Shown in pieces: positions 1-64,000 of a stretch of DNA of 64,000 nucleotides. Positions within the stretch are counted from its first letter, which is position 1; each line of letters starts with the position of its first letter. A program made the translations under genes and the position numbers. The stretch is from Phycisphaerae bacterium (GTDB lineage: Bacteria > Planctomycetota > Phycisphaerae > Phycisphaerales > Phycisphaeraceae), in the NCBI GenBank assembly GCA_030425705.1, contig JAUHZU010000002.1, positions 372,001-436,000 on the forward strand, written 5' to 3'. Below the pieces are notes generated by a model. It saw nothing but the letters and a program-made list of their open reading frames with translations, was not told the DNA's origin and ran no database searches.

Positions 1-163
1 CCTCTCGGATTGACGGGTCGGTCGGCCACCAGCATGCATGCCCGCGAGCGCACCGCACGGACACGCTCAGCGCGCAAGCCAGCACAGCGGATAGGCCCAC
101 CGATACCGCAAGCACCGGGTGACGCCGTGCGGTCCATCGTGTTGTTCTATGCGTGCTTCATGG

Positions 164-613
164 CTATCCGTCCCCGCTCGGCGGCTCGCCCAGGTCCGCC
201 AGGCCCTGCGGGTCGGCGGGGATGTCGAAGTAGCTGGGCTTGACCTTCGCGCCGAGCTTCAGCTCGATTGACGGGGCCTGCAGATCGCCCCGCCACGTCG
301 CGGTCTTGTTGATGACCACGTGCCGGCCGCTGAGCACCTTCTTCGCCTCGATGATCCCGTCGCAGACGATCCCGCCGTGCGCCTCGATGCGCTCGGCCAT
401 GATCCGGCCCTTCTTCTTCACGGTGATCGAGCCGCAGGTGCGCAGCTCGATGAGCCCAGCCTTGAGCTTGTCGATGACCAGGTCCTCGACGATGACCGGC
501 TTGTTGCAGCCGGGGCAGGACGTACTCTGCGCGCGACCGCCGACCTCAAACCGGTGTCGGCAGTGGTAGCACTGGACCAGGTGCGGTCCCGCGGGTTTGG
601 CTTTACGGGCCAT
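164..613 (-). CDS. Bactofilin-like protein with N-terminal zinc ribbon
   Basis: 149 aa. After a short basic N-terminus the protein has a four-Cys zinc ribbon: CYHC near residues 14-17, then CPGC about 20 residues later. The rest is a bactofilin-type beta-helix with repeated turns such as GSITVKKKGRIMAERIEAHG and GIVCDGIIEAKKVLSG. Bactofilins polymerise into cytoskeletal filaments without nucleotide; the ribbon suggests an added metal or nucleic-acid contact. The ATG at 611-613 was chosen because upstream in-frame sequence is low complexity. No clear Shine-Dalgarno is visible. A canonical bactofilin lies upstream on the same strand (783-1193), so the two may act together. Family assignment is fairly sure; role is inference. 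Confidence 0.78.
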   Translation of the reverse strand: MARKAKPAGPHLVQCYHCRHRFEVGGRAQSTSCPGCNKPVIVEDLVIDKLKAGLIELRTCGSITVKKKGRIMAERIEAHGGIVCDGIIEAKKVLSGRHVVINKTATWRGDLQAPSIELKLGAKVKPSYFDIPADPQGLADLGEPPSGDG

Positions 614-733
614 GCGCGCAGCGGGGTTGGGTCGGTCAGAGCGGGACGCGGTGCCGCGGCCGGGCAGGGCTGTGCCGTGCCGGCCGTGCATGCGCACGAT
701 CAGCCGCCCCGCGTGGGGGGGCGGTGTCGGTCT

Positions 734-753
734 CCCCGCGCTTCGGCGCGGGG
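734..753 (-). terminator. UUCG-loop hairpin downstream of bactofilin
   Basis: Perfect 8-bp stem CCCCGCGC/GCGCGGGG closed by a TTCG tetraloop, about 30 nt downstream of the 783-1193 stop on the minus strand. There is no T tract, so termination is uncertain; it could instead protect the 3' end of the transcript. Confidence 0.4.
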
Positions 754-782
754 ATAGGGTTCAGCGCTCGTCGCGCGTCCGG

Positions 783-1193
783 CTACTTCTTGCCCTGCTG
801 CGCATCCCCCCCGCCCTGGCTGGGCTTGTTCGGGTTGCCGCCGCCGGCGCTCATCTGCTTCTGCGCCTCGGGGCCGACCGCGCACATGCCCATGAAGCTC
901 GCGCCCTCGACCACAACCATCTTCGCCGCCGTGATGTCGCCCTTGACCACGCCGCTGCCGTTGAGCTTCACCGTGTCGCTGACGTTCACGTTGCCCTCGA
1001 CCCGGCCGTCCACCGCGACCGAGCCGGCCTGCACGTCGGCCTTGCACTGGGCGTTCTTGGAGACCTGCAGCTCCCCCTTGCCCGTGATCGTCCCGTCGAA
1101 CCGCCCGACGATCTTCGCGGTCTTGTCGAACGACAGCTCGCCCTTGAAGTGCGAGTCCGCGCCGATCACCGTGGTTTCGCCTGTCTCTGCCAT
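783..1193 (-). CDS. Bactofilin (polymer-forming cytoskeletal protein)
   Basis: 136 aa. Residues about 8-105 form a typical bactofilin beta-helix core of short repeats (TVIGADSHFKGELSFDKTAK, IVGRFDGTITGKGELQVSKN). A flexible Gly/Gln/Lys-rich tail of about 25 residues ends in QQGKK. Bactofilins assemble into cytosolic or membrane-associated filaments that scaffold shape and envelope enzymes. The start at 1193 has a good Shine-Dalgarno (AGGAGA), which excludes an in-frame extension to 1241. Together with the zinc-ribbon paralogue at 164-613 it makes a bactofilin pair, possibly one transcript (169-nt gap). Confidence 0.9.
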   Translation of the reverse strand: MAETGETTVIGADSHFKGELSFDKTAKIVGRFDGTITGKGELQVSKNAQCKADVQAGSVAVDGRVEGNVNVSDTVKLNGSGVVKGDITAAKMVVVEGASFMGMCAVGPEAQKQMSAGGGNPNKPSQGGGDAQQGKK

Positions 1194-1472
1194 GATCCGT
1201 CTCCTGGTCTGTGCCCCAGCGGGGCGTGAATAGAACAACACCGCCCGCCCCTACGGCGGTTCGGCCCGGCCAGTGTAGAACAACCCTTGTGCGCACGGCT
1301 TCCGCGCCCCGCACCCCCGCGAACCGCACGGGCCCGGCCGTCCCGGTGCCCGTAGCCGGCCGTTTATCAACGTCTTATGCACGAAGCGCCCACGGCATCG
1401 CCCGTTTGTGCGCACCACGCCGGGCCCCGGGCCAAAGGGAACACCCCTTCTGTTTCCCTCCCGGAGCCCCCT

Positions 1473-1994
1473 ATGAAACCCCTCGCCCTCTGGCTCATCA
1501 TCGCCATGATGCTCACCGCCATGTCCCTGGCCGGCGGCTGCGCGCTGGACGAACTCGTCAACGTCGATGTCCCGCCCAACACCCGGGCCCACTTCCGGGA
1601 AACGCTCGACACGGACATCCCCCAGACCCTGACGCTGCGCGACGCGCGCCTCCTCCGGGCCGAGGGCGACCGCCGGATCGAAGCGCGGGTGAAGGCTCAG
1701 CTCGCCGACCACGCCGCGAGCAACGACGCGCTGGACGCCGAGATCGCCGACGGGGCGTTCATCGAGTCCCTGCTCGGGTCGGCGGTCAATACCGGTATCG
1801 AGACCGCCATGCCCGGGTTGGCGGCCGTCCCGGGCGGCGCGATCCTGACCACGCTCCTGGCCGGCATCGGGATGTGGCTCGTCCCCCGCCCGGGCGACGC
1901 GAAGCGGCAGGCCGAGCAAGCCAAGCAATCCGAAGACAAGGGCTACGACATGGGCCGCAACGAGACGCTCGAGCTGATCCGCCACGAGAAGTAG
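1473..1994 (+). CDS. Predicted lipoprotein, unknown function
   Basis: 173 aa. The N-terminus is a lipoprotein signal: a hydrophobic stretch with several Met, then lipobox AGGC near residue 25. After Cys the chain is charged and helical. A second hydrophobic stretch near residues 110-140 (GGAILTTLLAGIGMWLVP) suggests one membrane span, followed by a basic/acidic tail. Shine-Dalgarno CGGAG precedes the ATG. The strong terminator at 2049-2094 follows, so it is probably monocistronic. No family was recognised. The small size, signal and late membrane span recall phage-tail or holin-associated lipoproteins, but nothing specific supports that. Confidence 0.7.
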   Translation: MKPLALWLIIAMMLTAMSLAGGCALDELVNVDVPPNTRAHFRETLDTDIPQTLTLRDARLLRAEGDRRIEARVKAQLADHAASNDALDAEIADGAFIESLLGSAVNTGIETAMPGLAAVPGGAILTTLLAGIGMWLVPRPGDAKRQAEQAKQSEDKGYDMGRNETLELIRHEK

Positions 1995-2048
1995 CCCGCA
2001 CCGTCACGACCTTCCGCGACCCGCATCACGAAGGCCCTATCCCACCGA

Positions 2049-2094
2049 GCCCACGGCCCCGTCGCGCAGCGGCAACGCCGTGGGCTTTCTTTTG
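2049..2094 (+). terminator. Intrinsic terminator of the 1473-1994 lipoprotein gene
   Basis: GCCCACGGC (2049-2057) pairs with GCCGTGGGC (2077-2085), followed by TTTCTTTTG. The stem starts with the same GCCCACG core seen in the palindromic repeat family at 2684, 29922, 30321 and 33601. Confidence 0.85.
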
Positions 2095-2162
2095 TGGCAA
2101 CCACAGGGAACCCCGGCCCGTCCGGCGCGTCTGATACGATCCACCCACCCATGGAGAACACG

Positions 2163-2651
2163 ATGCACCTGCCGACCCCCCTGCCCGTGGCGCTGCTCGC
2201 CGCCGCCCTGCTCGCCCCGCTGCCCGCGTGCTCGACCGCGGATGCGCAGTCGGTCGCGCACTCGGCCGAGGACCCCGCCCCCGCGCCGGAAGAGCCCGTC
2301 GTCCTGCCGATCACCCAGCCCGACCGCGGCACCGACATCAACGCGATCCCCAGCGACGCGTTCGCGCTCGGCGAGGTCGCGATCGAGGGCGACACGCTGC
2401 TGGTGACGGTGAGCTACGCCGGTGGCGCGGCCGAGCATGACTTCGCGCTCTACTGGAACGGCATCACCCTGCGCAGCTACCCCGGCCAGGTCCACCTGAT
2501 GCTCAAGCACGACGCGAACGGAGACACGGCCGAGGCCTACCTCACTCAAACTCTGCGCTTCGACCTGAGCGACATGGTTCAGCCGCTCATCCTGCACATC
2601 CACGGCCACGGCGAAGACGACACCGCCACCGTGCAGTACGGCGAGCGCTGA
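2163..2651 (+). CDS. Predicted lipoprotein, unknown function
   Basis: 162 aa from ATG 2163, with GGAGAA about 5 nt upstream. The signal peptide (MHLPTPLPVALLAAALLAP) ends in lipobox LPAC. The mature part has an acidic/Pro linker and then a compact beta-rich domain of about 110 residues (motifs LLVTVSYAGGAAEHDFALYW and DLSDMVQPLILHIHGH). No family recognised; the fold looks like a small beta-sandwich. An in-frame ATG at 2151 lies 10 nt after a TACGAT hexamer (2135-2140), so a leaderless start four codons earlier is possible. It converges on the regulator at 2739-3317 and shares the terminator palindrome at 2684-2710. Confidence 0.72.
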   Translation: MHLPTPLPVALLAAALLAPLPACSTADAQSVAHSAEDPAPAPEEPVVLPITQPDRGTDINAIPSDAFALGEVAIEGDTLLVTVSYAGGAAEHDFALYWNGITLRSYPGQVHLMLKHDANGDTAEAYLTQTLRFDLSDMVQPLILHIHGHGEDDTATVQYGER

Positions 2652-2683
2652 GACGCAGCGCATTCTCAGCTCGATAGAACGAA

Positions 2684-2710
2684 AAGCCCACGCTCTTCGA
2701 GCGTGGGCTT
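2684..2710. repeat. Palindromic repeat copy 1 (GCCCACGCTC family), also a bidirectional terminator
   Basis: Arms AAGCCCACGCTC (2684-2695) and GAGCGTGGGCTT (2699-2710) with loop TTC. It lies between convergent genes and has A/T-rich edges on both sides, as a bidirectional terminator would. The 12-bp arms are identical to the copies at 29922-29948 and 30321-30347. Confidence 0.85.
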
Positions 2711-2738
2711 CGTTGCATTCGTGTGTCGTCGTACGGTC

Positions 2739-3317
2739 TTAGTAGACGATGGCGACGGCGTCTTCGACCGCTTCGACGACCTGGCGGACGTGGAAGGGCT
2801 TCTTGAGGTAGCCGTCGAAGCCGTTGTGCAAGAGGTGCTGGGCCTGGCCGTCGGTGAGCTTGCCGGACATGGCGAGGACCTTGGTGAGCTGCAGGTCGCT
2901 GTTGGCACGGACGAGCTTGAGGACGTCTTCGCCCTTGATATCGCTCAGGTGCATGTCCAGGAGCATGACGTGGGGGCGGAACTTCTCGCACTCGACGCCG
3001 GCGGCGAAGCCGGAGTGTGCGACCTGGACCTCGTAGCCGGCCTGCTCGGCGAGGACCTTCTTGAGGACATCGACGATCTCCGACTCGCCGTCCACGATGA
3101 GCACGCGGGTCTTGCCGGACTGGAGGCCGTCGAGCGGGATCTGGTGCTGCTTCATGAAGCGGATGAGGTTGGCCATGGGGATCCGCCGGTCCTTGGAGCC
3201 GGGGATGCGGTAGCCCTTAAGCTGGCCGGAGTCGAACCATTTGCTGACGGTGCGGGGCGCAACGTTGCAGATGGCGGCGACTTCGCCGGTGGTCAGTATG
3301 TCTTTCTGTCGTGCCAT
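2739..3317 (-). CDS. HTH-receiver response regulator (reversed domain order)
   Basis: 192 aa. Residues 7-58 are an excisionase/MerR-type helix-turn-helix (LTTGEVAAICNVAPRTVSKW, then RIPGSKDRRI). A flexible linker leads to a receiver domain at 71-190. Receiver landmarks: phosphoacceptor D121 (LLDMHL), D76, S151 (MSGK) and K173 (LKKPF). One acidic-pocket residue is changed: the usual VDDE reads VDGE. The DNA-binding domain is N-terminal, the reverse of common response regulators. Presumably a histidine kinase elsewhere controls it. Shine-Dalgarno AGAGG lies upstream of the ATG. No target can be named from context. Confidence 0.88.
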   Translation of the reverse strand: MARQKDILTTGEVAAICNVAPRTVSKWFDSGQLKGYRIPGSKDRRIPMANLIRFMKQHQIPLDGLQSGKTRVLIVDGESEIVDVLKKVLAEQAGYEVQVAHSGFAAGVECEKFRPHVMLLDMHLSDIKGEDVLKLVRANSDLQLTKVLAMSGKLTDGQAQHLLHNGFDGYLKKPFHVRQVVEAVEDAVAIVY

Positions 3318-3557
3318 GTGGTGCCTCTTTTCTCGGGTACTCCGTGCCCCCGTCTCCGCGGGTGGCTAGGAACACCATCGACCAGCCGCGCAGGGCGGTT
3401 AACCGGCACAGCAGGAAAAGATGCAACGATGCGCAGGACAGCCCCGTTTGTTACGGCCGGGCCGTCCTGCAGAGAGGCGACAGCCCCACCTTTGTCGGCC
3501 GGGCCGTGCCTGTGGCCCGAGCGGCGCGTGCGCGCCGCGTTATCGGCCGGGCGGGCG

Positions 3558-3773
3558 CTACTGCACCGGGGCCCCGCCGATGCGGATCATCAGCAGGATG
3601 AACTGGATCAGCGTCAGGAAGATGCACGCCCCGACGAGCCCGAACAGCAGGAAGATGTCCCGGTCCGTGCCGGTCGACTTGCGGATCCGCCACACGCCGA
3701 CGCCCACGGCCGCGAGCCAGGTCGCCGCGATGCCCGCGAGTTGGAGGATCGTCAGGGGGTCGAGGTCGTCCAT
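3558..3773 (-). CDS. Small membrane protein, unknown function
   Basis: 71 aa from ATG 3773 (MDDLDPLTIL). Two membrane helices are visible: ILQLAGIAATWLAAVGVGVW, then a basic loop (RIRKSTGTDRD), then IFLLFGLVGACIFLTLIQFI and a short tail. The Arg/Lys loop implies both ends face outward. An extension to 3827 is open but Pro/Arg-rich and unlikely. No family recognised. It lies alone between the HTH-receiver gene and tRNA-Pro. Confidence 0.6.
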   Translation of the reverse strand: MDDLDPLTILQLAGIAATWLAAVGVGVWRIRKSTGTDRDIFLLFGLVGACIFLTLIQFILLMIRIGGAPVQ

Positions 3774-3907
3774 GGGCCTTGGTTGATGAGCGGGGCGTGG
3801 CGGGCGTACGGCCATCCATCGTAGCACCGTCGACGGCCGCGGTTGGGCGGGCTGTGGCGAGCCCGCTGAATCTCCTAGGCCGGGATACGTCTGCGATGCA
3901 ACACCGC

Positions 3908-3913
3908 TACAAT
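3908..3913 (+). promoter_or_regulatory. -10 element (TACAAT) for tRNA-Pro
   Basis: TACAAT ends 10 nt before the first base of the tRNA, so transcription would start a few bases upstream of it. No convincing -35 was seen. Confidence 0.6.
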
Positions 3914-3923
3914 GCCGCGGCTG

Positions 3924-3997
<74 letters not shown>

Positions 3998-4021
3998 TTC
4001 AGGGTGGGTTGATCGCGCGAG

Positions 4022-4051
4022 GCCCGTGTCATCGACGCGGGCTTGTTGTTT
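4022..4051 (+). terminator. Terminator after tRNA-Pro
   Basis: GCCCGTGT (4022-4029) pairs with ACGCGGGC (4035-4042), with one G-U pair, followed by TTGTTGTTT. It sits 25 nt downstream of the tRNA. Confidence 0.75.
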
Positions 4052-4091
4052 GCCGGCAGCGCCGGTTCCCGCGACGGCGGGCGCATCGGCT

Positions 4092-4097
4092 TACAAT
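4092..4097 (+). promoter_or_regulatory. -10 element (TACAAT) giving a near-leaderless start
   Basis: TACAAT ends 9 nt before the ATG at 4107, so the transcript should begin at or very near the start codon. Confidence 0.55.
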
Positions 4098-4106
4098 CCC
4101 ACGACG

Positions 4107-4595
4107 ATGGCCGACGCCCCCGATCCCCACCCTCAACCCGCTGCTGGACAGCCCGCGCCCGCGCCGGGCCGGCCCGCGAAGCTGCCGTGGTTCCCCAAGC
4201 GCAAGAAGTTCCTGATCCCGATCGTGCTGCTGCTCTCGGCGATCGTCTTTGGGCTGGCGTTTGGGCTGGTCATTGCGTTCACCAGCAACAAGCAGACCGA
4301 GCCGTACAAGCTGACGATGCGCACGCTGCAGGACAGCCCGCAGGTCCGCCAGCACATCGGCACCCCGTTCGAGGCCGGCTGGGCGGTGCTGGGCGACGTC
4401 AAGGCTGACGAGGGGACGGCCGACCTCATGTTCAAGATCAAGGGCCCGGTGGGCGAGGGCGCGGTCCGCTCGCACGCGGAGCGTGTCGACGGGCGGTGGG
4501 AGATCCGGCACCTGGACCTGGGCGTCGGCGGCCGCAAGGACGGGCAGGTGATCACGCTCATCGGCGACCCGGACGACCTGCCGATCTCGCAGTAG
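4107..4595 (+). CDS. Coa1-like single-span membrane protein
   Basis: 162 aa. A Pro/Ala-rich cytosolic N-terminus of about 30 residues is followed by a basic patch (FPKRKKF) and one membrane helix (IPIVLLLSAIVFGLAFGLVI). The outer domain of about 100 residues matches the cytochrome-oxidase assembly Coa1 type: paired predicted strands around LQDSPQVRQHIGTPFEAGW and ADLMFKIKGPVGEGAVRSHA. In that family the domain helps assemble membrane complexes; many bacterial members are uncharacterised. There is no Shine-Dalgarno; a -10 box abuts the start. lgt begins 54 nt downstream and may be cotranscribed. Confidence 0.72.
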   Translation: MADAPDPHPQPAAGQPAPAPGRPAKLPWFPKRKKFLIPIVLLLSAIVFGLAFGLVIAFTSNKQTEPYKLTMRTLQDSPQVRQHIGTPFEAGWAVLGDVKADEGTADLMFKIKGPVGEGAVRSHAERVDGRWEIRHLDLGVGGRKDGQVITLIGDPDDLPISQ

Positions 4596-4649
4596 CCGGC
4601 CGCACGGCTCGGTGTTGAGCGACGAACCGAAACGGGACCCCTACCGACG

Positions 4650-5699
4650 ATGCCGACACTCCTCGCCAACGCCTGGCTGCACGACCTGGACCCGTTCGCG
4701 CTGCAGATCGACGGGTTCCCCGGGGGCGGGCTGCGCTGGTACGGGCTGTCGTACCTGGCGGGGTTCCTCGTCGGGTACCTGCTGCTGCGCCGGGTGGCAC
4801 GGGTCGGCACGTCGCCGATGAAGCCCGGGCAGGTCGCGGACTTTGTCGTGACGGTGGCGATCGGCATCGTCATCGGCGGGCGGCTGGGGTACGTGCTGTT
4901 CTACCAGCCGGCGCTGCTGGTGCAGTTCACCGGCGATGTCCCGTTCTGGGGCGTCTTCGCGATCAACCAGGGCGGCATGGCGAGCCACGGCGGGATCCTC
5001 GGCGGGATCGCGGGCTGCGGGTTCTTCGCCTGGCGGCAGCGCTACCCGTTCGCCCACATGCTCGACCTCATGGCGTTCGGCGGGCCGGTCGGCCTGCTGT
5101 TCGGGCGCATCGCGAACTTCATCAACGGCGAGTTGTACGGCCGGGAATGCGCCGCGGACTTCCCCCTCGCGGTGAAGTTCCCGCAGGAGATGCTCGACTG
5201 GCTGCCGCGCACGCTTGCCGACGGCAGCAAGACCCCGCCGGACCCGAACCTGATCGAGTTGTCGCGTCAGATGACGGCGCGGCTGCAGTTCACCGCGCCC
5301 AGCGACTTCAAGCTGATCGAGTACGTGATTGCAAAGGTGCAACAAGGCGACCCGGCGGTGCGCGGCCTCGTCGAGCCGCTGCTGACGCCGCGCTACCCGA
5401 GCCAGTTGTTCGCGGGGCTGACCGAGGGCGTGGTCGTCTTCGCCGTGCTGCTGGTGCTGTACCGCCGGCCGGTGAAGCCCGGGCTGATCGGCGGGGCGTT
5501 CTGCATCAGCTACGCGTTGATGCGGGTGGTCAACGAGTTCTTCCGCATGCCCGATGCTCACCTGATGGCGGACCACGTCATGCCGAAGGTCACCCGCGGC
5601 CAGTGGCTGAGTGTCGGCCTGCTGGTGCTGGGCATCGTGACGGTCGTCCTCGCACAGCGCAGCAAGCAGGACAAGCTCGGCGGCTGGCTGGGGAAGTGA
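4650..5699 (+). CDS. lgt: Phosphatidylglycerol--prolipoprotein diacylglyceryl transferase
   Basis: 349 aa integral membrane enzyme that moves diacylglycerol from phosphatidylglycerol to the lipobox Cys of prolipoproteins, the first step of lipoprotein maturation. Family signatures: RWYGLSY near residue 30, HGG at 113-115 in GGMASHGGILGGI, and the Lgt signature GRIANFINGELYGR at 152-165. Hydrophobic helices cover the rest. At 349 aa it exceeds E. coli Lgt (291 aa) because of a loop of roughly 80 residues after the signature (about 166-250). The substrates are consistent with the many lipobox proteins in this window. Confidence 0.96.
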   Translation: MPTLLANAWLHDLDPFALQIDGFPGGGLRWYGLSYLAGFLVGYLLLRRVARVGTSPMKPGQVADFVVTVAIGIVIGGRLGYVLFYQPALLVQFTGDVPFWGVFAINQGGMASHGGILGGIAGCGFFAWRQRYPFAHMLDLMAFGGPVGLLFGRIANFINGELYGRECAADFPLAVKFPQEMLDWLPRTLADGSKTPPDPNLIELSRQMTARLQFTAPSDFKLIEYVIAKVQQGDPAVRGLVEPLLTPRYPSQLFAGLTEGVVVFAVLLVLYRRPVKPGLIGGAFCISYALMRVVNEFFRMPDAHLMADHVMPKVTRGQWLSVGLLVLGIVTVVLAQRSKQDKLGGWLGK

Positions 5700-5798
5700 T
5701 GCGTGATGTCTAAGCCCTATTGGGCGGATCGATCAGCCGACCCGCGGCTTTGATTTAATCAGCCACGGCTTAGGGTCCGTTCGAACATCGAAGGTGCG

Positions 5799-6749
5799 TT
5801 ACGCCAGGTCGATGCGGGGGTCGATCCAGGCGTAGGCGATGTCGACGATGAGGTTGAAGAGGATGAGCATCGTCGCGAAGACCAGGACCACGCCGAGGAT
5901 GACGAGCTGGTCTTTGTTCTGCACGGCGTAGACGAACTCCTGGCCGATGCCGGGGATGTTGAAGATCTTCTCGACGACGAAGGAGCCGGTCATAGCGGCG
6001 GCGGCGGCGGGGCCGAGGAACGAGAGGACCGGCAGGTAGGCGACCTTGAGGGCGTGGCGGAAGAGGGCCTGGCGCTGGGAGAGTCCCTTGGCGCGGGCGG
6101 TGCGGATGAAGTCGGAGGACATGATGTCGGCCAGGCCGAGGCGGACCAGGCGGGCGATGTAGGCCGAGGGCGCGAGCCCGAGGCAGATGGCGGGGAGGAT
6201 CATGTTGGCGGGCCCGGACCAGCCGCCCATGGGCATGTGCAGGAAGGTGGCGTCGGGGAGCCAGAGGCGGGTGAGCCCGGCACCGACGGCCAGGAGGATC
6301 GCGCCGGTGACGAAGTTGGGCAGCGAGATGCCGATGAGCGCGGTGACCAGCGAGGCGGTGTCCCACGCGGACTTGGGGCGCAGCGCCCCGACGACGCCGG
6401 CGAGCGTGCCCAGGAACAGCGCGAAGGCGAGGGCCGCGAGCCCGAGCGCCGCGCTGACGGGGAAGCCGTCGGTGATGATCGCGCGGACCGACCGCCCGGG
6501 CCGGGAGATCGACTCGCCAAAGTCCCCGCGGACGACGCCCTTGACGTACTGGCTGAGGAAGTGCCAGCCGCCCTTGTCCATGTTGTAGCGTTCTTTCATC
6601 GCCTCCATGACGGCGGCGGGCGGCTGCTTCGCGGCGTCGGCGGTGAACGGGTCGCCGGGCATGACCCACACCATGATGAACGTCACCAGCAGGATGACCG
6701 CGAGGATCACCGGGAGCTGCAGCAGTCGGGAGAGGATCAGTCGGAGCAT
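5799..6749 (-). CDS. oppB: Oligopeptide/dipeptide ABC transporter permease (OppB type)
   Basis: 316 aa inner-membrane permease with about six helices. The N-terminus RLLQLPVILAVILLVTFIMV and the following PGDPF are typical of DppB/OppB. The EAA loop that contacts the ATPase is clear near residues 215-245 (DFIRTARAKGLSQRQALFRH). It follows the substrate-binding gene on the same strand by 61 nt, forming an oppA-oppB unit. No second permease (OppC) or ATPase (OppD/F) follows; the next gene, lgt, is convergent. The partners must be elsewhere. Confidence 0.94.
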   Translation of the reverse strand: MLRLILSRLLQLPVILAVILLVTFIMVWVMPGDPFTADAAKQPPAAVMEAMKERYNMDKGGWHFLSQYVKGVVRGDFGESISRPGRSVRAIITDGFPVSAALGLAALAFALFLGTLAGVVGALRPKSAWDTASLVTALIGISLPNFVTGAILLAVGAGLTRLWLPDATFLHMPMGGWSGPANMILPAICLGLAPSAYIARLVRLGLADIMSSDFIRTARAKGLSQRQALFRHALKVAYLPVLSFLGPAAAAAMTGSFVVEKIFNIPGIGQEFVYAVQNKDQLVILGVVLVFATMLILFNLIVDIAYAWIDPRIDLA

Positions 6750-6810
6750 AGGCGGTCGGGTTCCGGGTCTGGGGTTCCGGGTTTAGGGTCGGCGTCGGAA
6801 CGCGTCGCGT

Positions 6811-8619
6811 CTAGTCGCTTGCCGAATCTTCGGAGATCGGGATCAGTTCGAGGCGGAGGTTGTTCCACGCGTTGGGCCGCAGGTCGATCTTCTCGGGGTC
6901 GAAGACCATGATGGTCGTGTAGTTGTAGATCGGGCAGATCGGCGCGTCGGCCAGAAGCATGGCCTCGGCCTGGTTGAGCAGCTCGAACCGCGCCTCGGGG
7001 TCCAGCTCGGCGGCGGCCTGCTCGAGCAGCGCGTCGTACGCGGGGTTGATGTACTTCGCGTCGTTGTTCGAGTCGGACTCGCGGTACATGTCCAGCCAGG
7101 TCGTCGGGTCGATGTAGTCGCCGAACCACCCGGCTCGGCTGGCCATGAAGTTGCCCTGCTTACGGCGGTCGAGGTAGACCTTGAACTCGGTGGCGACCAG
7201 ACTCACGGTCAGCCCGAGCTGTTCTTCCCAGACCCGCTTGATCGCCAGGGCGATGTTGGTGTGCGTGCCGTCGGAGTTGATGAGTAGCTCGATCGGCGGC
7301 ATGCCCGCGCCGCCGGGGTAGCCGGCCTCGGCGAGCAGGGCCTTCGCGGCCTCGGGGTCGTATTCCGTCGCCGACTCGACCGGCGAGATGTACCCGGGGA
7401 TCTGCCCCTCGGGCACCAGCGACCGCGCGATCGGTTCGTTCATCCGCGTCACGCTCTCGACGATCTCCTGCCGGTTGATGCACATCGACATCGCCCGCCG
7501 GACCTTTACGTCCGACATCGGGTTCGGCGCCCCGTTGGGCAGCTCCGGCCGACAGTTGAACTGGTAGTAGTACGTCCCGGCGTTCGGCTGGGAGTGCGCG
7601 AACTCGTAGTCCAGCTCGACGAGCTTCTGCTTGATCCGCCCCGCGTCGGGGATCCAGTCCAGCTCGCCCTCCTGGTACCGCAGGAGCTGCAGCGACACGT
7701 CCTGGATCGTCTCTTCGATGATCCGGCGGTTGCCCATCTGGTCCTTGGCCCAGTAGTGCGGGTTCTGGTCCATCACGATGCGCACCTTCTCGCGCCACTC
7801 GCTGAGGACATACGGCCCGTTGGTCACCAGGCGGTCGGGGTTGCGGAAGTAGAAGTCGCGTGTGCGCATCATCCCGCCGCCGCGCACCCAGGTGAGCGAT
7901 TCGTCCTCGAGCACGTGCTTGGGCAGCGGCGAGAACGTGGGGAACGCGCAGAGCTCGATGAAGTAGGCCGTCGGCTGGGCGAGCGTCACCTGCAGGGTCA
8001 GGTCGTCAACCGCCTTGATACCCACCGTCTGCTCGAAGCGGTCGGCGGTGATCTCCCACTTCCGCTCACCGGTCAGCTCTTCCGGGTCGTCGTTGGGGTA
8101 CTCGGCCTTGAGGACGTCGAGGACCTCGGTAGGCAGCTCGTCCTCGAGCAGGCCGGCCCGGAAATCGAAGAAGTCCTGCGCCCCTTCGATGACGAAGAAC
8201 AGGGCGGCGTAGTCGCTGGCGTTGTCGGGGAGCAGCGCGCGGCGCCAGCCGTAGACGAAGTCGGCCGCGGTGACGGGCGTGCCGTCGGACCACTTCGCCT
8301 CTTCGCGGAGGGTGAAGGTGTAGACCAGCCCGTCCTCGGAGACATCGGGGAAGTCCAGGGCCGCGCCGGGCTCGAGGCCTTCGCCGCCCCACTGGTTGAC
8401 CATGAGGGTCTGGTAGAGGCACTTGATGAGGCGGAAGTCGACCAGGGCCGAGGTCGTGCCCGGGTCCAGCGAGCCGGGGTCGTTGACGACGGCGAAGCGG
8501 AAGGTGCCGCGGTTCTCGGGTTCTTCCGGGAGGGCGGGCAACTCGTCGATGAAGCTGAAGTAGGCGGTGATCACCGCCAGGCCGATCATCGCGCCGAGGA
8601 TCGCAAGGTATCTGAGCAT
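6811..8619 (-). CDS. oppA: Peptide ABC transporter substrate-binding protein (OppA type, SBP family 5)
   Basis: 602 aa extracytoplasmic binding protein. Residues about 4-22 form an uncleaved-looking membrane anchor (YLAILGAMIGLAVITAYFSF) without a lipobox. Family-5 landmarks include GTFRFAVVNDPGSLDPGTTS, WSDGTPVTAADFVYGWRRAL and NGPYVLSEW. The family binds oligopeptides or other small ligands and delivers them to OppB/C. A TACACT hexamer ends 6 nt upstream of the ATG, predicting a leaderless mRNA. It is upstream of oppB in the same direction. Confidence 0.94.
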   Translation of the reverse strand: MLRYLAILGAMIGLAVITAYFSFIDELPALPEEPENRGTFRFAVVNDPGSLDPGTTSALVDFRLIKCLYQTLMVNQWGGEGLEPGAALDFPDVSEDGLVYTFTLREEAKWSDGTPVTAADFVYGWRRALLPDNASDYAALFFVIEGAQDFFDFRAGLLEDELPTEVLDVLKAEYPNDDPEELTGERKWEITADRFEQTVGIKAVDDLTLQVTLAQPTAYFIELCAFPTFSPLPKHVLEDESLTWVRGGGMMRTRDFYFRNPDRLVTNGPYVLSEWREKVRIVMDQNPHYWAKDQMGNRRIIEETIQDVSLQLLRYQEGELDWIPDAGRIKQKLVELDYEFAHSQPNAGTYYYQFNCRPELPNGAPNPMSDVKVRRAMSMCINRQEIVESVTRMNEPIARSLVPEGQIPGYISPVESATEYDPEAAKALLAEAGYPGGAGMPPIELLINSDGTHTNIALAIKRVWEEQLGLTVSLVATEFKVYLDRRKQGNFMASRAGWFGDYIDPTTWLDMYRESDSNNDAKYINPAYDALLEQAAAELDPEARFELLNQAEAMLLADAPICPIYNYTTIMVFDPEKIDLRPNAWNNLRLELIPISEDSASD

Positions 8620-8625
8620 GCCGGT

Positions 8626-8631
8626 AGTGTA
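8626..8631 (-). promoter_or_regulatory. -10 element (TACACT) of oppAB, leaderless
   Basis: On the minus strand TACACT is followed by 6 nt and then the oppA ATG. A start site 7 nt after the -10 would be the A of ATG. Confidence 0.6.
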
Positions 8632-8660
8632 TCGCGCCGGGGCGTGGGGCCGGCGGCGGA

Positions 8661-10010
8661 CTACTCGGCGGGGTCCGGGCGGGCGGTGACGCGAAAGGCG
8701 AGGACGGCGTGGGGGGGGATGAGCCCGCCGGCGACGCCCCGCTCGCCGTAGGCCAGGTAGGGCGGGATGGTGATCAGCCGGGTCTCGCCGGGGCGGATAC
8801 CCGCCAAGCCGGCCTCGAGGCCGGGGATGACCGCCCCGCTGCCGAGGGTGAGCTGCATGGGCCCGCCACGCATGGCGGAGGAATCGAACGGCTCGTCATG
8901 CCCCTCGACCCGCGCGGCGTAATCCAGCGACAGCCGGTCACCGGGTCCCGCGGGGGCCCCTACGCCTTCCTGCTCGGTCAAGACCATCACGCCCGGCTGC
9001 ACCGACAGGAGCTGCACATCCATCAGGTACGACCCGCCGGGCAGGGTATCGGCCCCCGGTAGCCGGCCGACGGTCGAGTGGCCCTTGGGCACGAACAGCC
9101 GGCGGTGGCCACCCGGCCGCATGCCCGCCAGCCCCTCGTCCAGCGCGCGGACGGCCTGCCCGGTCGCCAGGACAAACGCGTGCCGCCCGTCCGCGATCAG
9201 CACCTCACCGTCCAGCAGGTACGCCGTGTAACGCACCGCGACGTACAACCCCGCCTCGGCGGGCTGGCCTTCGCCGGCGTCGAGCACCATGTACCGCAGC
9301 CCCGACCCCATCACGCGGAAGCCCGCCAAGGGGTCCGGCTCGGTCACAACCGTTGGCAGGGTCCGCTCCTGGCCGGGGCGCCAGCTCGGCTCGGCTGTGG
9401 GTTCCTCCGGCTCGTCGTCCTGCGGACCCTCGGCCGAGGACAGCGCATCGGGCCCGCCGCCCGCCTCGATCAGCGACGCCACCGCCCCGGGCGTGATGCC
9501 CAGTTGCTCGGCCACATCGGCGAAGTGGCCCCGCGGTGTATCGGTGGCGCTGGCGTCTTGCCCACCGGGGGCCCGCGTTGGGTCCGCGGGGTCCGTGCCG
9601 GCCGGCGGATCGTTCTGCCCGGGTGTGGCGGGGTCCTGTTTCAGCCAGGGCACGAGGTCGGGCCGCGCGAAGTAGACGTACGCCGCGCCGGCCAGCGCGA
9701 GCAGGACGAGGACCACGAGCAACAGCCCGACGGGGTTGCGGCGTTTGCGGCCGGTCGCGTCGTGCACGGGCTGCTGCGCGGTCGCGCGGGCGTGCTCGGC
9801 CACCTGCGCGGTGCCGGCCTCGAGCTTGCGGTAGCGCTCCAGGTCCCGGTCCGAGCCGTTGCGGGTCATCGAGGCGTAGGGGCCCTTGCCGTCGGCGCCC
9901 TCGACGATGTAGAAGATGCGGCGTTCTTCGTCGCGGATGGCCCGGCCGACGTCCTGGTCGCGGACCTTGACGGGCTTGCCGGAGTACGGGCTGAGGATCG
10001 TGATGGGCAT
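8661..10010 (-). CDS. Membrane-anchored protein with one active and one degenerate FKBP domain
   Basis: 449 aa. The first 95 residues are cytosolic and begin with MPITILSPYSGKPVKVRDQD. One membrane span lies at about 97-117 (PVGLLLVVLVLLALAGAAYV). A long Pro/Asp/Gly-rich linker leads to two tandem FKBP-like folds. The first (about 230-335) lacks clean active-site residues. The second (about 340-445) is canonical: FDSS, VIPGLEAGLAGIRPGETRLI, then IPPYLAYGERG and IPPHAVLAF. It should catalyse peptidyl-prolyl isomerisation outside the membrane. A minus-strand -10 TACAAT lies at 10047-10052. oppA begins just downstream (41 nt) but has its own promoter. Confidence 0.88.
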   Translation of the reverse strand: MPITILSPYSGKPVKVRDQDVGRAIRDEERRIFYIVEGADGKGPYASMTRNGSDRDLERYRKLEAGTAQVAEHARATAQQPVHDATGRKRRNPVGLLLVVLVLLALAGAAYVYFARPDLVPWLKQDPATPGQNDPPAGTDPADPTRAPGGQDASATDTPRGHFADVAEQLGITPGAVASLIEAGGGPDALSSAEGPQDDEPEEPTAEPSWRPGQERTLPTVVTEPDPLAGFRVMGSGLRYMVLDAGEGQPAEAGLYVAVRYTAYLLDGEVLIADGRHAFVLATGQAVRALDEGLAGMRPGGHRRLFVPKGHSTVGRLPGADTLPGGSYLMDVQLLSVQPGVMVLTEQEGVGAPAGPGDRLSLDYAARVEGHDEPFDSSAMRGGPMQLTLGSGAVIPGLEAGLAGIRPGETRLITIPPYLAYGERGVAGGLIPPHAVLAFRVTARPDPAE

Positions 10011-10274
10011 GGCGTGGGGCGGGGAGTCTCAAAAACGTAGCAGGGCATTGTAGCGGGCGGGCCGGGCGGGCTGATGAACGGGGCAAGGCCCGGACCGGGT
10101 ATTGGCTGCTCCGAGCGGTTGGACGCCCGACCCGGGCAACGGGTCCGAAAAAACCGTCAGCCAGCCGCCGCGCGTCGGCGCGTCGCGGCGATCGTGCGTC
10201 CGCGTGTGTTATCCCCCAACCCGCCGCCGCCCGACGGACCGATCCACTGGGGGACCTTTACCCGGAGATGAGCC

Positions 10275-10472
10275 ATGAACAAGCAGCAGACCATCGACCT
10301 GATCCGCCAGCGCAACCACTCCGCGTCGGCCGAGTTCCTCGGGCGGTTCGACGAGGCGTCGCTGGAGGTCTACCTGCGTCGGCTCAGCCAGATCGCCGGG
10401 CACCGGGGCCGCACGTCGCGCTGGGTCCGCAGCACGACCAGCCCGGCCGTCACCACCCGCTCCGCCGCGTAA
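10275..10472 (+). CDS. Small protein, unknown function
   Basis: 65 aa, basic. The first 45 residues look like two amphipathic helices (NKQQTIDLIRQRN, FLGRFDEASLEVYLRRLSQI), then a Ser/Thr/Arg-rich tail. Shine-Dalgarno GGAG sits 7 nt before the ATG and a good terminator follows at 10502, so a real transcription unit is likely. No family recognised. Confidence 0.6.
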   Translation: MNKQQTIDLIRQRNHSASAEFLGRFDEASLEVYLRRLSQIAGHRGRTSRWVRSTTSPAVTTRSAA

Positions 10473-10501
10473 CCCCAACGCAACAACACCCGCACGACAC
10501 G

Positions 10502-10531
10502 CACCCGCCCCGCCGGCGGGTGTTTTTGTTT
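10502..10531 (+). terminator. Intrinsic terminator of the 65-aa gene
   Basis: CACCCGCC/GGCGGGTG stem with a 5-nt loop, then TTTTTGTTT. Confidence 0.9.
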
Positions 10532-10762
10532 CGCCCGCGCCGCCGTCCCATAAACGTAGGTCCGCAAACGGTGCCCGCCGACAACCCGGTGGCGCTCGCG
10601 CCGCCCGTGGCCGATGTAGCGGGTGTGGCCCACAGGGGGCGCTCGGCCGGGCCGAGCACACGGCACCGCCCGGTGCCGACCCGGGACACGGCACGGATGC
10701 AACCCGAAACGGTCGGTCCCCGCGCCCACGTTGGTGCGCGGCGGTCGCGCCGAGGTTGTGTC

Positions 10763-11179
10763 ATGACTCAACGCGCCTGTGGAACCTGTACCGCCTGCTG
10801 CCACGGCCTGGCGATCGACGAGCTGGACAAGCCCGGCTTCCAGACCTGCGCGCACGTCTGCGACGCCGGCTGCGCCATCTACGAACAACGCCCCGACTGC
10901 TGCCGCGACTTCCAGTGCCTCTGGCTCCAGGGGCACCTGGGCGAGGACGACCGGCCGGACCGGATCGGCGTGATCTTCACCACCACCGGCCACCCGGAGC
11001 TGGGCACCATCCCGCTGCTCATCGAGGTCGAGGACGACGCGCTGCAGCGGCCACGGATCAAGGACGCCGTCAAACGCTTCCTCACGCAGGCCCCCGTCGC
11101 CGTCGCCTCCGCGGCCGGCGGGAAGCTCCTGCAGCCCACCGCGCTGACCGTCAACGGCCGGGCGATCGACGCGGCCTGA
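10763..11179 (+). CDS. YkgJ-type cysteine cluster protein
   Basis: 138 aa. The N-terminal Cys pattern CGTCTACCHG (a CxxCxxCC motif), with further CAHVCDAGC, CCRDF and CLW over residues 5-55, marks the UPF0153/YkgJ family. Members are thought to bind zinc or an Fe-S cluster; their role is unknown. The rest is an alpha/beta region (IGVIFTTTGHPELGTIPLLI). ATG 10763 puts the motif at the extreme N-terminus as in other members. It converges on the 11196-13406 gene with a 16-nt gap. Confidence 0.82.
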   Translation: MTQRACGTCTACCHGLAIDELDKPGFQTCAHVCDAGCAIYEQRPDCCRDFQCLWLQGHLGEDDRPDRIGVIFTTTGHPELGTIPLLIEVEDDALQRPRIKDAVKRFLTQAPVAVASAAGGKLLQPTALTVNGRAIDAA

Positions 11180-11195
11180 CCGTCCGCGGCACGCC

Positions 11196-13406
11196 CTACT
11201 GCCGGAGGATGCCCGGGCCCGTCGTGCCCTCGCGGGACTCTTCCTCCTGCCGACGCTGCTCAAGCCACTCGGGGAAGCCGCGCGGGACGGGGAACGCGTC
11301 GGTCACCGCGATGTCGTAGCCCTGCGACTGGATCTGCATCGCCAGCGGGCCGTACATCCGGTTGTACGCGGTGTAGAGGGTTTCGGTATCGGGCATGAGC
11401 TGCGCGGCGACGGTCCACATCCCCGCGCGTTCCTCCAGCGAGTACGTCGGGTCGGTGATCACTGGCACGAACGTCTCGACCAGCAGCACGCCGAAGTCTT
11501 CCAACGCCATGCGGCCCTGCGTGTCGGTGCCCGCGTTGATCGAGGCGTCGTAGTCCTCGGCGATCTCGTCGTAGAACAGCTTGGCCGAGCGGATCAGCCG
11601 GAGAGTGATCAGCGGCTCGCGCTGGATCATGCCCTCGTACCAGGCCCGGCGGAGCATCTGCATCAGGTGCGCGTTCTTGGAGTCGTACAGGTCGTCGTCG
11701 ATCAGGCGGACGTGCGCGAAGGTCGGCAGATCCATGAGCTCGTAGTCCGCGAGGTAGACCGATCGGCTGCCGTCGCCGCCGAATTCCGTCCGTACCTGGT
11801 CGTAGTACCGCCGGGCGAGGCCCGTCTGCCCGCCGTACCAGCTCAGCACGATGGCGGAGTGCAGGAAGTTCTCGTAGCCGGCGTCGTAGGTGCTGGTGTT
11901 GAGGTTGCCGAACTCGCCGGCGGCGATGCGCTCGCGGGTGCGGGTGAGCGCGCGGTCGTAGGCGGGGATAAAGCGCGGGTCGGCCATCGTGAAGATGATG
12001 CCTTCGCCCGATTCGCCCAGCGCCGCGATCCTCGGGCGGAAGACCAGCGTGCCGTTGTAGGTCAGCCCCTGGATGGCGTGGATGGTCTGCCGGTCGTTGT
12101 TGATGACGTCGACGCGGTCTTTGTTGACCAGCCCCTCGGCCATGAGCGTGCCCAGCGAGGACCAGTACAGCGCGTGCGACATGACGTGCCGCCAGTCCAT
12201 CGGGCCGTACTCCTCCATGAGCCAGAGCATGTAGGCCGGGTCCATGTGGTAGTCGGCGATCAGCGCCTGGGCCCGGAGCAGGTCCATGAGCGGGTCGAGG
12301 TTGAGCTGCGCGGGGTCCTGCTGGGCGGGCTGCTCCCGGCCGGAGCGGGGCGCGGGGTCGTTGTACAGCCGGGGCCGCTCGGCGGTGGGCTCGCCCTGGG
12401 CGTTGCGCTCGCGGATGTAGTTGAAGACCGCCAGCGCATCCTCGCCCAGCACCTCGCGGGTCTGCAGGCGTTCGTCGTTGATGTTGTAGCCCGCGCGCTG
12501 GAGCATGGTGATCCGGCCGAAGGCGTTGAGCGTCTTGGTGTTCAGCCCCAGCCCCAGGTCTTCACCCGCCTGCCCGCGGAGCCCGCGCAGGTCGCGGAGG
12601 ATCGACTCCATGCGGGGGTAGGCCTCGAAGAACCGCCGCTGCGCCTCGGGCGACAGCGCCGTGAAGTAGTGGTCCGGCGTCCACTCGATGTCGTCCCGGC
12701 CGCCCTCCCGGCGGAAGTAGGCCTGGGCCATGTCGTTCACGTCGCGGAACTGCTCGACGGAGTGCCACACGAACCGGTCGGGCGTCAGCTCGTGCCACTG
12801 GTTGCGCGGGACCTGCGGCGCATCGTCGCGCAGCTCGCGGAAGTCCGACGGCGCGCCCAGCAGCTCTTCCCACTCCTCGGCGTACTGGCGCTTGTAGTAC
12901 CAGTGCATGTCGTCGGTCCGGCCGCCCATCTTGTGCGACAGGATCCAGCTCAGCTGCCGGTAGAGCAGGATCGAGCGCGCGTTGTTGGGGATGCCCTCGT
13001 TGCGGACGAGGTTGATGCCGTTGTTGACCCAGTACCAGCGCTCTTCCTGGGTGTTGCACTTGACCGAGATGTTGTAGGCCATGTTCCAGGCCATGAACTC
13101 CCACGCCTGCGGGAAGCGCGGCTGCAGCGAGACGATAAACCGGGCCAGGTCGTTGGCCTCGGCGAACTTGCCCTCGTTCTTCAGCTTCTCGATGCGGTAC
13201 CAGGCGACGTTGATCATGATCCCGCGCAGCGAGCCGGTCGACGCGAGCATCGTGTACTGCACGTTCGCGTCGTCGCCCGCGACGGTGGCGTAGGTGAGCT
13301 GCCGCTCGAGCCGCTGCTGCCGGATGCCCGGGGACAGCAGCGTCGCGGTGATGAGCCCGCCCGCGAGGACCAGCAGGGCGACGAGTTGGGTCAGGCGGTC
13401 GTTCAT
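11196..13406 (-). CDS. Large membrane-anchored helical (TPR-like) protein in an ABC-2 operon
   Basis: 736 aa. One N-terminal membrane helix (LTQLVALLVLAGGLITATLL) is followed by a wholly soluble, Tyr/Trp/Arg-rich helical region. TPR-like pairs appear early (NVAWYRIEKLKNEGKFAEAN, RFIVSLQPRFPQAWEFMAWN). The C-terminus is Gln/Glu/Arg-rich. The last gene of the ATPase-permease-this protein operon (117 nt after the permease). It probably sits on the outer face and works with the transporter. No enzyme motif was seen and no family could be named; I infer a planctomycete-specific accessory subunit. The 5' leader is C-rich without a Shine-Dalgarno. Confidence 0.75.
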   Translation of the reverse strand: MNDRLTQLVALLVLAGGLITATLLSPGIRQQRLERQLTYATVAGDDANVQYTMLASTGSLRGIMINVAWYRIEKLKNEGKFAEANDLARFIVSLQPRFPQAWEFMAWNMAYNISVKCNTQEERWYWVNNGINLVRNEGIPNNARSILLYRQLSWILSHKMGGRTDDMHWYYKRQYAEEWEELLGAPSDFRELRDDAPQVPRNQWHELTPDRFVWHSVEQFRDVNDMAQAYFRREGGRDDIEWTPDHYFTALSPEAQRRFFEAYPRMESILRDLRGLRGQAGEDLGLGLNTKTLNAFGRITMLQRAGYNINDERLQTREVLGEDALAVFNYIRERNAQGEPTAERPRLYNDPAPRSGREQPAQQDPAQLNLDPLMDLLRAQALIADYHMDPAYMLWLMEEYGPMDWRHVMSHALYWSSLGTLMAEGLVNKDRVDVINNDRQTIHAIQGLTYNGTLVFRPRIAALGESGEGIIFTMADPRFIPAYDRALTRTRERIAAGEFGNLNTSTYDAGYENFLHSAIVLSWYGGQTGLARRYYDQVRTEFGGDGSRSVYLADYELMDLPTFAHVRLIDDDLYDSKNAHLMQMLRRAWYEGMIQREPLITLRLIRSAKLFYDEIAEDYDASINAGTDTQGRMALEDFGVLLVETFVPVITDPTYSLEERAGMWTVAAQLMPDTETLYTAYNRMYGPLAMQIQSQGYDIAVTDAFPVPRGFPEWLEQRRQEEESREGTTGPGILRQ

Positions 13407-13523
13407 AACGGGAACCGGGTGCGGGTCTCGGGTCGTGTCGTTAATGCGCCCTGCAGTCCATACGCATGCGGCCGGGCACGGGTGCGATGAAAACAGGCCC
13501 GGGCAGTGATCCCGGGGCCGCCG

Positions 13524-15551
13524 CTAGGCGGTCACCTTGGCCAGCTCCCGGCGGTGGAAGAGGATCAGCCCGATCAGCCCGACCACGCCGGTCCACAGAA
13601 GGCCCACCCGCAGCACCGCGCCGTAGAGCATGCCCGAGGGCACGGCCTTGCCCTCCGACAGGTTCGGGCCGGGGTTGAATTCGCCGAACGACGGGACGAT
13701 CAGCAGGGCCGTCTGGGCGATCAGGCGGATCAGCAGCTTGAACGCCTCGAAGACCTGGCCCTCGCCCAGCGCCGCGAAGAACCGGCCGAACGCAGCGGTG
13801 ATCACGCCCCAGGTCGTGTCCGCCCCGCCGACCGAGGCATAGTCCGAGACGGCCTCGGAGAGGTAGCCGCTGAACGCCGCGACGGCGTACACCATGAGCC
13901 CGATCAGCGACGCGACGGGGAAGGTAAACAGCGCCCCCAGCGCCAGCCCGAGCATCGCCAGGAACGCCAGCCGGACCCACAGCACCGCCATGGACTTCAC
14001 CAGGTTCCCCTCGAACGTGCCGACCCGGTAGAACACCTCGGGCACCTGGTCCTTGCGGTTGAACTGGATCGCCTGCTGCGCGACGGGCTGGCCCGCGACC
14101 AGGCGCACCGGCGGGACCTCGATGGTCACCAGCAGCTCGCCGTCTTCGTTGATCAACCACGCGGGCAGACTCAGCTCCTGGGGCGTATCGACCGCGACCT
14201 TGGTCGGCCGGGGCCGGCCGTCCGAGCCGATGGGCCACCCCAGGCCGTTGACCGTGATCCAAAACTCGACCATGCCGTCGTCCGGCTCGGGCCGGCAGTA
14301 CGGGCTGATGACCAGCTGCACCTTCTCGCGGTTGATCAGCGCGACGATGTCGATGAACTCTTCCTCGGTCATCAATGAGGGGATGTCGACATCGTCGGGG
14401 GGCGTGCGGCGGTTGTAGTTCTGCCACTGCACAAACTCGCGGGCCTGCGTCTCCGTCATGCCGTGGCCGATGAGCCGTTCGACCGCGCGCTCCGCGGTCT
14501 CCGCCGCGTTGGCGCGGGCGCTGCCCAGCCCGGTAAACAGGAACGACTCCGACTCGTCGGGGTTGACCGTGAACCACTGGGTCAGCGCCTCGGTGTAGAC
14601 CGCCTGGCGGACGTGTTCGGGCAGGGAGGAGGCGGGGCTGCCCGGCTCGCCGTACTCCTCCGGGTCGATGCGCTGCTTCTCCGCGAGCATGTTCAGCATC
14701 ATCTCGTCGGTGGTGACGTCCTGGGGCGTGGGGATGTTCGAGATGCGGGCGGTCAGGATCTCCCGCTGCACCTGCTCGCGGTCCTCGGCGTTCATGGCCT
14801 GGCCCTGCGACAGCGCGCGGGTGAACCCCGCGATCGCCACGCCCGTCACTGCCAGCAGCACGCCGTTGAGCAGCACCACGCCCAGCCACTTACCCAGCAG
14901 GTACTGGCCCCGGCCCAGGGGCTTGGTGAGCGTCATGTAGACCTGTTTGGACTTGAGGTCGTAGCTGGTCGTGTAGGCGCACAGCACGATCGTCGTGATG
15001 CTCAGGAGGAACGACACCGCCATGAGCGACCAGGTCAGGAACCGCTGGACGATGTAGGTCAGCCGGTCGTCGCTGCTGATGTTCTGCGGCAGCGCGACGA
15101 GGATGAGCAGCAGCATGAGCCCGAGCACGATCGCGATCCGGGAGCGGATCGCTTCCTCGACCATCGCCCGCGCGACGCCGAAGACCGGCCAGCCCGGCGC
15201 GAGCAGCAGGCGGATCAGGTTGACGCCCAGTAGGAAGCCCGCGACCGTGCCGAACAGGTACAGCGTCGAGCCGGCGAGCACCGACGCGCCGACCGCGCGG
15301 AGCACGAGGTAGACCAGCCCGAACGCGAAGCCGAGGATGACGAAGCTGTTGACCCGGCGGACCCAGGGCACCTCGCGCCAGACGTAGAGCCCGCGGAGGG
15401 TCCACGCCCCGCCGGCGACGGTGGCGAGGATCGAGACGATGTTGGCGGCGGTGGCGAAGCCCTGGAAGTACAGCAGCGCGTAGAGCCCGCCGCCGACAAA
15501 CGCGATGGCGAGGAGGACGCCGAGCCAGGTTTTCCAGTTGCGGGTGAGCAT
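13524..15551 (-). CDS. ABC-2 type transporter permease with large central domain
   Basis: 675 aa. N-terminal membrane helices (about 10-290) include an ABC-2 core with the SKQVYMTLTKPLGRGQYLLG element that follows the first helices in Nos/Gld-type permeases. Residues about 305-500 form a soluble, Glu/Gln-rich domain, and four or more further helices follow (AVLWVRLAFLAMLGLALGAL). The large inserted domain is unusual for this family. It starts 12 nt after the ATPase stop, so it is cotranscribed with it. Substrate unknown. Confidence 0.9.
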   Translation of the reverse strand: MLTRNWKTWLGVLLAIAFVGGGLYALLYFQGFATAANIVSILATVAGGAWTLRGLYVWREVPWVRRVNSFVILGFAFGLVYLVLRAVGASVLAGSTLYLFGTVAGFLLGVNLIRLLLAPGWPVFGVARAMVEEAIRSRIAIVLGLMLLLILVALPQNISSDDRLTYIVQRFLTWSLMAVSFLLSITTIVLCAYTTSYDLKSKQVYMTLTKPLGRGQYLLGKWLGVVLLNGVLLAVTGVAIAGFTRALSQGQAMNAEDREQVQREILTARISNIPTPQDVTTDEMMLNMLAEKQRIDPEEYGEPGSPASSLPEHVRQAVYTEALTQWFTVNPDESESFLFTGLGSARANAAETAERAVERLIGHGMTETQAREFVQWQNYNRRTPPDDVDIPSLMTEEEFIDIVALINREKVQLVISPYCRPEPDDGMVEFWITVNGLGWPIGSDGRPRPTKVAVDTPQELSLPAWLINEDGELLVTIEVPPVRLVAGQPVAQQAIQFNRKDQVPEVFYRVGTFEGNLVKSMAVLWVRLAFLAMLGLALGALFTFPVASLIGLMVYAVAAFSGYLSEAVSDYASVGGADTTWGVITAAFGRFFAALGEGQVFEAFKLLIRLIAQTALLIVPSFGEFNPGPNLSEGKAVPSGMLYGAVLRVGLLWTGVVGLIGLILFHRRELAKVTA

Positions 15552-15563
15552 GGTCGTGGCGGG

Positions 15564-16886
15564 TCACCCGTTGAGCAGGTCGTCGATGACGCTGCCGTCG
15601 CCGTCGGCCGGCTTCTTGTCGGGCTTGGGCTCGGCGGGCGGCTCGGGCTTGGGCGTGGGGGGCTGCTTAGGCGGCTTGGCGGAGTTGCGTGCCGGGGCCT
15701 GCGGGGCCGGGGCGGGTGTCGCGGGCGCGTCCTCGGCCGGCTTGCCGGTGAGCCCGGCGATGAGGTCGTCCTCGGCCGGCGCGGGGGCTTGGGCGGGGGC
15801 GGCGGGCGGCGCGGGCTTGGGCTGGGATGGCGTCGCCGCGGGCTTGGCCGGGGCGGTGTCGACCAGCGACTCGATGACCTGGTCGCCCGTCGCGGGCTCG
15901 GGCCTCGGCTCGGCCGCGCCCTCGCGCAAGAACTCGGCGACGTCCCGGCCCGAGCGGGCGCCGGCGCTCTGGATGCCGGCCTGCTGCGCCTCGGTCACCA
16001 TGTCCAGGAAGATCTGCTCCAGCGTCCGCCGGGGGTGATCGATCGACACGTCCGCCACGCCCAACGCCTCCAGCGCCGCGACGATCCGCTCGTCGCTCAC
16101 GCTGTCCAGCGACGGCGTGGTGATCGTGGTCGTGTGCTCATCGGTCAGCAGGGTGTCCATCGTGCCGGCACGACGCACCTTCCCGCCGTACATCATCGCA
16201 ACACGGTCGCACACGTCCTGCACGTCGGCCAAGAGGTGCGAGCACAGCAGCACGGTCTTGCCGCGGTCGGCGAGCTGGGTGATGACCTTCTTGACGTCGT
16301 TGGTGGCGATCGGGTCCATGCCCGACGTCGGTTCGTCGAGGATGAGCAGCTGCGGGTCGTTGATGAGGGCCTGCGCGAGGCCGACCTTCCGCATCATGCC
16401 CTTGGAGAACTCGCCGACCGGCCGGTGCGCCGCGTGGTCCAGGCCGACCATGTCCAGCAGCATGGCGATGCGCTTCTTACGGGTCGCGCGGTCGAGGTGG
16501 AACAGCTTGCCGTAGTACTCGAGCGTCTCGGTGGGGTTGAGGAACTTGTAGAGGTAGGTCTCCTCGGGGAGGTAGCCGATGATCTTCTTGGTGGCGACGT
16601 CGCGGGGGACCTTGTTGAAGACGGCGATCCGGCCGGCGGTGGGGTGCAGCAGGCCGAGGATGAGCTTGATGGTGGTGGACTTGCCCGAGCCGTTGGGCCC
16701 GAGGAGGCCGAAGACCTCGCCGCGTCGGACCTCCAGGTCGATACCGTCGACCGCGCGGGCCTTGTCCCGGAGCCAGAAGTCCTTGAAGACCTTGGTGAGG
16801 CCCATGCACTTGATAGCGATGTCGCCGGTGGCGGCGGCAGCGGCCGGCCGGGAGCCGGTGGCGGTTGGCGGTGGGGCTTGGGTCAT
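15564..16886 (-). CDS. ABC transporter ATP-binding protein with long Pro/Ala-rich tail
   Basis: 440 aa. The ATPase domain spans about 20-260: Walker A GPNGSGKSTT, a variant signature EFSKGMMRKVGLAQ in place of LSGGQ, and Walker B LLILDEPTSGMDP with H-loop CSHL. The C-terminal 130 residues are low complexity (Pro/Ala/Lys/Asp) and end DGSVIDDLLNG; related short motifs occur at DQVIESLVD and EDDLIAGLTG, three spaced acidic-hydrophobic modules. It powers the permease encoded next. A TAGAAT -10 (16896-16901) ends 9 nt before the ATG, so the mRNA is probably leaderless. Confidence 0.94.
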   Translation of the reverse strand: MTQAPPPTATGSRPAAAAATGDIAIKCMGLTKVFKDFWLRDKARAVDGIDLEVRRGEVFGLLGPNGSGKSTTIKLILGLLHPTAGRIAVFNKVPRDVATKKIIGYLPEETYLYKFLNPTETLEYYGKLFHLDRATRKKRIAMLLDMVGLDHAAHRPVGEFSKGMMRKVGLAQALINDPQLLILDEPTSGMDPIATNDVKKVITQLADRGKTVLLCSHLLADVQDVCDRVAMMYGGKVRRAGTMDTLLTDEHTTTITTPSLDSVSDERIVAALEALGVADVSIDHPRRTLEQIFLDMVTEAQQAGIQSAGARSGRDVAEFLREGAAEPRPEPATGDQVIESLVDTAPAKPAATPSQPKPAPPAAPAQAPAPAEDDLIAGLTGKPAEDAPATPAPAPQAPARNSAKPPKQPPTPKPEPPAEPKPDKKPADGDGSVIDDLLNG

Positions 16887-16895
16887 CGTCCGGGG

Positions 16896-16901
16896 ATTCT
16901 A
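16896..16901 (-). promoter_or_regulatory. -10 element (TAGAAT) of the ABC-2 operon
   Basis: Minus-strand TAGAAT with 9 nt to the ATG at 16886; start site predicted at or next to the start codon. Confidence 0.55.
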
Positions 16902-17048
16902 TACGACCCACCGGGCTCGGGGGCGGGCGGGGATGGTGGGTCCGATCATGTGGGCGGGCCACACGGGTGGGGATCGATCGAGCCCACGGACCGCTTCGTC
17001 GGGTGGTACGTCCCAGCAGCCGTGTGTGTTCCAGCGATAATGCCGGCC

Positions 17049-17972
17049 ATGCAAACCCTCGACGACCTCAACGCCCGGTTCGCGCTGGAGGATGCCCTGG
17101 TGTTTGAGGCGGGCGGGGGCGGGCTGCTGCGGGCGGTCGTGCGGACGCGGGCCTGCACCGGTGAGGCCTACCTGCACGGCGCGCACGTCACGCGCTGGCG
17201 GCCGAGCGGGCATGACGAGGTGCTCTGGCTCTCGTCCCTGGCCGAGTACCGTGCGGGCAAGGCGATCCGTGGCGGCATCCCGATCTGCTTCCCGTGGTTT
17301 GCCGGCCATAAACCCGCGGACCAGCCGGACGCGCCGTCGCACGGCCTGGTCCGCACAGCGCTCTGGCGGGTCGACGCCGCCGCCCGGGACGGCGACGACA
17401 TCGTGCTGACCTTCGCGACCGACCTCCCGCCGTACACGCTGCGCTACACCGTCCGCTTCGGCACCGCACTGGACTACGCGCTGGCGGTGACCAATGCCTC
17501 CGCTACGCCGGCGGCGTTCGAGGTCGCGCTGCACAGCTACTTCTCCGTCGGCGAGATCAAACGCGTCGAGGTGGCCGGGCTGTTGGGCGCGGCCTACGAG
17601 AACACCGTCGGCGGTGCGGGTACACGGCACACGCAGGGCGACGCGCCGCTCACCTTCGCCGGCGAGACCGACTTTATCTACGCGACAACCGCCGGCTGCA
17701 CGATCCACGACCCGGGGCTGTCGCGGACGATCGAGGTCGACAAGCGGGGCAGCGCGTCGACCGTCGTGTGGAACCCCTGGGCGGGCAAGGCCAGGACGAT
17801 GGGCGACTTCGGCGACGACGCGTGGCCGGGCATGCTGTGTGTCGAGCCGGGCAACATCGCCCCGAACGCCGTGAGGCTCGGTCCCGGCCGGTCGCATACG
17901 ACCGCCGGCCGCCTGCGGGTGCAGACGGCCGGCAAGGCGGATTCTCATAGTGAAGTAGTAGTCAGCCACTGA
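17049..17972 (+). CDS. D-hexose-6-phosphate mutarotase (YeaD type)
   Basis: 307 aa, close to the usual 290-300. Aldose-epimerase beta-sandwich with YeaD landmarks: GAHVTRW, RGGIPICFPWFAG, PSHGLVRTALW with its catalytic-type His, LHSYFSVG with the second His, TDFIYATTAG, and VVWNPWAGKA followed by the terminal acidic residue in WPGMLCVEPGN. It interconverts the anomers of glucose 6-phosphate. GATAAT ends 7 nt before ATG 17049, which favours this start over the in-frame ATG at 17040. Divergent from the ABC operon. Confidence 0.93.
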   Translation: MQTLDDLNARFALEDALVFEAGGGGLLRAVVRTRACTGEAYLHGAHVTRWRPSGHDEVLWLSSLAEYRAGKAIRGGIPICFPWFAGHKPADQPDAPSHGLVRTALWRVDAAARDGDDIVLTFATDLPPYTLRYTVRFGTALDYALAVTNASATPAAFEVALHSYFSVGEIKRVEVAGLLGAAYENTVGGAGTRHTQGDAPLTFAGETDFIYATTAGCTIHDPGLSRTIEVDKRGSASTVVWNPWAGKARTMGDFGDDAWPGMLCVEPGNIAPNAVRLGPGRSHTTAGRLRVQTAGKADSHSEVVVSH

Positions 17973-17996
17973 CCGGTGCCGCACCCCGGGACGGGC

Positions 17997-18359
17997 TTAC
18001 TCGTCGTCGTCCTCGAAGTAGTCGTCTTCCTCGTCGTCATCGTCGTAGTAGTCGTCCTCTTCGTCGTCATCGTCGAGCAGGTCGTCGTCTTCGTCGTCCT
18101 CGTCCTCGTCGTCGAGGTAGTCGTCTTCCTCGTCTTCCTCTTCGTCGTCTTCGACCTCGTCGTCCTCGTCCTCGTCATCGAGGTCGTCGTCATCGTCCAT
18201 GAACATGTCGTCATCGTCGTCGAGGTAGTCCTCGTCGTCATCGCCGCCGAAGGCGATCGTGTCGGTCGTCGCCCAGGGCTGATCGGCCGCGTTGATGAGG
18301 AGCGCGGGGTCGAGGAGTTGGAGCGTGTCGTCGGGTGCGGTCATGCAAAGGGTCGGCAT
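17997..18359 (-). CDS. Extremely acidic low-complexity protein
   Basis: 120 aa. The first 38 residues are ordinary (MPTLCMTAPDDTLQLLDPAL). From residue about 39 to the end nearly every residue is Asp or Glu, broken by Tyr, Leu, Phe and Met in spaced positions (DDYLDDE, DDYYDDD, EDDYFEDDDE). The DNA is a run of GTC/TCC/TCG triplets on the plus strand. Regular aromatics inside an acidic chain could bind cations or basic proteins. The open frame may in part be kept by triplet composition. The N-terminal segment does not share that bias, which favours a real gene. Function unknown. An in-frame ATG at 18344 is an alternative start. Confidence 0.6.
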   Translation of the reverse strand: MPTLCMTAPDDTLQLLDPALLINAADQPWATTDTIAFGGDDDEDYLDDDDDMFMDDDDDLDDEDEDDEVEDDEEEDEEDDYLDDEDEDDEDDDLLDDDDEEDDYYDDDDEEDDYFEDDDE

Positions 18360-18415
18360 GGTGGGGCTCTCGAGTCGTAGGGGCGGGGAGCGTTGGCCGT
18401 GCTCGGGCCGGCGGC

Positions 18416-18421
18416 TACACT
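18416..18421 (+). promoter_or_regulatory. -10 element (TACACT) upstream of leader terminator
   Basis: TACACT predicts transcription from about 18428, about 105 nt before the TTG start at 18533. The intrinsic terminator at 18456-18501 lies inside this leader. Confidence 0.5.
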
Positions 18422-18455
18422 AGCGGCGGCTGTCGCGATACGGCTGCATTGTTGC

Positions 18456-18501
18456 CGGTGGATCATCGGCACGTCAACCCCTGATCCGCCGCGTTTTTTT
18501 T
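18456..18501 (+). terminator. Intrinsic terminator within a 5' leader (possible attenuator or sRNA end)
   Basis: A 10-bp stem CGGTGGATCA (18456-18465) / TGATCCGCCG (18482-18491), with one G-U pair and a 16-nt loop, is followed by CG and eight T. There is no plus-strand gene between the acidic-protein region and this element. It therefore ends either a short RNA of about 75 nt or the leader of the 18533 gene. Confidence 0.7.
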
Positions 18502-18532
18502 GTCGGTTTGTCGGCCCGCCGGAGCGACCCCG

Positions 18533-19057
18533 TTGAGTGAGACCGCGCCTACCCGCCCGCTGATGTGGAACATCCCCGCCGCGGTCGCCGCGTGGGTCTT
18601 CCCCGGGCTGGGCCACGTCATGTCCGGCGAGCTCAAGCGCGGGGCCATCCTCGCCGCCGTCATCGGCTCGATGTGGATCATCGGGCTCTGGGTCGGCGGC
18701 ATCAGCGTCATCGAGGCACGCACCACCACCGGCCAGGTCCGCCCGTGGTTCCTCGGCCAGATGCTCATCGCGCCGTCGCTCGTCGTCGAGTACACCCACG
18801 ACCGCTACCGCGCCCAGACCGGCGGGCAGGAGCCCGAGCCGAGCGACGACCCCAGCCACCCCACGCTCTACGAGCCCAGCTACGGTCGGCCGCACGAGAT
18901 CGGCACGCTCTACACCGCCCTCGCGGGCCTGCTCAACCTCCTCGCCGTCGTCGATGTCATCTACCGCGAGCCCGGCCGCGCCGCGGAAGTCGCCCTCGCC
19001 GCGCGGGCCAAGAACGCCGACGACGACGGCTCAACCCACGCGGGGGGCACCGCGTGA
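18533..19057 (+). CDS. Predicted membrane protein, DUF6677-like
   Basis: 174 aa from TTG 18533, with GGAG 8 nt upstream. The N-terminus WNIPAAVAAWVFPGLGHVMS leads to a membrane hairpin: a Pro-Gly-Gly-His helix, then GAILAAVIGSMWIIGLWVGG. A third hydrophobic stretch lies near residues 130-150 (TLYTALAGLLNLLAVVDVIY). The FPGLGH motif recalls DUF6677/TM2-type small membrane proteins; I hold the family name lightly. The next gene begins inside its stop codon (GTGA), so they are translationally coupled. Confidence 0.72.
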   Translation: MSETAPTRPLMWNIPAAVAAWVFPGLGHVMSGELKRGAILAAVIGSMWIIGLWVGGISVIEARTTTGQVRPWFLGQMLIAPSLVVEYTHDRYRAQTGGQEPEPSDDPSHPTLYEPSYGRPHEIGTLYTALAGLLNLLAVVDVIYREPGRAAEVALAARAKNADDDGSTHAGGTA

Positions 19058-19458
19058 TATTCCCCCGCCCCGCACCGACACGTCGACGCCCGACCCCGCC
19101 GCCAGCCCTGCACCGCGCCGCCCGCCGGCTATGGCTCACCGTACTGTTTGTGCTGATGGGCCTGCCCGCCGCGGCCGCGTCGGCTGCCCCGATGCCGTTC
19201 GCAAACACGCCGCAGGCGCGCCTCACACCGGCCGCCTTCACACCCGCCTACCGCCCGTTTCTTGAACCCGCCCCGATCGACCGCTACTGGCTCTGGCTCC
19301 TTCCGCCGCTGGTGCTGGGCATCGCCGTGGTCTACCGCACGATCAAGTCCGACGACCTCACCCACGTCCCACGGCGGGCGGCCTACCTCGCGCTGCAGGT
19401 CGCGATCTTCCTTGTCGCCGCGGCCGTGTCGCTCTGGGTGCTGCTGCGCCTGTTCTAA
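19054..19458 (+). CDS. Predicted membrane protein, partner of the 18533 gene
   Basis: 134 aa from GTG 19054, overlapping the upstream stop by four bases. A basic, Pro-rich N-terminus precedes a signal-like helix (LWLTVLFVLMGLPAAAASAA). Two membrane helices follow: YWLWLLPPLVLGIAVVYRTI and LALQVAIFLVAAAVSLWVLL. The short basic loop (KSDDLTHVPRRAAY) should be cytosolic. No family recognised. The overlap and shared membrane nature suggest a complex with its partner. Confidence 0.68.
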   Translation: MIFPRPAPTRRRPTPPPALHRAARRLWLTVLFVLMGLPAAAASAAPMPFANTPQARLTPAAFTPAYRPFLEPAPIDRYWLWLLPPLVLGIAVVYRTIKSDDLTHVPRRAAYLALQVAIFLVAAAVSLWVLLRLF

Positions 19459-19512
19459 CCGGCGACTGCGTGTCGGCGGCGCAAGCCCGCAGGCAGCTTT
19501 TATCCCCCGCGT

Positions 19513-19518
19513 TACACT
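19513..19518 (+). promoter_or_regulatory. -10 element (TACACT) of trpD, leaderless
   Basis: Six nt separate TACACT from the GTG start codon. Confidence 0.55.
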
Positions 19519-19524
19519 GCCCCC

Positions 19525-20583
19525 GTGCACGCACTGCTCGCCCAACTCGCCGACGGCCAGCCGCTCACCGAAGCACAGGCGGTCGAGGCGTTCGACCAGG
19601 TCATGTCCGGCAAGTCCCTGCCGACGCAGACCGCGGCGCTGCTGTCCCTCATCGCGCAGCGCGGCGCGACGGTCGACGAGCTGGTCGGCGCGGCGACCGT
19701 GATGCGCCGCAAGGCCGCGAAGGTCAGCGTCCCCGCCGGGCTCACCGCGATCGACACCTGCGGCACCGGCGGCGACCACGCCGGCACGTTCAACATCTCC
19801 ACCGCCGCCGCCATCGTCGCCGCCGGCGCGGGCCGGCCCATGAACGTCTGTGTCGCCAAGCACGGCAACAAGTCCGTCACCAGCAAGTCCGGCTCGTCCC
19901 AGGTCCTCGACACCCTCGGCGTCAACCTCAAGGCCACCGGCGACACCCTCACCCGCTGCCTCGACGAAGCGGGCATCTGCTTCTGCTTCGCGCCCCAGCA
20001 CCACCCGGCCATGAAACACGCCGCGCCCATCCGCGCGGACCTGGGCTTCCGCACGATCTTCAACCTCGTCGGCCCGCTCACCAACCCCGCCGGCGCGCAA
20101 CGCCAGGTCATGGGCGTCTTCTCTCCCAAGCTCACCGACCCGCTCGCCCGCGTCCTCCACCGGCTGGGCGCGATCCACGCCATGGTCGTCCACGGCAGCA
20201 TCCCCGACGCCGACGGCAAGCACGCCGACGCCCTCGACGAGCTGTCCACCTGCGGACCCTCCCGCGTCACCACGCTCCTGGGCGGCGACATCGCGTCGGC
20301 CGAGCTGGACCCCACCGAGCTGGGGCTCTCGCTGGGCCACCCCTCCGCCCTCCGCGCCGACGGCCCGGCGCAGAGCGCCAAGACGATCTCGGCGGTGCTC
20401 GACGGCGGGGGCGGCGCGGCGCGGGAGATCGTCGCGCTCAACGCCGCCGCGGCGCTGGTCGTCGCCGGCGTCGCCGACGACCTGGCCGACGGGCTCGCCC
20501 TCGCCTTCGCCGCGCTGGACGACGGCAGCGCGAAGCGCGCCCTGGGCACCCTCATCGCGATCACCAACGAAGACGCCGGCTGA
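19525..20583 (+). CDS. trpD: Anthranilate phosphoribosyltransferase
   Basis: 352 aa. Transfers phosphoribose from PRPP to anthranilate, the second step of tryptophan synthesis. Motifs: DTCGTGGDHAGTFNISTA (PRPP-binding glycine loop), KHGNKSVTSKSGSSQVLD, and NLVGPLTNPA. The GTG start at 19525 gives the normal N-terminus (HALLAQLADGQPLTEAQAVE). TACACT (19513-19518) ends 6 nt before it, implying a leaderless mRNA. No other trp gene is nearby, so the pathway genes are dispersed. Confidence 0.97.
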   Translation: MHALLAQLADGQPLTEAQAVEAFDQVMSGKSLPTQTAALLSLIAQRGATVDELVGAATVMRRKAAKVSVPAGLTAIDTCGTGGDHAGTFNISTAAAIVAAGAGRPMNVCVAKHGNKSVTSKSGSSQVLDTLGVNLKATGDTLTRCLDEAGICFCFAPQHHPAMKHAAPIRADLGFRTIFNLVGPLTNPAGAQRQVMGVFSPKLTDPLARVLHRLGAIHAMVVHGSIPDADGKHADALDELSTCGPSRVTTLLGGDIASAELDPTELGLSLGHPSALRADGPAQSAKTISAVLDGGGGAAREIVALNAAAALVVAGVADDLADGLALAFAALDDGSAKRALGTLIAITNEDAG

Positions 20584-20618
20584 CCCCGCGGCACCACCCG
20601 TCACGATTCCACACGCCC

Positions 20619-20706
20619 AAGCCGGGCCAGAGCGCAGCGCCGGCCTGGGCGCACCAGTCTTTGATCGAGTCCCCACCCGGGCCGGCGCTGCGCTCTGGCC
20701 CGGCTT
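20619..20706. repeat. 88-bp hairpin element with perfect 27-bp inverted arms
   Basis: Left arm 20619-20645 (AAGCCGGGCCAGAGCG...) is the exact reverse complement of the right arm 20680-20706. A G-U pair and three further pairs extend the stem to 31 bp around a central segment of about 26 nt. It lies between trpD and a small membrane gene. It has no T tract, so it is not a classical terminator; a MITE-like or REP-doublet element is more likely. Confidence 0.8.
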
Positions 20707-20761
20707 GTGATTTCCAGGGTGGTGTAAAGTAAGGCCCGCGCACACCACACGGAGTCCCGCC

Positions 20762-21193
20762 ATGCCCTACGTCGATGAAGGCGAGCCGAAGCCCCGCAGT
20801 GAGCTCCCCCCGTTGATTGCGATCGGCGCGGTGGTCCTGGCATCCTGTGCGACGCCACTGCTCTGGTACTTCTGCCACAACTGGTTCGGCTACTCCTACG
20901 CCGGCGCATTACTGGCGGCATTAGCGATCGGTCTTGCAGCCAAGTTCACACTGACCCGGCATTACCCGCCACTGAAAGTGGTGGCGATCGTTTTGCTTGT
21001 GCTTGGCAGCTTCGCGGGGTTTGTTTGGATCGATTCCACGATCTGGACGCCCTTCATGTTTGGCAAAACCGTTGAGCGTTTCTCTAAGGACATTGTCGCG
21101 CTGCTTTTCATTGGGTTCGGTGCCTACCTCGTCTTCATCCTCGCAAACCCGAGGCTTGCGGTGGTGGTGCAACGCCAAGACCCGCAAGACTAG
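20762..21193 (+). CDS. Four-helix membrane protein, unknown function
   Basis: 143 aa. Four hydrophobic helices: LIAIGAVVLASCATPLLWYF, YAGALLAALAIGLAAKFTL, VVAIVLLVLGSFAGFVWIDS and IVALLFIGFGAYLVFILAN. The N- and C-termini are charged. Shine-Dalgarno GGAG lies near 20749. Base composition looks less GC-rich than its neighbours and third positions are less biased, which hints at a later arrival or weak expression. No family recognised. Confidence 0.7.
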   Translation: MPYVDEGEPKPRSELPPLIAIGAVVLASCATPLLWYFCHNWFGYSYAGALLAALAIGLAAKFTLTRHYPPLKVVAIVLLVLGSFAGFVWIDSTIWTPFMFGKTVERFSKDIVALLFIGFGAYLVFILANPRLAVVVQRQDPQD

Positions 21194-21235
21194 CTCGCGA
21201 ACACAGCATGCTGCATACAGAGCTTTTCTGCCTAG

Positions 21236-21256
21236 CCGCCGCGTCACACGCGGCGG
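21236..21256. repeat. Palindromic repeat, CCGCCGCGT family, copy 1
   Basis: CCGCCGCGT-CAC-ACGCGGCGG. The copy at 28217-28237 is its exact reverse complement over 21 nt, with matching CTAGG/CTAAG on one flank. It lies between the convergent 20762 gene and prmC. Confidence 0.75.
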
Positions 21257-21321
21257 GGGAGCGTCAGCGCGTAGGGTGGGTATCGTCGCCGACTCCTCCA
21301 CCCACCCTACAAGCCCGCCTC

Positions 21322-22203
21322 TTACGGCGTGTCCGCCACCAGCACGCGAGGCAGGTGCTCGTGATCGACCAGCACCGCCGCGTTGCGCAGGCCCGCGTCT
21401 TTGGCCAGCGCGATCGCCGCGTCCTTCTGCACCGACGCGATCTCGATGACCACCTGCCCCGGGTCGCGCAGGTGATCGAGCGCCCCGGCGATCAGCGGGC
21501 GGACCAGGTCCAGCCCGTCCGGCCCGCCCCGCAGCGCGTGCGTCGGCTCGTGGTCCTTCACGTTCGGCGCGACGGCACCCCACTCGCTGTCGGGGATGTA
21601 CGGCGGGTTGCTCACCAGGTAGCTGAACCGCTCGCCCGCCAGCGGCGCGAGCAGGTCGCCCTGCCGGTAGTCGATGCGGTCGGCGACGCCGTGCCGCTCG
21701 GCGTTCTCCCGCGCGACGGCCAGCGCGTCGCCGTACAGGTCGGTGGCGACGACGGTGGCCGGCGTCTTGTCCCGCTTGAACTGCCGGGCCAGCGCGACCG
21801 CGATCGCCCCGCTGCCCGTGCACACATCCGCCACGCTCGGCGCCGCGAAGCCGGGCGTCCGGCGGGCGTGCTGCAGCACGTGCTCGACCACCGTCTCGGT
21901 TGACGGCCGGGGCACCAGCACCGCGGGGCTCACCTTGAACATCATCGAGAAGAACGGGGCCTGCCCGACGAGGTAGTCGACCGGCTCGTCGGCGAGGGCC
22001 CGCTCGACCAGGTCGCGGTACGCCGCGCGTTCCAGGTCGCTGGCCGGCCGATCCGGGTCCATGTACAGCTTCAGCCGGGCAACGCCCAGGACGTGGGCCA
22101 GCAGCATCTCTGCGGAGATCCGCGGCGAGTCGATGCCGTGCTGCTCGAACGCCTGCGTCGTCCACGCCAACAGCCGCTTGCTTGTCCAGGCCTCTCCGGG
22201 CAT
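21322..22203 (-). CDS. prmC: Protein-(glutamine-N5) methyltransferase, release-factor specific
   Basis: 293 aa. Methylates the GGQ glutamine of release factors RF1/RF2 with SAM. Has the N-terminal helical domain (about 1-85), SAM loop DVCTGSGAIAVALA, and catalytic NPPY (SNPPYIPDSEW). The C-terminal motif GGPDGLDLVRPLI is typical of HemK/PrmC. TATACT (minus strand, 22210-22215) ends 6 nt before the ATG, so it is probably leaderless. prfA, the usual neighbour, is not here. Confidence 0.95.
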   Translation of the reverse strand: MPGEAWTSKRLLAWTTQAFEQHGIDSPRISAEMLLAHVLGVARLKLYMDPDRPASDLERAAYRDLVERALADEPVDYLVGQAPFFSMMFKVSPAVLVPRPSTETVVEHVLQHARRTPGFAAPSVADVCTGSGAIAVALARQFKRDKTPATVVATDLYGDALAVARENAERHGVADRIDYRQGDLLAPLAGERFSYLVSNPPYIPDSEWGAVAPNVKDHEPTHALRGGPDGLDLVRPLIAGALDHLRDPGQVVIEIASVQKDAAIALAKDAGLRNAAVLVDHEHLPRVLVADTP

Positions 22204-22209
22204 GGCGGG

Positions 22210-22215
22210 AGTATA
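22210..22215 (-). promoter_or_regulatory. -10 element (TATACT) of prmC, leaderless
   Basis: Six nt between TATACT and the ATG at 22203. Confidence 0.6.
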
Positions 22216-22363
22216 GATGGATGGCCGAGCGGTGAGGGGCGGAGGCCGGGGGTTGGCACCCGTCCATCGCACGGCGAGGCAGCACCTATCCTTGGGCTTT
22301 TCTCGGCTACACTCCAGTCCCCCACGACCGAACACCAATCTCAGAACCCCAAGCCCCACACCC

Positions 22364-23203
22364 GTGCTCCACCTCACCTCCATCCCGGACACCCGCGCCC
22401 ACCGGCAGACGATCAGCGCGCCCGTCGCGCTGGTCCCGACGATGGGCGCACTCCACGACGGGCACCTCCGCCTGATCGAGGAGGGTTGCCGGCTGGCGGA
22501 CGAGGTCTGGGTCTCGATCTTCGTGAACCCGACGCAGTTCGGCCCGAACGAGGACTTCAGCCGGTACCCCCGCCCGATCGAGGACGACCTGGCCAAGTGT
22601 GCCTCGGCCGGGGCGACGGTCGTGTTCAACCCGACGCCCGAGGCGATGTACCCGCCGGGCGCGCTCGACACGCAGGTCGATGTGCCGGCGATCAGCGGCG
22701 CGTTCGAGGGAGAGAACCGGCCGGGCCATTTCCACGGCGTCTGCCGGGTCTGCCTGAAGCTGTTCAACATCTGTCGGCCGACCTTCGCGTGCTTCGGGCA
22801 GAAGGACTACCAGCAGCTCCGCATCATCGAGGCCCTGGTCGCGGACCTGAACCTGCCTATCGCGATCCAGCGGGTGCCCACCGTCCGCGAGCCCGACGGC
22901 CTGGCCATGAGCAGCCGCAACCGCTACCTCGACGACGCCCAGCGCCGCCACGCCCTGGGGCTGTCCAAGGCCCTGGACCTCGCCCGACACCTCATCGAGA
23001 CCGAGGGCGAGCCCGACCCCGCAGCGGTCGAGCAGGCGATGCGCGACACGATCGCCGCCCACCACCTCGCCCCGGACTACGCGGCGATCCGCCACCCGGA
23101 CACGCTTGCCCCCTTAGCCATGATCGACCGCCCGGTTGTCGCCCTGGTCGCGGGCCGGCTGGGGAGCGTCCGCCTGCTGGATAACGCGCTGATTGGCGGG
23201 TGA
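22364..23203 (+). CDS. panC: Pantothenate synthetase
   Basis: 279 aa, the normal length. Condenses pantoate and beta-alanine using ATP, the last step of pantothenate synthesis. Motifs: VPTMGALHDGHLRLI with HxGH, SIFVNPTQFGPNEDF, HFHGVCRVCLKLFNI, FGQKDYQQL, and AMSSRNRYL with the KMSKS-equivalent loop. The GTG start at 22364 yields VLHLTSIPDTRAHRQ; no Shine-Dalgarno, and the leader is a C-rich AACCCCAAGCCCC run. A TACACT hexamer near 22308 could be its -10. Divergent from prmC. Confidence 0.95.
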   Translation: MLHLTSIPDTRAHRQTISAPVALVPTMGALHDGHLRLIEEGCRLADEVWVSIFVNPTQFGPNEDFSRYPRPIEDDLAKCASAGATVVFNPTPEAMYPPGALDTQVDVPAISGAFEGENRPGHFHGVCRVCLKLFNICRPTFACFGQKDYQQLRIIEALVADLNLPIAIQRVPTVREPDGLAMSSRNRYLDDAQRRHALGLSKALDLARHLIETEGEPDPAAVEQAMRDTIAAHHLAPDYAAIRHPDTLAPLAMIDRPVVALVAGRLGSVRLLDNALIGG

Positions 23204-23217
23204 TTCTTGTTTTTGCC

Positions 23218-23245
23218 TTGAACTAAAACAAATGTTTGATACAAT
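23218..23245 (+). promoter_or_regulatory. Sigma70-type promoter in an AT-rich island
   Basis: -35 TTGAAC (23218-23223) and -10 TACAAT (23240-23245) with a 16-bp spacer. This is the clearest two-box promoter in the window and it sits in a conspicuously AT-rich stretch (about 23205-23285). It drives the DUF1569-TetR operon, so an autoregulatory operator probably overlaps it. Confidence 0.65.
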
Positions 23246-23289
23246 ATATACTAATGATCGTTTACATCAATCAATAGGACTTGTAAGTC

Positions 23290-23793
23290 ATGGAATTGAG
23301 AGAACTAACGTTCAGTGCCCTGGATGAGATTCTTGCCGAAGTCCATGCCCTGCCTGCTGATCGTTTGACGGCCGTGGGCAACTGGTCCCCGGCCGAGAAT
23401 GTCGACCACGTGGCCAAGGCCATCGGCTTCACCGTGCACGGCTTCCCGGAGGGCAAGCCGCCCCTGCTGCAGAAGCTGCTGTTCACCGCGGTGTTCAAGG
23501 TTATGGCCGGCAAGCTCCTGCGCATGAAGCTCAAGCCGGGGTTGAAGTTCCCCGGCGGGCTGCAGTACTTCGCGCCCGAACCCGGTGTGGCGTGGGACGA
23601 GGCGGTGCGTCGCCTGGATCAGAACATCGCCGACGCGAAGACCCACCGAATGACCCACCCCAGCCCGGTGGCCGGTCGGCTGACGCACGAGCAGTGGACG
23701 CTGCTGCACTGCCGACACGCCGAGCTGCACCTGGGCATGATCCACCCCGGGCCGACCGACGCCACGAACGACGCACCCCGCGACACGCCATGA
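23290..23793 (+). CDS. DUF1569 protein (DinB-like four-helix fold)
   Basis: 167 aa. Resembles DUF1569: a helical DinB-type bundle with WSPAENVDHVAKAIGFTVHG near the N-terminus and WTLLHCRHAELHLGMIHP near the C-terminus, whose His residues match the metal-binding positions of DinB-like proteins. Biochemical role unknown; relatives handle thiol-linked detoxification. The ATG has a weak AGGA upstream. Its stop overlaps the TetR start (ATGA), so the two are coupled. Confidence 0.8.
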   Translation: MELRELTFSALDEILAEVHALPADRLTAVGNWSPAENVDHVAKAIGFTVHGFPEGKPPLLQKLLFTAVFKVMAGKLLRMKLKPGLKFPGGLQYFAPEPGVAWDEAVRRLDQNIADAKTHRMTHPSPVAGRLTHEQWTLLHCRHAELHLGMIHPGPTDATNDAPRDTP

Positions 23794-24440
23794 CCCACGA
23801 CGCCGACGACACCAAGACCCGCCTGCTCGACGCCGCCGCCGAGCTGTTCGCCGGCCGCGGCTACCGCCACACGCCGGTCCGCGACATCTGCGAGCAGGCC
23901 GGCGCCAACATCGCGGCCGTGAACTACCACTTCGGCGGCAAGGACAAGCTCCACCTCGCCGCGCTCGAACACGCCCGCCAGCGCGCCCTCCGCGAGGACC
24001 CCTACCCCGCCGGCCCCCCGCCGACGGGGCCGATGCCGCCCGAGCAGCGCCTCCGCCGACACATCCGCGGCATGCTCGGCCGGTGCTTCGCCTCCGGGCC
24101 CGCCGCGTGGTACGTCAACATGATCCTCCGCGAGATGGTCGATCCCACCGCCGCGCTCGCCCACGCGATCGACGGCAACATCGCCCCGCACCAACGCCGG
24201 CTCGAGGGCATCGTCGCCGAGCTGCTCCACGCCGACCCCAGCGACCCGGCCGACCCACGCCCGCGCGACCTGGCCTGCGCGATCGCCGCGATGGCGCTGC
24301 ACTACCACCACTGCCGGCCCGCGCTTGAATACATGCACCCGGAGATGCCATTCGACCAGCAGCAGGCCGAGCGGCTGACCGACATTATCCATCGCTTCGC
24401 CATTGCTGGCATCGCGGGGATGGCGGGTGATCGGGTATGA
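23790..24440 (+). CDS. TetR-family regulator with CecR-like C-terminal domain
   Basis: 216 aa. DNA-binding N-terminus at about 8-55: TKTRLLDAAAELFAGRGYRH, DICEQAGANIAAVNYHFGGK. The ligand domain (PPEQRLRRHIRGMLGRCFAS, VNMILREMVDPTAAL) looks like the DUF1956/CecR type. It probably represses its own DUF1569-tetR operon from the AT-rich promoter at 23218. The ligand is unknown. ATG 23790 overlaps the upstream TGA. Confidence 0.9.
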   Translation: MTHDADDTKTRLLDAAAELFAGRGYRHTPVRDICEQAGANIAAVNYHFGGKDKLHLAALEHARQRALREDPYPAGPPPTGPMPPEQRLRRHIRGMLGRCFASGPAAWYVNMILREMVDPTAALAHAIDGNIAPHQRRLEGIVAELLHADPSDPADPRPRDLACAIAAMALHYHHCRPALEYMHPEMPFDQQQAERLTDIIHRFAIAGIAGMAGDRV

Positions 24441-24445
24441 GTCCC

Positions 24446-25306
24446 CTAAGCAATCGGGCGCATGGGTTGACTTGCGAATACATGGTCGACAACTTCACCA
24501 GGCAGGACTAGAAACAACTCGCTTGTGATGTTGTGCTGTTTCATGAGCGTAGAGACTGCGTTTTGGATTTCAAGGTTCGAGTAGCGGCTTGAAAAGTGAT
24601 AGAGCACTACGCGTTTGGGTTGGATTGCTGCAAGGGCCTCGATGACTTGTGGCAGTGAGGCGTGCCTGCCGCGAGCGGCACTTGATTCGAGGAATGTAGA
24701 TTCGTGGATGAGTGTCTCAATACCCTCCCAGCGTTCGGTTTGTAGCGATGTCGTGTCGCCCGAGTATCCAAGCAGGGGGCGTTCTTCGAGCACAGTCACC
24801 GCGTTTTCGCCTTGCGATTGTCGGAGGGCCGCGATCTCGTGACCCGCCATCCCACTAAGTTGAGGCCTCAGTTTCCTACGTTGCGCGATGAGCGTAAAGT
24901 CTAAACTCTTGATCTGGCCGGGTACGGCTTCGATGTGATCGTTGACACGTGCTTTTACTGTCAGTTCATTGCTGATCGGGACGTCATCCCCATCGGAGAG
25001 CCCGACCCACTGCGCGGGTCTGACATGAGGATCGAAGCGAGCACAGAACGACTGGAGCGCAGGAAATGAGCCGCAATCGCGCGGGTAGTAGATGGTCAGT
25101 CCGTTCGGTTTTTCGGTGAACTCGTTTAGACGGATCAGCCCGGAGACATGGTCGCGATCGGCATGTGTTACGAAGACATGGCGGATTTTCCCGGCCTTAT
25201 TGCCAAGCGCTGCGCACACTCCGTCGCCCGCGTCGAACAGGAGGCCGTATTCTTCCAGCATCATCCAGGTGGAGACACGGGCGGTCGAGAAAGCAGTGAG
25301 CTTCAT
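24446..25306 (-). CDS. MBL-fold hydrolase, RNase Z-like, HxDRDH variant
   Basis: 286 aa. Metallo-beta-lactamase fold: THADRDHVSG at 47-56, GYSGDTTSL, HESTFLE, and C-terminal LYHFSSRY, arranged as in RNase Z-like enzymes. The usual HxHxDH reads HADRDH, so Asp replaces the second His, which I believe recurs in a subset of the family. The substrate is unknown; a tRNA 3'-processing role is not assured. The ATG overlaps the stop of the SelW-like gene (ATGA), so both are on one transcript. A TATCAT also ends 6 nt upstream, inside that gene. Base composition is less GC-rich than neighbours. Confidence 0.83.
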   Translation of the reverse strand: MKLTAFSTARVSTWMMLEEYGLLFDAGDGVCAALGNKAGKIRHVFVTHADRDHVSGLIRLNEFTEKPNGLTIYYPRDCGSFPALQSFCARFDPHVRPAQWVGLSDGDDVPISNELTVKARVNDHIEAVPGQIKSLDFTLIAQRRKLRPQLSGMAGHEIAALRQSQGENAVTVLEERPLLGYSGDTTSLQTERWEGIETLIHESTFLESSAARGRHASLPQVIEALAAIQPKRVVLYHFSSRYSNLEIQNAVSTLMKQHNITSELFLVLPGEVVDHVFASQPMRPIA

Positions 25307-25521
25307 CCTCGAATGATACCCGGCACCTCGCCCGGCTTGGGGAAGCGCCCGGTCTGCCGTTTCGAGTAGACGACCGCGCCATCGACCGCGACGTCGAAGA
25401 TGCCCCCGCTGCTGCGGATCAGCTCCGCCTCGAGGCCGAGGGCCTGCTTCAGCTCAGCCGCCAACCTGACGGCATCGGGCTTGTAGTTTCACATCCCGCA
25501 GTAGGTGATCGTGACGTGCAT
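25303..25521 (-). CDS. SelW-type (Rdx family) predicted selenoprotein with in-frame UGA
   Basis: 72 aa if UGA at 25489-25491 is read as selenocysteine (U11). The N-terminus MHVTITYCGM-U-NYKPDAV matches the CxxU/CxxC redox site of the SelT/SelW/SelH family, with U at the second Cys position. After UGA the frame stays open and family-like: GGIFDVAVDGAVVYS, then RQTGRFPKPGEVPG, the C-terminal signature of these thioredoxin-like proteins. A SECIS-like hairpin follows the UGA (25457-25473). The start is 11 nt after the upstream stop, and the end overlaps the MBL gene start. Ordinary gene callers would see a 10-residue peptide. Alternative: a recently inactivated gene. The stop position and intact remainder make that less likely. 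Confidence 0.85.
25457..25473 (-). promoter_or_regulatory. Bacterial SECIS-like hairpin
   Basis: In RNA sense GCCGUC (25473-25468), loop AGGUU, GGCGGC (25462-25457): a 6-bp stem with one U-G pair. The GG of the loop lies 22 nt after the UGA, in the range of bacterial SECIS elements. The AGGU loop resembles that of E. coli fdhF. A short AGC/GCU helix can extend the base. Confidence 0.75.
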
Positions 25522-25532
25522 GGTTGGTCCCG

Positions 25533-26333
25533 TCAGTCCGTGCCGGGGCTGGCCGGCGTCTCGGGGGCGTCGGCCGGAGGCGCGTCGCTTTCTCCGGCCG
25601 ATGTGCCGGGGTCGTTGTCGTCGTCGGGCGGTGCGCCCTGCGCTTCGAGCTCCCGGGCCGCTTGCTCCGCGCGTTCGCGTTCTTCGCGCCAGCGCTCGGC
25701 GCGTTCGACGAGGCGCGGGTCGCGCTGCGGGCGGCGCAGCTCGGCGTGGATCGCGGCGATGTCGAGGATGTCCGCCTGCGTGTGCGCGGTGATCTGCGTG
25801 TCCAGCCGGCCCCCCGCGGTGCCGCCGACCGGTGTCGCGTGGACCTGTCGGCCCAGGTCGTTGGCGGCGTCGGCCCGTGCCTCGGCGGCGCGCTGCTGCT
25901 GGTCGAGCAGCTCCGGCGAGAGCACGTACACCATGTCGGACGTGACGATCGGGATCGCCCGCCCGTTGCCGCCGTTGGTCCCGTTGATGCCGACCACGCC
26001 CATGCCGTCCTGTGTCAGGTAGGACGACTGGTTGTAGAGCGCGGTGATGCCCGGGGCCCGGTAGAGGTAGCGTCGGCCGACCGCCTGCTGCCCGGCGTAG
26101 AAGTCCGCGGCCAGCGAGGCCGGCTGCGAGACGTACCGGTCGACCAGCGCGGCCTCGGGGCTGAACTGGCCGATGCCCGGCTCGACGACGCGCTGGCTCG
26201 CGCTGTTCGGCCCCAGGTCGCCGGTCCCGCGGTCCACGGGCTGGCCCTGCGCCGCCGCGACCCCCGCCGCCAGCACCGCGGGGAGCAGCGCCGCCGCCGA
26301 TCGCCCGGCCCGGTTGGTGCGGAAACTTCGCAT
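25533..26333 (-). CDS. Secreted protein, unknown function
   Basis: 266 aa. Signal peptide SAAALLPAVLAAGVAAAQGQ. The central part (about 40-165) has a YxxPxSLAADFYAGQQAVG-type segment and GVVGINGTNGGNGRAIPIVT. The C-terminal 100 residues are Arg/Glu-rich coiled coil (LVERAERWREERERAEQAAR) and then acidic/Pro. A TACACT ends 7 nt before the ATG at 26333, so it is likely leaderless. First gene of a three-gene run with the SelW-like and MBL genes. No family recognised. Confidence 0.72.
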   Translation of the reverse strand: MRSFRTNRAGRSAAALLPAVLAAGVAAAQGQPVDRGTGDLGPNSASQRVVEPGIGQFSPEAALVDRYVSQPASLAADFYAGQQAVGRRYLYRAPGITALYNQSSYLTQDGMGVVGINGTNGGNGRAIPIVTSDMVYVLSPELLDQQQRAAEARADAANDLGRQVHATPVGGTAGGRLDTQITAHTQADILDIAAIHAELRRPQRDPRLVERAERWREERERAEQAARELEAQGAPPDDDNDPGTSAGESDAPPADAPETPASPGTD

Positions 26334-26340
26334 CGCTACC

Positions 26341-26346
26341 AGTGTA
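26341..26346 (-). promoter_or_regulatory. -10 element (TACACT) of the secreted-protein/SelW/MBL operon
   Basis: Seven nt separate this minus-strand TACACT from the ATG at 26333. Confidence 0.55.
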
Positions 26347-26527
26347 TCGGCCGACCCCGCCCGCGACCCGCCCCGGACAGGGAAAATCGCTAGAACAAGT
26401 GCGGAATAGCTTATTGCTCACCACCCACCCCCTGTTTTTTCTCTCTCAGTGCCCCTCCACACGCGCAGGGGTTATCACGCCCAACCAACACGCGCGATCC
26501 GGGTGGCCAAGTGCCCGCGCGGCCGCG

Positions 26528-26552
26528 GATTCACAGCGGGCTATTGTGAATC
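26528..26552. promoter_or_regulatory. Operator-like inverted repeat in a 336-nt divergent intergenic region
   Basis: GATTCACA (26528-26535) and TGTGAATC (26545-26552), a perfect 8-bp inverted repeat with a 9-nt spacer. It lies between two divergent leaderless genes (26333 - and 26670 +). The rest of 26334-26669 holds only the two -10 boxes and no credible gene. Confidence 0.5.
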
Positions 26553-26669
26553 GGCAAAGTCGGTGGCCCCCGATCCACCGGCTACGCGGTTTCGACGGAA
26601 ACACGGCCCGGCAATACGGAAGCGGAGATGCCGGGCGGGCTCGCGCGGCCCTTGCCGTATGCTGGTGTT

Positions 26670-28199
26670 ATGTGGCCGGCCGAGGATATCCCGGGGCAGT
26701 GGGCCTACGTCGCGGGGGCGTGCGTGTTTGTGCTGCTCTCGGCCTTGGCGTGGTGGCGGGGCTGGCGGTACGACCGGGCGCGGGGCCGGCCGCGCTGCTC
26801 CCGGTGCGGGTACCCCGTCGCGCCCGACGACGCCCGGGCCGTGACCCGCGCGGTCGGCGAGGCGGCTCGCCGGAGAAGCGATGCCCCCGCCTGGGCCTGC
26901 CCCGAGTGCGGCTGGGTGCCCCGTCGGGCGAAGGACCTGACGCGCACCCGCCGGTCGCGCAAGTGGCTGGCGGGGTCGGTCCTGCTGCTGCTCGTGGCGG
27001 TGTCGGGCTGGTACGCGATCCACGTGCAGTACCGCCGGCTGAAGCTGCGGGAGCCGCTGGTGACGGCCGCGGTGCCGACGACGTGGTGGCTGCTCGTGCT
27101 CCCGCACAGCCAGGGCAACGTGGACATGATCGTGTATCACCGGGCGTACCCGCAAGGGATGGTGTCCGGGCGCCGCCGTGTTCGATTGCCCGGCTCAAGT
27201 CGGCTCATGCCGAACGCGCGATCCTGGTCGCATGGGAGGTACGGCAAGGGAAACCCTGATTCCTCGTCGATGCCCGGTTGGCAGCACCGGTGGGCGACGC
27301 AGGTGTTTGAGGCTTCGATGTTGGACGCCGATCGGCCGGGCCCCGAGCGGGCCGACCGCGTCTGGTTCTACTCTTCGTTCACGGGCATCGACACCCCGGC
27401 CGAGGAGCAACGGCTGCTGTCGCTGCTCGACGAGACGGATGAAGACCTGTTGTTCGCGGTGCTGGATGAGTGTTACGACCGAGAGATCCTATCGGAAGCT
27501 GCGGCTGCTGCCGCCGCGCGTGCCGTCGAAGAGACGGCGTACACCGATAGAAATCGTGAGTATGCCGCAGAATTTCTGGGCAGCTGTGGGCCACACGCAC
27601 TCCCACACATCGAACGATGGACTTCCACCAATGCCGTTCAGCCAAGCTACTACGTTCTCGACACGATTGTCTCGGCAAGCCTGTGGGCACAGTCGCATGG
27701 CCAACCGATCCAGCCGCATCTCGCCGAGATGCTCAAGCTGATGTTCGCCAGCCCTTGGTCCGAGCATCAAGAATATGCGATCATCTTGTTCGACAGCTTC
27801 TACCCGGATTATTGGGTGTCGCCCGATGGGTTCTATCCACTGTTCCAACTTCTGAAGCCGGAGTTTGAGCGTCTAATCCGCGAACTTCATATGCCTTATC
27901 GGGATGAAGCGGTCAGCCTCATCGGGTCGTGCCCGGAATGTATCGAATTTCACTTCGGCCCTGAAGACCTACGTACTATCGAGGCGTGGGGATGGTTAAT
28001 AGAGCAGCCCGGGGATGATGTCGCTGAGCGGGCCGCATATGGGTTGCGCGATCTGGCATGGAAGTTCGGGGATCGGGATGCCGACAACGCCGAGGCATTC
28101 GATCGGCTCAGAGAACTGGTCGAGGCGGCACTGCAGCGAGAGCAGCCCGACGGTGTCCGGGTGTTGCTGCGGGATGCGGAAGAGACGCTCCGAGAGTAG
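26670..28199 (+). CDS. Membrane protein with zinc ribbon and HEAT-like C-terminus
   Basis: 509 aa. First helix QWAYVAGACVFVLLSALAWW, then a cytosolic zinc ribbon (CSRCGYP ... CPECGW) and a second helix KWLAGSVLLLLVAVSGWYAI. The outer C-terminal part (about 150-509) is helical and repeats like HEAT/ARM units (EEQRLLSLLDETDEDLLFAV, EYAAEFLGSCGPHALPHIER). TATGCT ends 6 nt before the ATG, so it is likely leaderless. The second half is markedly less GC-biased than the first. No function can be given. Confidence 0.72.
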   Translation: MWPAEDIPGQWAYVAGACVFVLLSALAWWRGWRYDRARGRPRCSRCGYPVAPDDARAVTRAVGEAARRRSDAPAWACPECGWVPRRAKDLTRTRRSRKWLAGSVLLLLVAVSGWYAIHVQYRRLKLREPLVTAAVPTTWWLLVLPHSQGNVDMIVYHRAYPQGMVSGRRRVRLPGSSRLMPNARSWSHGRYGKGNPDSSSMPGWQHRWATQVFEASMLDADRPGPERADRVWFYSSFTGIDTPAEEQRLLSLLDETDEDLLFAVLDECYDREILSEAAAAAAARAVEETAYTDRNREYAAEFLGSCGPHALPHIERWTSTNAVQPSYYVLDTIVSASLWAQSHGQPIQPHLAEMLKLMFASPWSEHQEYAIILFDSFYPDYWVSPDGFYPLFQLLKPEFERLIRELHMPYRDEAVSLIGSCPECIEFHFGPEDLRTIEAWGWLIEQPGDDVAERAAYGLRDLAWKFGDRDADNAEAFDRLRELVEAALQREQPDGVRVLLRDAEETLRE

Positions 28200-28216
28200 C
28201 AGGCGTCCGTCTGCCT

Positions 28217-28237
28217 CCGCCGCGTGTGACGCGGCGG
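28217..28237. repeat. Palindromic repeat, CCGCCGCGT family, copy 2 (inverted)
   Basis: CCGCCGCGT-GTG-ACGCGGCGG, the exact reverse complement of 21236-21256, located 18 nt after a stop codon (28199). Confidence 0.75.
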
Positions 28238-28301
28238 CTAAGCACGTGTTCTAGAGTTGCGTGCGAACTGTTATCCAATCGGTCACGTGGAGGGTCTGTG
28301 A

Positions 28302-28326
28302 CCGCCGCGCAGATGCTGCGCGGCGG
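28302..28326. repeat. Palindrome related to the CCGCCGCG family
   Basis: CCGCCGCGCA/TGCGCGGCGG arms of 10 bp with loop GATGC. It shares the CCGCCGCG arm with the copies at 21236 and 28217 but has a different centre. The interval 28200-28476 holds these palindromes and a longer inverted repeat (28338-28345/28379-28386), no gene. Confidence 0.55.
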
Positions 28327-28476
28327 GGGTGGTGTCCGAACGCCGGTCAGGTTATCGGCCCTGTTTTTGTGGGGTAAACGGCGTTCCCGGGGGGTGGGGT
28401 CGGTGCGGGGTTTTTTGTCGCCGCAGTGTTGGGCGGGCCGATACTACCGGGCAGGGACAAGGAGGTCACCGGCAGC

Positions 28477-28827
28477 ATGGCGCTTCCCAGCATGATCGCG
28501 AACGGACCTTGCCCGTTCATCGACCAGGGCGACGGGCGGTGTAGTGGCCGGATGACCAAGCAGGCCCTGGCCGAGGCGTTTGATTTCTGTCTCGGCGGCA
28601 GGCACCACGCATGCCACGCGTATCACTCGATCTCCTGGGAGCTGCGGGCCCAAGCCGATGACCCTCCGACCGACCTTCAACACGGCGCCCCGGCACGCGA
28701 CCCCGGGCCTGCGACCGCAGAGCCCCGCCGCCCCGCGGCAGCCCGGCCGGTTGTCCTCACCCTCGCCGGTCGGCCGGTCCCGCTCGACGTCCCCGCGCAA
28801 GCCGTCCCGGTTCGCGGCGCCGGTTGA
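28477..28827 (+). CDS. Small cysteine-motif protein overlapping xerD
   Basis: 116 aa from ATG 28477 with GGAGGT 10 nt upstream. Residues 8-50 hold a spaced Cys/His pattern: CPFIDQGDGRCSGR, then about 20 residues later FDFCLGGRHHACHAYH. This looks like a four-Cys metal or Fe-S site, which I have an impression recurs in planctomycete proteins. From residue about 60 it is Pro/Ala/Arg low complexity, exactly where it overlaps the xerD frame (28658-28827). The real end may be earlier than the formal stop if a frameshift exists. Confidence 0.55.
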   Translation: MALPSMIANGPCPFIDQGDGRCSGRMTKQALAEAFDFCLGGRHHACHAYHSISWELRAQADDPPTDLQHGAPARDPGPATAEPRRPAAARPVVLTLAGRPVPLDVPAQAVPVRGAG

Positions 28828-29698
28828 GCAGTTCCTGACCTACTGCCGCGTCGAGTGCGGCTTCTCCACCGCGACCATCTCCGCCTACGCCGGCGACCTG
28901 CGCGACCTGTGGGTGTTCCTCGCCCAGCGCGGGGTCGGCGGGTGGGACGGGCTCGGCCACGCGCACATCAGCGAGCACCTCCGCTACCTCGCCGAGGACC
29001 GCGGGCTGCAGGTGTCCTCGATCGCCCGGCACGTCGCGACGATCCGCGTGTTCGGCCGGTTCATGGAGAGCAACGGCATCCTGGAGGACAACCCCGCGGA
29101 GCTGCTCGCGCAGCCGAGCACCTGGCAGAAGGTGCCGGGCGTGATGGCGGACGAGGACGTGCGGAAGCTGCTGGGCGCGCCCCAGCCCAGCGACGGGCTG
29201 TACCTGCGGGACGTGGCGCTGCTGGAGATGCTGTACGCGGGGGGGTTGCGTGCGTCGGAGCTGGCGGACATGGGGCTGGAGGACCTGCACCTGGAGCTGG
29301 GGGTGGTGCGGATCCTGGGCAAGGGCAACAAGGAGCGGATGGTGCCGATCGGTCGGCCGGCGTTGCGTGCGGCGCAGCGCTACATCGACGAGCTCCGGCC
29401 GGACCTGGAGAAGCCGGCGTCGGGGAGCAAGGTGTTCCTGTCGCGGACGGGCCAGCCGATCACGCGGGTGGTGGTGTGGCAGGTGGTGAAGCGTCACGCG
29501 AAGCGGGCGGGCCTGAAGGACGTGCACCCGCACACGCTGCGGCACTCGTTCGCGACGCACCTGCTGGCGGGCGGCGCGGACCTGCGCGTGGTGCAGGAGC
29601 TGTTGGGGCACAGCAACATCCAGACGACGCAGGTCTACACGCACGTCGACAAGGGCCGGCTGAAGGACGTGGTCGCACGGTTCCACCCGCGGCCGTAG
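28658..29698 (+). CDS. xerD: Tyrosine recombinase XerC/XerD type
   Basis: 346 aa. Resolves chromosome dimers at dif with FtsK and its partner. SAM-like core domain begins near residue 55 (VEQFLTYCRVECGFSTATIS). Catalytic set: R in GLRASELADM, K in GKGNKERMVP, H and R in HTLRHSFATH, H in LGHSNIQTT, and nucleophile Y in QVYTHVDKG. The first 55 residues are Pro/Arg/Ser-rich and overlap the small Cys gene. They are absent from usual 295-300 aa members, and no alternative start was seen near residue 55. It ends 1 nt before the RAYT stop on the other strand. Confidence 0.92.
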   Translation: MTLRPTFNTAPRHATPGLRPQSPAAPRQPGRLSSPSPVGRSRSTSPRKPSRFAAPVEQFLTYCRVECGFSTATISAYAGDLRDLWVFLAQRGVGGWDGLGHAHISEHLRYLAEDRGLQVSSIARHVATIRVFGRFMESNGILEDNPAELLAQPSTWQKVPGVMADEDVRKLLGAPQPSDGLYLRDVALLEMLYAGGLRASELADMGLEDLHLELGVVRILGKGNKERMVPIGRPALRAAQRYIDELRPDLEKPASGSKVFLSRTGQPITRVVVWQVVKRHAKRAGLKDVHPHTLRHSFATHLLAGGADLRVVQELLGHSNIQTTQVYTHVDKGRLKDVVARFHPRP

Positions 29699-29699
29699 G

Positions 29700-30278
29700 T
29701 TACGCCGAGGTCGCGGTCCACACGGCGGCATGCGCGTCCCGGTGGGCGATGATGTATCGGTAGGTGTTGAGCTGGTGGTGCCGATCCCTGATCGGGACGA
29801 TCTTCCCGCGCCGCCCCCACGCCCCGCCCTCGAGCAGGCCCTCGCGGATCAACCGCTTGCTGGACCACTGCTTGATCTGTCCGATGAAGTGGCGCACCGG
29901 GTCGTCGACCGCGGAGGTCCGAAGCCCACGCTCGTCGAGCGTGGGCTTGCGTTGTTCCAAGGGGAATCGGGCTAGCAGGTGCATATGTGTAGCGCTGATG
30001 CTGATGGCGAGCCCTTCGATACCGTGTTGATGGAAGGAGGTCAGTACCTCTTCTAGCACGAATTGCCTCGCCGATCTGCCGAGATGGACCGCCGGCCGCT
30101 TGAGCCGACGGATCACATACTGATGGCGCTCTCTGTACATGCCATCCGTAGGCGGGGAGCGGTAGTCACCTTCCACATGTTCGCGGTGGCCGCGTGTGCG
30201 GAAGCCGCGGGGATCGCCGGGCAGCCAACTGCCGTAGGTCGTTGTGATGCAGTGGTACCAGCGGTTCCAGCCCGGCAT
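29700..30278 (-). CDS. REP-associated tyrosine transposase (Y1/RAYT)
   Basis: 192 aa. Y1-transposase fold: N-terminus MPGWNRWYHCITTTYG, metal-binding HUH at H98-M-H100 in ATHMHLLARFP, and catalytic Tyr near Y173/Y175 (NTYRYIIAHR). RAYTs are single-copy relatives of IS200/IS605 transposases that nick and move short REP palindromes. Residues 111-119 (KPTLDERGL) are encoded by a copy of the palindromic repeat (29922-29948), read in frame as nine codons. TATCAT ends 6 nt before ATG 30278. Another repeat copy lies 43 nt upstream of the start. HUH and Tyr are intact, so it may be active. Confidence 0.85.
   Translation of the reverse strand: MPGWNRWYHCITTTYGSWLPGDPRGFRTRGHREHVEGDYRSPPTDGMYRERHQYVIRRLKRPAVHLGRSARQFVLEEVLTSFHQHGIEGLAISISATHMHLLARFPLEQRKPTLDERGLRTSAVDDPVRHFIGQIKQWSSKRLIREGLLEGGAWGRRGKIVPIRDRHHQLNTYRYIIAHRDAHAAVWTATSA
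29922..29948. repeat. Palindromic repeat copy 2, inside the RAYT gene
   Basis: Arms AAGCCCACGCTC (29922-29933) and GAGCGTGGGCTT (29937-29948), loop GTC. It occupies exactly codons 111-119 of the transposase gene. Confidence 0.92.
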
Positions 30279-30284
30279 GGACAG

Positions 30285-30290
30285 ATGATA
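30285..30290 (-). promoter_or_regulatory. -10 element (TATCAT) of the RAYT gene, leaderless
   Basis: Six nt separate it from the ATG at 30278. Confidence 0.5.
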
Positions 30291-30320
30291 GCGGGCCTGC
30301 GGGGTCAATCGATTCGCAGG

Positions 30321-30347
30321 AAGCCCACGCTCGACGAGCGTGGGCTT
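30321..30347. repeat. Palindromic repeat copy 3, beside the RAYT gene
   Basis: Arms AAGCCCACGCTC (30321-30332) and GAGCGTGGGCTT (30336-30347), loop GAC. It lies between the RAYT start and the end of the amphi-Trp gene. There is no T tract on either side. Confidence 0.9.
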
Positions 30348-30387
30348 CGAAGCGCGTATGGGGCCTGAACAGGTTGGAAGACGCCGC

Positions 30388-30612
30388 CTACCCCCGCTCC
30401 CACCGGATTTGGAACTCGATCTCTTCGGTGTTGCCTTCGCGTTCGTGCTCGATGTTGAAGGTGGCGCGGTCGGGGACGTAGAAGCGTTCGTTAGCGATCT
30501 GGATCTCGAAGTTCTCGCCGGTCTCGATGCTGTCCGCCAGGCGGCGGAGCTTGGCGACGAACTCGGCCGCGCTGTAGGTCTTCTCGATATCGCGGTCGGT
30601 CTTCTCGGGCAT
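30388..30612 (-). CDS. Amphi-Trp domain protein
   Basis: 74 aa. Matches the short amphi-Trp domain: an amphipathic helix (YSAAEFVAKLRRLADSIETG), then strands (NFEIQIANERFYVPDRATFN) and the closing EIEFQIRWERG with its Trp. The domain occurs alone in bacteria and archaea; function is unknown. The ATG at 30612 has AAAGG upstream. The palindrome at 30321 lies downstream and may aid termination. Confidence 0.82.
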   Translation of the reverse strand: MPEKTDRDIEKTYSAAEFVAKLRRLADSIETGENFEIQIANERFYVPDRATFNIEHEREGNTEEIEFQIRWERG

Positions 30613-30857
30613 GGCGGGGCCTTTCTTGGGGTGGGGCAGCGGGTCCGCCGCGCAGGATAACCGTCCGTCCCTGCCGATGCGGGCCGGTTTCCCGCGTCCG
30701 GGGCGTCGCGGGGGGCGATTCGCACGGCCGAGCAGAAAATCTTAAACCCCGCGCATCTGCGGACGCCCGGCCCGCGAATCTAACTACAAGGCGGGATAGA
30801 TCGTGTCCATCACGTCCGTTCCCGTGGATCGGATCGACTCACTCTAGGAGAAAAACC

Positions 30858-31742
30858 ATGTTTCGCACCTCCGTCCTTGCAGCGGCCTTGAGCACAGCGA
30901 TGGCCCCCGCGGCGTTTGGCGTCGTGATCGTGGGTGTCACCGACGACAACACCGTCGTCACCTTCGACTCTTCCGACCCGGCCAACCTGCTCAGCGGCGT
31001 GGCCGTCTCGGGCCTCGCGTCCAACGAGTTCATCGAGGGCATCGACTTCCGCCCGACAACCGGCGCACTCTACGCGGTCGGCAGCTTTGGCAACGTCTAC
31101 ACCCTCGACGCCACGACCGGCGCGGCGACGCTGCAGTTCAACATCGGCGTGCTCGACGGCTCGTCGTTCGGCGTGGACTTCAACCCCGCCGCCGACTTCG
31201 CCGGGGCCAGCTCGCTCCGCGTCGTCAGCAACACCAACCAGAATCTTGCGGTGAACGTCGACACCGGCGTGCCCACCGTCGCGACGGATGTGTTCAACGC
31301 CAACGGCGCGACGCCGAACATCGTCGGTGAGGCCTACACCAACGCCGTGCCCGGCGGCATCCCCGGCGGCGTCGGGGGCCCCCCCGGCACCGTGCAGTAC
31401 GCGATCGACTCGGGCAGCGACACCCTCTCGATCCAGGCCTTCAACGCCGGCGAACTCACCCTGGTCGGCGGGCTGGGGGTCGACTCCAACGCCGAGCTGG
31501 GCTTTGACATCTTCGCCAACGGCGTGGGCAACAACGTCGGCTACGCGACCATCGTGCCGACCGGTGGCAGCGTCAGCCACCTCTTAGAGATCGATCTGAC
31601 GACCGGCATCGCGACGGACCTGGGCCAGATCGACGGCGGGATCGTGGTGCCCAACATCAGCGCCACGCCGATCCCCGAGCCCGGCAGCGCGGCGCTGCTC
31701 GCGCTGGGCCTGCTGGCGCTGCGTCGCCGGCGACACGCCTGA
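30858..31742 (+). CDS. DUF4394 protein with PEP-CTERM anchor
   Basis: 294 aa, exported. Signal peptide VLAAALSTAMAPAAFGV. The body is a repetitive beta-propeller-like DUF4394 domain (GIDFRPTTGALYAVGS, SLRVVSNTNQNLAVNVDTG). The C-terminus IPEPGSAALLALGLLALRRR is a complete PEP-CTERM signal: PEP, hydrophobic helix, Arg cluster. Such proteins are cleaved and anchored or released by exosortase. Shine-Dalgarno AGGAGA precedes the ATG and a strong terminator follows at 31787. Confidence 0.9.
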   Translation: MFRTSVLAAALSTAMAPAAFGVVIVGVTDDNTVVTFDSSDPANLLSGVAVSGLASNEFIEGIDFRPTTGALYAVGSFGNVYTLDATTGAATLQFNIGVLDGSSFGVDFNPAADFAGASSLRVVSNTNQNLAVNVDTGVPTVATDVFNANGATPNIVGEAYTNAVPGGIPGGVGGPPGTVQYAIDSGSDTLSIQAFNAGELTLVGGLGVDSNAELGFDIFANGVGNNVGYATIVPTGGSVSHLLEIDLTTGIATDLGQIDGGIVVPNISATPIPEPGSAALLALGLLALRRRRHA

Positions 31743-31786
31743 GCGGCCGCGACACCGCCCAGCGATCAGGGTGCTCTTTTTACCTC

Positions 31787-31820
31787 GACACCCCCTGCGT
31801 TCCTGCGGGGGTGTCTTTTT
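31787..31820 (+). terminator. Intrinsic terminator of the DUF4394 gene
   Basis: GACACCCCC/GGGGGTGTC with an 11-nt loop, then TTTTTAT. Confidence 0.9.
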
Positions 31821-31838
31821 ATGCCTACATCCGGGGTG

Positions 31839-33509
31839 TTACTCGTCCGCGGTCGCGATGCCCGGCTCGCAGTAGCACGAGGATGTCGGGCGGACATCCG
31901 CGTCCGACCACGCCGCGGCGAGACGGCCAGACAACTGCTCGGCCTCGTCGGCCTTGCCCTGCGCGAGCAGCGCCTGCTCGAGCCCGAGCAGGCCCCAGCC
32001 GTTGTTGCGGTTGCGCTCCAGGTCGTCGCGGTAGACCCGCTCGGCCTCGGCGTACCGGCCGTCCGCCATCAGCAGCGCGCCCAACGCATGACGCACCGGC
32101 AGCATCCAGCCCGGCGGCTCGTCGTACACCAGCGCGTCCTCCGCCGCCACCCCCTCACGCAGCCGAGCAAACGCCTCGTCCGTCTTCCCTTCGCGGTAGA
32201 GCAGCTCGCCCTCGATCATCGCGTGCGCGATCGGCAGCACCTTGCCCACCGGGTTATTCAGGATGTACCACTCCTCCGGCACCGCCTCGGCCGCGGCGCG
32301 GAACAGCGCCATCTCCGCCCGCGCCTTGTCCGTCCGGCCGAGCGCCGAGTACGCGATCGAACGCGCGTAGTAACGCACCGCGACACTCATCCGCCGCCAC
32401 TCCGGGTACGCCGGCTCGGCCAGCACGTCTTCCCACTTCCCGAATCGGATCATCACGTGCAGCGTCGCGGGCATCGCCCCGTCGATCAGCGGCGCCAGCT
32501 CGCGCAGCGGGCCCTCGGGCGTCTCCGCCTCCAGCGCCCGTGCCGCGGCGAGCGCGTCCTCGTACCGGCCGGACATCATCCCGGCGTAGGCCAGGAAGTG
32601 CAGGTTGTGCGCGTAGTACAACGCGTACATCCGCGGCGGCGGCGCGAGCGCGAGGTACGCCCGGTCCGCGGCGACCGCGTCCTCGTTCGATTCCAGCGCG
32701 TCCGAGTACCGCCCCACACGGATGTAGATGTGCGAGGGCATGTGCACCAGGTGCCCCGAGCCCGGCACCAGGTCCCGCAGCCGGTCCGCCGCGGGCACCG
32801 CCCGGTCCGGGTCGCGCGAGGCCTCGACCGCATGGATGTAGAAGTGGTTCGCCCCGGGGTGGTCCGGCGTGTGCGAAATCACGTACTCCAGCACGCGCAC
32901 CACCTCCAGGATCCGGCCCTTCGGCGAGCCGTCCTTCTCCCAGTAGTCCCACGGCTGGAGGTTCATCATCGACTCGGCGTACAGCGCGCCGACGTCCGGG
33001 TCGTTCGGGAACGCGCGGTAGGCCTGCCCCATCGCCCGGGCGTACGCCCAGTCCAACTCACCACGGTCCTCGGGGGCGGGGTAGACGTAGCGGGCATCGA
33101 CCGCGCGCACGAGCGCCTGTTCGGTCGGCGTGCCGTTGCCGATGCGGGCCATGGCTTGGTCCGCCGCGACGCGGGCGAGCATCGAGCGTTCGTCGGTCAT
33201 CGCCGGGTCGTTGATGTTGATGCCGTGCGCGTAGGCGATGCCCCAGTACGGCATGGGCGAGTCGGGGTCCTTCTTCGCGGCCATCTCGAACGAGCGGATC
33301 GCCTCGTCGTGGTTGAAGCCGTAGAGCAGCTGCATGCCCTGGTTGAACCAGGTCTGCGCGCTGTCGGAATCGGTCTGGATCGGCCGCTGGTAGTTGCCGA
33401 ACCCGTCGTACAGCCGGGCCTGCGACGCGGGCTGGCAGCCGGTGAGTCCTGTCGAAACGACGGACAGCGCGACGAGCGCGACGAGGCCGAGGCGTGGTCG
33501 GATGAGCAT
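31839..33509 (-). CDS. TPR-repeat lipoprotein
   Basis: 556 aa. Lipoprotein signal with lipobox LTGC near residue 25. The chain is a series of TPR-like helix pairs: AQTWFNQGMQLLYGFNHDEA, AIRSFEMAAKKDPDSPMPYW near the start, and GRYAEAERVYRDDLERN near the end. The family hallmarks HFYIHAVEAS and GHLVHMPSHIYIRVGRY carry conserved His residues that could bind metal. A Cys pair (CYCEPG) lies at the C-terminus. Likely an envelope scaffold or a poorly known enzyme; substrate unknown. Confidence 0.86.
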   Translation of the reverse strand: MLIRPRLGLVALVALSVVSTGLTGCQPASQARLYDGFGNYQRPIQTDSDSAQTWFNQGMQLLYGFNHDEAIRSFEMAAKKDPDSPMPYWGIAYAHGININDPAMTDERSMLARVAADQAMARIGNGTPTEQALVRAVDARYVYPAPEDRGELDWAYARAMGQAYRAFPNDPDVGALYAESMMNLQPWDYWEKDGSPKGRILEVVRVLEYVISHTPDHPGANHFYIHAVEASRDPDRAVPAADRLRDLVPGSGHLVHMPSHIYIRVGRYSDALESNEDAVAADRAYLALAPPPRMYALYYAHNLHFLAYAGMMSGRYEDALAAARALEAETPEGPLRELAPLIDGAMPATLHVMIRFGKWEDVLAEPAYPEWRRMSVAVRYYARSIAYSALGRTDKARAEMALFRAAAEAVPEEWYILNNPVGKVLPIAHAMIEGELLYREGKTDEAFARLREGVAAEDALVYDEPPGWMLPVRHALGALLMADGRYAEAERVYRDDLERNRNNGWGLLGLEQALLAQGKADEAEQLSGRLAAAWSDADVRPTSSCYCEPGIATADE

Positions 33510-33600
33510 GGTGGTACCCCTGTTCGAAGTGGGCGGAGAGATGGTGAGCCGTTGATCCTACCACCCCGGGGGCGTAGGCCGGTAGGGGAATCTCAAAGAA

Positions 33601-33625
33601 AGCCCACGCCGGCTGGGCGTGGGCT
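33601..33625 (-). terminator. Terminator of gcvP, GCCCACG family
   Basis: On the minus strand AGCCCACGCC/GGCGTGGGCT, loop of 5 nt, then TTCTTTG. It is about 35 nt past the gcvP stop. The stem core is shared with the palindromes at 2684, 29922 and 30321. Confidence 0.8.
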
Positions 33626-33659
33626 CGGTGCGGTCGTGTGTTGTTTGGGTTTGGGCGGG

Positions 33660-36602
<2,943 letters not shown>

Positions 36603-36656
36603 GGTGGTGTTCCGGGGGCGGGGGTCCGCGGGGCGGGGAGGGATGTCGAGCGGGGC

Positions 36657-36662
36657 ATTGTA
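36657..36662 (-). promoter_or_regulatory. -10 element (TACAAT) of gcvP
   Basis: Minus-strand TACAAT ending about 54 nt before the gcvP ATG. Confidence 0.5.
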
Positions 36663-36712
36663 GGGCTTTCTCCGCCCGGGTTGAGTCGGCTACCGTGCGG
36701 GTGAACACCGCA

Positions 36713-36718
36713 TAGAAT
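36713..36718 (+). promoter_or_regulatory. -10 element (TAGAAT) of polX, leaderless
   Basis: Six nt between TAGAAT and the ATG at 36725. Confidence 0.55.
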
Positions 36719-36724
36719 CCCCCT

Positions 36725-38473
36725 ATGCCCAGCACCAACAGCACCCTCGCCGGCATCTTCCAGCAGATGGCGGATGTGAACCAGATCGTGGACGGCAACC
36801 GCTTCAAGACCAACGCCTACCAGAAGGCGGCGCGGGTCATGAAGGAGCTGACCCGGGACGTCTCGGCCGTGCCCCCGGCCGAGCTGACGTCGATCGAAGG
36901 CGTGGGCAAGGGGCTGGCGGAGAAGATCGCCGAGTTCGTTGAGTCGGGGAAGATACAAGAGCACCAGGACATGCTCGAAGACCTGCCGGCGGGCCTGCTG
37001 GACCTGCTTCACATCCCCGGGCTCGGGCCCAAGGGCGTGGCACAGCTTTGGAAGGAGGCGGGGGTCGAGTCGATCGCGGATTTGGAGAAGGGCATCGCCG
37101 ACGGGTCGCTGGCCGAGCTGAAGGGGATGGGCAAGAAGAAGCTGGAGAACCTGAGCAAGGGCATCGCGTTCCTGGCAAAGCAGGGCGGGCGGGCGCACCT
37201 GGGCCGGGCACTGCCGCTGGCATTGCATGTCATTGATTGGCTCAAGTCCGAGTGCGATGTGACCCTGATCGATTACGCGGGCTCGCTGCGGCGGGGCAAA
37301 GAAACGATCGGCGACATCGACATCCTTGTGGGTGCCGAAAAAAAAGTTCACCACTGCCTCATGGATGCGTTCATCGGTATGGATATGGTCGACGAGGTGC
37401 TCGGCCACGGCGAGACGAAGTCCTCGGTCCGCACCAGCGACGACACCGGCGCGATCCAGATCGACCTGCGCGTCGTCGAGCCGAAACACTACGGCGCGGC
37501 GCTGATGTACTTCACCGGCAGCAAGGAGCACAACGTCAAGCTCCGTGAGCGGGCCCTGTCCATGGGCTACACCCTCAACGAGTACGCGCTGGCCGACAAG
37601 AACGACAAAAGCAGGCACATCGCGACCGAGACCGAGGAGGCGATCTACAAGGTGCTGGAGCTCGCGTGGATCCCGCCGGAGCTGCGTGAAGACCGTGGCG
37701 AGATCGCGCTCTCCGAGAAAGACGGGCTGCCAAAGCTCGTGGAACTCGAGGACATCCGCGCCGACCTGCACACGCACACGACGGCCAGCGACGGGGTGTG
37801 GTCGATCGAGGAGAACGCCCGCGCGATGGCCGACCGCGGGTACCACACCGTCGCCATCACCGACCACAGCAAGAGCCAGTACCAGGCCAACGGGCTGGAC
37901 AACGACCGGCTGGTGAAGCACATCGAGCAGGTGCGCGCCGTCGCGGCAAAGCTCAAGGGCACGATCACCGTGCTCGCGGGCAGCGAGGTGGACATCCTGC
38001 CCGACGGGTCTTTGGACTACCCCGACGAGCTGCTGGCCGAGCTGGATGTCGTGGTGGCCTCGCCGCACGCCGCGCTGTCGCAGGAGCCGAAGAAGGCGAC
38101 GGCCCGGCTGCTCAGGGCGATCGAGAACCCCTACGTCACGATCATGGGCCACCCCACCGGCCGGCTGGTGCTGAAGCGCGAGGGGCTGAGCCCGGACATT
38201 GACGCACTGGTTAGGGCCGCGGCCGAGCGCGGCGTCGCGATGGAGATCAACGCGAACCACTGGCGGCTGGACCTGCGCGACACCCACGCCCGCGCGGCCC
38301 TCGCCGCCGGCTGCAAGCTCGCGATCAACACCGACGCCCACGGCGCGGGCGACCTGGGCCAGCTCCCCTACGGCGTACTCACCGCACGCCGGGCCGGGGC
38401 CACCGCCGCGGACGTGGTTAACTGCCTGTCCGCCGCCGGGCTCCGCAAGTGGATCGCCTCGACCCGCGCCTGA
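36725..38473 (+). CDS. polX: PolX family DNA polymerase/3'-5' exonuclease with PHP domain
   Basis: 582 aa. An N-terminal HhH region (IEGVGKGLAEKIAEF, IPGLGPKGVAQLW) and Pol beta palm with GSLRRGKETIGDIDILV (catalytic Asp pair) and later QIDLRVV. From about residue 340 a PHP domain: RADLHTHTTASDGVWSIEEN, AITDHSKS, GSEVDI, NTDAHGAGDLGQL. Typical bacterial PolX does gap filling and repair with a PHP-type 3'-5' exonuclease. TAGAAT (36713-36718) ends 6 nt before the ATG, so it is probably leaderless. Divergent from gcvP. Confidence 0.95.
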   Translation: MPSTNSTLAGIFQQMADVNQIVDGNRFKTNAYQKAARVMKELTRDVSAVPPAELTSIEGVGKGLAEKIAEFVESGKIQEHQDMLEDLPAGLLDLLHIPGLGPKGVAQLWKEAGVESIADLEKGIADGSLAELKGMGKKKLENLSKGIAFLAKQGGRAHLGRALPLALHVIDWLKSECDVTLIDYAGSLRRGKETIGDIDILVGAEKKVHHCLMDAFIGMDMVDEVLGHGETKSSVRTSDDTGAIQIDLRVVEPKHYGAALMYFTGSKEHNVKLRERALSMGYTLNEYALADKNDKSRHIATETEEAIYKVLELAWIPPELREDRGEIALSEKDGLPKLVELEDIRADLHTHTTASDGVWSIEENARAMADRGYHTVAITDHSKSQYQANGLDNDRLVKHIEQVRAVAAKLKGTITVLAGSEVDILPDGSLDYPDELLAELDVVVASPHAALSQEPKKATARLLRAIENPYVTIMGHPTGRLVLKREGLSPDIDALVRAAAERGVAMEINANHWRLDLRDTHARAALAAGCKLAINTDAHGAGDLGQLPYGVLTARRAGATAADVVNCLSAAGLRKWIASTRA

Positions 38474-38511
38474 TGCGCGCAATAAAAAAACGAACCCGCC
38501 GGTTTTTCTGT

Positions 38512-38539
38512 TTGTGGCTCGGCCCGTCGGCTCTACAAT
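38512..38539 (+). promoter_or_regulatory. Promoter of the SET-domain gene
   Basis: -35-like TTGTGG (38512-38517) and -10 TACAAT (38534-38539) spaced 16 bp, about 95 nt before ATG 38633. An A7 run and a T5 run (38480-38510) just upstream may end polX. Confidence 0.5.
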
Positions 38540-38632
38540 CCCGCGCATGCCGCCGTGCCGGCCGGGCCGTTCGTTGCTCCGGGGCGCGGCGGGTCGCGTG
38601 CCGGTCCCGGCCGCATGGGAACCCTCCCGACG

Positions 38633-39247
38633 ATGCTCCATCCGAATACCCGCATCCAACTCATCAGCGATGAGATCGGTTCTGGTGTGGTCGCCACCGC
38701 GCTGATCCCCAAGGGCACGGTCGTCTATGTCGAAGACCCGCTGGACATCGTGCTCGCGCCCGACCACCCGCTCATCCGCCACCCCGCCTACGCCGACACC
38801 ATCGAGACTTACAGCTACCGCGACGCGTCCGGCTCGTACGTGATCTGCTGGGACGGCGCGAAGTACATCAACCACGCCTGCAACCCCTCCACCCTCACCA
38901 CCGGCTACGGCTTCGAGCTGGCGATCCGCGATATCCAGCCCGGCGAAGAGATCACCGACGACTACGCCATCTACAACTGCCCGGTCTTCGGCCCGCTCCG
39001 CTGCGGCGAGCCGGACTGTCGTGGCGAGGTCCGTCCCGACGACTTCGACCGCCTGGCACACGGCTGGGACGCCCGCATCCGCGAGGCCCTGCAACGCTAC
39101 CAGGACGTGGACCAGCCGCTGTCGGCCTACCTCAGCGACCCCTGCCGCGCCGCGCTCGCCGGCTACCTGCGGACCGGGCGGGGCTACCGCTCGATCCTCA
39201 ATGCCCGCTACCAGGACGCCGAGGAAACCCCGCCGCAGTGGGCCTGA
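38633..39247 (+). CDS. SET-domain protein (lysine methyltransferase-like)
   Basis: 204 aa. Compact SET fold: N-terminal RIQLISDEIGSGVVATALIP, the catalytic pseudoknot YINHACNPSTLTTGYGFELA (NHxCxPS), and GEEITDDYAIY. A post-SET-like Cys pattern follows (CPVF ... CGEPDCRGEV). Such bacterial SET proteins may methylate ribosomal or other proteins with SAM; the target here is unknown. ATG 38633 is chosen; an in-frame ATG at 38615 would add six residues. Confidence 0.85.
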   Translation: MLHPNTRIQLISDEIGSGVVATALIPKGTVVYVEDPLDIVLAPDHPLIRHPAYADTIETYSYRDASGSYVICWDGAKYINHACNPSTLTTGYGFELAIRDIQPGEEITDDYAIYNCPVFGPLRCGEPDCRGEVRPDDFDRLAHGWDARIREALQRYQDVDQPLSAYLSDPCRAALAGYLRTGRGYRSILNARYQDAEETPPQWA

Positions 39248-39385
39248 CCGCGGCGACGCCGGGCGCTTATCGGCCCCGGTCGGCATAACCCGGAAAAATC
39301 GCCCCGCCGCTACCGGCGCTCAAGTCGACCCCCCGCCGGGTCGATGCTCTTGTCAGCGTCCCATCCACGCGCGGAGCCCACAGCC

Positions 39386-40327
39386 ATGCCCGATCCAACC
39401 ACCCCCGCCAACCCCGCCCCCGAGACGGCCGCCGTACAGCCGGCCGCCGAGGTCCCCAACCTCCCGCCCGAGCAGATCGTCCAGTCGGCGATCCAGGAGA
39501 TCAGCCACATCGCCACCCTGCCCGAGGTGACGATGAAGATCATCAAGCTCGTCGAGGACCCCGACTCGACCGCGCAGGACCTGAACAACGTCATCAGCAA
39601 CGACCCCGCGCTGGGTGCCCGCATCCTCAAGGTCGTCAACTCGGCGTTCTACGGGCTGCCCGGGCAGATCGGCTCGATCAACCGCGCGATCGTGCTGCTC
39701 GGCCTCAACGCCGTGAAGAACATCGCCATCGCCGCGTCCTTGGCCAAGCTGTTCCGCGGCGGCAAGATCGCCGAGAACTTCGACGCCCGCGACCTGTGGA
39801 CCAACGCCATCGCCTCGGCGACCGCGACCCGCCTGCTCGCGAAGAAGGTCTCGCTGGGCCTGCCCGACGAGGCCTTCCTGGCCGGGCTCATCCACGACCT
39901 GGGCATCATGGTCGAGATCCAGGCCAAGCGTGCCCAATTCGTCCAGGTCCTCGAACGCCTCGCCGCCGACCCGACGACGACCCTCCGCCAGGCCGAGACC
40001 GAGATCATCGGCGCGAACCACGAGCAGTTCGGCCAGGCGCTGTGCAAGATGTGGAAGTTCCCCGTCAACTTCCAGTACGTCACCGGCTTCCACCACCGCC
40101 CGACCGAACTCGCGGAGAACCACCGCGCGTTGGTCGGCCTGGTCTACGTCGCCGACCTCATCACCAAGCAGCAGGGCCTGGGCTTCTCGCTGGGCACCGA
40201 GCAGGACGAGATCGACCCCGCCCTGCTGGCCGAGCTGAACCTGACTTCCGCCGGCATCGAAGAGGTCGCCAAGCAGCTCCCCGCCGCGATCGACGAGGCG
40301 AAGGCGATCTTCCAGAACCCCGCCTAA
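39386..40327 (+). CDS. HDOD-domain signalling protein
   Basis: 313 aa. After a Pro/Ala-rich leader of 40 residues comes an HDOD domain at about 55-260: LPEVTMKIIKLVEDPDSTAQ, ISNDPALGARILKVVNSAFYG, LGLNAVKNIAIAASLAKLF, and LAGLIHDLGIMV. The HD pair is present in this copy; HDOD domains usually act as regulatory, non-catalytic modules tied to c-di-GMP or stress responses. No output domain is attached. Shine-Dalgarno GGAG is upstream; the terminator lies at 40358. Confidence 0.9.
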   Translation: MPDPTTPANPAPETAAVQPAAEVPNLPPEQIVQSAIQEISHIATLPEVTMKIIKLVEDPDSTAQDLNNVISNDPALGARILKVVNSAFYGLPGQIGSINRAIVLLGLNAVKNIAIAASLAKLFRGGKIAENFDARDLWTNAIASATATRLLAKKVSLGLPDEAFLAGLIHDLGIMVEIQAKRAQFVQVLERLAADPTTTLRQAETEIIGANHEQFGQALCKMWKFPVNFQYVTGFHHRPTELAENHRALVGLVYVADLITKQQGLGFSLGTEQDEIDPALLAELNLTSAGIEEVAKQLPAAIDEAKAIFQNPA

Positions 40328-40357
40328 GTCGCACCACAACCCACGCAAGAGGAAGAC

Positions 40358-40391
40358 GGGCCGAGGCGTGAGAACGCTTCGGCCTGTTTCA
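40358..40391 (+). terminator. Terminator of the HDOD gene
   Basis: 12-bp stem 40358-40369/40374-40385 with two G-U pairs and loop GAGA, then GTTTCAT. Confidence 0.75.
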
Positions 40392-40533
40392 TATTCCTCA
40401 TTCAACCCGCGCGCCGGGCTTACACGATTCGCACCCCCCGCTAACGCGCGGACCCGATAGTTCCTCCGTGCCGACTCCGGCGTGCAGGGCCGACGCGGGC
40501 CCGGCCGGGAGCCGGCGACACGGGGACTGCGCG

Positions 40534-41538
40534 ATGAAGCTGCACGTCCGGACCGTCTTCATCAGTGACACCCACCTGGGCAGCAAGGGCGCGCGCGCCA
40601 AGGACCTGGCCCGGTTCCTCAAGCACGTCCGCTGCGACACGCTCTACCTCGTGGGCGATATCCTCGACTGCTGGCGGCTGCGCTCGCGCTGGTACTGGCC
40701 CGACGCGCACAACGACGTCGTCCGACGCATCCTCAAGCACGCCTCGCGCGGCACCCGCGTCGTCCTCGTCCCCGGCAACCACGACGACGCCGCGCGGCAG
40801 TTCGTCCACATGGCCTTCGGCGGGGTCGAGGTCCTCCCCCAGGACGAGCACGTCACCGCCGACGGCCGACGCCTGCTCATCACCCACGGCGACCAGTACG
40901 ACCTGGTCGTGCAGCACTCCCGCTGGCTGTCGATGCTCGGCAGCGTCGCGTACGAGTGGCTGCTGAAGATCAACCGCTGCTACAACTTCGGACGGCAACG
41001 CCTCGGGCTGCCCTACGCCTCGCTGTCGCAGACGATCAAGCTCAAGGTCAAGCGGGCCTGCACGTTCATCAGCAAGTTCGAGGAGGCCCTCGCCGCCGAG
41101 GCCCAGCGCTGCGGGATGGACGGCGTGGTCTGCGGGCACATCCACAAGGCCGAGGTCCGCACGATGCCCGGCGGGGTCGCCTACTACAACTGCGGCGACT
41201 GGGTCGAGTCCTGCACCGCGCTTATCGAGCACCCCGACGGCCGGCTCGAGCTCATCGATGGGCTGGAGCAGACCGCCGCGCTGAAGGCGAAGACCAAGGC
41301 GCACCGCGACATGCAGGCCGTGCTCGCCGAGTCCGCGGCCGAGCCACACCCCGACCACGACGAGGACGACGGCTGGCCCGCGACCGGCGAGCCGCAGGAA
41401 GCCGCCCGCCTGTCCGAACTCTTCCGCGACTACCCGCCGATCCTCTGGCCCGGCGCGGCCGGCCTGGCCGTGGACGGCCGGCGCGCCAACCACCCCCGAC
41501 AGACCCACCCACCGACCCAAACCGGGGAACACCGATGA
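40534..41538 (+). CDS. LpxH-like calcineurin phosphoesterase
   Basis: 334 aa. Metallophosphatase motifs in order: FISDTHLGSKG, LVGDILDCW, LVPGNHDD, ITHGDQYD, and CGHIHKAE. This arrangement matches UDP-2,3-diacylglucosamine pyrophosphatase-like proteins that act on lipid A precursors or related lipids. The last 60 residues are Pro/Ala/Asp-rich. Its stop overlaps the next start (ATGA), coupling it to a glycosyltransferase, a pairing familiar from envelope-lipid genes. ATG 40534 puts the first metal motif near residue 10, as expected. Confidence 0.88.
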   Translation: MKLHVRTVFISDTHLGSKGARAKDLARFLKHVRCDTLYLVGDILDCWRLRSRWYWPDAHNDVVRRILKHASRGTRVVLVPGNHDDAARQFVHMAFGGVEVLPQDEHVTADGRRLLITHGDQYDLVVQHSRWLSMLGSVAYEWLLKINRCYNFGRQRLGLPYASLSQTIKLKVKRACTFISKFEEALAAEAQRCGMDGVVCGHIHKAEVRTMPGGVAYYNCGDWVESCTALIEHPDGRLELIDGLEQTAALKAKTKAHRDMQAVLAESAAEPHPDHDEDDGWPATGEPQEAARLSELFRDYPPILWPGAAGLAVDGRRANHPRQTHPPTQTGEHR

Positions 41539-42611
41539 GATTCCTCCTCGCGACCGATGCCTGGGACCCCCAGGTCAACGGCGTCGTCCGGACCTGGCAG
41601 CACGTCACCCGCGAGATGCGCGCCGCCGGCCACACCACCGAGGTCATCCACCCCGGCCTGTTCCGCACGCTCGGCGCGCCGCGCTACCCCGAGATCCGCC
41701 TGTCCATCCTCCCGGGCCGACGCACCCGCAAGCTCATCGAGGAGTACCGGCCCGACGCGATCCACATCGCCACCGAGGGGCCCATCGGCTCCGCCGCGCG
41801 GCGCTACTGCCTTCGACGGAAGATCCCGTTCACCACGTCCTACCACACGCAGTTCCCCCTGTACCTCCGCCAGTACTTCGCCATCCCCACCCGGCTGAGC
41901 TACCGCTTTATCCGCTGGTTCCACGGCCCGGCCCGGCACACGCTCGTCCCGACCAAGCAGGTCGGCGACGAGCTGAACGCCAACGGGCTGAACAACACCG
42001 TCACCTGGTCGCGCGGCGTGGACGTCGCCCAGTTCCACCCCGAGCACGACGTGCCCGAGGCCGTCGCGCAGCTGCCCCGGCCGATCTTTATCTACGCCGG
42101 CCGCGTCGCGATCGAGAAGAACATCGAGGCGTTCCTCGAGCTCGACCTGCCGGGGTCCAAGCTGGTCATCGGCGACGGCCCGGCCCGCGAGGCGCTGCAG
42201 AAGAAGTACCCCGACGCACACTTCGCCGGCTACAAGTTCGGCGACGAGCTCGCCGCGCACTACGCGGCCGGCGACATCTTCGTCTTCCCTTCCCGCACCG
42301 ATACCTTCGGCGTGGTCATGCTCGAGGCCAACGCCTGCGGCCTTCCCGTCGCGGCCTACCCGGTGACGGGGCCGATCGATGTCGTGCAGCAGGGGCAGAC
42401 CGGCTACGTGTACACGGACCTTCGGCGGGCCTGCCTGGACGCGCTCGAGCTCGACGCCGGGCCCTGTGTCGCCTTCGCCCAGCGCAACTCCTGGGCCCGC
42501 TGTGCCCAGACCGTGCTGAACCACCTCGCGCCGATCGCGGCGAAGCCCGATGGACGCGAATCCGCCTCAGCGTCCACCCCGTCGACCGTCGCCTCTGCGG
42601 ACGCGGCCTGA
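41535..42611 (+). CDS. GT4-family glycosyltransferase (MgtA-like)
   Basis: 358 aa. GT-B fold. N-terminal domain: FLLATDAWDPQVNGVVRTWQ, RPDAIHIATEGPIGSAARRY, TSYHTQFPLYLRQYF. C-terminal nucleotide-sugar domain: PIFIYAGRVAIEKNIEAFL, IGDGPARE, FVFPSRTDTFGVVMLEANAC. These are typical of GDP-mannose-dependent alpha-mannosyltransferases; the actual sugar is inferred. The start overlaps the LpxH-like stop by four bases. It probably glycosylates a membrane lipid. Confidence 0.9.
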   Translation: MRFLLATDAWDPQVNGVVRTWQHVTREMRAAGHTTEVIHPGLFRTLGAPRYPEIRLSILPGRRTRKLIEEYRPDAIHIATEGPIGSAARRYCLRRKIPFTTSYHTQFPLYLRQYFAIPTRLSYRFIRWFHGPARHTLVPTKQVGDELNANGLNNTVTWSRGVDVAQFHPEHDVPEAVAQLPRPIFIYAGRVAIEKNIEAFLELDLPGSKLVIGDGPAREALQKKYPDAHFAGYKFGDELAAHYAAGDIFVFPSRTDTFGVVMLEANACGLPVAAYPVTGPIDVVQQGQTGYVYTDLRRACLDALELDAGPCVAFAQRNSWARCAQTVLNHLAPIAAKPDGRESASASTPSTVASADAA

Positions 42612-42642
42612 CGGGCGAAGCTCTTGCCGTGACACGCGGACC

Positions 42643-43611
42643 TCATACCGCCGGGTACTCTGGTTCCTTGCCGGCCAATACCGCGGCGACGTCGCGGACG
42701 ACCCCGCTCATGTTGCGCAGCGCCGTGTCGGTCCGGCTGGCGAGGTGGGGCAGCAGCCAGGCGTTGGGCAGGGCGTAGAGCGGCGCATCGGGCGCGGGCG
42801 GTTCGGGGTCGTGCACGTCCAGGATCGCGTGCGCCTCGGGGTGGTCGCGCAGCCAGCCCGCCAGCGCGTCGTGGTCGACAAGCATCCCCCGGGCCGCGTT
42901 GATGAGTAGCGCCCCGCTGCGGAACTGCGACAACGCCTCGGCATCGATCAGGTGCCGGTTGGTGGGTCGGCCGTCGGCGTGGAGGGTGACGATATCGCTG
43001 CGGGCGTAGAGGTCGGCGTGGTCGGTGAAGACAAAGGGCACCGTCGGCAGCGCCTCGCGGACCGCCGGCTCGGGGCGGACGTCGCAGCCCACGGTGTTCA
43101 TGCCCAGCCCGTGCGCGAGCGCGGCCATGCGCGTGCCGATCCGCCCCATGCCGACGATGCCCAGCGTCAGGTCGCTGAGTTGTCGGCCGACCTGAGTCTT
43201 GCGGAGGGTGTGGAACCGGTCGGCGGTGCTGCCGGCGGCGAGCGCGTCGGGTTCGCCGTGGCGCGGCCGGGGACGCACATGGTCGAGCATCAGCCCGAAG
43301 ACGTACTCGACGACGGCCTGGGTGTTCGCGTCGGGTGTGTATACGACACGCACGCCCCGCCGTCGGCAGGCCTCCAGGTCGAAGTTGTCCAGCCCGACGC
43401 CGGCCCGGCCGACGACGCGCAGCTTCGGCGCGGCCGAGAGCAGCGCGTCATCCACCCGCGTGTACGTGCGGACGACCAGCGCGTCGGCCCGCGCGAGCTG
43501 TTCAGTAAAACCCGGGTCGTCGTGGCCGCACCACACGACCTCGTGCTGCGTGCCCAGCCAGTCGGCGCATGCACGGTCCAGCGTCTCGGTAATCACCACG
43601 GTCGGCGGCAT
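42643..43611 (-). CDS. D-isomer 2-hydroxyacid dehydrogenase (SerA-like)
   Basis: 322 aa from ATG 43611. NAD-binding motif GIVGMGRIGTRMAALAHGLG, and catalytic-type R and E in LLINAARGMLVDHDAL and EPPAPDAPLY; the last His lies in LLPHLASRT. N-terminal VGRAGVGLDNFDLEACRRRG is typical of phosphoglycerate dehydrogenase. It lacks the C-terminal ACT regulatory domains, so it could be a simple PGDH or another hydroxyacid dehydrogenase. A GTG at 43653 right after the upstream stop would add 14 residues. Confidence 0.85.
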   Translation of the reverse strand: MPPTVVITETLDRACADWLGTQHEVVWCGHDDPGFTEQLARADALVVRTYTRVDDALLSAAPKLRVVGRAGVGLDNFDLEACRRRGVRVVYTPDANTQAVVEYVFGLMLDHVRPRPRHGEPDALAAGSTADRFHTLRKTQVGRQLSDLTLGIVGMGRIGTRMAALAHGLGMNTVGCDVRPEPAVREALPTVPFVFTDHADLYARSDIVTLHADGRPTNRHLIDAEALSQFRSGALLINAARGMLVDHDALAGWLRDHPEAHAILDVHDPEPPAPDAPLYALPNAWLLPHLASRTDTALRNMSGVVRDVAAVLAGKEPEYPAV

Positions 43612-43653
43612 CGGGCCCCTCGCACTCGGCAGAACAACAACAAAACGGCTCAC

Positions 43654-44358
43654 TCACCGCTGGCGGCGGTACCACGGCTGGCCCTTCTCACGCAGGCGCT
43701 CCAGCTCCGCGATCAGGTCCTGGACCCGGCTCGCGCGGTCATTGACCCGGCTCAGCTCGCGCTCCAGCTCGGCCTTCTCCTGGCGCGTTTCGCGCGTCTC
43801 CGGCACGCCGCGGTTCAGCTCCAGGTAGTCCCGCAGCGTCTGCTGCGCCTCGGTCCGCTCGGCGGCGACGGCTTCGAGCTCCTTGCCCAGCCCCAGCAGC
43901 GCGACCTCGATCCGCCCCTGGAACCGCGACTCCGCCGACGCCAGGAACGCCTCGGCCAGCTGCTCGGCCAGCGCGACCGCCTGCGCCTCGTCCCTGCCCT
44001 CGCCGCGCGCTACCCAGAAGCGCACCCGCCCGCTGCCCGGCAGCACCTCGCAGACCAGCGCGTCGCCCAGGCCCTGCGCGTCGGGCAGTGTGACCAGGAT
44101 CGGCTGCACCGCGCCGAGCACGTCCGCGTCGGTGAGCGGCGGGTCCTCGATCGCGTTGAGCGCCGGCAGCGTCTCGTGCGAGCGCACATGGATGAGCACC
44201 ACGCCCGCCTCGGGCACGACCGGGCCCTCCGGCGTTTCTTCGGCCGGGCCGCCGGCCTCGGGCTCGGGCGCTTGGGACGACGGCTTGCCGCAGCCGGGCG
44301 ACACGAGCAGCGCCAGCAGCAACGCCCAAGCGCCCAGGGTCTGCGTGATCGGTTTCAT
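43654..44358 (-). CDS. Coiled-coil lipoprotein, unknown function
   Basis: 234 aa. Lipobox SPGC near residue 23, then a Pro/Glu linker. A beta-rich segment (VVLIHVRSHETLPALNAIED, ILVTLPDAQGLGDALVCEVL) is followed by a long coiled coil (about 135-230: SRFQGRIEVALLGLGKELEA, ETRQEKAELERELSRVNDRA). The topology, a beta domain plus helical hairpin, recalls Wzz or other polysaccharide co-polymerase periplasmic parts but lacks the second membrane helix. Probably in one unit with the dehydrogenase downstream (42 nt). Confidence 0.74.
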   Translation of the reverse strand: MKPITQTLGAWALLLALLVSPGCGKPSSQAPEPEAGGPAEETPEGPVVPEAGVVLIHVRSHETLPALNAIEDPPLTDADVLGAVQPILVTLPDAQGLGDALVCEVLPGSGRVRFWVARGEGRDEAQAVALAEQLAEAFLASAESRFQGRIEVALLGLGKELEAVAAERTEAQQTLRDYLELNRGVPETRETRQEKAELERELSRVNDRASRVQDLIAELERLREKGQPWYRRQR

Positions 44359-44414
44359 CGCGGGGTCTCCGGGTGTCGGTCGCATGATAGCTCGCGCGTG
44401 CGCGGCGCGCCTGC

Positions 44415-44420
44415 TACAAT
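44415..44420 (+). promoter_or_regulatory. -10 element (TACAAT) of the methyltransferase gene
   Basis: Nine nt separate TACAAT from the ATG at 44430; near-leaderless. Confidence 0.5.
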
Positions 44421-44429
44421 CGGCCGCGC

Positions 44430-45398
44430 ATGAGCAAGACCCGCCCCAAACAAGCCAAAACACCCACGAAAAAGCGGGTGAAGCCGGCGCGTCCCGCCGC
44501 CGACACCGCTGCCCCGCCGCGCGACACGATCGTGTGCGGCGACTGCATCGCGCAGATGGCCGGCTGGCCCGAAGGCAGCGTGGACCTGGTCTTCGCCGAC
44601 CCGCCCTACAACATCGGCTTCAAGTACGACCAGTACCAGGACACCCTCGACTGCGACAAGTACATCGCATGGACGAAGGACTGGATCGACGGCGCGACGC
44701 GCATGCTCAAGCCCAGCGGGTCGATGTACATCCTCATCGGAGACGAGTACGCGGCCGAGACACGGATGCACCTCAAGGAGCTGCAGAAGCAGGGCAAGCT
44801 GCTGTTCCGCAACTGGATCATCTGGCACTACACGTTCGGCCAGCGGTGCAAGGCGAAGTTCAACCGCAGCCACGCGCACCTGTTCTACTGCGTCGGCAGC
44901 GCGGCGGTGAACCCGAAGACCGGCAAGCCCCGCGCGAACCTGACCAAGGACCCGCCGTTCACCTTCAACTACGACGAAGTGGCCGTGCCTTCGGCGCGGA
45001 TGACGACGTACAACGACGCCCGCCAGAACCCCAAGGGCAAGCTCCCCGACGACACGTGGGTGCTGAAGTTCCCCGCGATGGAGGACTGGCACACCCGCCC
45101 GCAGAGCGCGGCCGAGGAAGGCAACTTCGACGTCGGGTGGGACACGTGGTACCAGTCGCGGCTGGCGGGCACGTTCAAGGAGCGCGAGCAGTGGCACCCC
45201 TGCCAGCTCCCCGAGGCGCTGCTCGAGCGGATCATCCGGTGCTCGTCGGACCCCGGCGACCTGGTGTTCGACCCCTTCGCGGGCAGCGGCACGACCCTGG
45301 CCGTCGCCCACAGGCTCGGCCGGTCCTGGCTGGGGTGCGAGCTGAGCGCGGACTACCGCAAGCGGGCGCTCAAGCGCATCGCGCAGTCCGCCCCGTAA
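44430..45398 (+). CDS. DNA (adenine/cytosine amino) methyltransferase, beta class, orphan
   Basis: 322 aa. Catalytic motif IV DPPYN at 57-61 comes before the SAM motif FDPFAGSGTTLAVAHRLG near residue 280, the order of the beta class (HinfI/CcrM group). A basic, Pro/Ala/Lys-rich N-terminus of 30 residues precedes it. No restriction enzyme gene adjoins, so it is probably a solitary regulatory or maintenance methylase. The target sequence cannot be read from the gene. Confidence 0.93.
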   Translation: MSKTRPKQAKTPTKKRVKPARPAADTAAPPRDTIVCGDCIAQMAGWPEGSVDLVFADPPYNIGFKYDQYQDTLDCDKYIAWTKDWIDGATRMLKPSGSMYILIGDEYAAETRMHLKELQKQGKLLFRNWIIWHYTFGQRCKAKFNRSHAHLFYCVGSAAVNPKTGKPRANLTKDPPFTFNYDEVAVPSARMTTYNDARQNPKGKLPDDTWVLKFPAMEDWHTRPQSAAEEGNFDVGWDTWYQSRLAGTFKEREQWHPCQLPEALLERIIRCSSDPGDLVFDPFAGSGTTLAVAHRLGRSWLGCELSADYRKRALKRIAQSAP

Positions 45399-45522
45399 GG
45401 TGGGCTCGAATCTTTTTTCAAAAACCCGAATACCTGTTGGAACAAGGAACGGCCCGGCGGTGTTTCCCCCCTGCCGAACGATGGTTCGGACGGCACACAC
45501 CCCCCACCCCCGGAGCAACACC

Positions 45523-46068
45523 ATGCCACGTATCCAACCCCTCGACCCTTCCGACGCGACCGGCCAGGCCCACGACCTCTTCGAGGCGATCCAGGGCAAG
45601 ATCGGGATGGTCCCCAACCTCTACCGCACGCTGGGGCAGGCCCCGACCGTGCTCTCGGGCCTGCTGTCCCTGAAGGGCGAGCTGGACAAGGGCACGCTCT
45701 CCCCGGCCGACAAGGAGCGGATCGCCCTCGCCGTCGGGCAGTCCAACGGCTGCGACTACTGCGTCGCCGCGCACACGATGATCGGCAAGGGCGCCGGGCT
45801 CAACGAGGCGGAGACGCTCGCCGCCCGCCAGGGCGAGTCGGACGACCCACGGTCGCAGGCGATCCTGTCGCTGACCCGGGCCATCCTCGAACGCGAGGGC
45901 TTCGTCACCGACGAGCAACTCGCCGCGGCCCGCGAGGCCGGCCTGACCGACGCGGTCGTCCTCGAGGTGGTCGGGCAGGTGATCCTGAACTTCTTCACGA
46001 ACTTTACCAACCACGTCGCCGAGACCACGGTCGATTTCCCCGCCGCCCCGCAGCTTCAGCCGGCGTAA
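45523..46068 (+). CDS. AhpD-like carboxymuconolactone decarboxylase family protein
   Basis: 181 aa. All-helical AhpD fold with redox motif CDYCVAAHTMIGKGAGL, as in alkylhydroperoxidase-like proteins where CxxC plus a nearby His and Glu catalyse thiol reduction. N-terminal DPSDATGQAHDLFEAIQGKI and GMVPNLYRTLGQAPTVLSGL are family signatures. Likely a small antioxidant enzyme. Shine-Dalgarno CGGAG is upstream. It converges with the 46132 gene on a shared hairpin. Confidence 0.9.
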   Translation: MPRIQPLDPSDATGQAHDLFEAIQGKIGMVPNLYRTLGQAPTVLSGLLSLKGELDKGTLSPADKERIALAVGQSNGCDYCVAAHTMIGKGAGLNEAETLAARQGESDDPRSQAILSLTRAILEREGFVTDEQLAAAREAGLTDAVVLEVVGQVILNFFTNFTNHVAETTVDFPAAPQLQPA

Positions 46069-46094
46069 GCACGACGCCCATACCCCTTACGCCA

Positions 46095-46129
46095 CACGGA
46101 CACCCCGCCCAATGCGCGGGGCGTCTGTG
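46095..46129. terminator. Shared hairpin between convergent genes
   Basis: 14-bp stem CACGGACACCCCGC (46095-46108) / GCGGGGCGTCTGTG (46116-46129) with one G-U pair and one mismatch. No strong T tract on either strand. Confidence 0.55.
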
Positions 46130-46131
46130 CG

Positions 46132-48762
46132 TTAGTCGCGGTTGAGGTCGACGATGCGCAGGTTCCGGAACCGCACGAGCATGTCCTGCCCGCCGTGGAG
46201 CTGCAGGGCGAAGTGGCCTTCGCTCCGGCCTTGCGGGTCGTCGATCTCGGAAACGACCATGCCGTTGACCTCGACCTTGATGCGCGTGCCGACGCAGGTG
46301 AGGCGGACGTGGTTCCACCGGCCGGGCTCGAACCAGCGCTCGGCCTCCTCGGGGTCGGGCTGGGCGACCCAGCCCCGGCCGGACGTCTCGTACAGCCCGC
46401 CGGGCACCACCTCATCGACCTCGACCTGGAAGCCGGCGATGCCGACGGCGGAGTCCTGCGGCTCGCTGCGGAAGTAGAAGCCGCTGTTGCCTTTGATGAC
46501 CTGGTAGTCGTACTCGGCGATGAAGTCGGCGTAGGTGTCGTCGGAGACGAGCAGGCCGTGGCGGGATTCGCTGGCGTCGGACCGGCCGACGATGCAGCCG
46601 TCCTCGACGGCCCAGGTGCCGCCGGGCTTCGCGTGCCAGCCGCTGAGGTCCGTGCCGTTGAACAGGGCGCGGGCGAACCCGTCGTCGGGCAGGGGGCGCT
46701 GGTGGAAGGTGTACCAGGCCTCGGCGGACCAGAGCGCTTCGCCGGAGTCAGACGCGAGGTCGGTCTGGAAATGGACCACATGATTCGGCTCGACACCGGG
46801 CACAACCAGGCGCACGGTCCGCCGATCGCGCGAGGCGGTGGCCTCGGCGACGTGCAGCCGGTGGTTGTTGACCTTCGGCCCGCCGTAGTTCTCGGTGGGG
46901 GCGTAGGTCCAGGTCCGCAGGGTGTAGTTCTCGAGGTCTTCGAGCTGGTCCTCGGGGACGGGGTGGGTGAAGCGGACGGTGAACCCGTCGTGGGTGGCGT
47001 GGATCGCGTGGATCTCGAACGCGGTCCCGCCGGTCGGCCGGAGGCGTTGGAGCCCGAACTGCCGTCCGCGCCAGGACCAGTTGCCGCCGCTGCCCATCTG
47101 CGCGGTGTAGATCGCGCCGTCGGGCCCCCACAGGATGCGCTGTACGCCGGCGGTGAAGCCCTGGCTGAAGCGGAAGACCGTGCCCTGCCACGTGCCGTTG
47201 ACCTGTTCGAGCTGGACCCGGCGGATGCCGCCGCCGGTGAGCTCGCCCAGGTAGAGCTGCCCGGCGAACGGGCCGTCGTCGATCAGGACGGGGTTGGTCG
47301 GGGAGTTGCTGATTTCGGACTGCGGCAGGTAGACGGCCGGGGGTGTAGGCGGGTACGCGCTGTGCAGCGCGGGCACGCCGCCGTCGGGGAAGAAGTCGCT
47401 GGTCGCCTCGGTGTTGTTGTAGTGGCCGTAGAAGTGGCCGCGTCGGACGTGGTAGAGGGAGTTGGCGGGGTTCCAGGCGCCCTGGTTGTCGGAGACCAGG
47501 AGGATGCATTCGGGCCCGATGCCGACGCCGTTGGGCGTGCGGAACCCGCCGGCGATGTAGCCGACTTCGCCGGTGGTGTCGTCGATGCGGACCATGCACC
47601 CGCGGGTCTCGGGGTTGGGCCCGTTGAGCCCGGCGATGCGTCCGCGGACGTTGTCCGCCTCGATCTGGTTGTTGAAGTAGATCGAGGTCGATAGCGCGAG
47701 GTAGAAGTACCCGTCGTGGTGCGCGATCCCGAACGTGAAGTGGTGGTAGTTGTCGCTGATCCAGCCGGACGCGAAGGTCGTGCGCTGGTCGGGGATGCCG
47801 TCGCCGTCGGTGTCGGTGTACCGGTAGAGGGCCTCGCGATCGCAGACGTAGAGCGCGCCGTCGTGCCAGAGCGCACCGCAGGGGTCGTGGAGCGCGTCGT
47901 CGAGGGTGACGACTTCGATGTTGGCGGTGTCGACGCGGTCGTTGCCGACGATGTCCTTGAGCACGAGCAGCCGGCCGTTGTACTGCTCGCGGAAGACGCC
48001 GTTGTTCGCCGGGGCGAACTCGGTGACCGCGAGATGCCCGGCCGGGAGGATGGCGGCCGCGCCGCAGCGCAGGTTCACCCCGTCGGGCATGAGGTTCTCG
48101 ACGGCCCAGCCGGGGTGTACGCCCTCCAGCGGCGCACCCGTGCCCGGGCGGATGGCCACGCCCTCGACCAGGATGCGCTTACGGCCCTCCGCGGTCGGGC
48201 GCTCGTCCAGCGCTTCGGTGAACAGGACGTCCGCAGGCACCGTGCTGAACCCCGTGTCCCCCGGGCGACGCCACTGCAGCCGCAGTTCCTGCCCGCCGGC
48301 CTGCTCGAACATGCGCAGGCGCAGCACGTGGTCGCCGGCCGCGAGCTCGGCCGTGCCGTCCTTCGCGGTCGGCGGGTGGATGCCGTCGTGGTTGATGACC
48401 TGCTCGCCGTCCAGGTGCAGCACCGCGCCGTCGTCGGCGATGAGGCGGAAGGTGTAGACGCCCGGCTCGGCGATGCGCAGCACGCCGTCGGCATGGAGCA
48501 GGAACCGGTCCGTCAGCCCGCCGAAGGCCTGGTCGCCTTCGTAGTCGATCGTCGCCCGCACCTCGCTGATGTTGGGCAGTTGTCCGTCGGCCAACTCGGG
48601 CAGCTCACGCAGGTCAACGCCCAGGTCGTAGAGGCGGATCGCGACGCCCGGCTCGAGGACCGGCTCGCCCTCGGCCGCGCGGGACGGTGAGACCGGGAGC
48701 CACACCAGACCGAGCAGAAGGACGGCCGCGGTCCGGCGGATCACACATCGGGGGCTGGGCAT
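46132..48762 (-). CDS. Secreted PA14 / beta-propeller / DUF1080 multidomain protein
   Basis: 876 aa. Signal peptide TAAVLLLGLVWLPVSPSRAA. PA14-type carbohydrate-binding domain at about 65-185 (YTFRLIADDGAVLHLDGEQV). A propeller-like region of the type common in planctomycetes follows at about 195-560 (FGIAHHDGYFYLALSTS, GHFYGHYNNTEATSD). The C-terminal domain, about 680-876, is DUF1080/3-keto-disaccharide hydrolase-like (LFNGTDLSGWHAKPGGTWAV, YQVIKGNSGFYFRS). Likely degrades or binds a polysaccharide outside the cell. Shine-Dalgarno AGGAG. A lone gene with an RBS-driven start. Confidence 0.87.
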   Translation of the reverse strand: MPSPRCVIRRTAAVLLLGLVWLPVSPSRAAEGEPVLEPGVAIRLYDLGVDLRELPELADGQLPNISEVRATIDYEGDQAFGGLTDRFLLHADGVLRIAEPGVYTFRLIADDGAVLHLDGEQVINHDGIHPPTAKDGTAELAAGDHVLRLRMFEQAGGQELRLQWRRPGDTGFSTVPADVLFTEALDERPTAEGRKRILVEGVAIRPGTGAPLEGVHPGWAVENLMPDGVNLRCGAAAILPAGHLAVTEFAPANNGVFREQYNGRLLVLKDIVGNDRVDTANIEVVTLDDALHDPCGALWHDGALYVCDREALYRYTDTDGDGIPDQRTTFASGWISDNYHHFTFGIAHHDGYFYLALSTSIYFNNQIEADNVRGRIAGLNGPNPETRGCMVRIDDTTGEVGYIAGGFRTPNGVGIGPECILLVSDNQGAWNPANSLYHVRRGHFYGHYNNTEATSDFFPDGGVPALHSAYPPTPPAVYLPQSEISNSPTNPVLIDDGPFAGQLYLGELTGGGIRRVQLEQVNGTWQGTVFRFSQGFTAGVQRILWGPDGAIYTAQMGSGGNWSWRGRQFGLQRLRPTGGTAFEIHAIHATHDGFTVRFTHPVPEDQLEDLENYTLRTWTYAPTENYGGPKVNNHRLHVAEATASRDRRTVRLVVPGVEPNHVVHFQTDLASDSGEALWSAEAWYTFHQRPLPDDGFARALFNGTDLSGWHAKPGGTWAVEDGCIVGRSDASESRHGLLVSDDTYADFIAEYDYQVIKGNSGFYFRSEPQDSAVGIAGFQVEVDEVVPGGLYETSGRGWVAQPDPEEAERWFEPGRWNHVRLTCVGTRIKVEVNGMVVSEIDDPQGRSEGHFALQLHGGQDMLVRFRNLRIVDLNRD

Positions 48763-48860
48763 CGATTCGCTCCTGTTGTCGTTGGCGGGTGCACTGGCCT
48801 GACGGGCCGGGCGGCTGCCATGTTACCGCCTGTGCCCAGAGCGGCCCGGGCGCAAGCGAA

Positions 48861-48882
48861 CAGGGGCCGGCGAAGGCCCCTG
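48861..48882 (-). terminator. Hairpin terminator of the 48919 PEP-CTERM gene
   Basis: CAGGGGCC/GGCCCCTG with a 6-nt loop, followed on the minus strand by TTCGCTTG. Confidence 0.6.
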
Positions 48883-48918
48883 CTGGGAACTCAGCACGTT
48901 GTTATGAGGTGGTACGGC

Positions 48919-49689
48919 TCAGCGGCAACGCCGACGCATCAAGAACGCGCCCGCGAGGGCGAGCAGCGCCGCGCTGCCCGGCTCGGGCACGTCGGGCACA
49001 ACCCGGTCGCCGACCGTGAACAGCCAGTCCGAGTCGTAGGCGTGGGGGAACTGCTCGGGCGGTCCCTGGATGCCGCTGCGCTCGGGGTTGTCGTGGATGA
49101 CCGGCGCGTGGTTGAGCCAGCCCCAGCCGGAGACGCCCGGCTCGCCGCGGTGGCCGGCGTCGTTGTCCTCATCGCCGAGGCGGAAGCTGAAGGGCATGCC
49201 GCCGCCCTCGTCCTGCAGCCAGAAGTCGGTCCCGTTGCCGAAGAGCGCGGTGATCGTGCCCCAGTGGTCGGCCGGGTCCGGGCCGGTGGTCCAGTAGTCG
49301 TCGTCGCCGGGCACGGTCTCGTAGAACGCGTAGGTGAAGTCGACCGCCCAGAGCCCCGACCAACTCGCCGCGTAGCCGTCGCCCTCGTTGAGCCCGCCGT
49401 AGACCGTGCCGAAGATGCGGATGGTCGTGGGTCCGAGGTCCATGTACATGGCCGAGGCGTCGTGGTCGAAGTCGAAGGTGTAGATGTCGTGGTTGGGGGA
49501 GACATCGACCAGTTCGTCCAGCCGCAGGCCGTACGGCGGCGGCGCGGCGAAGGCGGCGTCGTGGTTGTGCAGTTCGTACAGCCCGGGATCCAGGCCGTCG
49601 GGATTGGCGACCCCGGCGAGGGCGGGCGCATAGGAACAGGAGACGACAGACGTCAAGGCCGCCGAGCGGAGGATGCTGCGGGGGTTCAT
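48919..49689 (-). CDS. PEP-CTERM secreted protein, unknown function
   Basis: 256 aa. Signal peptide RSAALTSVVSCSYAPALAGV. A central beta-sandwich-like, Asp/Gly/Tyr/Trp-rich domain (HNHDAAFAAPPPYGLRLDEL, TFDFDHDASAMYMDLGPTTI). The C-terminus VPEPGSAALLALAGAFLMRR is a PEP-CTERM signal nearly identical to that at 30858-31742, so the same exosortase system should handle both. Shine-Dalgarno GGAGAAG. No family recognised for the central domain. Confidence 0.82.
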   Translation of the reverse strand: MNPRSILRSAALTSVVSCSYAPALAGVANPDGLDPGLYELHNHDAAFAAPPPYGLRLDELVDVSPNHDIYTFDFDHDASAMYMDLGPTTIRIFGTVYGGLNEGDGYAASWSGLWAVDFTYAFYETVPGDDDYWTTGPDPADHWGTITALFGNGTDFWLQDEGGGMPFSFRLGDEDNDAGHRGEPGVSGWGWLNHAPVIHDNPERSGIQGPPEQFPHAYDSDWLFTVGDRVVPDVPEPGSAALLALAGAFLMRRRCR

Positions 49690-49807
49690 TTTGCTTCTCC
49701 AGGCCGAGAAGGAGGGGTTCGATCCGGGAGTCTCACAACTATTTTATCGACGTCCGCGTTATCCACCAACAAAAATGTGTGCGGGTCGCGCGGCCGACGA
49801 CCGGGCC

Positions 49808-49813
49808 TATAAT
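49808..49813 (+). promoter_or_regulatory. -10 element (TATAAT) of dnaE
   Basis: Consensus TATAAT, 57 nt before the dnaE ATG. No clear -35 at 16-18 bp. Confidence 0.6.
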
Positions 49814-49870
49814 CGCGGTTGAACCCCGACCGCCCTCCCCCGCCCTCCCCCCCGCCCGAGACCGCCACGG

Positions 49871-52800
49871 ATGGCCGACGCTACGCTCCAGTCCAAGTTC
49901 GTCCACCTGCACCTGCACAGCCAGTACTCGCTGCTGGACGGGGGCAACCGGCTGGACCGGCTGGTCAAGCACGTCAAAGCCCAGGGCATGGACGCGGTCG
50001 CGGTGACCGACCACGGCAACCTGCACGGCGCGGTGGAGTTCTACAACCTCGCGAAGCAGGAGGGCGTCAAGCCGATCCTCGGCATCGAGGCCTACGTCGC
50101 CCCCGATGTCGGCGGACGATCCAGCGACCGCACCAACCGCGAGTTCACCGGGGTCAGCGACGGCGGGTTCCACCTGGTCCTGCTCGCGGAGAACAACGCC
50201 GGCTGGGCCAACCTGCTCAAGCTCTCGTCCGACGCGTTCATCAACGGCTTCTACTTCAAGCCCCGCATGGACAAGACCACGCTCGCGCAGTGGGCCGACG
50301 GGCTCATCGCGATCAACGGGCACCTGGGCTCGTCCGTCGCCTACCACCTGGTCAAGTACCACCGCGACCGTGACCCGTCGCACTACCAGCGCGCGAAGCA
50401 GGAAGCGCTCTGGCACAAGGAGCTGTTCGGCACGAACGACGCCGGCGAGCCGCGGTTCTACCTCGAGATGCAGCGGCACGAGGAGAAGCTGCAGGACGAG
50501 ATCAACCCGTACCTCAAGCAGCTCGCCGCGGAGCTGGACATCCCGCTGGTCTGCGACAACGACGCGCACTTCATGACCGCGGACGACTGGGACGCGCACG
50601 ACACGCTGTGCTGCATCTCGATGGGCAAGGTCAAGCACGACGACAACCGCCTGCACTACCCCAAGGACCTGTACGTCAAGAGCCCGGCCCAGATGATCGA
50701 GGCGTTCGCCGACACGCCCGAGGCCGTCGCCAACACCGTCCGGATCGCCGAGCGGTGCAACGTCGAGCTGGACTTCGGCGCGAACTACGCGCCGGTGGTG
50801 AACCCGGTCTTCGGCAAGCGGCTGCAGGCCCTGCTCGACGCTGGCGTGTCCCCGGAGCAGCTCCCGCTGGAGTTCGAGAGCGACGAGGCGGTCGGCTCGA
50901 ACCGCTGGCTCAAGGACTTCTGCGCCCAGATCGTCGTCGAGCCGGTGAAAGAAGGGGCCGGGGCCGACGAAAAAGACAACGCCAAGACCCTCACCCGCGA
51001 CGAACTCGAGCAGCACTGCGACCTCGCGCTGCGGCTGCTCTGCGAGGCCGGGCTCGTCTGGCGCTACGGCACGAAGGGCATCACCCCCGCGATCCGCGAA
51101 CGGCTCGAACGCGAGCTGCAGATCCTCAGCGACAAGCGCATCAGCGCCTACTTCATCATCGTCTGGGACTTCGTCAACTACGGCCGGCAGAACGACATCC
51201 CCTGCAACGCCCGCGGCTCGGGTGTCGGCACGATGACCGGCTACGTCATGGGGCTCAGCAACGCCTGCCCGGTCGAGTACGGCCTGCTCTTTGAGCGCTT
51301 CACCGACCCGGACCGCTCCGAGTACCCCGACATCGATATCGACATGTGCCAGGACGGCCGGGGCGACATCCTCCGCTGGGTCCGCGAGAAGTACGGCTAC
51401 GTCGCGCAGATCATCACCTTCGGCACGCTCAAGGCCCGCGCCGCGATCCGCGACGTCGGCCGGGTCCTCGACATGCCCCTGCCCGAGGTCGACAAGGTCT
51501 GCAAGCTCGTCGGCGACGGGCTCAAGACCACGCTCGACTCGGCGCTCACCCAGGAGCCGGACCTCCGCAAGCTCTACGACGACAGCCCGATGGTCCGCGG
51601 CGTCTACGACACCGCCCGCAAGCTCGAGGGCATGGCCCGGCACGCGGGCGTCCACGCCGCGGGCGTCATCGTCGCGACCCAGCCGCTGGACAACATCTGC
51701 CCGCTCTACAAGCCCCCCGCCCAGGACGACCAGATCGTTACGCAGTGGGACGGGCCGACCTGCGAGAAGATGGGCCTGCTGAAGATGGATTTCCTCGGGC
51801 TACGCACGCTCTCGATCATCGAGCGCGCCAAGCTGCTCATCGGCCGGGACTTCACCCACAAGCAGGTCTTCGAGGCCGTCAAGCCAGCGCCCGGCAGTAC
51901 GCAGCTCGAGGGCGCGGACCCGGACGACCCCGCCTACCACCCGCTGGACCTCGAACGGCTCAAGTACGACGACCCCCGCGTGCTCGCGCTGTTCGAACGT
52001 GGCGAGACCGCCGGCGTGTTCCAGTTCGAGTCCGGCGGGATGCGCAACCTGCTCATGGCGATGAAGCCCGACCGGCTGGAAGACCTCATCGCCGCCAACG
52101 CGCTCTACCGCCCCGGGCCGATGGAGCTCATCCCCAACTACAACAACCGCAAGCACGGACGGGAGCAGGTCCCCGCCGTCCACGACATCGTCGACTCGCT
52201 CACCTCCGAGACCTACGGCATCATGGTCTACCAGGAGCAGGTGATGCAGGTCATCAACCAGCTCGGCGGCATCCCCCTCCGCCAGGCCTACACGATCATC
52301 AAGGCGATCAGCAAGAAGAAAGAGAAGACGATCAACGCCGCCCGCGCCGACTTCGTCAAGGGCGCCAAGGAGATCAACAACGTCGCCGAGAAGGTCTCGG
52401 CCGAGCTGTTCGACCTCATCCTCAAGTTCGCGGGCTACGGCTTCAACAAGTCGCACTCGACCGGCTACGCCATCGTCGCGTACCAGACCGCCTACCTTAA
52501 GACCCACTTCCCGCTGCAGTACATGGCCGCGGTCCTGACCTACGAATCGGGCAACACCGACAAGGTCATCGAGTACATCGACGAGTGCAAGAAACTGCTC
52601 TTGCCCAACGGCAAGCGCGGCGTCGAGGTCAAGCCCCCGGACATCAACCTCTCGCAGGTCGCGTTCAGCGTGGTCTTCGGCGAGGACGCGCCCAAGACCC
52701 CGAACACCGGGCACATCCGCTTCGGGCTCCACGCGGTCAAGGGCGTCGGCGAGAAGGCGATCCAGTCGATCGTCGACGAGCGGGAGAAGAACGGGCCCTA

Positions 52801-53902
52801 CATCGGGCTCTACGACTTCTGTGAGCGGGCCGACCTCAAGGCCGTGAACCGCGCGACGGTCGAGGCGCTGATCAAGTGCGGCGCGTTCGACGCGCTGCAC
52901 GGCATCGACCGGCGCGCGGCGCTGTGCGAGGCGCTCGACAGCGCCATGAAGGCCGGCCAACGCGCCGCCGCCGACCGCGCTTCGGGCCAGCTCAACATGT
53001 TCGGCCAGCCGGTCGAGGCGGAGGGGGGTTCATCCCCCGGCTCTGAAAACGGTCAGGAATCCAAGCAGCAGGTCCCGCTCCCCACCGTCGAGCCCTGGCC
53101 CACCGCGGAATTGCTGGGCTACGAAAAAGAGGTCATGGGCTTCTTCGTCTCCAGCCACCCGCTGGACGAGCACCTGGACGCGATCGAGCGGTTCAGCACC
53201 GCGACCATCGCCGACATCCAGGACCTGCCCGCCGAGACCAAGGTCGTCGTCGGCGGGATGCTCACGCGGGTGCGCCACACGCTGGTGAAGAACGGCCGGT
53301 CCGCCGGGCAGAAGATGGCGATGCTCACCCTCGAGGGCAGGACGGGCAAGATCGACGCGGTGTGCTTCTCCGACACGTTCGCGACCTGCTCGATGCACTT
53401 GGAGATGGACGAGGTCGTGTTCCTGGTAGGCAAGGTCGACCGCCGACGCGAGGAGCCGAGCATCGTCGTGAACAACGTCGTGCCCGTCGCGCAGGCGGCC
53501 GAGCGCCTGACCGAGCAGGTCCGCATCGTCATCCACGAGCACGCCGACCCGTCGGCACGCAACGGCGAGTCGCGCGACCAGCTCAACCGGCTCAAGGAGC
53601 TGTTCCGGCAGGCCGCGCTCCGCCACGCGGGCAACGCCGGCGTCCTCTTCGAGCTGCACCAGGGCGGCGACGTCGTCTCGCTGCGGCTCAGCGGCCTACG
53701 TCTCTCGGTCGACGAGAACCTGGTCTACGGCATCGAGACCGTGCTCAACACCCTCGACGACCGCGAGGCGAAGTGCGAGCTGCTCGGCCCGCCGAAGGTC
53801 AACAAACGCCAGGCCCTCCAGCAGCACGGCGACGTCCGCAGCGAGGGCAACCTCGCCTTCGCCATGCACGACGACGGCGGCCAGTCGATCGACCGGTACT
53901 AG
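49871..53902 (+). CDS. dnaE: DNA polymerase III alpha subunit
   Basis: 1343 aa. Replicative polymerase, C-family. N-terminal PHP domain: FVHLHLHSQYSLLDGGNRLD, AVTDHGNLHG. Palm/fingers: NARGSGVGTMTGYVMGLS, PDIDIDMCQDGRGDILRW (catalytic acidic residues; the more usual CxxRR reads CQDGR), GVFQFESGGMRNLLMAMKPD, AKYG-equivalent GYGFNKSHSTGYAIVAYQTA. A HhH and C-terminal OB domain follow: VVVGGMLTRVRHTLVKNGRS. Longer than E. coli DnaE (1160 aa), with an insertion around 320-370 and a linker of about 40 residues after 1040. No separate epsilon gene is nearby; the intact-looking PHP may or may not proofread. Confidence 0.97.
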   Translation: MADATLQSKFVHLHLHSQYSLLDGGNRLDRLVKHVKAQGMDAVAVTDHGNLHGAVEFYNLAKQEGVKPILGIEAYVAPDVGGRSSDRTNREFTGVSDGGFHLVLLAENNAGWANLLKLSSDAFINGFYFKPRMDKTTLAQWADGLIAINGHLGSSVAYHLVKYHRDRDPSHYQRAKQEALWHKELFGTNDAGEPRFYLEMQRHEEKLQDEINPYLKQLAAELDIPLVCDNDAHFMTADDWDAHDTLCCISMGKVKHDDNRLHYPKDLYVKSPAQMIEAFADTPEAVANTVRIAERCNVELDFGANYAPVVNPVFGKRLQALLDAGVSPEQLPLEFESDEAVGSNRWLKDFCAQIVVEPVKEGAGADEKDNAKTLTRDELEQHCDLALRLLCEAGLVWRYGTKGITPAIRERLERELQILSDKRISAYFIIVWDFVNYGRQNDIPCNARGSGVGTMTGYVMGLSNACPVEYGLLFERFTDPDRSEYPDIDIDMCQDGRGDILRWVREKYGYVAQIITFGTLKARAAIRDVGRVLDMPLPEVDKVCKLVGDGLKTTLDSALTQEPDLRKLYDDSPMVRGVYDTARKLEGMARHAGVHAAGVIVATQPLDNICPLYKPPAQDDQIVTQWDGPTCEKMGLLKMDFLGLRTLSIIERAKLLIGRDFTHKQVFEAVKPAPGSTQLEGADPDDPAYHPLDLERLKYDDPRVLALFERGETAGVFQFESGGMRNLLMAMKPDRLEDLIAANALYRPGPMELIPNYNNRKHGREQVPAVHDIVDSLTSETYGIMVYQEQVMQVINQLGGIPLRQAYTIIKAISKKKEKTINAARADFVKGAKEINNVAEKVSAELFDLILKFAGYGFNKSHSTGYAIVAYQTAYLKTHFPLQYMAAVLTYESGNTDKVIEYIDECKKLLLPNGKRGVEVKPPDINLSQVAFSVVFGEDAPKTPNTGHIRFGLHAVKGVGEKAIQSIVDEREKNGPYIGLYDFCERADLKAVNRATVEALIKCGAFDALHGIDRRAALCEALDSAMKAGQRAAADRASGQLNMFGQPVEAEGGSSPGSENGQESKQQVPLPTVEPWPTAELLGYEKEVMGFFVSSHPLDEHLDAIERFSTATIADIQDLPAETKVVVGGMLTRVRHTLVKNGRSAGQKMAMLTLEGRTGKIDAVCFSDTFATCSMHLEMDEVVFLVGKVDRRREEPSIVVNNVVPVAQAAERLTEQVRIVIHEHADPSARNGESRDQLNRLKELFRQAALRHAGNAGVLFELHQGGDVVSLRLSGLRLSVDENLVYGIETVLNTLDDREAKCELLGPPKVNKRQALQQHGDVRSEGNLAFAMHDDGGQSIDRY

Positions 53903-53953
53903 TGTTTGCAGCAGCCGGTGGGGCAGGCATCCTGCCTGTCATCCGGCGTGTGT

Positions 53954-55135
53954 TTACGCGCTGCGTTCGACGATCATCGCGACCGCGTTGCCGCCGCCCA
54001 GGCACAGCGAGACGCAGCCGAGCCGGGCATCGCGCTGCTGCATCGCGTGGAGCAGGGTGACCAGGCACCGCGCGCCGCTGCCGCCGATGGGGTGGCCCAG
54101 GGCGATCGCCCCGCCGTGGACGTTGACGTTCTCGCCGTCGAGCTTGAGCCGACGCATGCACGCCAGCGACTGCGAGGCGAACGCCTCGTTCAGCTCGAAG
54201 AGTTCGATGTCGGCGACCTTGACGCCCGCCTTCTCCGCGGCCATCTCGACCGCGAAGGCCGGGGCGATGAACAGGTCCCTGGGCTCGACGCCGGCGGTCG
54301 CGCTGGCGACGACCTTGGCCATCGGCTTCAGGCCCTTGCCCTGGGCATAGGCGGCGGAGCTCATGACGACGGCGGCCGCGCCGTCGTTGAGCGTCGAGGC
54401 GTTGCCGGCCGTAACGCTGCCGTCCTTGGTAAACGCGGGCCGCAGGTTCGCGAGGCCCTCCGCGGTCGTGTCGGCGCGGACGCCTTCGTCGGCTTCCACC
54501 ATGCCGACGCGCTTGCCGCCGTCGACCGGCACGATCTCGTTGGCGAACGCGCCCGCCGACTGCGCGGCCGCGGCCTTCTGCTGCGACGCGGCGGCGAAGG
54601 CGTCCTGGTCCTCACGCGACACACGGTCGGTCGCCGCGGTGTGCTCGGCGTGAAGCCCCATGTGGCAGCCCTCCATCGCGCAGGTCAGCCCGTCCTTGAG
54701 CATCGCGTCGATGAACGGCTGGTCGCCGAACTTGATCCCCTGCCGCACGCCCTCGACGAGGAACGGGGCCCGGCTCATGTTCTCCTGCCCGCCGGCGACG
54801 ACGACGGTCGTGTCGCCCAGCCGGATGCCCTGCGCCGCGAGCATCGCGGCCTTCAGCCCCGAGCCGCAGACCTTGTTGACCGTGACCGCCGCGACCTTCG
54901 GCGGGATGCCCGCGTGCAGCGCCGCCTGCCGCGCCGGGGCCTGGCCCAGCCCGGCGGTGATGACGTTGCCCATGATGACCTCGTCGACGTCGGCCGCATC
55001 GACCTTCGCGTGCTCGAGCGCGGACCGGATCGCCGCGGCCCCGAGCATCGGCGCCGGGATCCCCGCGAGCCCCCCGAGGAAGCGGCCGATCGGCGTGCGG
55101 CGGGCGGAGAGGATCACGGCGTCGTGCAGGGTCAT
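53954..55135 (-). CDS. Acetyl-CoA acetyltransferase (thiolase II)
   Basis: 393 aa, normal length. Catalytic Cys90 in NKVCGSG, His in GGAIALGHPIGGSGA and second Cys in CVSLCLGGGNAVA. N-terminal AVILSARRTPIGRFLGGLAG. Catalyses condensation of two acetyl-CoA or thiolysis of acetoacetyl-CoA. Shine-Dalgarno GAAGGAG. No hbd or phaB partner is adjacent, so the pathway cannot be fixed from context. Confidence 0.95.
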   Translation of the reverse strand: MTLHDAVILSARRTPIGRFLGGLAGIPAPMLGAAAIRSALEHAKVDAADVDEVIMGNVITAGLGQAPARQAALHAGIPPKVAAVTVNKVCGSGLKAAMLAAQGIRLGDTTVVVAGGQENMSRAPFLVEGVRQGIKFGDQPFIDAMLKDGLTCAMEGCHMGLHAEHTAATDRVSREDQDAFAAASQQKAAAAQSAGAFANEIVPVDGGKRVGMVEADEGVRADTTAEGLANLRPAFTKDGSVTAGNASTLNDGAAAVVMSSAAYAQGKGLKPMAKVVASATAGVEPRDLFIAPAFAVEMAAEKAGVKVADIELFELNEAFASQSLACMRRLKLDGENVNVHGGAIALGHPIGGSGARCLVTLLHAMQQRDARLGCVSLCLGGGNAVAMIVERSA

Positions 55136-55168
55136 CGCGGGGCTCCTTCGGGGTAGGTTGGGCCGAGC

Positions 55169-55187
55169 ATTCTACGCGAGATAGAAT
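55169..55187. promoter_or_regulatory. Back-to-back divergent -10 elements (TAGAAT)
   Basis: Minus-strand TAGAAT at 55169-55174 serves thiolase; plus-strand TAGAAT at 55182-55187 serves the MBL gene at 55242. Only 7 bp separate them, so RNA polymerase on one should block the other. Confidence 0.55.
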
Positions 55188-55241
55188 GGCCGCACCGCCC
55201 CGTGGCACGGCTCACCCGGACCCCTCTTCCGCGCTGTTTGC

Positions 55242-56126
55242 ATGCAAAATCACCCAACCCTCTCCTTCGGCCGATACACCATCGACGTCGTCGCCGGCGG
55301 CACGATGCACATCGACGGCGGGAACATGTTCGGCGTCGTCCCCAGGTCCCTCTGGTCGCGCGAACGCACGCCCGACCAGCAGAACCGCATCGCCTGCTGC
55401 TGCAACAACCTGCTCATCCGCGGCGAGGTGGACGGCCGGCCGCGCACCGTCCTGGTCGATACCGGCAACGGCGGGAAGTGGAACGCCAAGATGCGCTCGT
55501 TCACCAACATGCAGCCGGGCAACCCGATCCTCGAATCGCTCGACGCGATAGGGGTTGCAGCCGAATCGATCGATAGTGTGATCCTGACCCACCTGCACAA
55601 CGACCACGCCGGCGGCGCGACGAAGCTCGATGAGGCGGGCGCTGTCGTGCCCGCGTTCCCGAAGGCGCGATACCTCGTCCAGCGCAAGGAGTGGGACGAC
55701 GCGACCGGCCGGAGGCCCGAGCTGGCGGGCATGTACTTCGAGGACGACTTCGTCCCCTTGGGCGACGCGGGGCGGATCGACCTCGTTGACGGCGAGACGG
55801 AGGTGCTCCCGGGGCTGCGCGTCGTGCCGACGGGTGGACACACGCCGGGGCATCAGATGGTGGTCATTGAAGGGGCCGAGGGCGACGGCTGGCCACATGC
55901 AACATACGCGTGTGACCTCTGCCCGACCGCGTCGCACCTGCACACGAGCTGGTGCCTCGCCTACGACCAGCACCTCCGCGAGACGCGCCGGGTCAAGCCG
56001 CAGGTCCTGGGCGAACTCGCGGACCACGGCGGCCTGCTCCTCTTTGCCCACGACCCCGAGCACTACGCGGTCACGCTCAAGCGCGACGACCGAAAGCACT
56101 TCGCGATCGCAGATGAGGTGCGATAA
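55242..56126 (+). CDS. MBL-fold metallo-hydrolase
   Basis: 294 aa. Metal motif LTHLHNDHAGG (HxHxDH) near residue 118, with TVLVDTGNGG, PTGGHTPGHQMV, YACDLCPTASH and a late FAHDP His. A glyoxalase-II/AttM-like quorum-quenching or lactonase type is possible; the substrate is unknown. No Shine-Dalgarno is visible. It has full HxHxDH, in contrast to the MBL gene at 24446. Confidence 0.88.
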   Translation: MQNHPTLSFGRYTIDVVAGGTMHIDGGNMFGVVPRSLWSRERTPDQQNRIACCCNNLLIRGEVDGRPRTVLVDTGNGGKWNAKMRSFTNMQPGNPILESLDAIGVAAESIDSVILTHLHNDHAGGATKLDEAGAVVPAFPKARYLVQRKEWDDATGRRPELAGMYFEDDFVPLGDAGRIDLVDGETEVLPGLRVVPTGGHTPGHQMVVIEGAEGDGWPHATYACDLCPTASHLHTSWCLAYDQHLRETRRVKPQVLGELADHGGLLLFAHDPEHYAVTLKRDDRKHFAIADEVR

Positions 56127-56173
56127 CGGAACGTTTGCGCGGGTTGCAAAGCCACCCGTCCTTGCGAACTGCC

Positions 56174-57628
56174 CTACTTCACCATCGCGTCCATCAGCCC
56201 GCTGACCGGCATCGCGTCGAGCTTCGCGGGGTCCGCGAACAGCGCCTGGATCGCCCCGGCCTGCTCGGCGTCGTACCAGCCCGCCAGCGAGCGGGTGAAC
56301 TTCTCCCACAGCACGGGCCGCGACTCGTCACGACGGCGGCGGTGGCCCAGGGGGTAGTGGACCTCGACCGGCTCAGTCATCGTGCCGTCGGTGAACACCA
56401 CCTGCACCCGGTTGGCGATCGAGCGCTTCTCGGGGTCGAGGTAGTCGGTCGAGAAGCCGGCGTCTTCCTCCACCACCATCTTCGCGCGCAGCGCATCGAT
56501 GCGCGGGTCGCTCGCCACGTCGTCCTCGTAGTGCTCGGCCCGGAGGTCGCCGTGGATCAGCGCGACGGCCGTCATGTACTGCAAACAGTGGTCGCGGTCG
56601 GCGGGGTTGCGCAGCTCGCCGGTCTTGTTGATGATCCGCATGCCCGGCTCCTGCGTGTGCATGCGCACCTCCTGGATGTCGTCCAGCCGGTCCTTCACCT
56701 GCGGGTGCAGCGCGACGCCGGCTTCAACCGCGGTCTGGGCGTGGAACTCGGCGGGGTAGGACACCTTGAACAGGATGTGGTCCATGACGTAGCTGCCCAT
56801 CGGCCGGGCGAGCGTGACGTCGTTCCCCTTGTAGAGCACGTCCTGGAAGCCCCAGGTCTTCGCGGTAAGCGCCGAGGCGTAGCCCATCTCGCCCTTCATC
56901 ACGAGCAGCGCCAGCCGGACGGCCCGCGCGGTCGCGTCGCCCGCGGCCCAGCTCTTGCGCGAGCCGGTGTTGGGCGCGTGCCGGTAGGTGCGCAGGGAAC
57001 ACCCGTCGATCCAGGCGTGCGAGAGCGTGTCGATGACCTGCTGCCGGTCGCCGCCGAGCATCTTCGCGACGACGCCGGCCGAGGCGATGCGGACGAGCAT
57101 GACGTGGTCCAGCCCGACGCGGTTGAACGCGTTGTCCAGCGCGATGACACCCTGCACCTCGAAGGCGAGGATCGCCGCCTCGAGCGCCTCGCGGACGGTG
57201 ACGCTGCGCCCCCCGTGCTCCGGGGCGCATCGGCAGAGGTAGTCGGCGACGGCGAGGATGCCGCCGAGGTTGTCCGAGGGGTGGCCCCACTCCGCGGCGA
57301 GCCAGGTGTCGTTGAAGTCCAGCCAGCGGATCATCGCGCCCAGCGACAGCGCGGCCTGCACCGGGTCCAGCTCGTACGCCGTGCCCGGCACGCGCGCCCC
57401 GCCGAGCATGGCTGCCCCCGGCACGACCGGCCCGATCAGCCGGTGGCACGCGGGGTAGCTCAACGCCTGGACCGCGCAGCCCAGCGCGTCCATCATCGTC
57501 AGCCGGGCCGTGTCCCACGTCAAGCCGGACGCGCCCGCGACCTCGGCGCCGCCCATGATGTAGTCGGCCAGGGTCGAGAGCAGCGCGTCGGTCGGCGCGG
57601 CGGTGTTGTCGGTCATCGTGGCGGACAT
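56174..57628 (-). CDS. prpD: MmgE/PrpD family dehydratase (2-methylcitrate dehydratase-like)
   Basis: 484 aa, the same length as E. coli PrpD (483). Conserved elements: DALGCAVQALSYPACHRLIG, FNDTWLAAEWGHPSDNLGGI, LDHVMLVRIASAGVVAKMLG, RKSWAAGDATARAVRLALL, YPAEFHAQTAVEAGV. The enzyme dehydrates 2-methylcitrate in propionate breakdown. prpB/prpC are not adjacent, so a related substrate in the same superfamily is possible. ATG 57628 has AGGAA upstream; longer in-frame sequence to 58231 lies antisense to der and is rejected. Confidence 0.9.
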   Translation of the reverse strand: MSATMTDNTAAPTDALLSTLADYIMGGAEVAGASGLTWDTARLTMMDALGCAVQALSYPACHRLIGPVVPGAAMLGGARVPGTAYELDPVQAALSLGAMIRWLDFNDTWLAAEWGHPSDNLGGILAVADYLCRCAPEHGGRSVTVREALEAAILAFEVQGVIALDNAFNRVGLDHVMLVRIASAGVVAKMLGGDRQQVIDTLSHAWIDGCSLRTYRHAPNTGSRKSWAAGDATARAVRLALLVMKGEMGYASALTAKTWGFQDVLYKGNDVTLARPMGSYVMDHILFKVSYPAEFHAQTAVEAGVALHPQVKDRLDDIQEVRMHTQEPGMRIINKTGELRNPADRDHCLQYMTAVALIHGDLRAEHYEDDVASDPRIDALRAKMVVEEDAGFSTDYLDPEKRSIANRVQVVFTDGTMTEPVEVHYPLGHRRRRDESRPVLWEKFTRSLAGWYDAEQAGAIQALFADPAKLDAMPVSGLMDAMVK

Positions 57629-57723
57629 GGCGTGGGTTCCTGGTGGCGGTGTCGGTCGGCCCCGGCGGGTCGGCCATGATACCCCCTGCGATGGCCGGCC
57701 CGGCCCGCCGCGGGGCCGCCCGC

Positions 57724-57729
57724 TATAAT
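57724..57729 (+). promoter_or_regulatory. -10 element (TATAAT) of der
   Basis: Consensus TATAAT, 86 nt before the der ATG, in the divergent prpD/der region. Confidence 0.6.
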
Positions 57730-57815
57730 CCCGCACCACGCCTCTCCCCGCGGGCGAAACGACAGCGGGTTTGACACCGTTCGCGGCGTTCTGGCCGCGA
57801 CCAACGGAGCCCCCC

Positions 57816-59222
57816 ATGGCCCTGCCCAAGATCGTTATCGTCGGCCGACCCAACGTCGGCAAGTCGTCCCTGCTCAACCGCCTCGCCGGCCGACGCGTGT
57901 CGATCGTCGACCCGACCGCTGGCGTCACCCGCGACCGCATCTCGACCACCATCGAGGTCCCCGCGCAGAAGGCCGGCAAGCCCCCGCACCACGCGACGCT
58001 GATCGACACCGGCGGGTACGGCATCAAAGACAGCATGGACCTCACCACCGAGGTCGAGCAGCAGATCGCGCACGGCCTGGCGGAGGCGGACCTGGTCCTC
58101 TTCGTCGTCGATGCGCAGTCCGGCCTCGTCACGCTCGACCAGACCGTCGCGCGGGTCCTGCGCACCAGCGCCGGCTCGGGCAAGCACCGCAAGCCGATCG
58201 TCCTGGTCGCCAACAAGGTCGACGCCGACAACCTCGAGCCCGCCGCCTACAACGCGATGCAGCTCGGCTTCGGCGAGCCGGTCTGTGTCTCCGCGAACAC
58301 GAAGTACGGCATCCAGGACCTCTACGACGCGATCCACACCCACCTCGACTTCGCCGGCTACAACGAGGAGGAGCGGGACGCGGACGAGGGCATCAAGATC
58401 GCGCTGGTCGGCAAGCGCAACGCGGGCAAGTCCACGCTCGTCAACGCCCTGGCCGGGGAAGAACGCGTCATCGTCTCCGAGCAGGCAGGCACGACCCGCG
58501 ACTCGGTCGACATCCGCCTGCAGATCGGCAAGGACCTGGTCACGCTGATCGACACGGCCGGCGTGCGGAAGACCAAGTCGCTGGACGGCGACATCGAGTA
58601 CTACAGCCAGCACCGCTCGCTGCGGAGCGTCCGCCGGGCGGATGTGTGCCTGCTGCTGATCGACGCGGCCGTGCCCATCAGCCAGGTCGACCACCAGCTC
58701 GTGAACGAGATCACCAAGCACTACCGCCCGACGGTGATCGTCGTCAACAAGTGGGACCTGGCCGAGGCCGATTACACGCAGGAGCAGTACGTCGAGTACC
58801 TGGACGACGCGCTTAAGGGCCTGTCGTTCGCGCCGATCGTGTTCATCTCCGCGCTGAAGGGCGAGGGGATACGCGAGGCGGTGGCGATGGCGATGAACCT
58901 CTACGAGCAGTCGCACCACCGGATGGGCACCAGCGAGCTGAACCGCGCGATCGAGGAGATCACCGCCGAACGCGGCCCAAGCAACAAGCACGGCAAGCAC
59001 GCGCGGATCTACTACGCGACGCAGGTCGAGGTCGCCCCGCCGACGGTCACGCTGTTTGTCAACGACGAGGACCTCTTTAACCTCAACTGGCAGCAGTACC
59101 TGCTCAACCGGATGCGTGAGCGTGTCGCGTTCAGCGAGGTGCCGATCAAGCTGCACCTGCGCGGCAAGGAGAAGCTGACCGCCGAGCAGCGGCAGGCGCT
59201 GAAGTTCGGGGCGAAGCACTGA
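57816..59222 (+). CDS. der: GTPase Der (EngA), ribosome assembly
   Basis: 468 aa. Two tandem GTPase domains: GRPNVGKSSLLNRLAGRR near residue 8 and GKRNAGKSTLVNALAGEE near residue 197; each has a DTGG/DTAG switch and NKxD (NKVDAD, NKWDLA). A C-terminal KH-like domain (FNLNWQQYLLNRMRERV) completes it. Needed for 50S subunit maturation. Shine-Dalgarno CGGAG. Confidence 0.97.
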   Translation: MALPKIVIVGRPNVGKSSLLNRLAGRRVSIVDPTAGVTRDRISTTIEVPAQKAGKPPHHATLIDTGGYGIKDSMDLTTEVEQQIAHGLAEADLVLFVVDAQSGLVTLDQTVARVLRTSAGSGKHRKPIVLVANKVDADNLEPAAYNAMQLGFGEPVCVSANTKYGIQDLYDAIHTHLDFAGYNEEERDADEGIKIALVGKRNAGKSTLVNALAGEERVIVSEQAGTTRDSVDIRLQIGKDLVTLIDTAGVRKTKSLDGDIEYYSQHRSLRSVRRADVCLLLIDAAVPISQVDHQLVNEITKHYRPTVIVVNKWDLAEADYTQEQYVEYLDDALKGLSFAPIVFISALKGEGIREAVAMAMNLYEQSHHRMGTSELNRAIEEITAERGPSNKHGKHARIYYATQVEVAPPTVTLFVNDEDLFNLNWQQYLLNRMRERVAFSEVPIKLHLRGKEKLTAEQRQALKFGAKH

Positions 59223-59283
59223 TCCTCGCGCGAACAGGGCGGGAGCCCCCGCACGCGCCTACACTCAGCAAAAGGAGCACCCC

Positions 59284-59493
59284 ATGCCACGACTGGTCCG
59301 ACTGGACGCGACAGGCCCCATCGAGATCCCCCCGCAGAACGAGTCCGTCTGGGTCTGCGGCTGCGGGCTGTCCCGCGACCTGCCCTTCTGCGACGGTTCG
59401 CACAAGAAGTGCGCCAAGATGGAGCCGGACGACGCGAAGCTGTACGTCTACGACAACGACCGCAAGCGTGTTGTAGATGAGAAAGACGCCTGA
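59284..59493 (+). CDS. CDGSH-type [2Fe-2S] protein
   Basis: 69 aa. One CDGSH motif: CGCGLSRDLPFCDGSH at 25-40, the three-Cys one-His site that binds a redox-active [2Fe-2S] cluster. Shine-Dalgarno AAAGGAG and a TACACT near 59259 upstream; terminator at 59495. MitoNEET-like clusters respond to oxidative state. It sits beside two methionine-sulfoxide reductases. Confidence 0.93.
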   Translation: MPRLVRLDATGPIEIPPQNESVWVCGCGLSRDLPFCDGSHKKCAKMEPDDAKLYVYDNDRKRVVDEKDA

Positions 59494-59494
59494 A

Positions 59495-59527
59495 GCACGG
59501 GGTACCTTCCCCCGTGCGTTCTTCTTT
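59495..59527 (+). terminator. Terminator of the CDGSH gene
   Basis: GCACGGGG/CCCCGTGC with a 7-nt loop, then GTTCTTCTTT. Confidence 0.85.
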
Positions 59528-59548
59528 ACAGCGGGAGTAGCTCACCGC

Positions 59549-60046
59549 ATGGCTGAATCCCTCGCCCTCACCCCCGACCTGCCGCGTGCGGAGCGTTACC
59601 GCGAGCTGCTGCCGCAGCTGCGCGCAATGCTTGAGGCCGAGGACGACACGACCGCGAACCTCGCGAACGTGTCCGCGGCGCTGCGGCAGGCGTTCGGGTT
59701 CTTCTGGGTCGGGTTCTACCTCGTCAAACCGCGGGCGGGCCGGGACCCGCAGCTCGTGCTCGGCCCGTTCCAGGGGCCGATCGCCTGCACGCGGATCGAC
59801 AAAGGCCGGGGCGTTTGCGGCAGCGCGTGGTCCCGCAGGCAGACGCTCATCGTCCCGGACGTCGAGCGGTTCCCCGGCCACATCGCGTGCGCCAGCGAGA
59901 GCCGCAGCGAGATCGTCGTGCCGATGCTCGACCCGGCCGGGGAGGTGTGGGGCGTGCTGGATATCGACAGCGACGCGCTGGACGACTTCAGCGACACCGA
60001 CCGCGACGCGCTGGAGCAGCTCGTTGCCTGGCTGTCGCGGGGGTGA
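59549..60046 (+). CDS. Free methionine-(R)-sulfoxide reductase (fRMsr, GAF domain)
   Basis: 165 aa. GAF fold with the three fRMsr cysteines: C80 (GPIACTRI), C90 (GRGVCGSAW) and C114 (GHIACASESRSEIVVP), matching E. coli MsrC. It reduces free Met-R-sulfoxide with thioredoxin. The start ATG 59549 gives the family N-terminus. It lies 20 nt from the convergent msrB stop. Confidence 0.94.
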   Translation: MAESLALTPDLPRAERYRELLPQLRAMLEAEDDTTANLANVSAALRQAFGFFWVGFYLVKPRAGRDPQLVLGPFQGPIACTRIDKGRGVCGSAWSRRQTLIVPDVERFPGHIACASESRSEIVVPMLDPAGEVWGVLDIDSDALDDFSDTDRDALEQLVAWLSRG

Positions 60047-60066
60047 TGACTGACTGAGGTTCTGGC

Positions 60067-60750
60067 TCAGCGGTGCGCGTGCTGCTCGCGGTGCTGGGCG
60101 ATGACGTCCTGGGGGTCTTCGCCCTGGGGGACGAAGATGATCGCCCCGCCGTTGACGCAGTGCCGGGTGCCGGTGGGCTGGTCGGGGGCGTCGTTGAAGA
60201 CGTGGCCCATGTGGCCGTCGCATCGGGCGCAGCGCATCTCGGTGCGGACCATGCCGTGGGACGTGTCGCGGATGTAGGTCAGCACGCCGTCGCCTACCTC
60301 CTGGTTGAAAGACGGCCAGCCGCAGCCGGAGTGGAACTTGTGTTTCGCGTCGTAGAGGTAGAGCCCGCAGCCGGCACAGTGGTAAGAGCCGGGTTCCTCG
60401 TTGTCGAGGTAGCGCCCGGTGCCGGCGTACTCCGTGCCGGACCGGCGGAGGATGCGGAACTCCTCGTCGCTGAGGATAGCCCGCCACTGCGCGTCGGTGA
60501 GCTCGACCTTCGGGTCGTCGTCCAATAGCGCGGCGTTGTAGGCGGCGAGGGCGGCGTCTCGGTCGGTCGTGGGGTCGGCCATGGCGTTCTCCGTGTCGGG
60601 GGTGGCGTCGCCGGCGGGTGCGTCCGGGCCGGGCATCGCCGGGTCGGCGGCGCGGGCGTGGTCGTCGTACCGCGCGTTCCCGCCGGAGCAGCCGGCGATC
60701 GGCAGCAGCAGGGCCAGGGCGGCGCAACAGGTCGTCAGTCGGTGCATCAT
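60067..60750 (-). CDS. msrB: Peptide-methionine (R)-S-oxide reductase, lipoprotein form
   Basis: 227 aa. Lipoprotein signal with IAGC near residue 20, then a Pro/Asp linker and the MsrB domain at about 85-227: CAGCGLYLYDAKHKFHSGCG, GHMGHVFNDAP, and catalytic Cys in RHCVNGGAI (commonly RYCINSA). Zinc CxxC pairs CAGC and CARC are present. It repairs oxidised methionines in proteins outside the cytoplasm. GGAG precedes the start (two adjacent ATGs, 60750 and 60747). Confidence 0.94.
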   Translation of the reverse strand: MMHRLTTCCAALALLLPIAGCSGGNARYDDHARAADPAMPGPDAPAGDATPDTENAMADPTTDRDAALAAYNAALLDDDPKVELTDAQWRAILSDEEFRILRRSGTEYAGTGRYLDNEEPGSYHCAGCGLYLYDAKHKFHSGCGWPSFNQEVGDGVLTYIRDTSHGMVRTEMRCARCDGHMGHVFNDAPDQPTGTRHCVNGGAIIFVPQGEDPQDVIAQHREQHAHR

Positions 60751-60853
60751 CGAGGGTCTCCGCGGGGCCAACCCCCATGCCCGGGGGTTTGTTCCTGCAC
60801 CGGCATGATAGGGGCGTCACCCCGCATGAGCGTAGGGTGCGGGCCGCGTGGCG

Positions 60854-63256
60854 TCAGTCGTCCGTCGCCGCGGTCGGCTCGGCCGGGGCGGGGGGACGGG
60901 CGGGCTGTTTCCCGGCGTCGGTGATGCAGGGCGCGAGGTCCTGCTTGGCGGGCTGGGCGCCCTCGGCGTCCTGGCGGGTCGCGATGGCGTGGTCGTACAT
61001 GGACAGCAGGGACAGGAGCCAGGCGCAGGTCGCGCGGGCGGACTGGTTGCTGTCGACACCATGGGGCAGGAGCTTGTCGCAGCACCCGCCGGTCGCGGGG
61101 TCGTAGAGCATCTGCCCCAGGTCGTTGTCGCCGAGGAACCAGTCGATGCAGCGCTGGGCGCGTTCGAGCCAGCGTTCTTCGCCGGTGACCCGCGCGGCCT
61201 CGAGCGCGGCGTCGATGGTGGCGGCGGCCTCGTCGGGGAGCTGGTTGAACCGGGCCTTCTCGCCGCTGCGTTTGAGCCAGCCCTGCGAGCCGATGGGCGC
61301 GAAGCGTCCGCCCTCGCCCTCCTGCTTGTGGTGGAGCCAGTCCAGCGAGGTGATGGCCTGCTGGATCATGGCGTTGTTGAACATCCACCGGCCGGCGAGG
61401 AGCAGCGCGTGGGGGAGGCGCGCGGCGTCGTAGGTGATCTCGTCGTTGGGCCAGGGCCAGGACGGGTCGCCGTTCTTGTGGAAGCGGTCGAAGAGCCGCT
61501 GGGCGAGCTGCTCGCGGACGCGTCGGGCGTGGCTGTCGCCGGAGAAGCGTTTGAGGTAGGCGTGGATGCCGATGAGCGCGTAGGCGATGCCGTGGGTGTG
61601 GACGAAGGACTCGCAGGCGGGCAGCGCCTGGTGGAAGAGGTGGGTGGCGAGGGTGACGTGCCCGCCGGAGAGCGATCGGGCGACGGTCGCGCCCAGCGCC
61701 CAGAGCGCCCGGCCGTGCGTGTCTTCGCTGCCCAGGCCTTCGTGCCAGTTGCGGTCGTAGCCCATCTGCGAGCGGAACCGGCCGGTCCCCGGGTCGAAGG
61801 CGTGGTGCAGGAAGGCGAGGTAGCGCGACGCCTGCTGCTGCAGCTCGTCGCCGAGCACGGCGTCCTGGTGCTCGTTGGAGAGCAGGACGGTGCGGAGGGC
61901 GGCGGCGTTGTCGTCGGTCGTGTAGCCCGAAACGCGGTCGGGGACGTTGCACGCGGCGTGCGCGAGCACCCCGGTGCCGTCGGTCATCACCCGCAGGTGG
62001 TCGAGCTTGATCTCCGACAGCTCGCGCATCTCCGTGAACAGCGGGCGGGCGGGCCCACGGCTCATGACGGGGCGCGGCGCTCGCGACTGCTGCTCGCGCA
62101 CCTCCGAGCACAGGTCCAGGTACTGCCCCGCGACCTGCTCCCACCGCATGTTCCGCATGTACTGGTAGGCGTTCTTGCGGATCGCGTGCCGGCGGACCTC
62201 CTCGTCAAACAGCCCGTTGATCGCGGCCGACATCGCGTCCCGGTCCTTGAACGGCACGAGCACGCCTCTGTCGTCGGCGAGCATCTCCTGCGCGTACCAG
62301 TACGGCGTGGACACCGTCGCCTTGCCCGTGCCCAGCGCGTACGCCAGCGTGCCCGAGGTGATCTGCGCCTCGTTCTCGTACGGCGTGACGTAGACGTCCG
62401 CGCAGCCGAGGAACTCAACCAGCTCGTCCAGCTCGACGAAGCGGTTGAACCAGCGGATGTGCTTGTCAACGCCCAGTTCTTTCGCCCGGCGTTGCAGGCC
62501 GTGGCGGTACTCCTCGCCGGCGTGCGCGATCACGCCCGGGTGCGTCGCGCCCAGGATCATGTACACCACGTCCGGGTGCTTCTCGACGACCGCGGGCAGC
62601 GCGTCGATCATGTTCTCCAGCCCCTTGCTCGGCCCGAGCAGGCCGAACGTCAGGATCACCTTCTTCCCCTCGACGCCGAACTTGTCCTTGTAGAAGTTCG
62701 GGTCGACGAAGGGCACGTCCGGGATGCCGTGGTGGATCAGCCGGACCTTGCTCTCCGGGACGCCGTACAGGCCCGTGAGGAAGTCGCGGGCGCGCTCGGC
62801 CATGACGACGAGTTTGTCGCACCGCTCGAAGAGCCCTTCGGCGACGCGGCGGTAGTGCGGCTCGGGGTCGCGGAGCACGGTGTGCAGCGTCGCGACGACG
62901 GGCATGCGCAGGCGGTCGATGAAGTCCAGGACGTGGGCACCCGCCTCGCCGCCGAAGATGCCGAACTCGTGCTGGAGCAGGACGACGTCGGTGTTCGCCG
63001 TGTTGAGGAAGTCCGCGGCGAGGCGGTACTCGGCGGGCCGCTGCTCGTTGATCTCGAACCACACCCGCGGGCCGTAGCGGTACCCCTCGGGCCGGTCGTT
63101 CATGGCGACGGCCTGGGTCTGCACGTCCGGCGCGGCCGCGCCCAGGGCCTCGGCCAGGTCCGCGGTAAACGTGGCGATCCCGCAGCGGCGCGGCAGGTAG
63201 CTGCCGATACACGACACCGATTGGAGCGACCCCCAGCGCTGACGACGTTGAGCCAT
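60854..63256 (-). CDS. GT4 glycosyltransferase fused to an (alpha/alpha) barrel glycosidase-like domain
   Basis: 800 aa. Residues about 10-410 are a GT-B glycosyltransferase: [97 protein letters not shown]. Residues about 430-770 are an all-helical barrel with [35 protein letters not shown] and [20 protein letters not shown], similar to domains beside GH130-type mannoside phosphorylases. The start at 63256 has AAGGAT upstream. It probably makes or remodels a mannose polymer; the exact sugar is not known. Confidence 0.88.
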
Positions 63257-63518
63257 GGCAAACATCCTTGTCCCGGCCGCGCGACCGCGTCCGATAAAGT
63301 CCCGCCGGTCGGCCCGCATGATAGGGCATCGCGTGGGTCATGTGCGATGCGCGACCTCCGATGCGCGACAAGCACCCGCGATCACCAGCGTTGGAGTTTC
63401 GGACATCGAACATCCCCGCCCCATCCCGCCGATGACCGTGGTGGGGCCCGCGCCCATCCAGCGAGCCACGCCCTTCGATCCCAGACCCCAGACCCGAAAC
63501 CCCAGACCCGAGCTTCAC

Positions 63519-64000
63519 ATGAAGGGCATCATCCTCGCCGGCGGCCACGGCACACGCCTCTACCCGCTCACCCAGGCGATCAGCAAGCAGCTCCTGCCGG
63601 TCTACAACAAGCCGATGATCTACTACCCGCTGTCGGTGCTCATGCTCGCTGGCATCCGCGAGGTCCTCATCATCTCCACGCCCCACGACCTGCCCCACTT
63701 CAAACGCCTGCTCAAGGACGGCAGCCAGTGGGGCATGGACTTCGCCTACGTCGAGCAGCCCGAGCCCAAGGGGCTCGCCCAGGCCTTCCTCCTCGACAAG
63801 CCCTTCATCAACCACCAGCCGACCTGCCTGATCCTCGGGGACAACATCTTCTACGGCAGCGGGCTCCGCCAGACCATCACCGAGGCGTCCCGGGTCACCG
63901 ACGGCGCGACCGTCTTCGGCTACCCGGTCAAAGACCCCGAGCGCTACGGCGTCGTCGAGTTCGACCCCGACGGTCGGGTCATCTCCCTCGAAGAAAAACC
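63519..64000 (+). CDS. rmlA: Glucose-1-phosphate thymidylyltransferase (partial, runs off the window)
   Basis: First 160 residues only; open at the window end. N-terminal signature [20 protein letters not shown], then [46 protein letters not shown] and [15 protein letters not shown]. It makes dTDP-glucose, the entry to dTDP-rhamnose. The leader is a repetitive AACCCCAGACCCG run with no Shine-Dalgarno. Divergent from the GT4 fusion (262 nt). Confidence 0.95.

Follow-up and report, generated by a model that had tools for sequence, protein, structure and literature searches.

The minus-strand frame at 25303-25521 appears to be a bacterial selenoprotein gene that is functional, belongs to the SelW-like (Rdx/SelTWH) family and encodes selenocysteine (Sec) at residue 11, a reading to which a probability of about 0.96 is given on the basis of sequence comparison. 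All positions refer to the window, which is the whole 64,000-nucleotide stretch of Phycisphaerae bacterium DNA that was analysed. The frame runs from MHVTITYCGM through an in-frame UGA to NYKPDAV and continues by way of GGIFDVAVDG and SKRQTGRFPKPGE to a final RG and the stop codon. The UGA of codon 11 is followed by 61 stop-free codons before a second UGA closes the frame. This reading, including a family-like C-terminus, had been proposed in the preliminary description together with a tight packing between two genes, and both are present in the window: 11 nt separate the end of the upstream ORF (25533-26333) from the ATG, and an ATGA is shared with the downstream ORF (24446-25306). The coordinates are collected in Table 1.

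Table 1. Features in and around the proposed selenoprotein gene (window positions).
Feature	Position	Strand	Remarks
SelW-like gene, proposed selenoprotein	25303..25521	-	72 residues + UGA stop; ATG at 25519-25521
In-frame UGA, codon 11, probably read as selenocysteine	25489..25491	-	second position of CxxU site (C8-G-M-U11)
Codon 8, Cys	25498..25500	-	Cys in 118/121 sequences, UGA in 3
Putative bSECIS hairpin GCCGUC-AGGUU-GGCGGC	25457..25473	-	6-7 bp; loop AGGUU or GGU
ATGA overlap, selenoprotein stop / downstream gene start	25303..25306	-	seen in the sequence
Metallo-beta-lactamase-fold hydrolase	24446..25306	-	Pfam Lactamase_B_2 50.3 bits, cut-off 27; linked to the selenoprotein by position only
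Upstream protein	25533..26333	-	no family above cut-off (Pfam, NCBIfam); adjoins the SelW-like gene in G001 too

The gene is patchy in its distribution. Among 101 close genomes, the window's own counted among them, the protein was matched in 10, and the 11 full-length matches obtained there display one UGA each, aligned with U11 in 11 of 11 rows (window included); two further matches are weak, partial and stop-free and appear unrelated. When named bacterial genomes were scanned, at least 521 relatives were returned, and the best 80 of these, which were kept, originate from Planctomycetota, Acidobacteriota, Gammaproteobacteria, Desulfobulbaceae, Verrucomicrobiales, Chloroflexi and others. A sample of the phylum provided matches in 143 of 392 genomes. 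Codons were then read by tblastn for the window and 120 loci (L021-L030, L033-L112 and L113-L142, the latter being the best 30 of the phylum-sample list), and UGA is found at position 11 in 121 of 121 sequences. Codon 8 specifies Cys in 118 of them and is UGA in the other three. Stops elsewhere in the frames of relatives had been named beforehand as the mark of a decayed gene; apart from the second active-site UGA in these three sequences, none occurs in any aligned stretch. The set is partly redundant (L117 is the window itself, L025 recurs as L113 and L095, and L024 recurs as L114), which leaves 113 distinct downstream stretches and, as it consists of the nearest relatives, Cys forms further out are under-sampled. 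More distant homologs carry Cys at the Sec position (G421 CGGC, G103 CTQC, G390 CVQC). A stop-free SelW-like paralog with the motif CVPG, hence Gly at the Sec/Cys position, was also observed at L145 (G367:C62) in a genome that has a UGA copy as well, and three other genomes of the same genus likewise display one UGA and one stop-free match each.

The hairpin located behind the UGA behaves, in these sequence comparisons, as a bacterial SECIS (bSECIS) under RNA-level selection. It had been described earlier as a SECIS-like 6-bp hairpin with an AGGUU loop, 22 nt past the UGA. The structure and the likeness hold, as the stem covaries and published bSECIS constraints are respected, but the distance fits the start of the loop (position 22 or 23 past the UGA) and not that of the hairpin, which begins at 16 nt. 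With an additional A-U pair the loop may also shrink to GGU, making 7 bp. The legend of Fig. 2A in PMC13188914 gives the constraints as a loop of 3-9 nt, a stem of 4-16 bp, a G within the first two loop positions, a distance of 16-37 nt from the UGA and a minimum free energy of -7.5 or lower, with the addition that the loop G often precedes G or U. With a loop of 3 or 5 nt, 6-7 bp, 21-22 nt from the UGA and -9.3 kcal/mol, the window hairpin lies within these limits. Geometry alone is, however, satisfied by 106 of 113 real sites and by 110 of 113 control stretches taken 63 nt downstream, and the stability of the window hairpin is not unusual (equalled or surpassed by 56 of 200 shuffled sequences, z -0.38). 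Single-sequence stability and geometry alone were therefore rejected as evidence, since the controls do equally well. What decides against a chance occurrence is comparison: the Rdx family match, the UGA shared at the aligned codon, the covariation of the stem and the suppression of synonymous change. The combination of geometry with -7.5 kcal/mol or lower is found in 64/113 real sites versus 11/113 control stretches.

Covariation and codon counts were based on 97 distinct sequences, obtained from the 103 of 121 loci that match the motif after setting aside the 18 that fail it. Standard pairing occurs in 91% of cells over the stem pairs 16-32, 17-31, 18-30, 19-29, 20-28 and 21-27; the same stem slid by 1-3 nt is standard in 22-60%, and 1000 shuffles gave a mean of 79% with none reaching 91% (kinship ignored). 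Pair 18-30, in which both nucleotides occupy third-codon positions, is standard in 95 of the 97 sequences (CG 62, GC 12, GU 10, UA 8, AU 2, UG 1) and its two-sided covariation of 0.478 is the highest within 48 nt, the next value being 0.191. Pairs 16-32 and 19-29 are unpaired in 24/97 and 26/97 sequences, respectively, and the minimum-energy fold keeps 21-27 in 82/97. Loop nucleotide 23 is G in 99% and nucleotide 24 is U in 93% of the 97 sequences, the window displaying the minority form with G at nucleotide 24. An Rfam scan of 25200-25650 produced no match up to E 1, and Rfam may hold no model for such elements.

The genome harboring the window (4.1 Mb, 21 contigs, 98.7% complete) encodes the complete Sec machinery. 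A selB gene is located at C14:662826-664715 (309.5 bits, or 345.2 when its second part is included, cut-off 242.25), immediately followed by selA (520 bits, cut-off 267.9) and then by tRNA-Sec (64.9 bits, cut-off 47; reported by ARAGORN as tRNA-SeC, anticodon tca), while selD lies at a short distance on this contig (362 bits, cut-off 125). The absence of selB, selC and selD, which the preliminary description had considered fatal to its proposal, is thus not observed: selA, selB, selC (tRNA-Sec) and selD are all in the same genome. The selD gene (C14:658047-658976; L018:1501-2430) itself displays one in-frame UGA, situated by reading in an N-terminal Cys/Gly-rich site, and SelD is for this reason probably a selenoprotein too. 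Formate dehydrogenase was considered as a further selenoprotein and discarded, its three weak matches in the genome being below cut-off and free of internal stops. With this further family searched, an in-frame UGA was seen in two genes of the genome, those of SelD and the SelW-like protein. In a relative that carries the UGA gene, selA is present in two adjoining pieces (G066:C1:952736-954114), possibly as a result of a frameshift or an assembly error.

The gene also accompanies selA across genomes. In the close-relative sample, selA is above cut-off in 14 of 101 genomes, distributed as 10/10 gene-bearing versus 4/91 other genomes (Fisher p 5e-11, kinship ignored). In the phylum sample, selA was scored as present at E 1e-70 or better, which holds for 241 genomes (238 above cut-off), and was found in 125 of the 137 genomes that carry the UGA gene versus 116 of the 255 that do not (p 1e-20, kinship ignored); G421 and G103, with stop-free matches, and G152, G264, G306 and G377, whose match type is unlisted, were counted among the latter. 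The 12 of 137 gene-bearing genomes devoid of a strong selA match are all in at least 140 contigs, and 8 of these 12 are less than 90% complete.

These observations bear on the possibility that the UGA is read as a residue other than Sec, or passed by near-cognate read-through or codon reassignment. Any UGA suppressor could in principle decode codon 11, but the codon corresponds to the redox Cys in aligned homologs, the SelB-type hairpin behind it is conserved and covarying, tRNA-Sec is present and the gene accompanies selA. UGA moreover serves as a terminator in this very region, closing both the SelW-like gene and the upstream gene. A decoding other than Sec is consequently held to be very improbable.

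Even less probable is a decayed pseudogene, in which a Cys codon would have mutated to a stop and the frame would remain untranslated. The UGA does occur just 11 codons into a gene known here from its sequence alone. It is, however, shared at this codon by the window and 120 of 120 loci from several phyla, the window frame contains no other internal stop, and the Sec machinery of the genome is complete. The substitution pattern is also contrary to decay. The homolog in G001, a genome of the same genus, is 69% identical, and the comparison behind the UGA gives a dN of 0.21, well below the dS of 0.79. Over some 12 synonymous sites, codons 1-10 and 12-21 show no synonymous difference, and their two nonsynonymous differences fall at codons 3 and 19; codons 23-72, in contrast, have 21.7 synonymous differences in 38.8 sites. 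The Ser at codon 19, in the hairpin loop, is encoded by AGT in 58 of 58 sequences though six codons are possible. Taken together, the suppressed synonymous change, the dN below dS and the AGT usage suggest that both the protein frame and the RNA structure are selected, the frame spanning the UGA.

The assignment of the product to the SelW-like family was obtained by profile searches with the UGA read as Cys. Pfam Rdx (PF10262) is matched with 65.8 bits (cut-off 22.6, E 4.2e-18), NCBIfam CXXU_selWTH (TIGR02174) with 55.9 bits (cut-off 34.2) and NCBIfam SelTWH_Campy (NF041051) with 88.2 bits, barely above its cut-off of 88, covering positions 1-69 of the 70 in the profile. The protein query employed for the family, relative and structure-alignment searches has one extra C-terminal residue (its stop codon taken as U and then entered as C), the matched stretches ending at residue 72 or before. 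The predicted fold is thioredoxin-like and of the SelW type: the AlphaFold2 model, computed from an 11-sequence alignment with Cys replacing Sec, has a pLDDT of 96.6 and a pTM of 0.85, and the top Foldseek ranks are solved SelW-related proteins, the best being 2fa8 (TM 0.92), with mouse SelW 2npb at E 6.3e-4. U11 aligns with Cys in all four printed alignments to solved relatives, the bacterial ones displaying CTQC. The placement of the UGA at the second Cys of a CxxC/CxxU site of the SelT/SelW/SelH type, as originally suggested, is borne out by the Rdx match and by the aligned Cys of relatives. The alignment with SelW-like proteins proposed at the same time gives Cys opposite U11 in solved structures and distant homologs, and UGA in close relatives. 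There is scarcely any chance that the TTG-start frame at 25464 (53 residues), which is open under table 11, forms a gene of its own with MHVTITYCGM as an unrelated leader. Such a product would lose the active site along with the first strand, sequence alignment and AlphaFold2 model alike extend from the first residues, and the comparison of codons 1-10 with G001 shows a single nonsynonymous difference and no synonymous one.

The functioning of the proposed selenoprotein can be outlined as follows. SelB carrying Sec-tRNA(Sec) would bind the hairpin just behind the UGA and insert selenocysteine at residue 11, a step in line with the comparisons above. The product would be a small thioredoxin-like protein with the Cys8-x-x-Sec11 motif at the end of the first strand, before the first helix. 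Cys8 is the likely redox partner of Sec11, and judging from the family the pair would most likely cycle between the reduced thiol/selenol and the selenenylsulfide, perhaps reducing peroxides or protein disulfides in the cytosol with glutathione-like thiols. Translation should be expected to halt at codon 11 when selenium is low.

The surroundings of the gene were compared with those in G001. The upstream protein is 55% identical to its G001 counterpart over 192 residues, and a convergent TetR-type regulator on the far side is conserved as well (82% over 211). Between these neighbors, no counterpart of the hydrolase 24446-25306 is found in G001, whose only match to it lies elsewhere in the genome and is 30% identical. 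Some match to the hydrolase exists in 52 of 61 genomes, but beyond the window's genome a close homolog was found only in G027 (50%). The remaining matches, of which the window's own genome has one as a second match, are 24-35% identical and are taken for RNase Z; RNase Z models match the hydrolase itself far below their cut-offs. The GC content of the hydrolase gene is 0.556, compared to 0.687 for the window. Its absence from G001, the rarity of close homologs and the low GC indicate that the hydrolase gene was probably inserted immediately behind that of the selenoprotein, in which case the ATGA overlap is a lineage-specific junction. Whether this stop-start overlap would make the downstream metallo-hydrolase selenium-gated, by a recent gain of control through insertion, is a speculative suggestion drawn from gene arrangement and considered rather unlikely. 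If true, Sec-inserting ribosomes would re-initiate at the ATGA and neither protein would be made when selenium is short.

The three sequences with a second UGA at codon 8 (UxxU) are L052 and L094, from Verrucomicrobiales, and L075, from a Chloroflexi MAG, and selA is above cut-off in all three genomes. Among genomes near the Verrucomicrobiales MAG of L052, 26 of 95 matched the SelW-like protein. Out of 20 loci read there, 11 display UGA at both positions (L161, L163-L170, L172 and L173, with L161 and L168 belonging to the L052 and L094 genomes) and 9 are Cys-UGA. In UxxU genes, one hairpin would need to serve two UGAs 9 nt apart. A UxxU SELENOW has been published for amphioxus and Ostreococcus lucimarinus (PMC7539508). 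CxxU alone is listed for the bacterial SelW-like family in the available parts of the prokaryotic reviews PMC13188914 and PMC9312934, and no case of a bacterial UxxU SelW was found in the portions of the literature searched.

SelW-like CxxU proteins are long-known and abundant bacterial selenoproteins (PMC1088965, PMC2398784, PMC1794560), and the window gene is an added member of this family. They led the GOS set with 427 sequences of motif CxxU and rank among the commonest marine selenoproteins (PMC2398784), and in PMC1794560 very few or no Cys homologs of the family are reported for Sec-using organisms. The function of the bacterial proteins was called unclear in PMC1088965, where CxxU is seen as a hint of a redox role and an interaction with glutathione is mentioned as an earlier finding. 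Annotation of epsilonproteobacteria missed some genes completely, SelW genes particularly (PMC4607533), which is what the preliminary description expected of standard annotation for the window gene. Planctomycetes with full Sec machinery and selenoproteins have been published (PMC4807772); a search for SelW in Planctomycetes, covering part of the literature and excluding supplements, found no report, PMC1794560 being its sole match. One well-supported SelW-like gene is added for Phycisphaerales, in which the Sec trait is patchy. It is a clear-cut example of how a selenoprotein gene could be read from raw sequence and then confirmed by comparison, and the covarying third-codon pair in conjunction with suppressed synonymous change provides a simple quantitative signature of a SECIS within a coding frame.

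The closest known system is that of the bacterial SelW-like (SELENOW-like) selenoproteins of PF10262, with which the window gene shares the family, a CxxU site with one Sec, a bSECIS behind the UGA and the Sec machinery of the genome. Nothing essential differs: the window loop has GG at nucleotides 23-24 where relatives commonly have GU, and the stop of the window gene overlaps the next gene (ATGA). The NF041051 model is named for Campylobacter, whereas the window gene is from a planctomycete. The solved proteins 2fa8 (Agrobacterium Atu0228) and 3dex (SAV_2001) have the same fold, with a TM of about 0.9 and the active site at an equal place, but their CTQC contains Cys instead of Sec, in contrast to the CGMU of the window protein. 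Mouse SelW (2npb) has family and fold in common (profile E 2.2e-6, in addition to the Foldseek match above) and is nevertheless distant; the eukaryotic SECIS sits in the 3' UTR (PMC1088965), whereas the window hairpin lies inside the frame.
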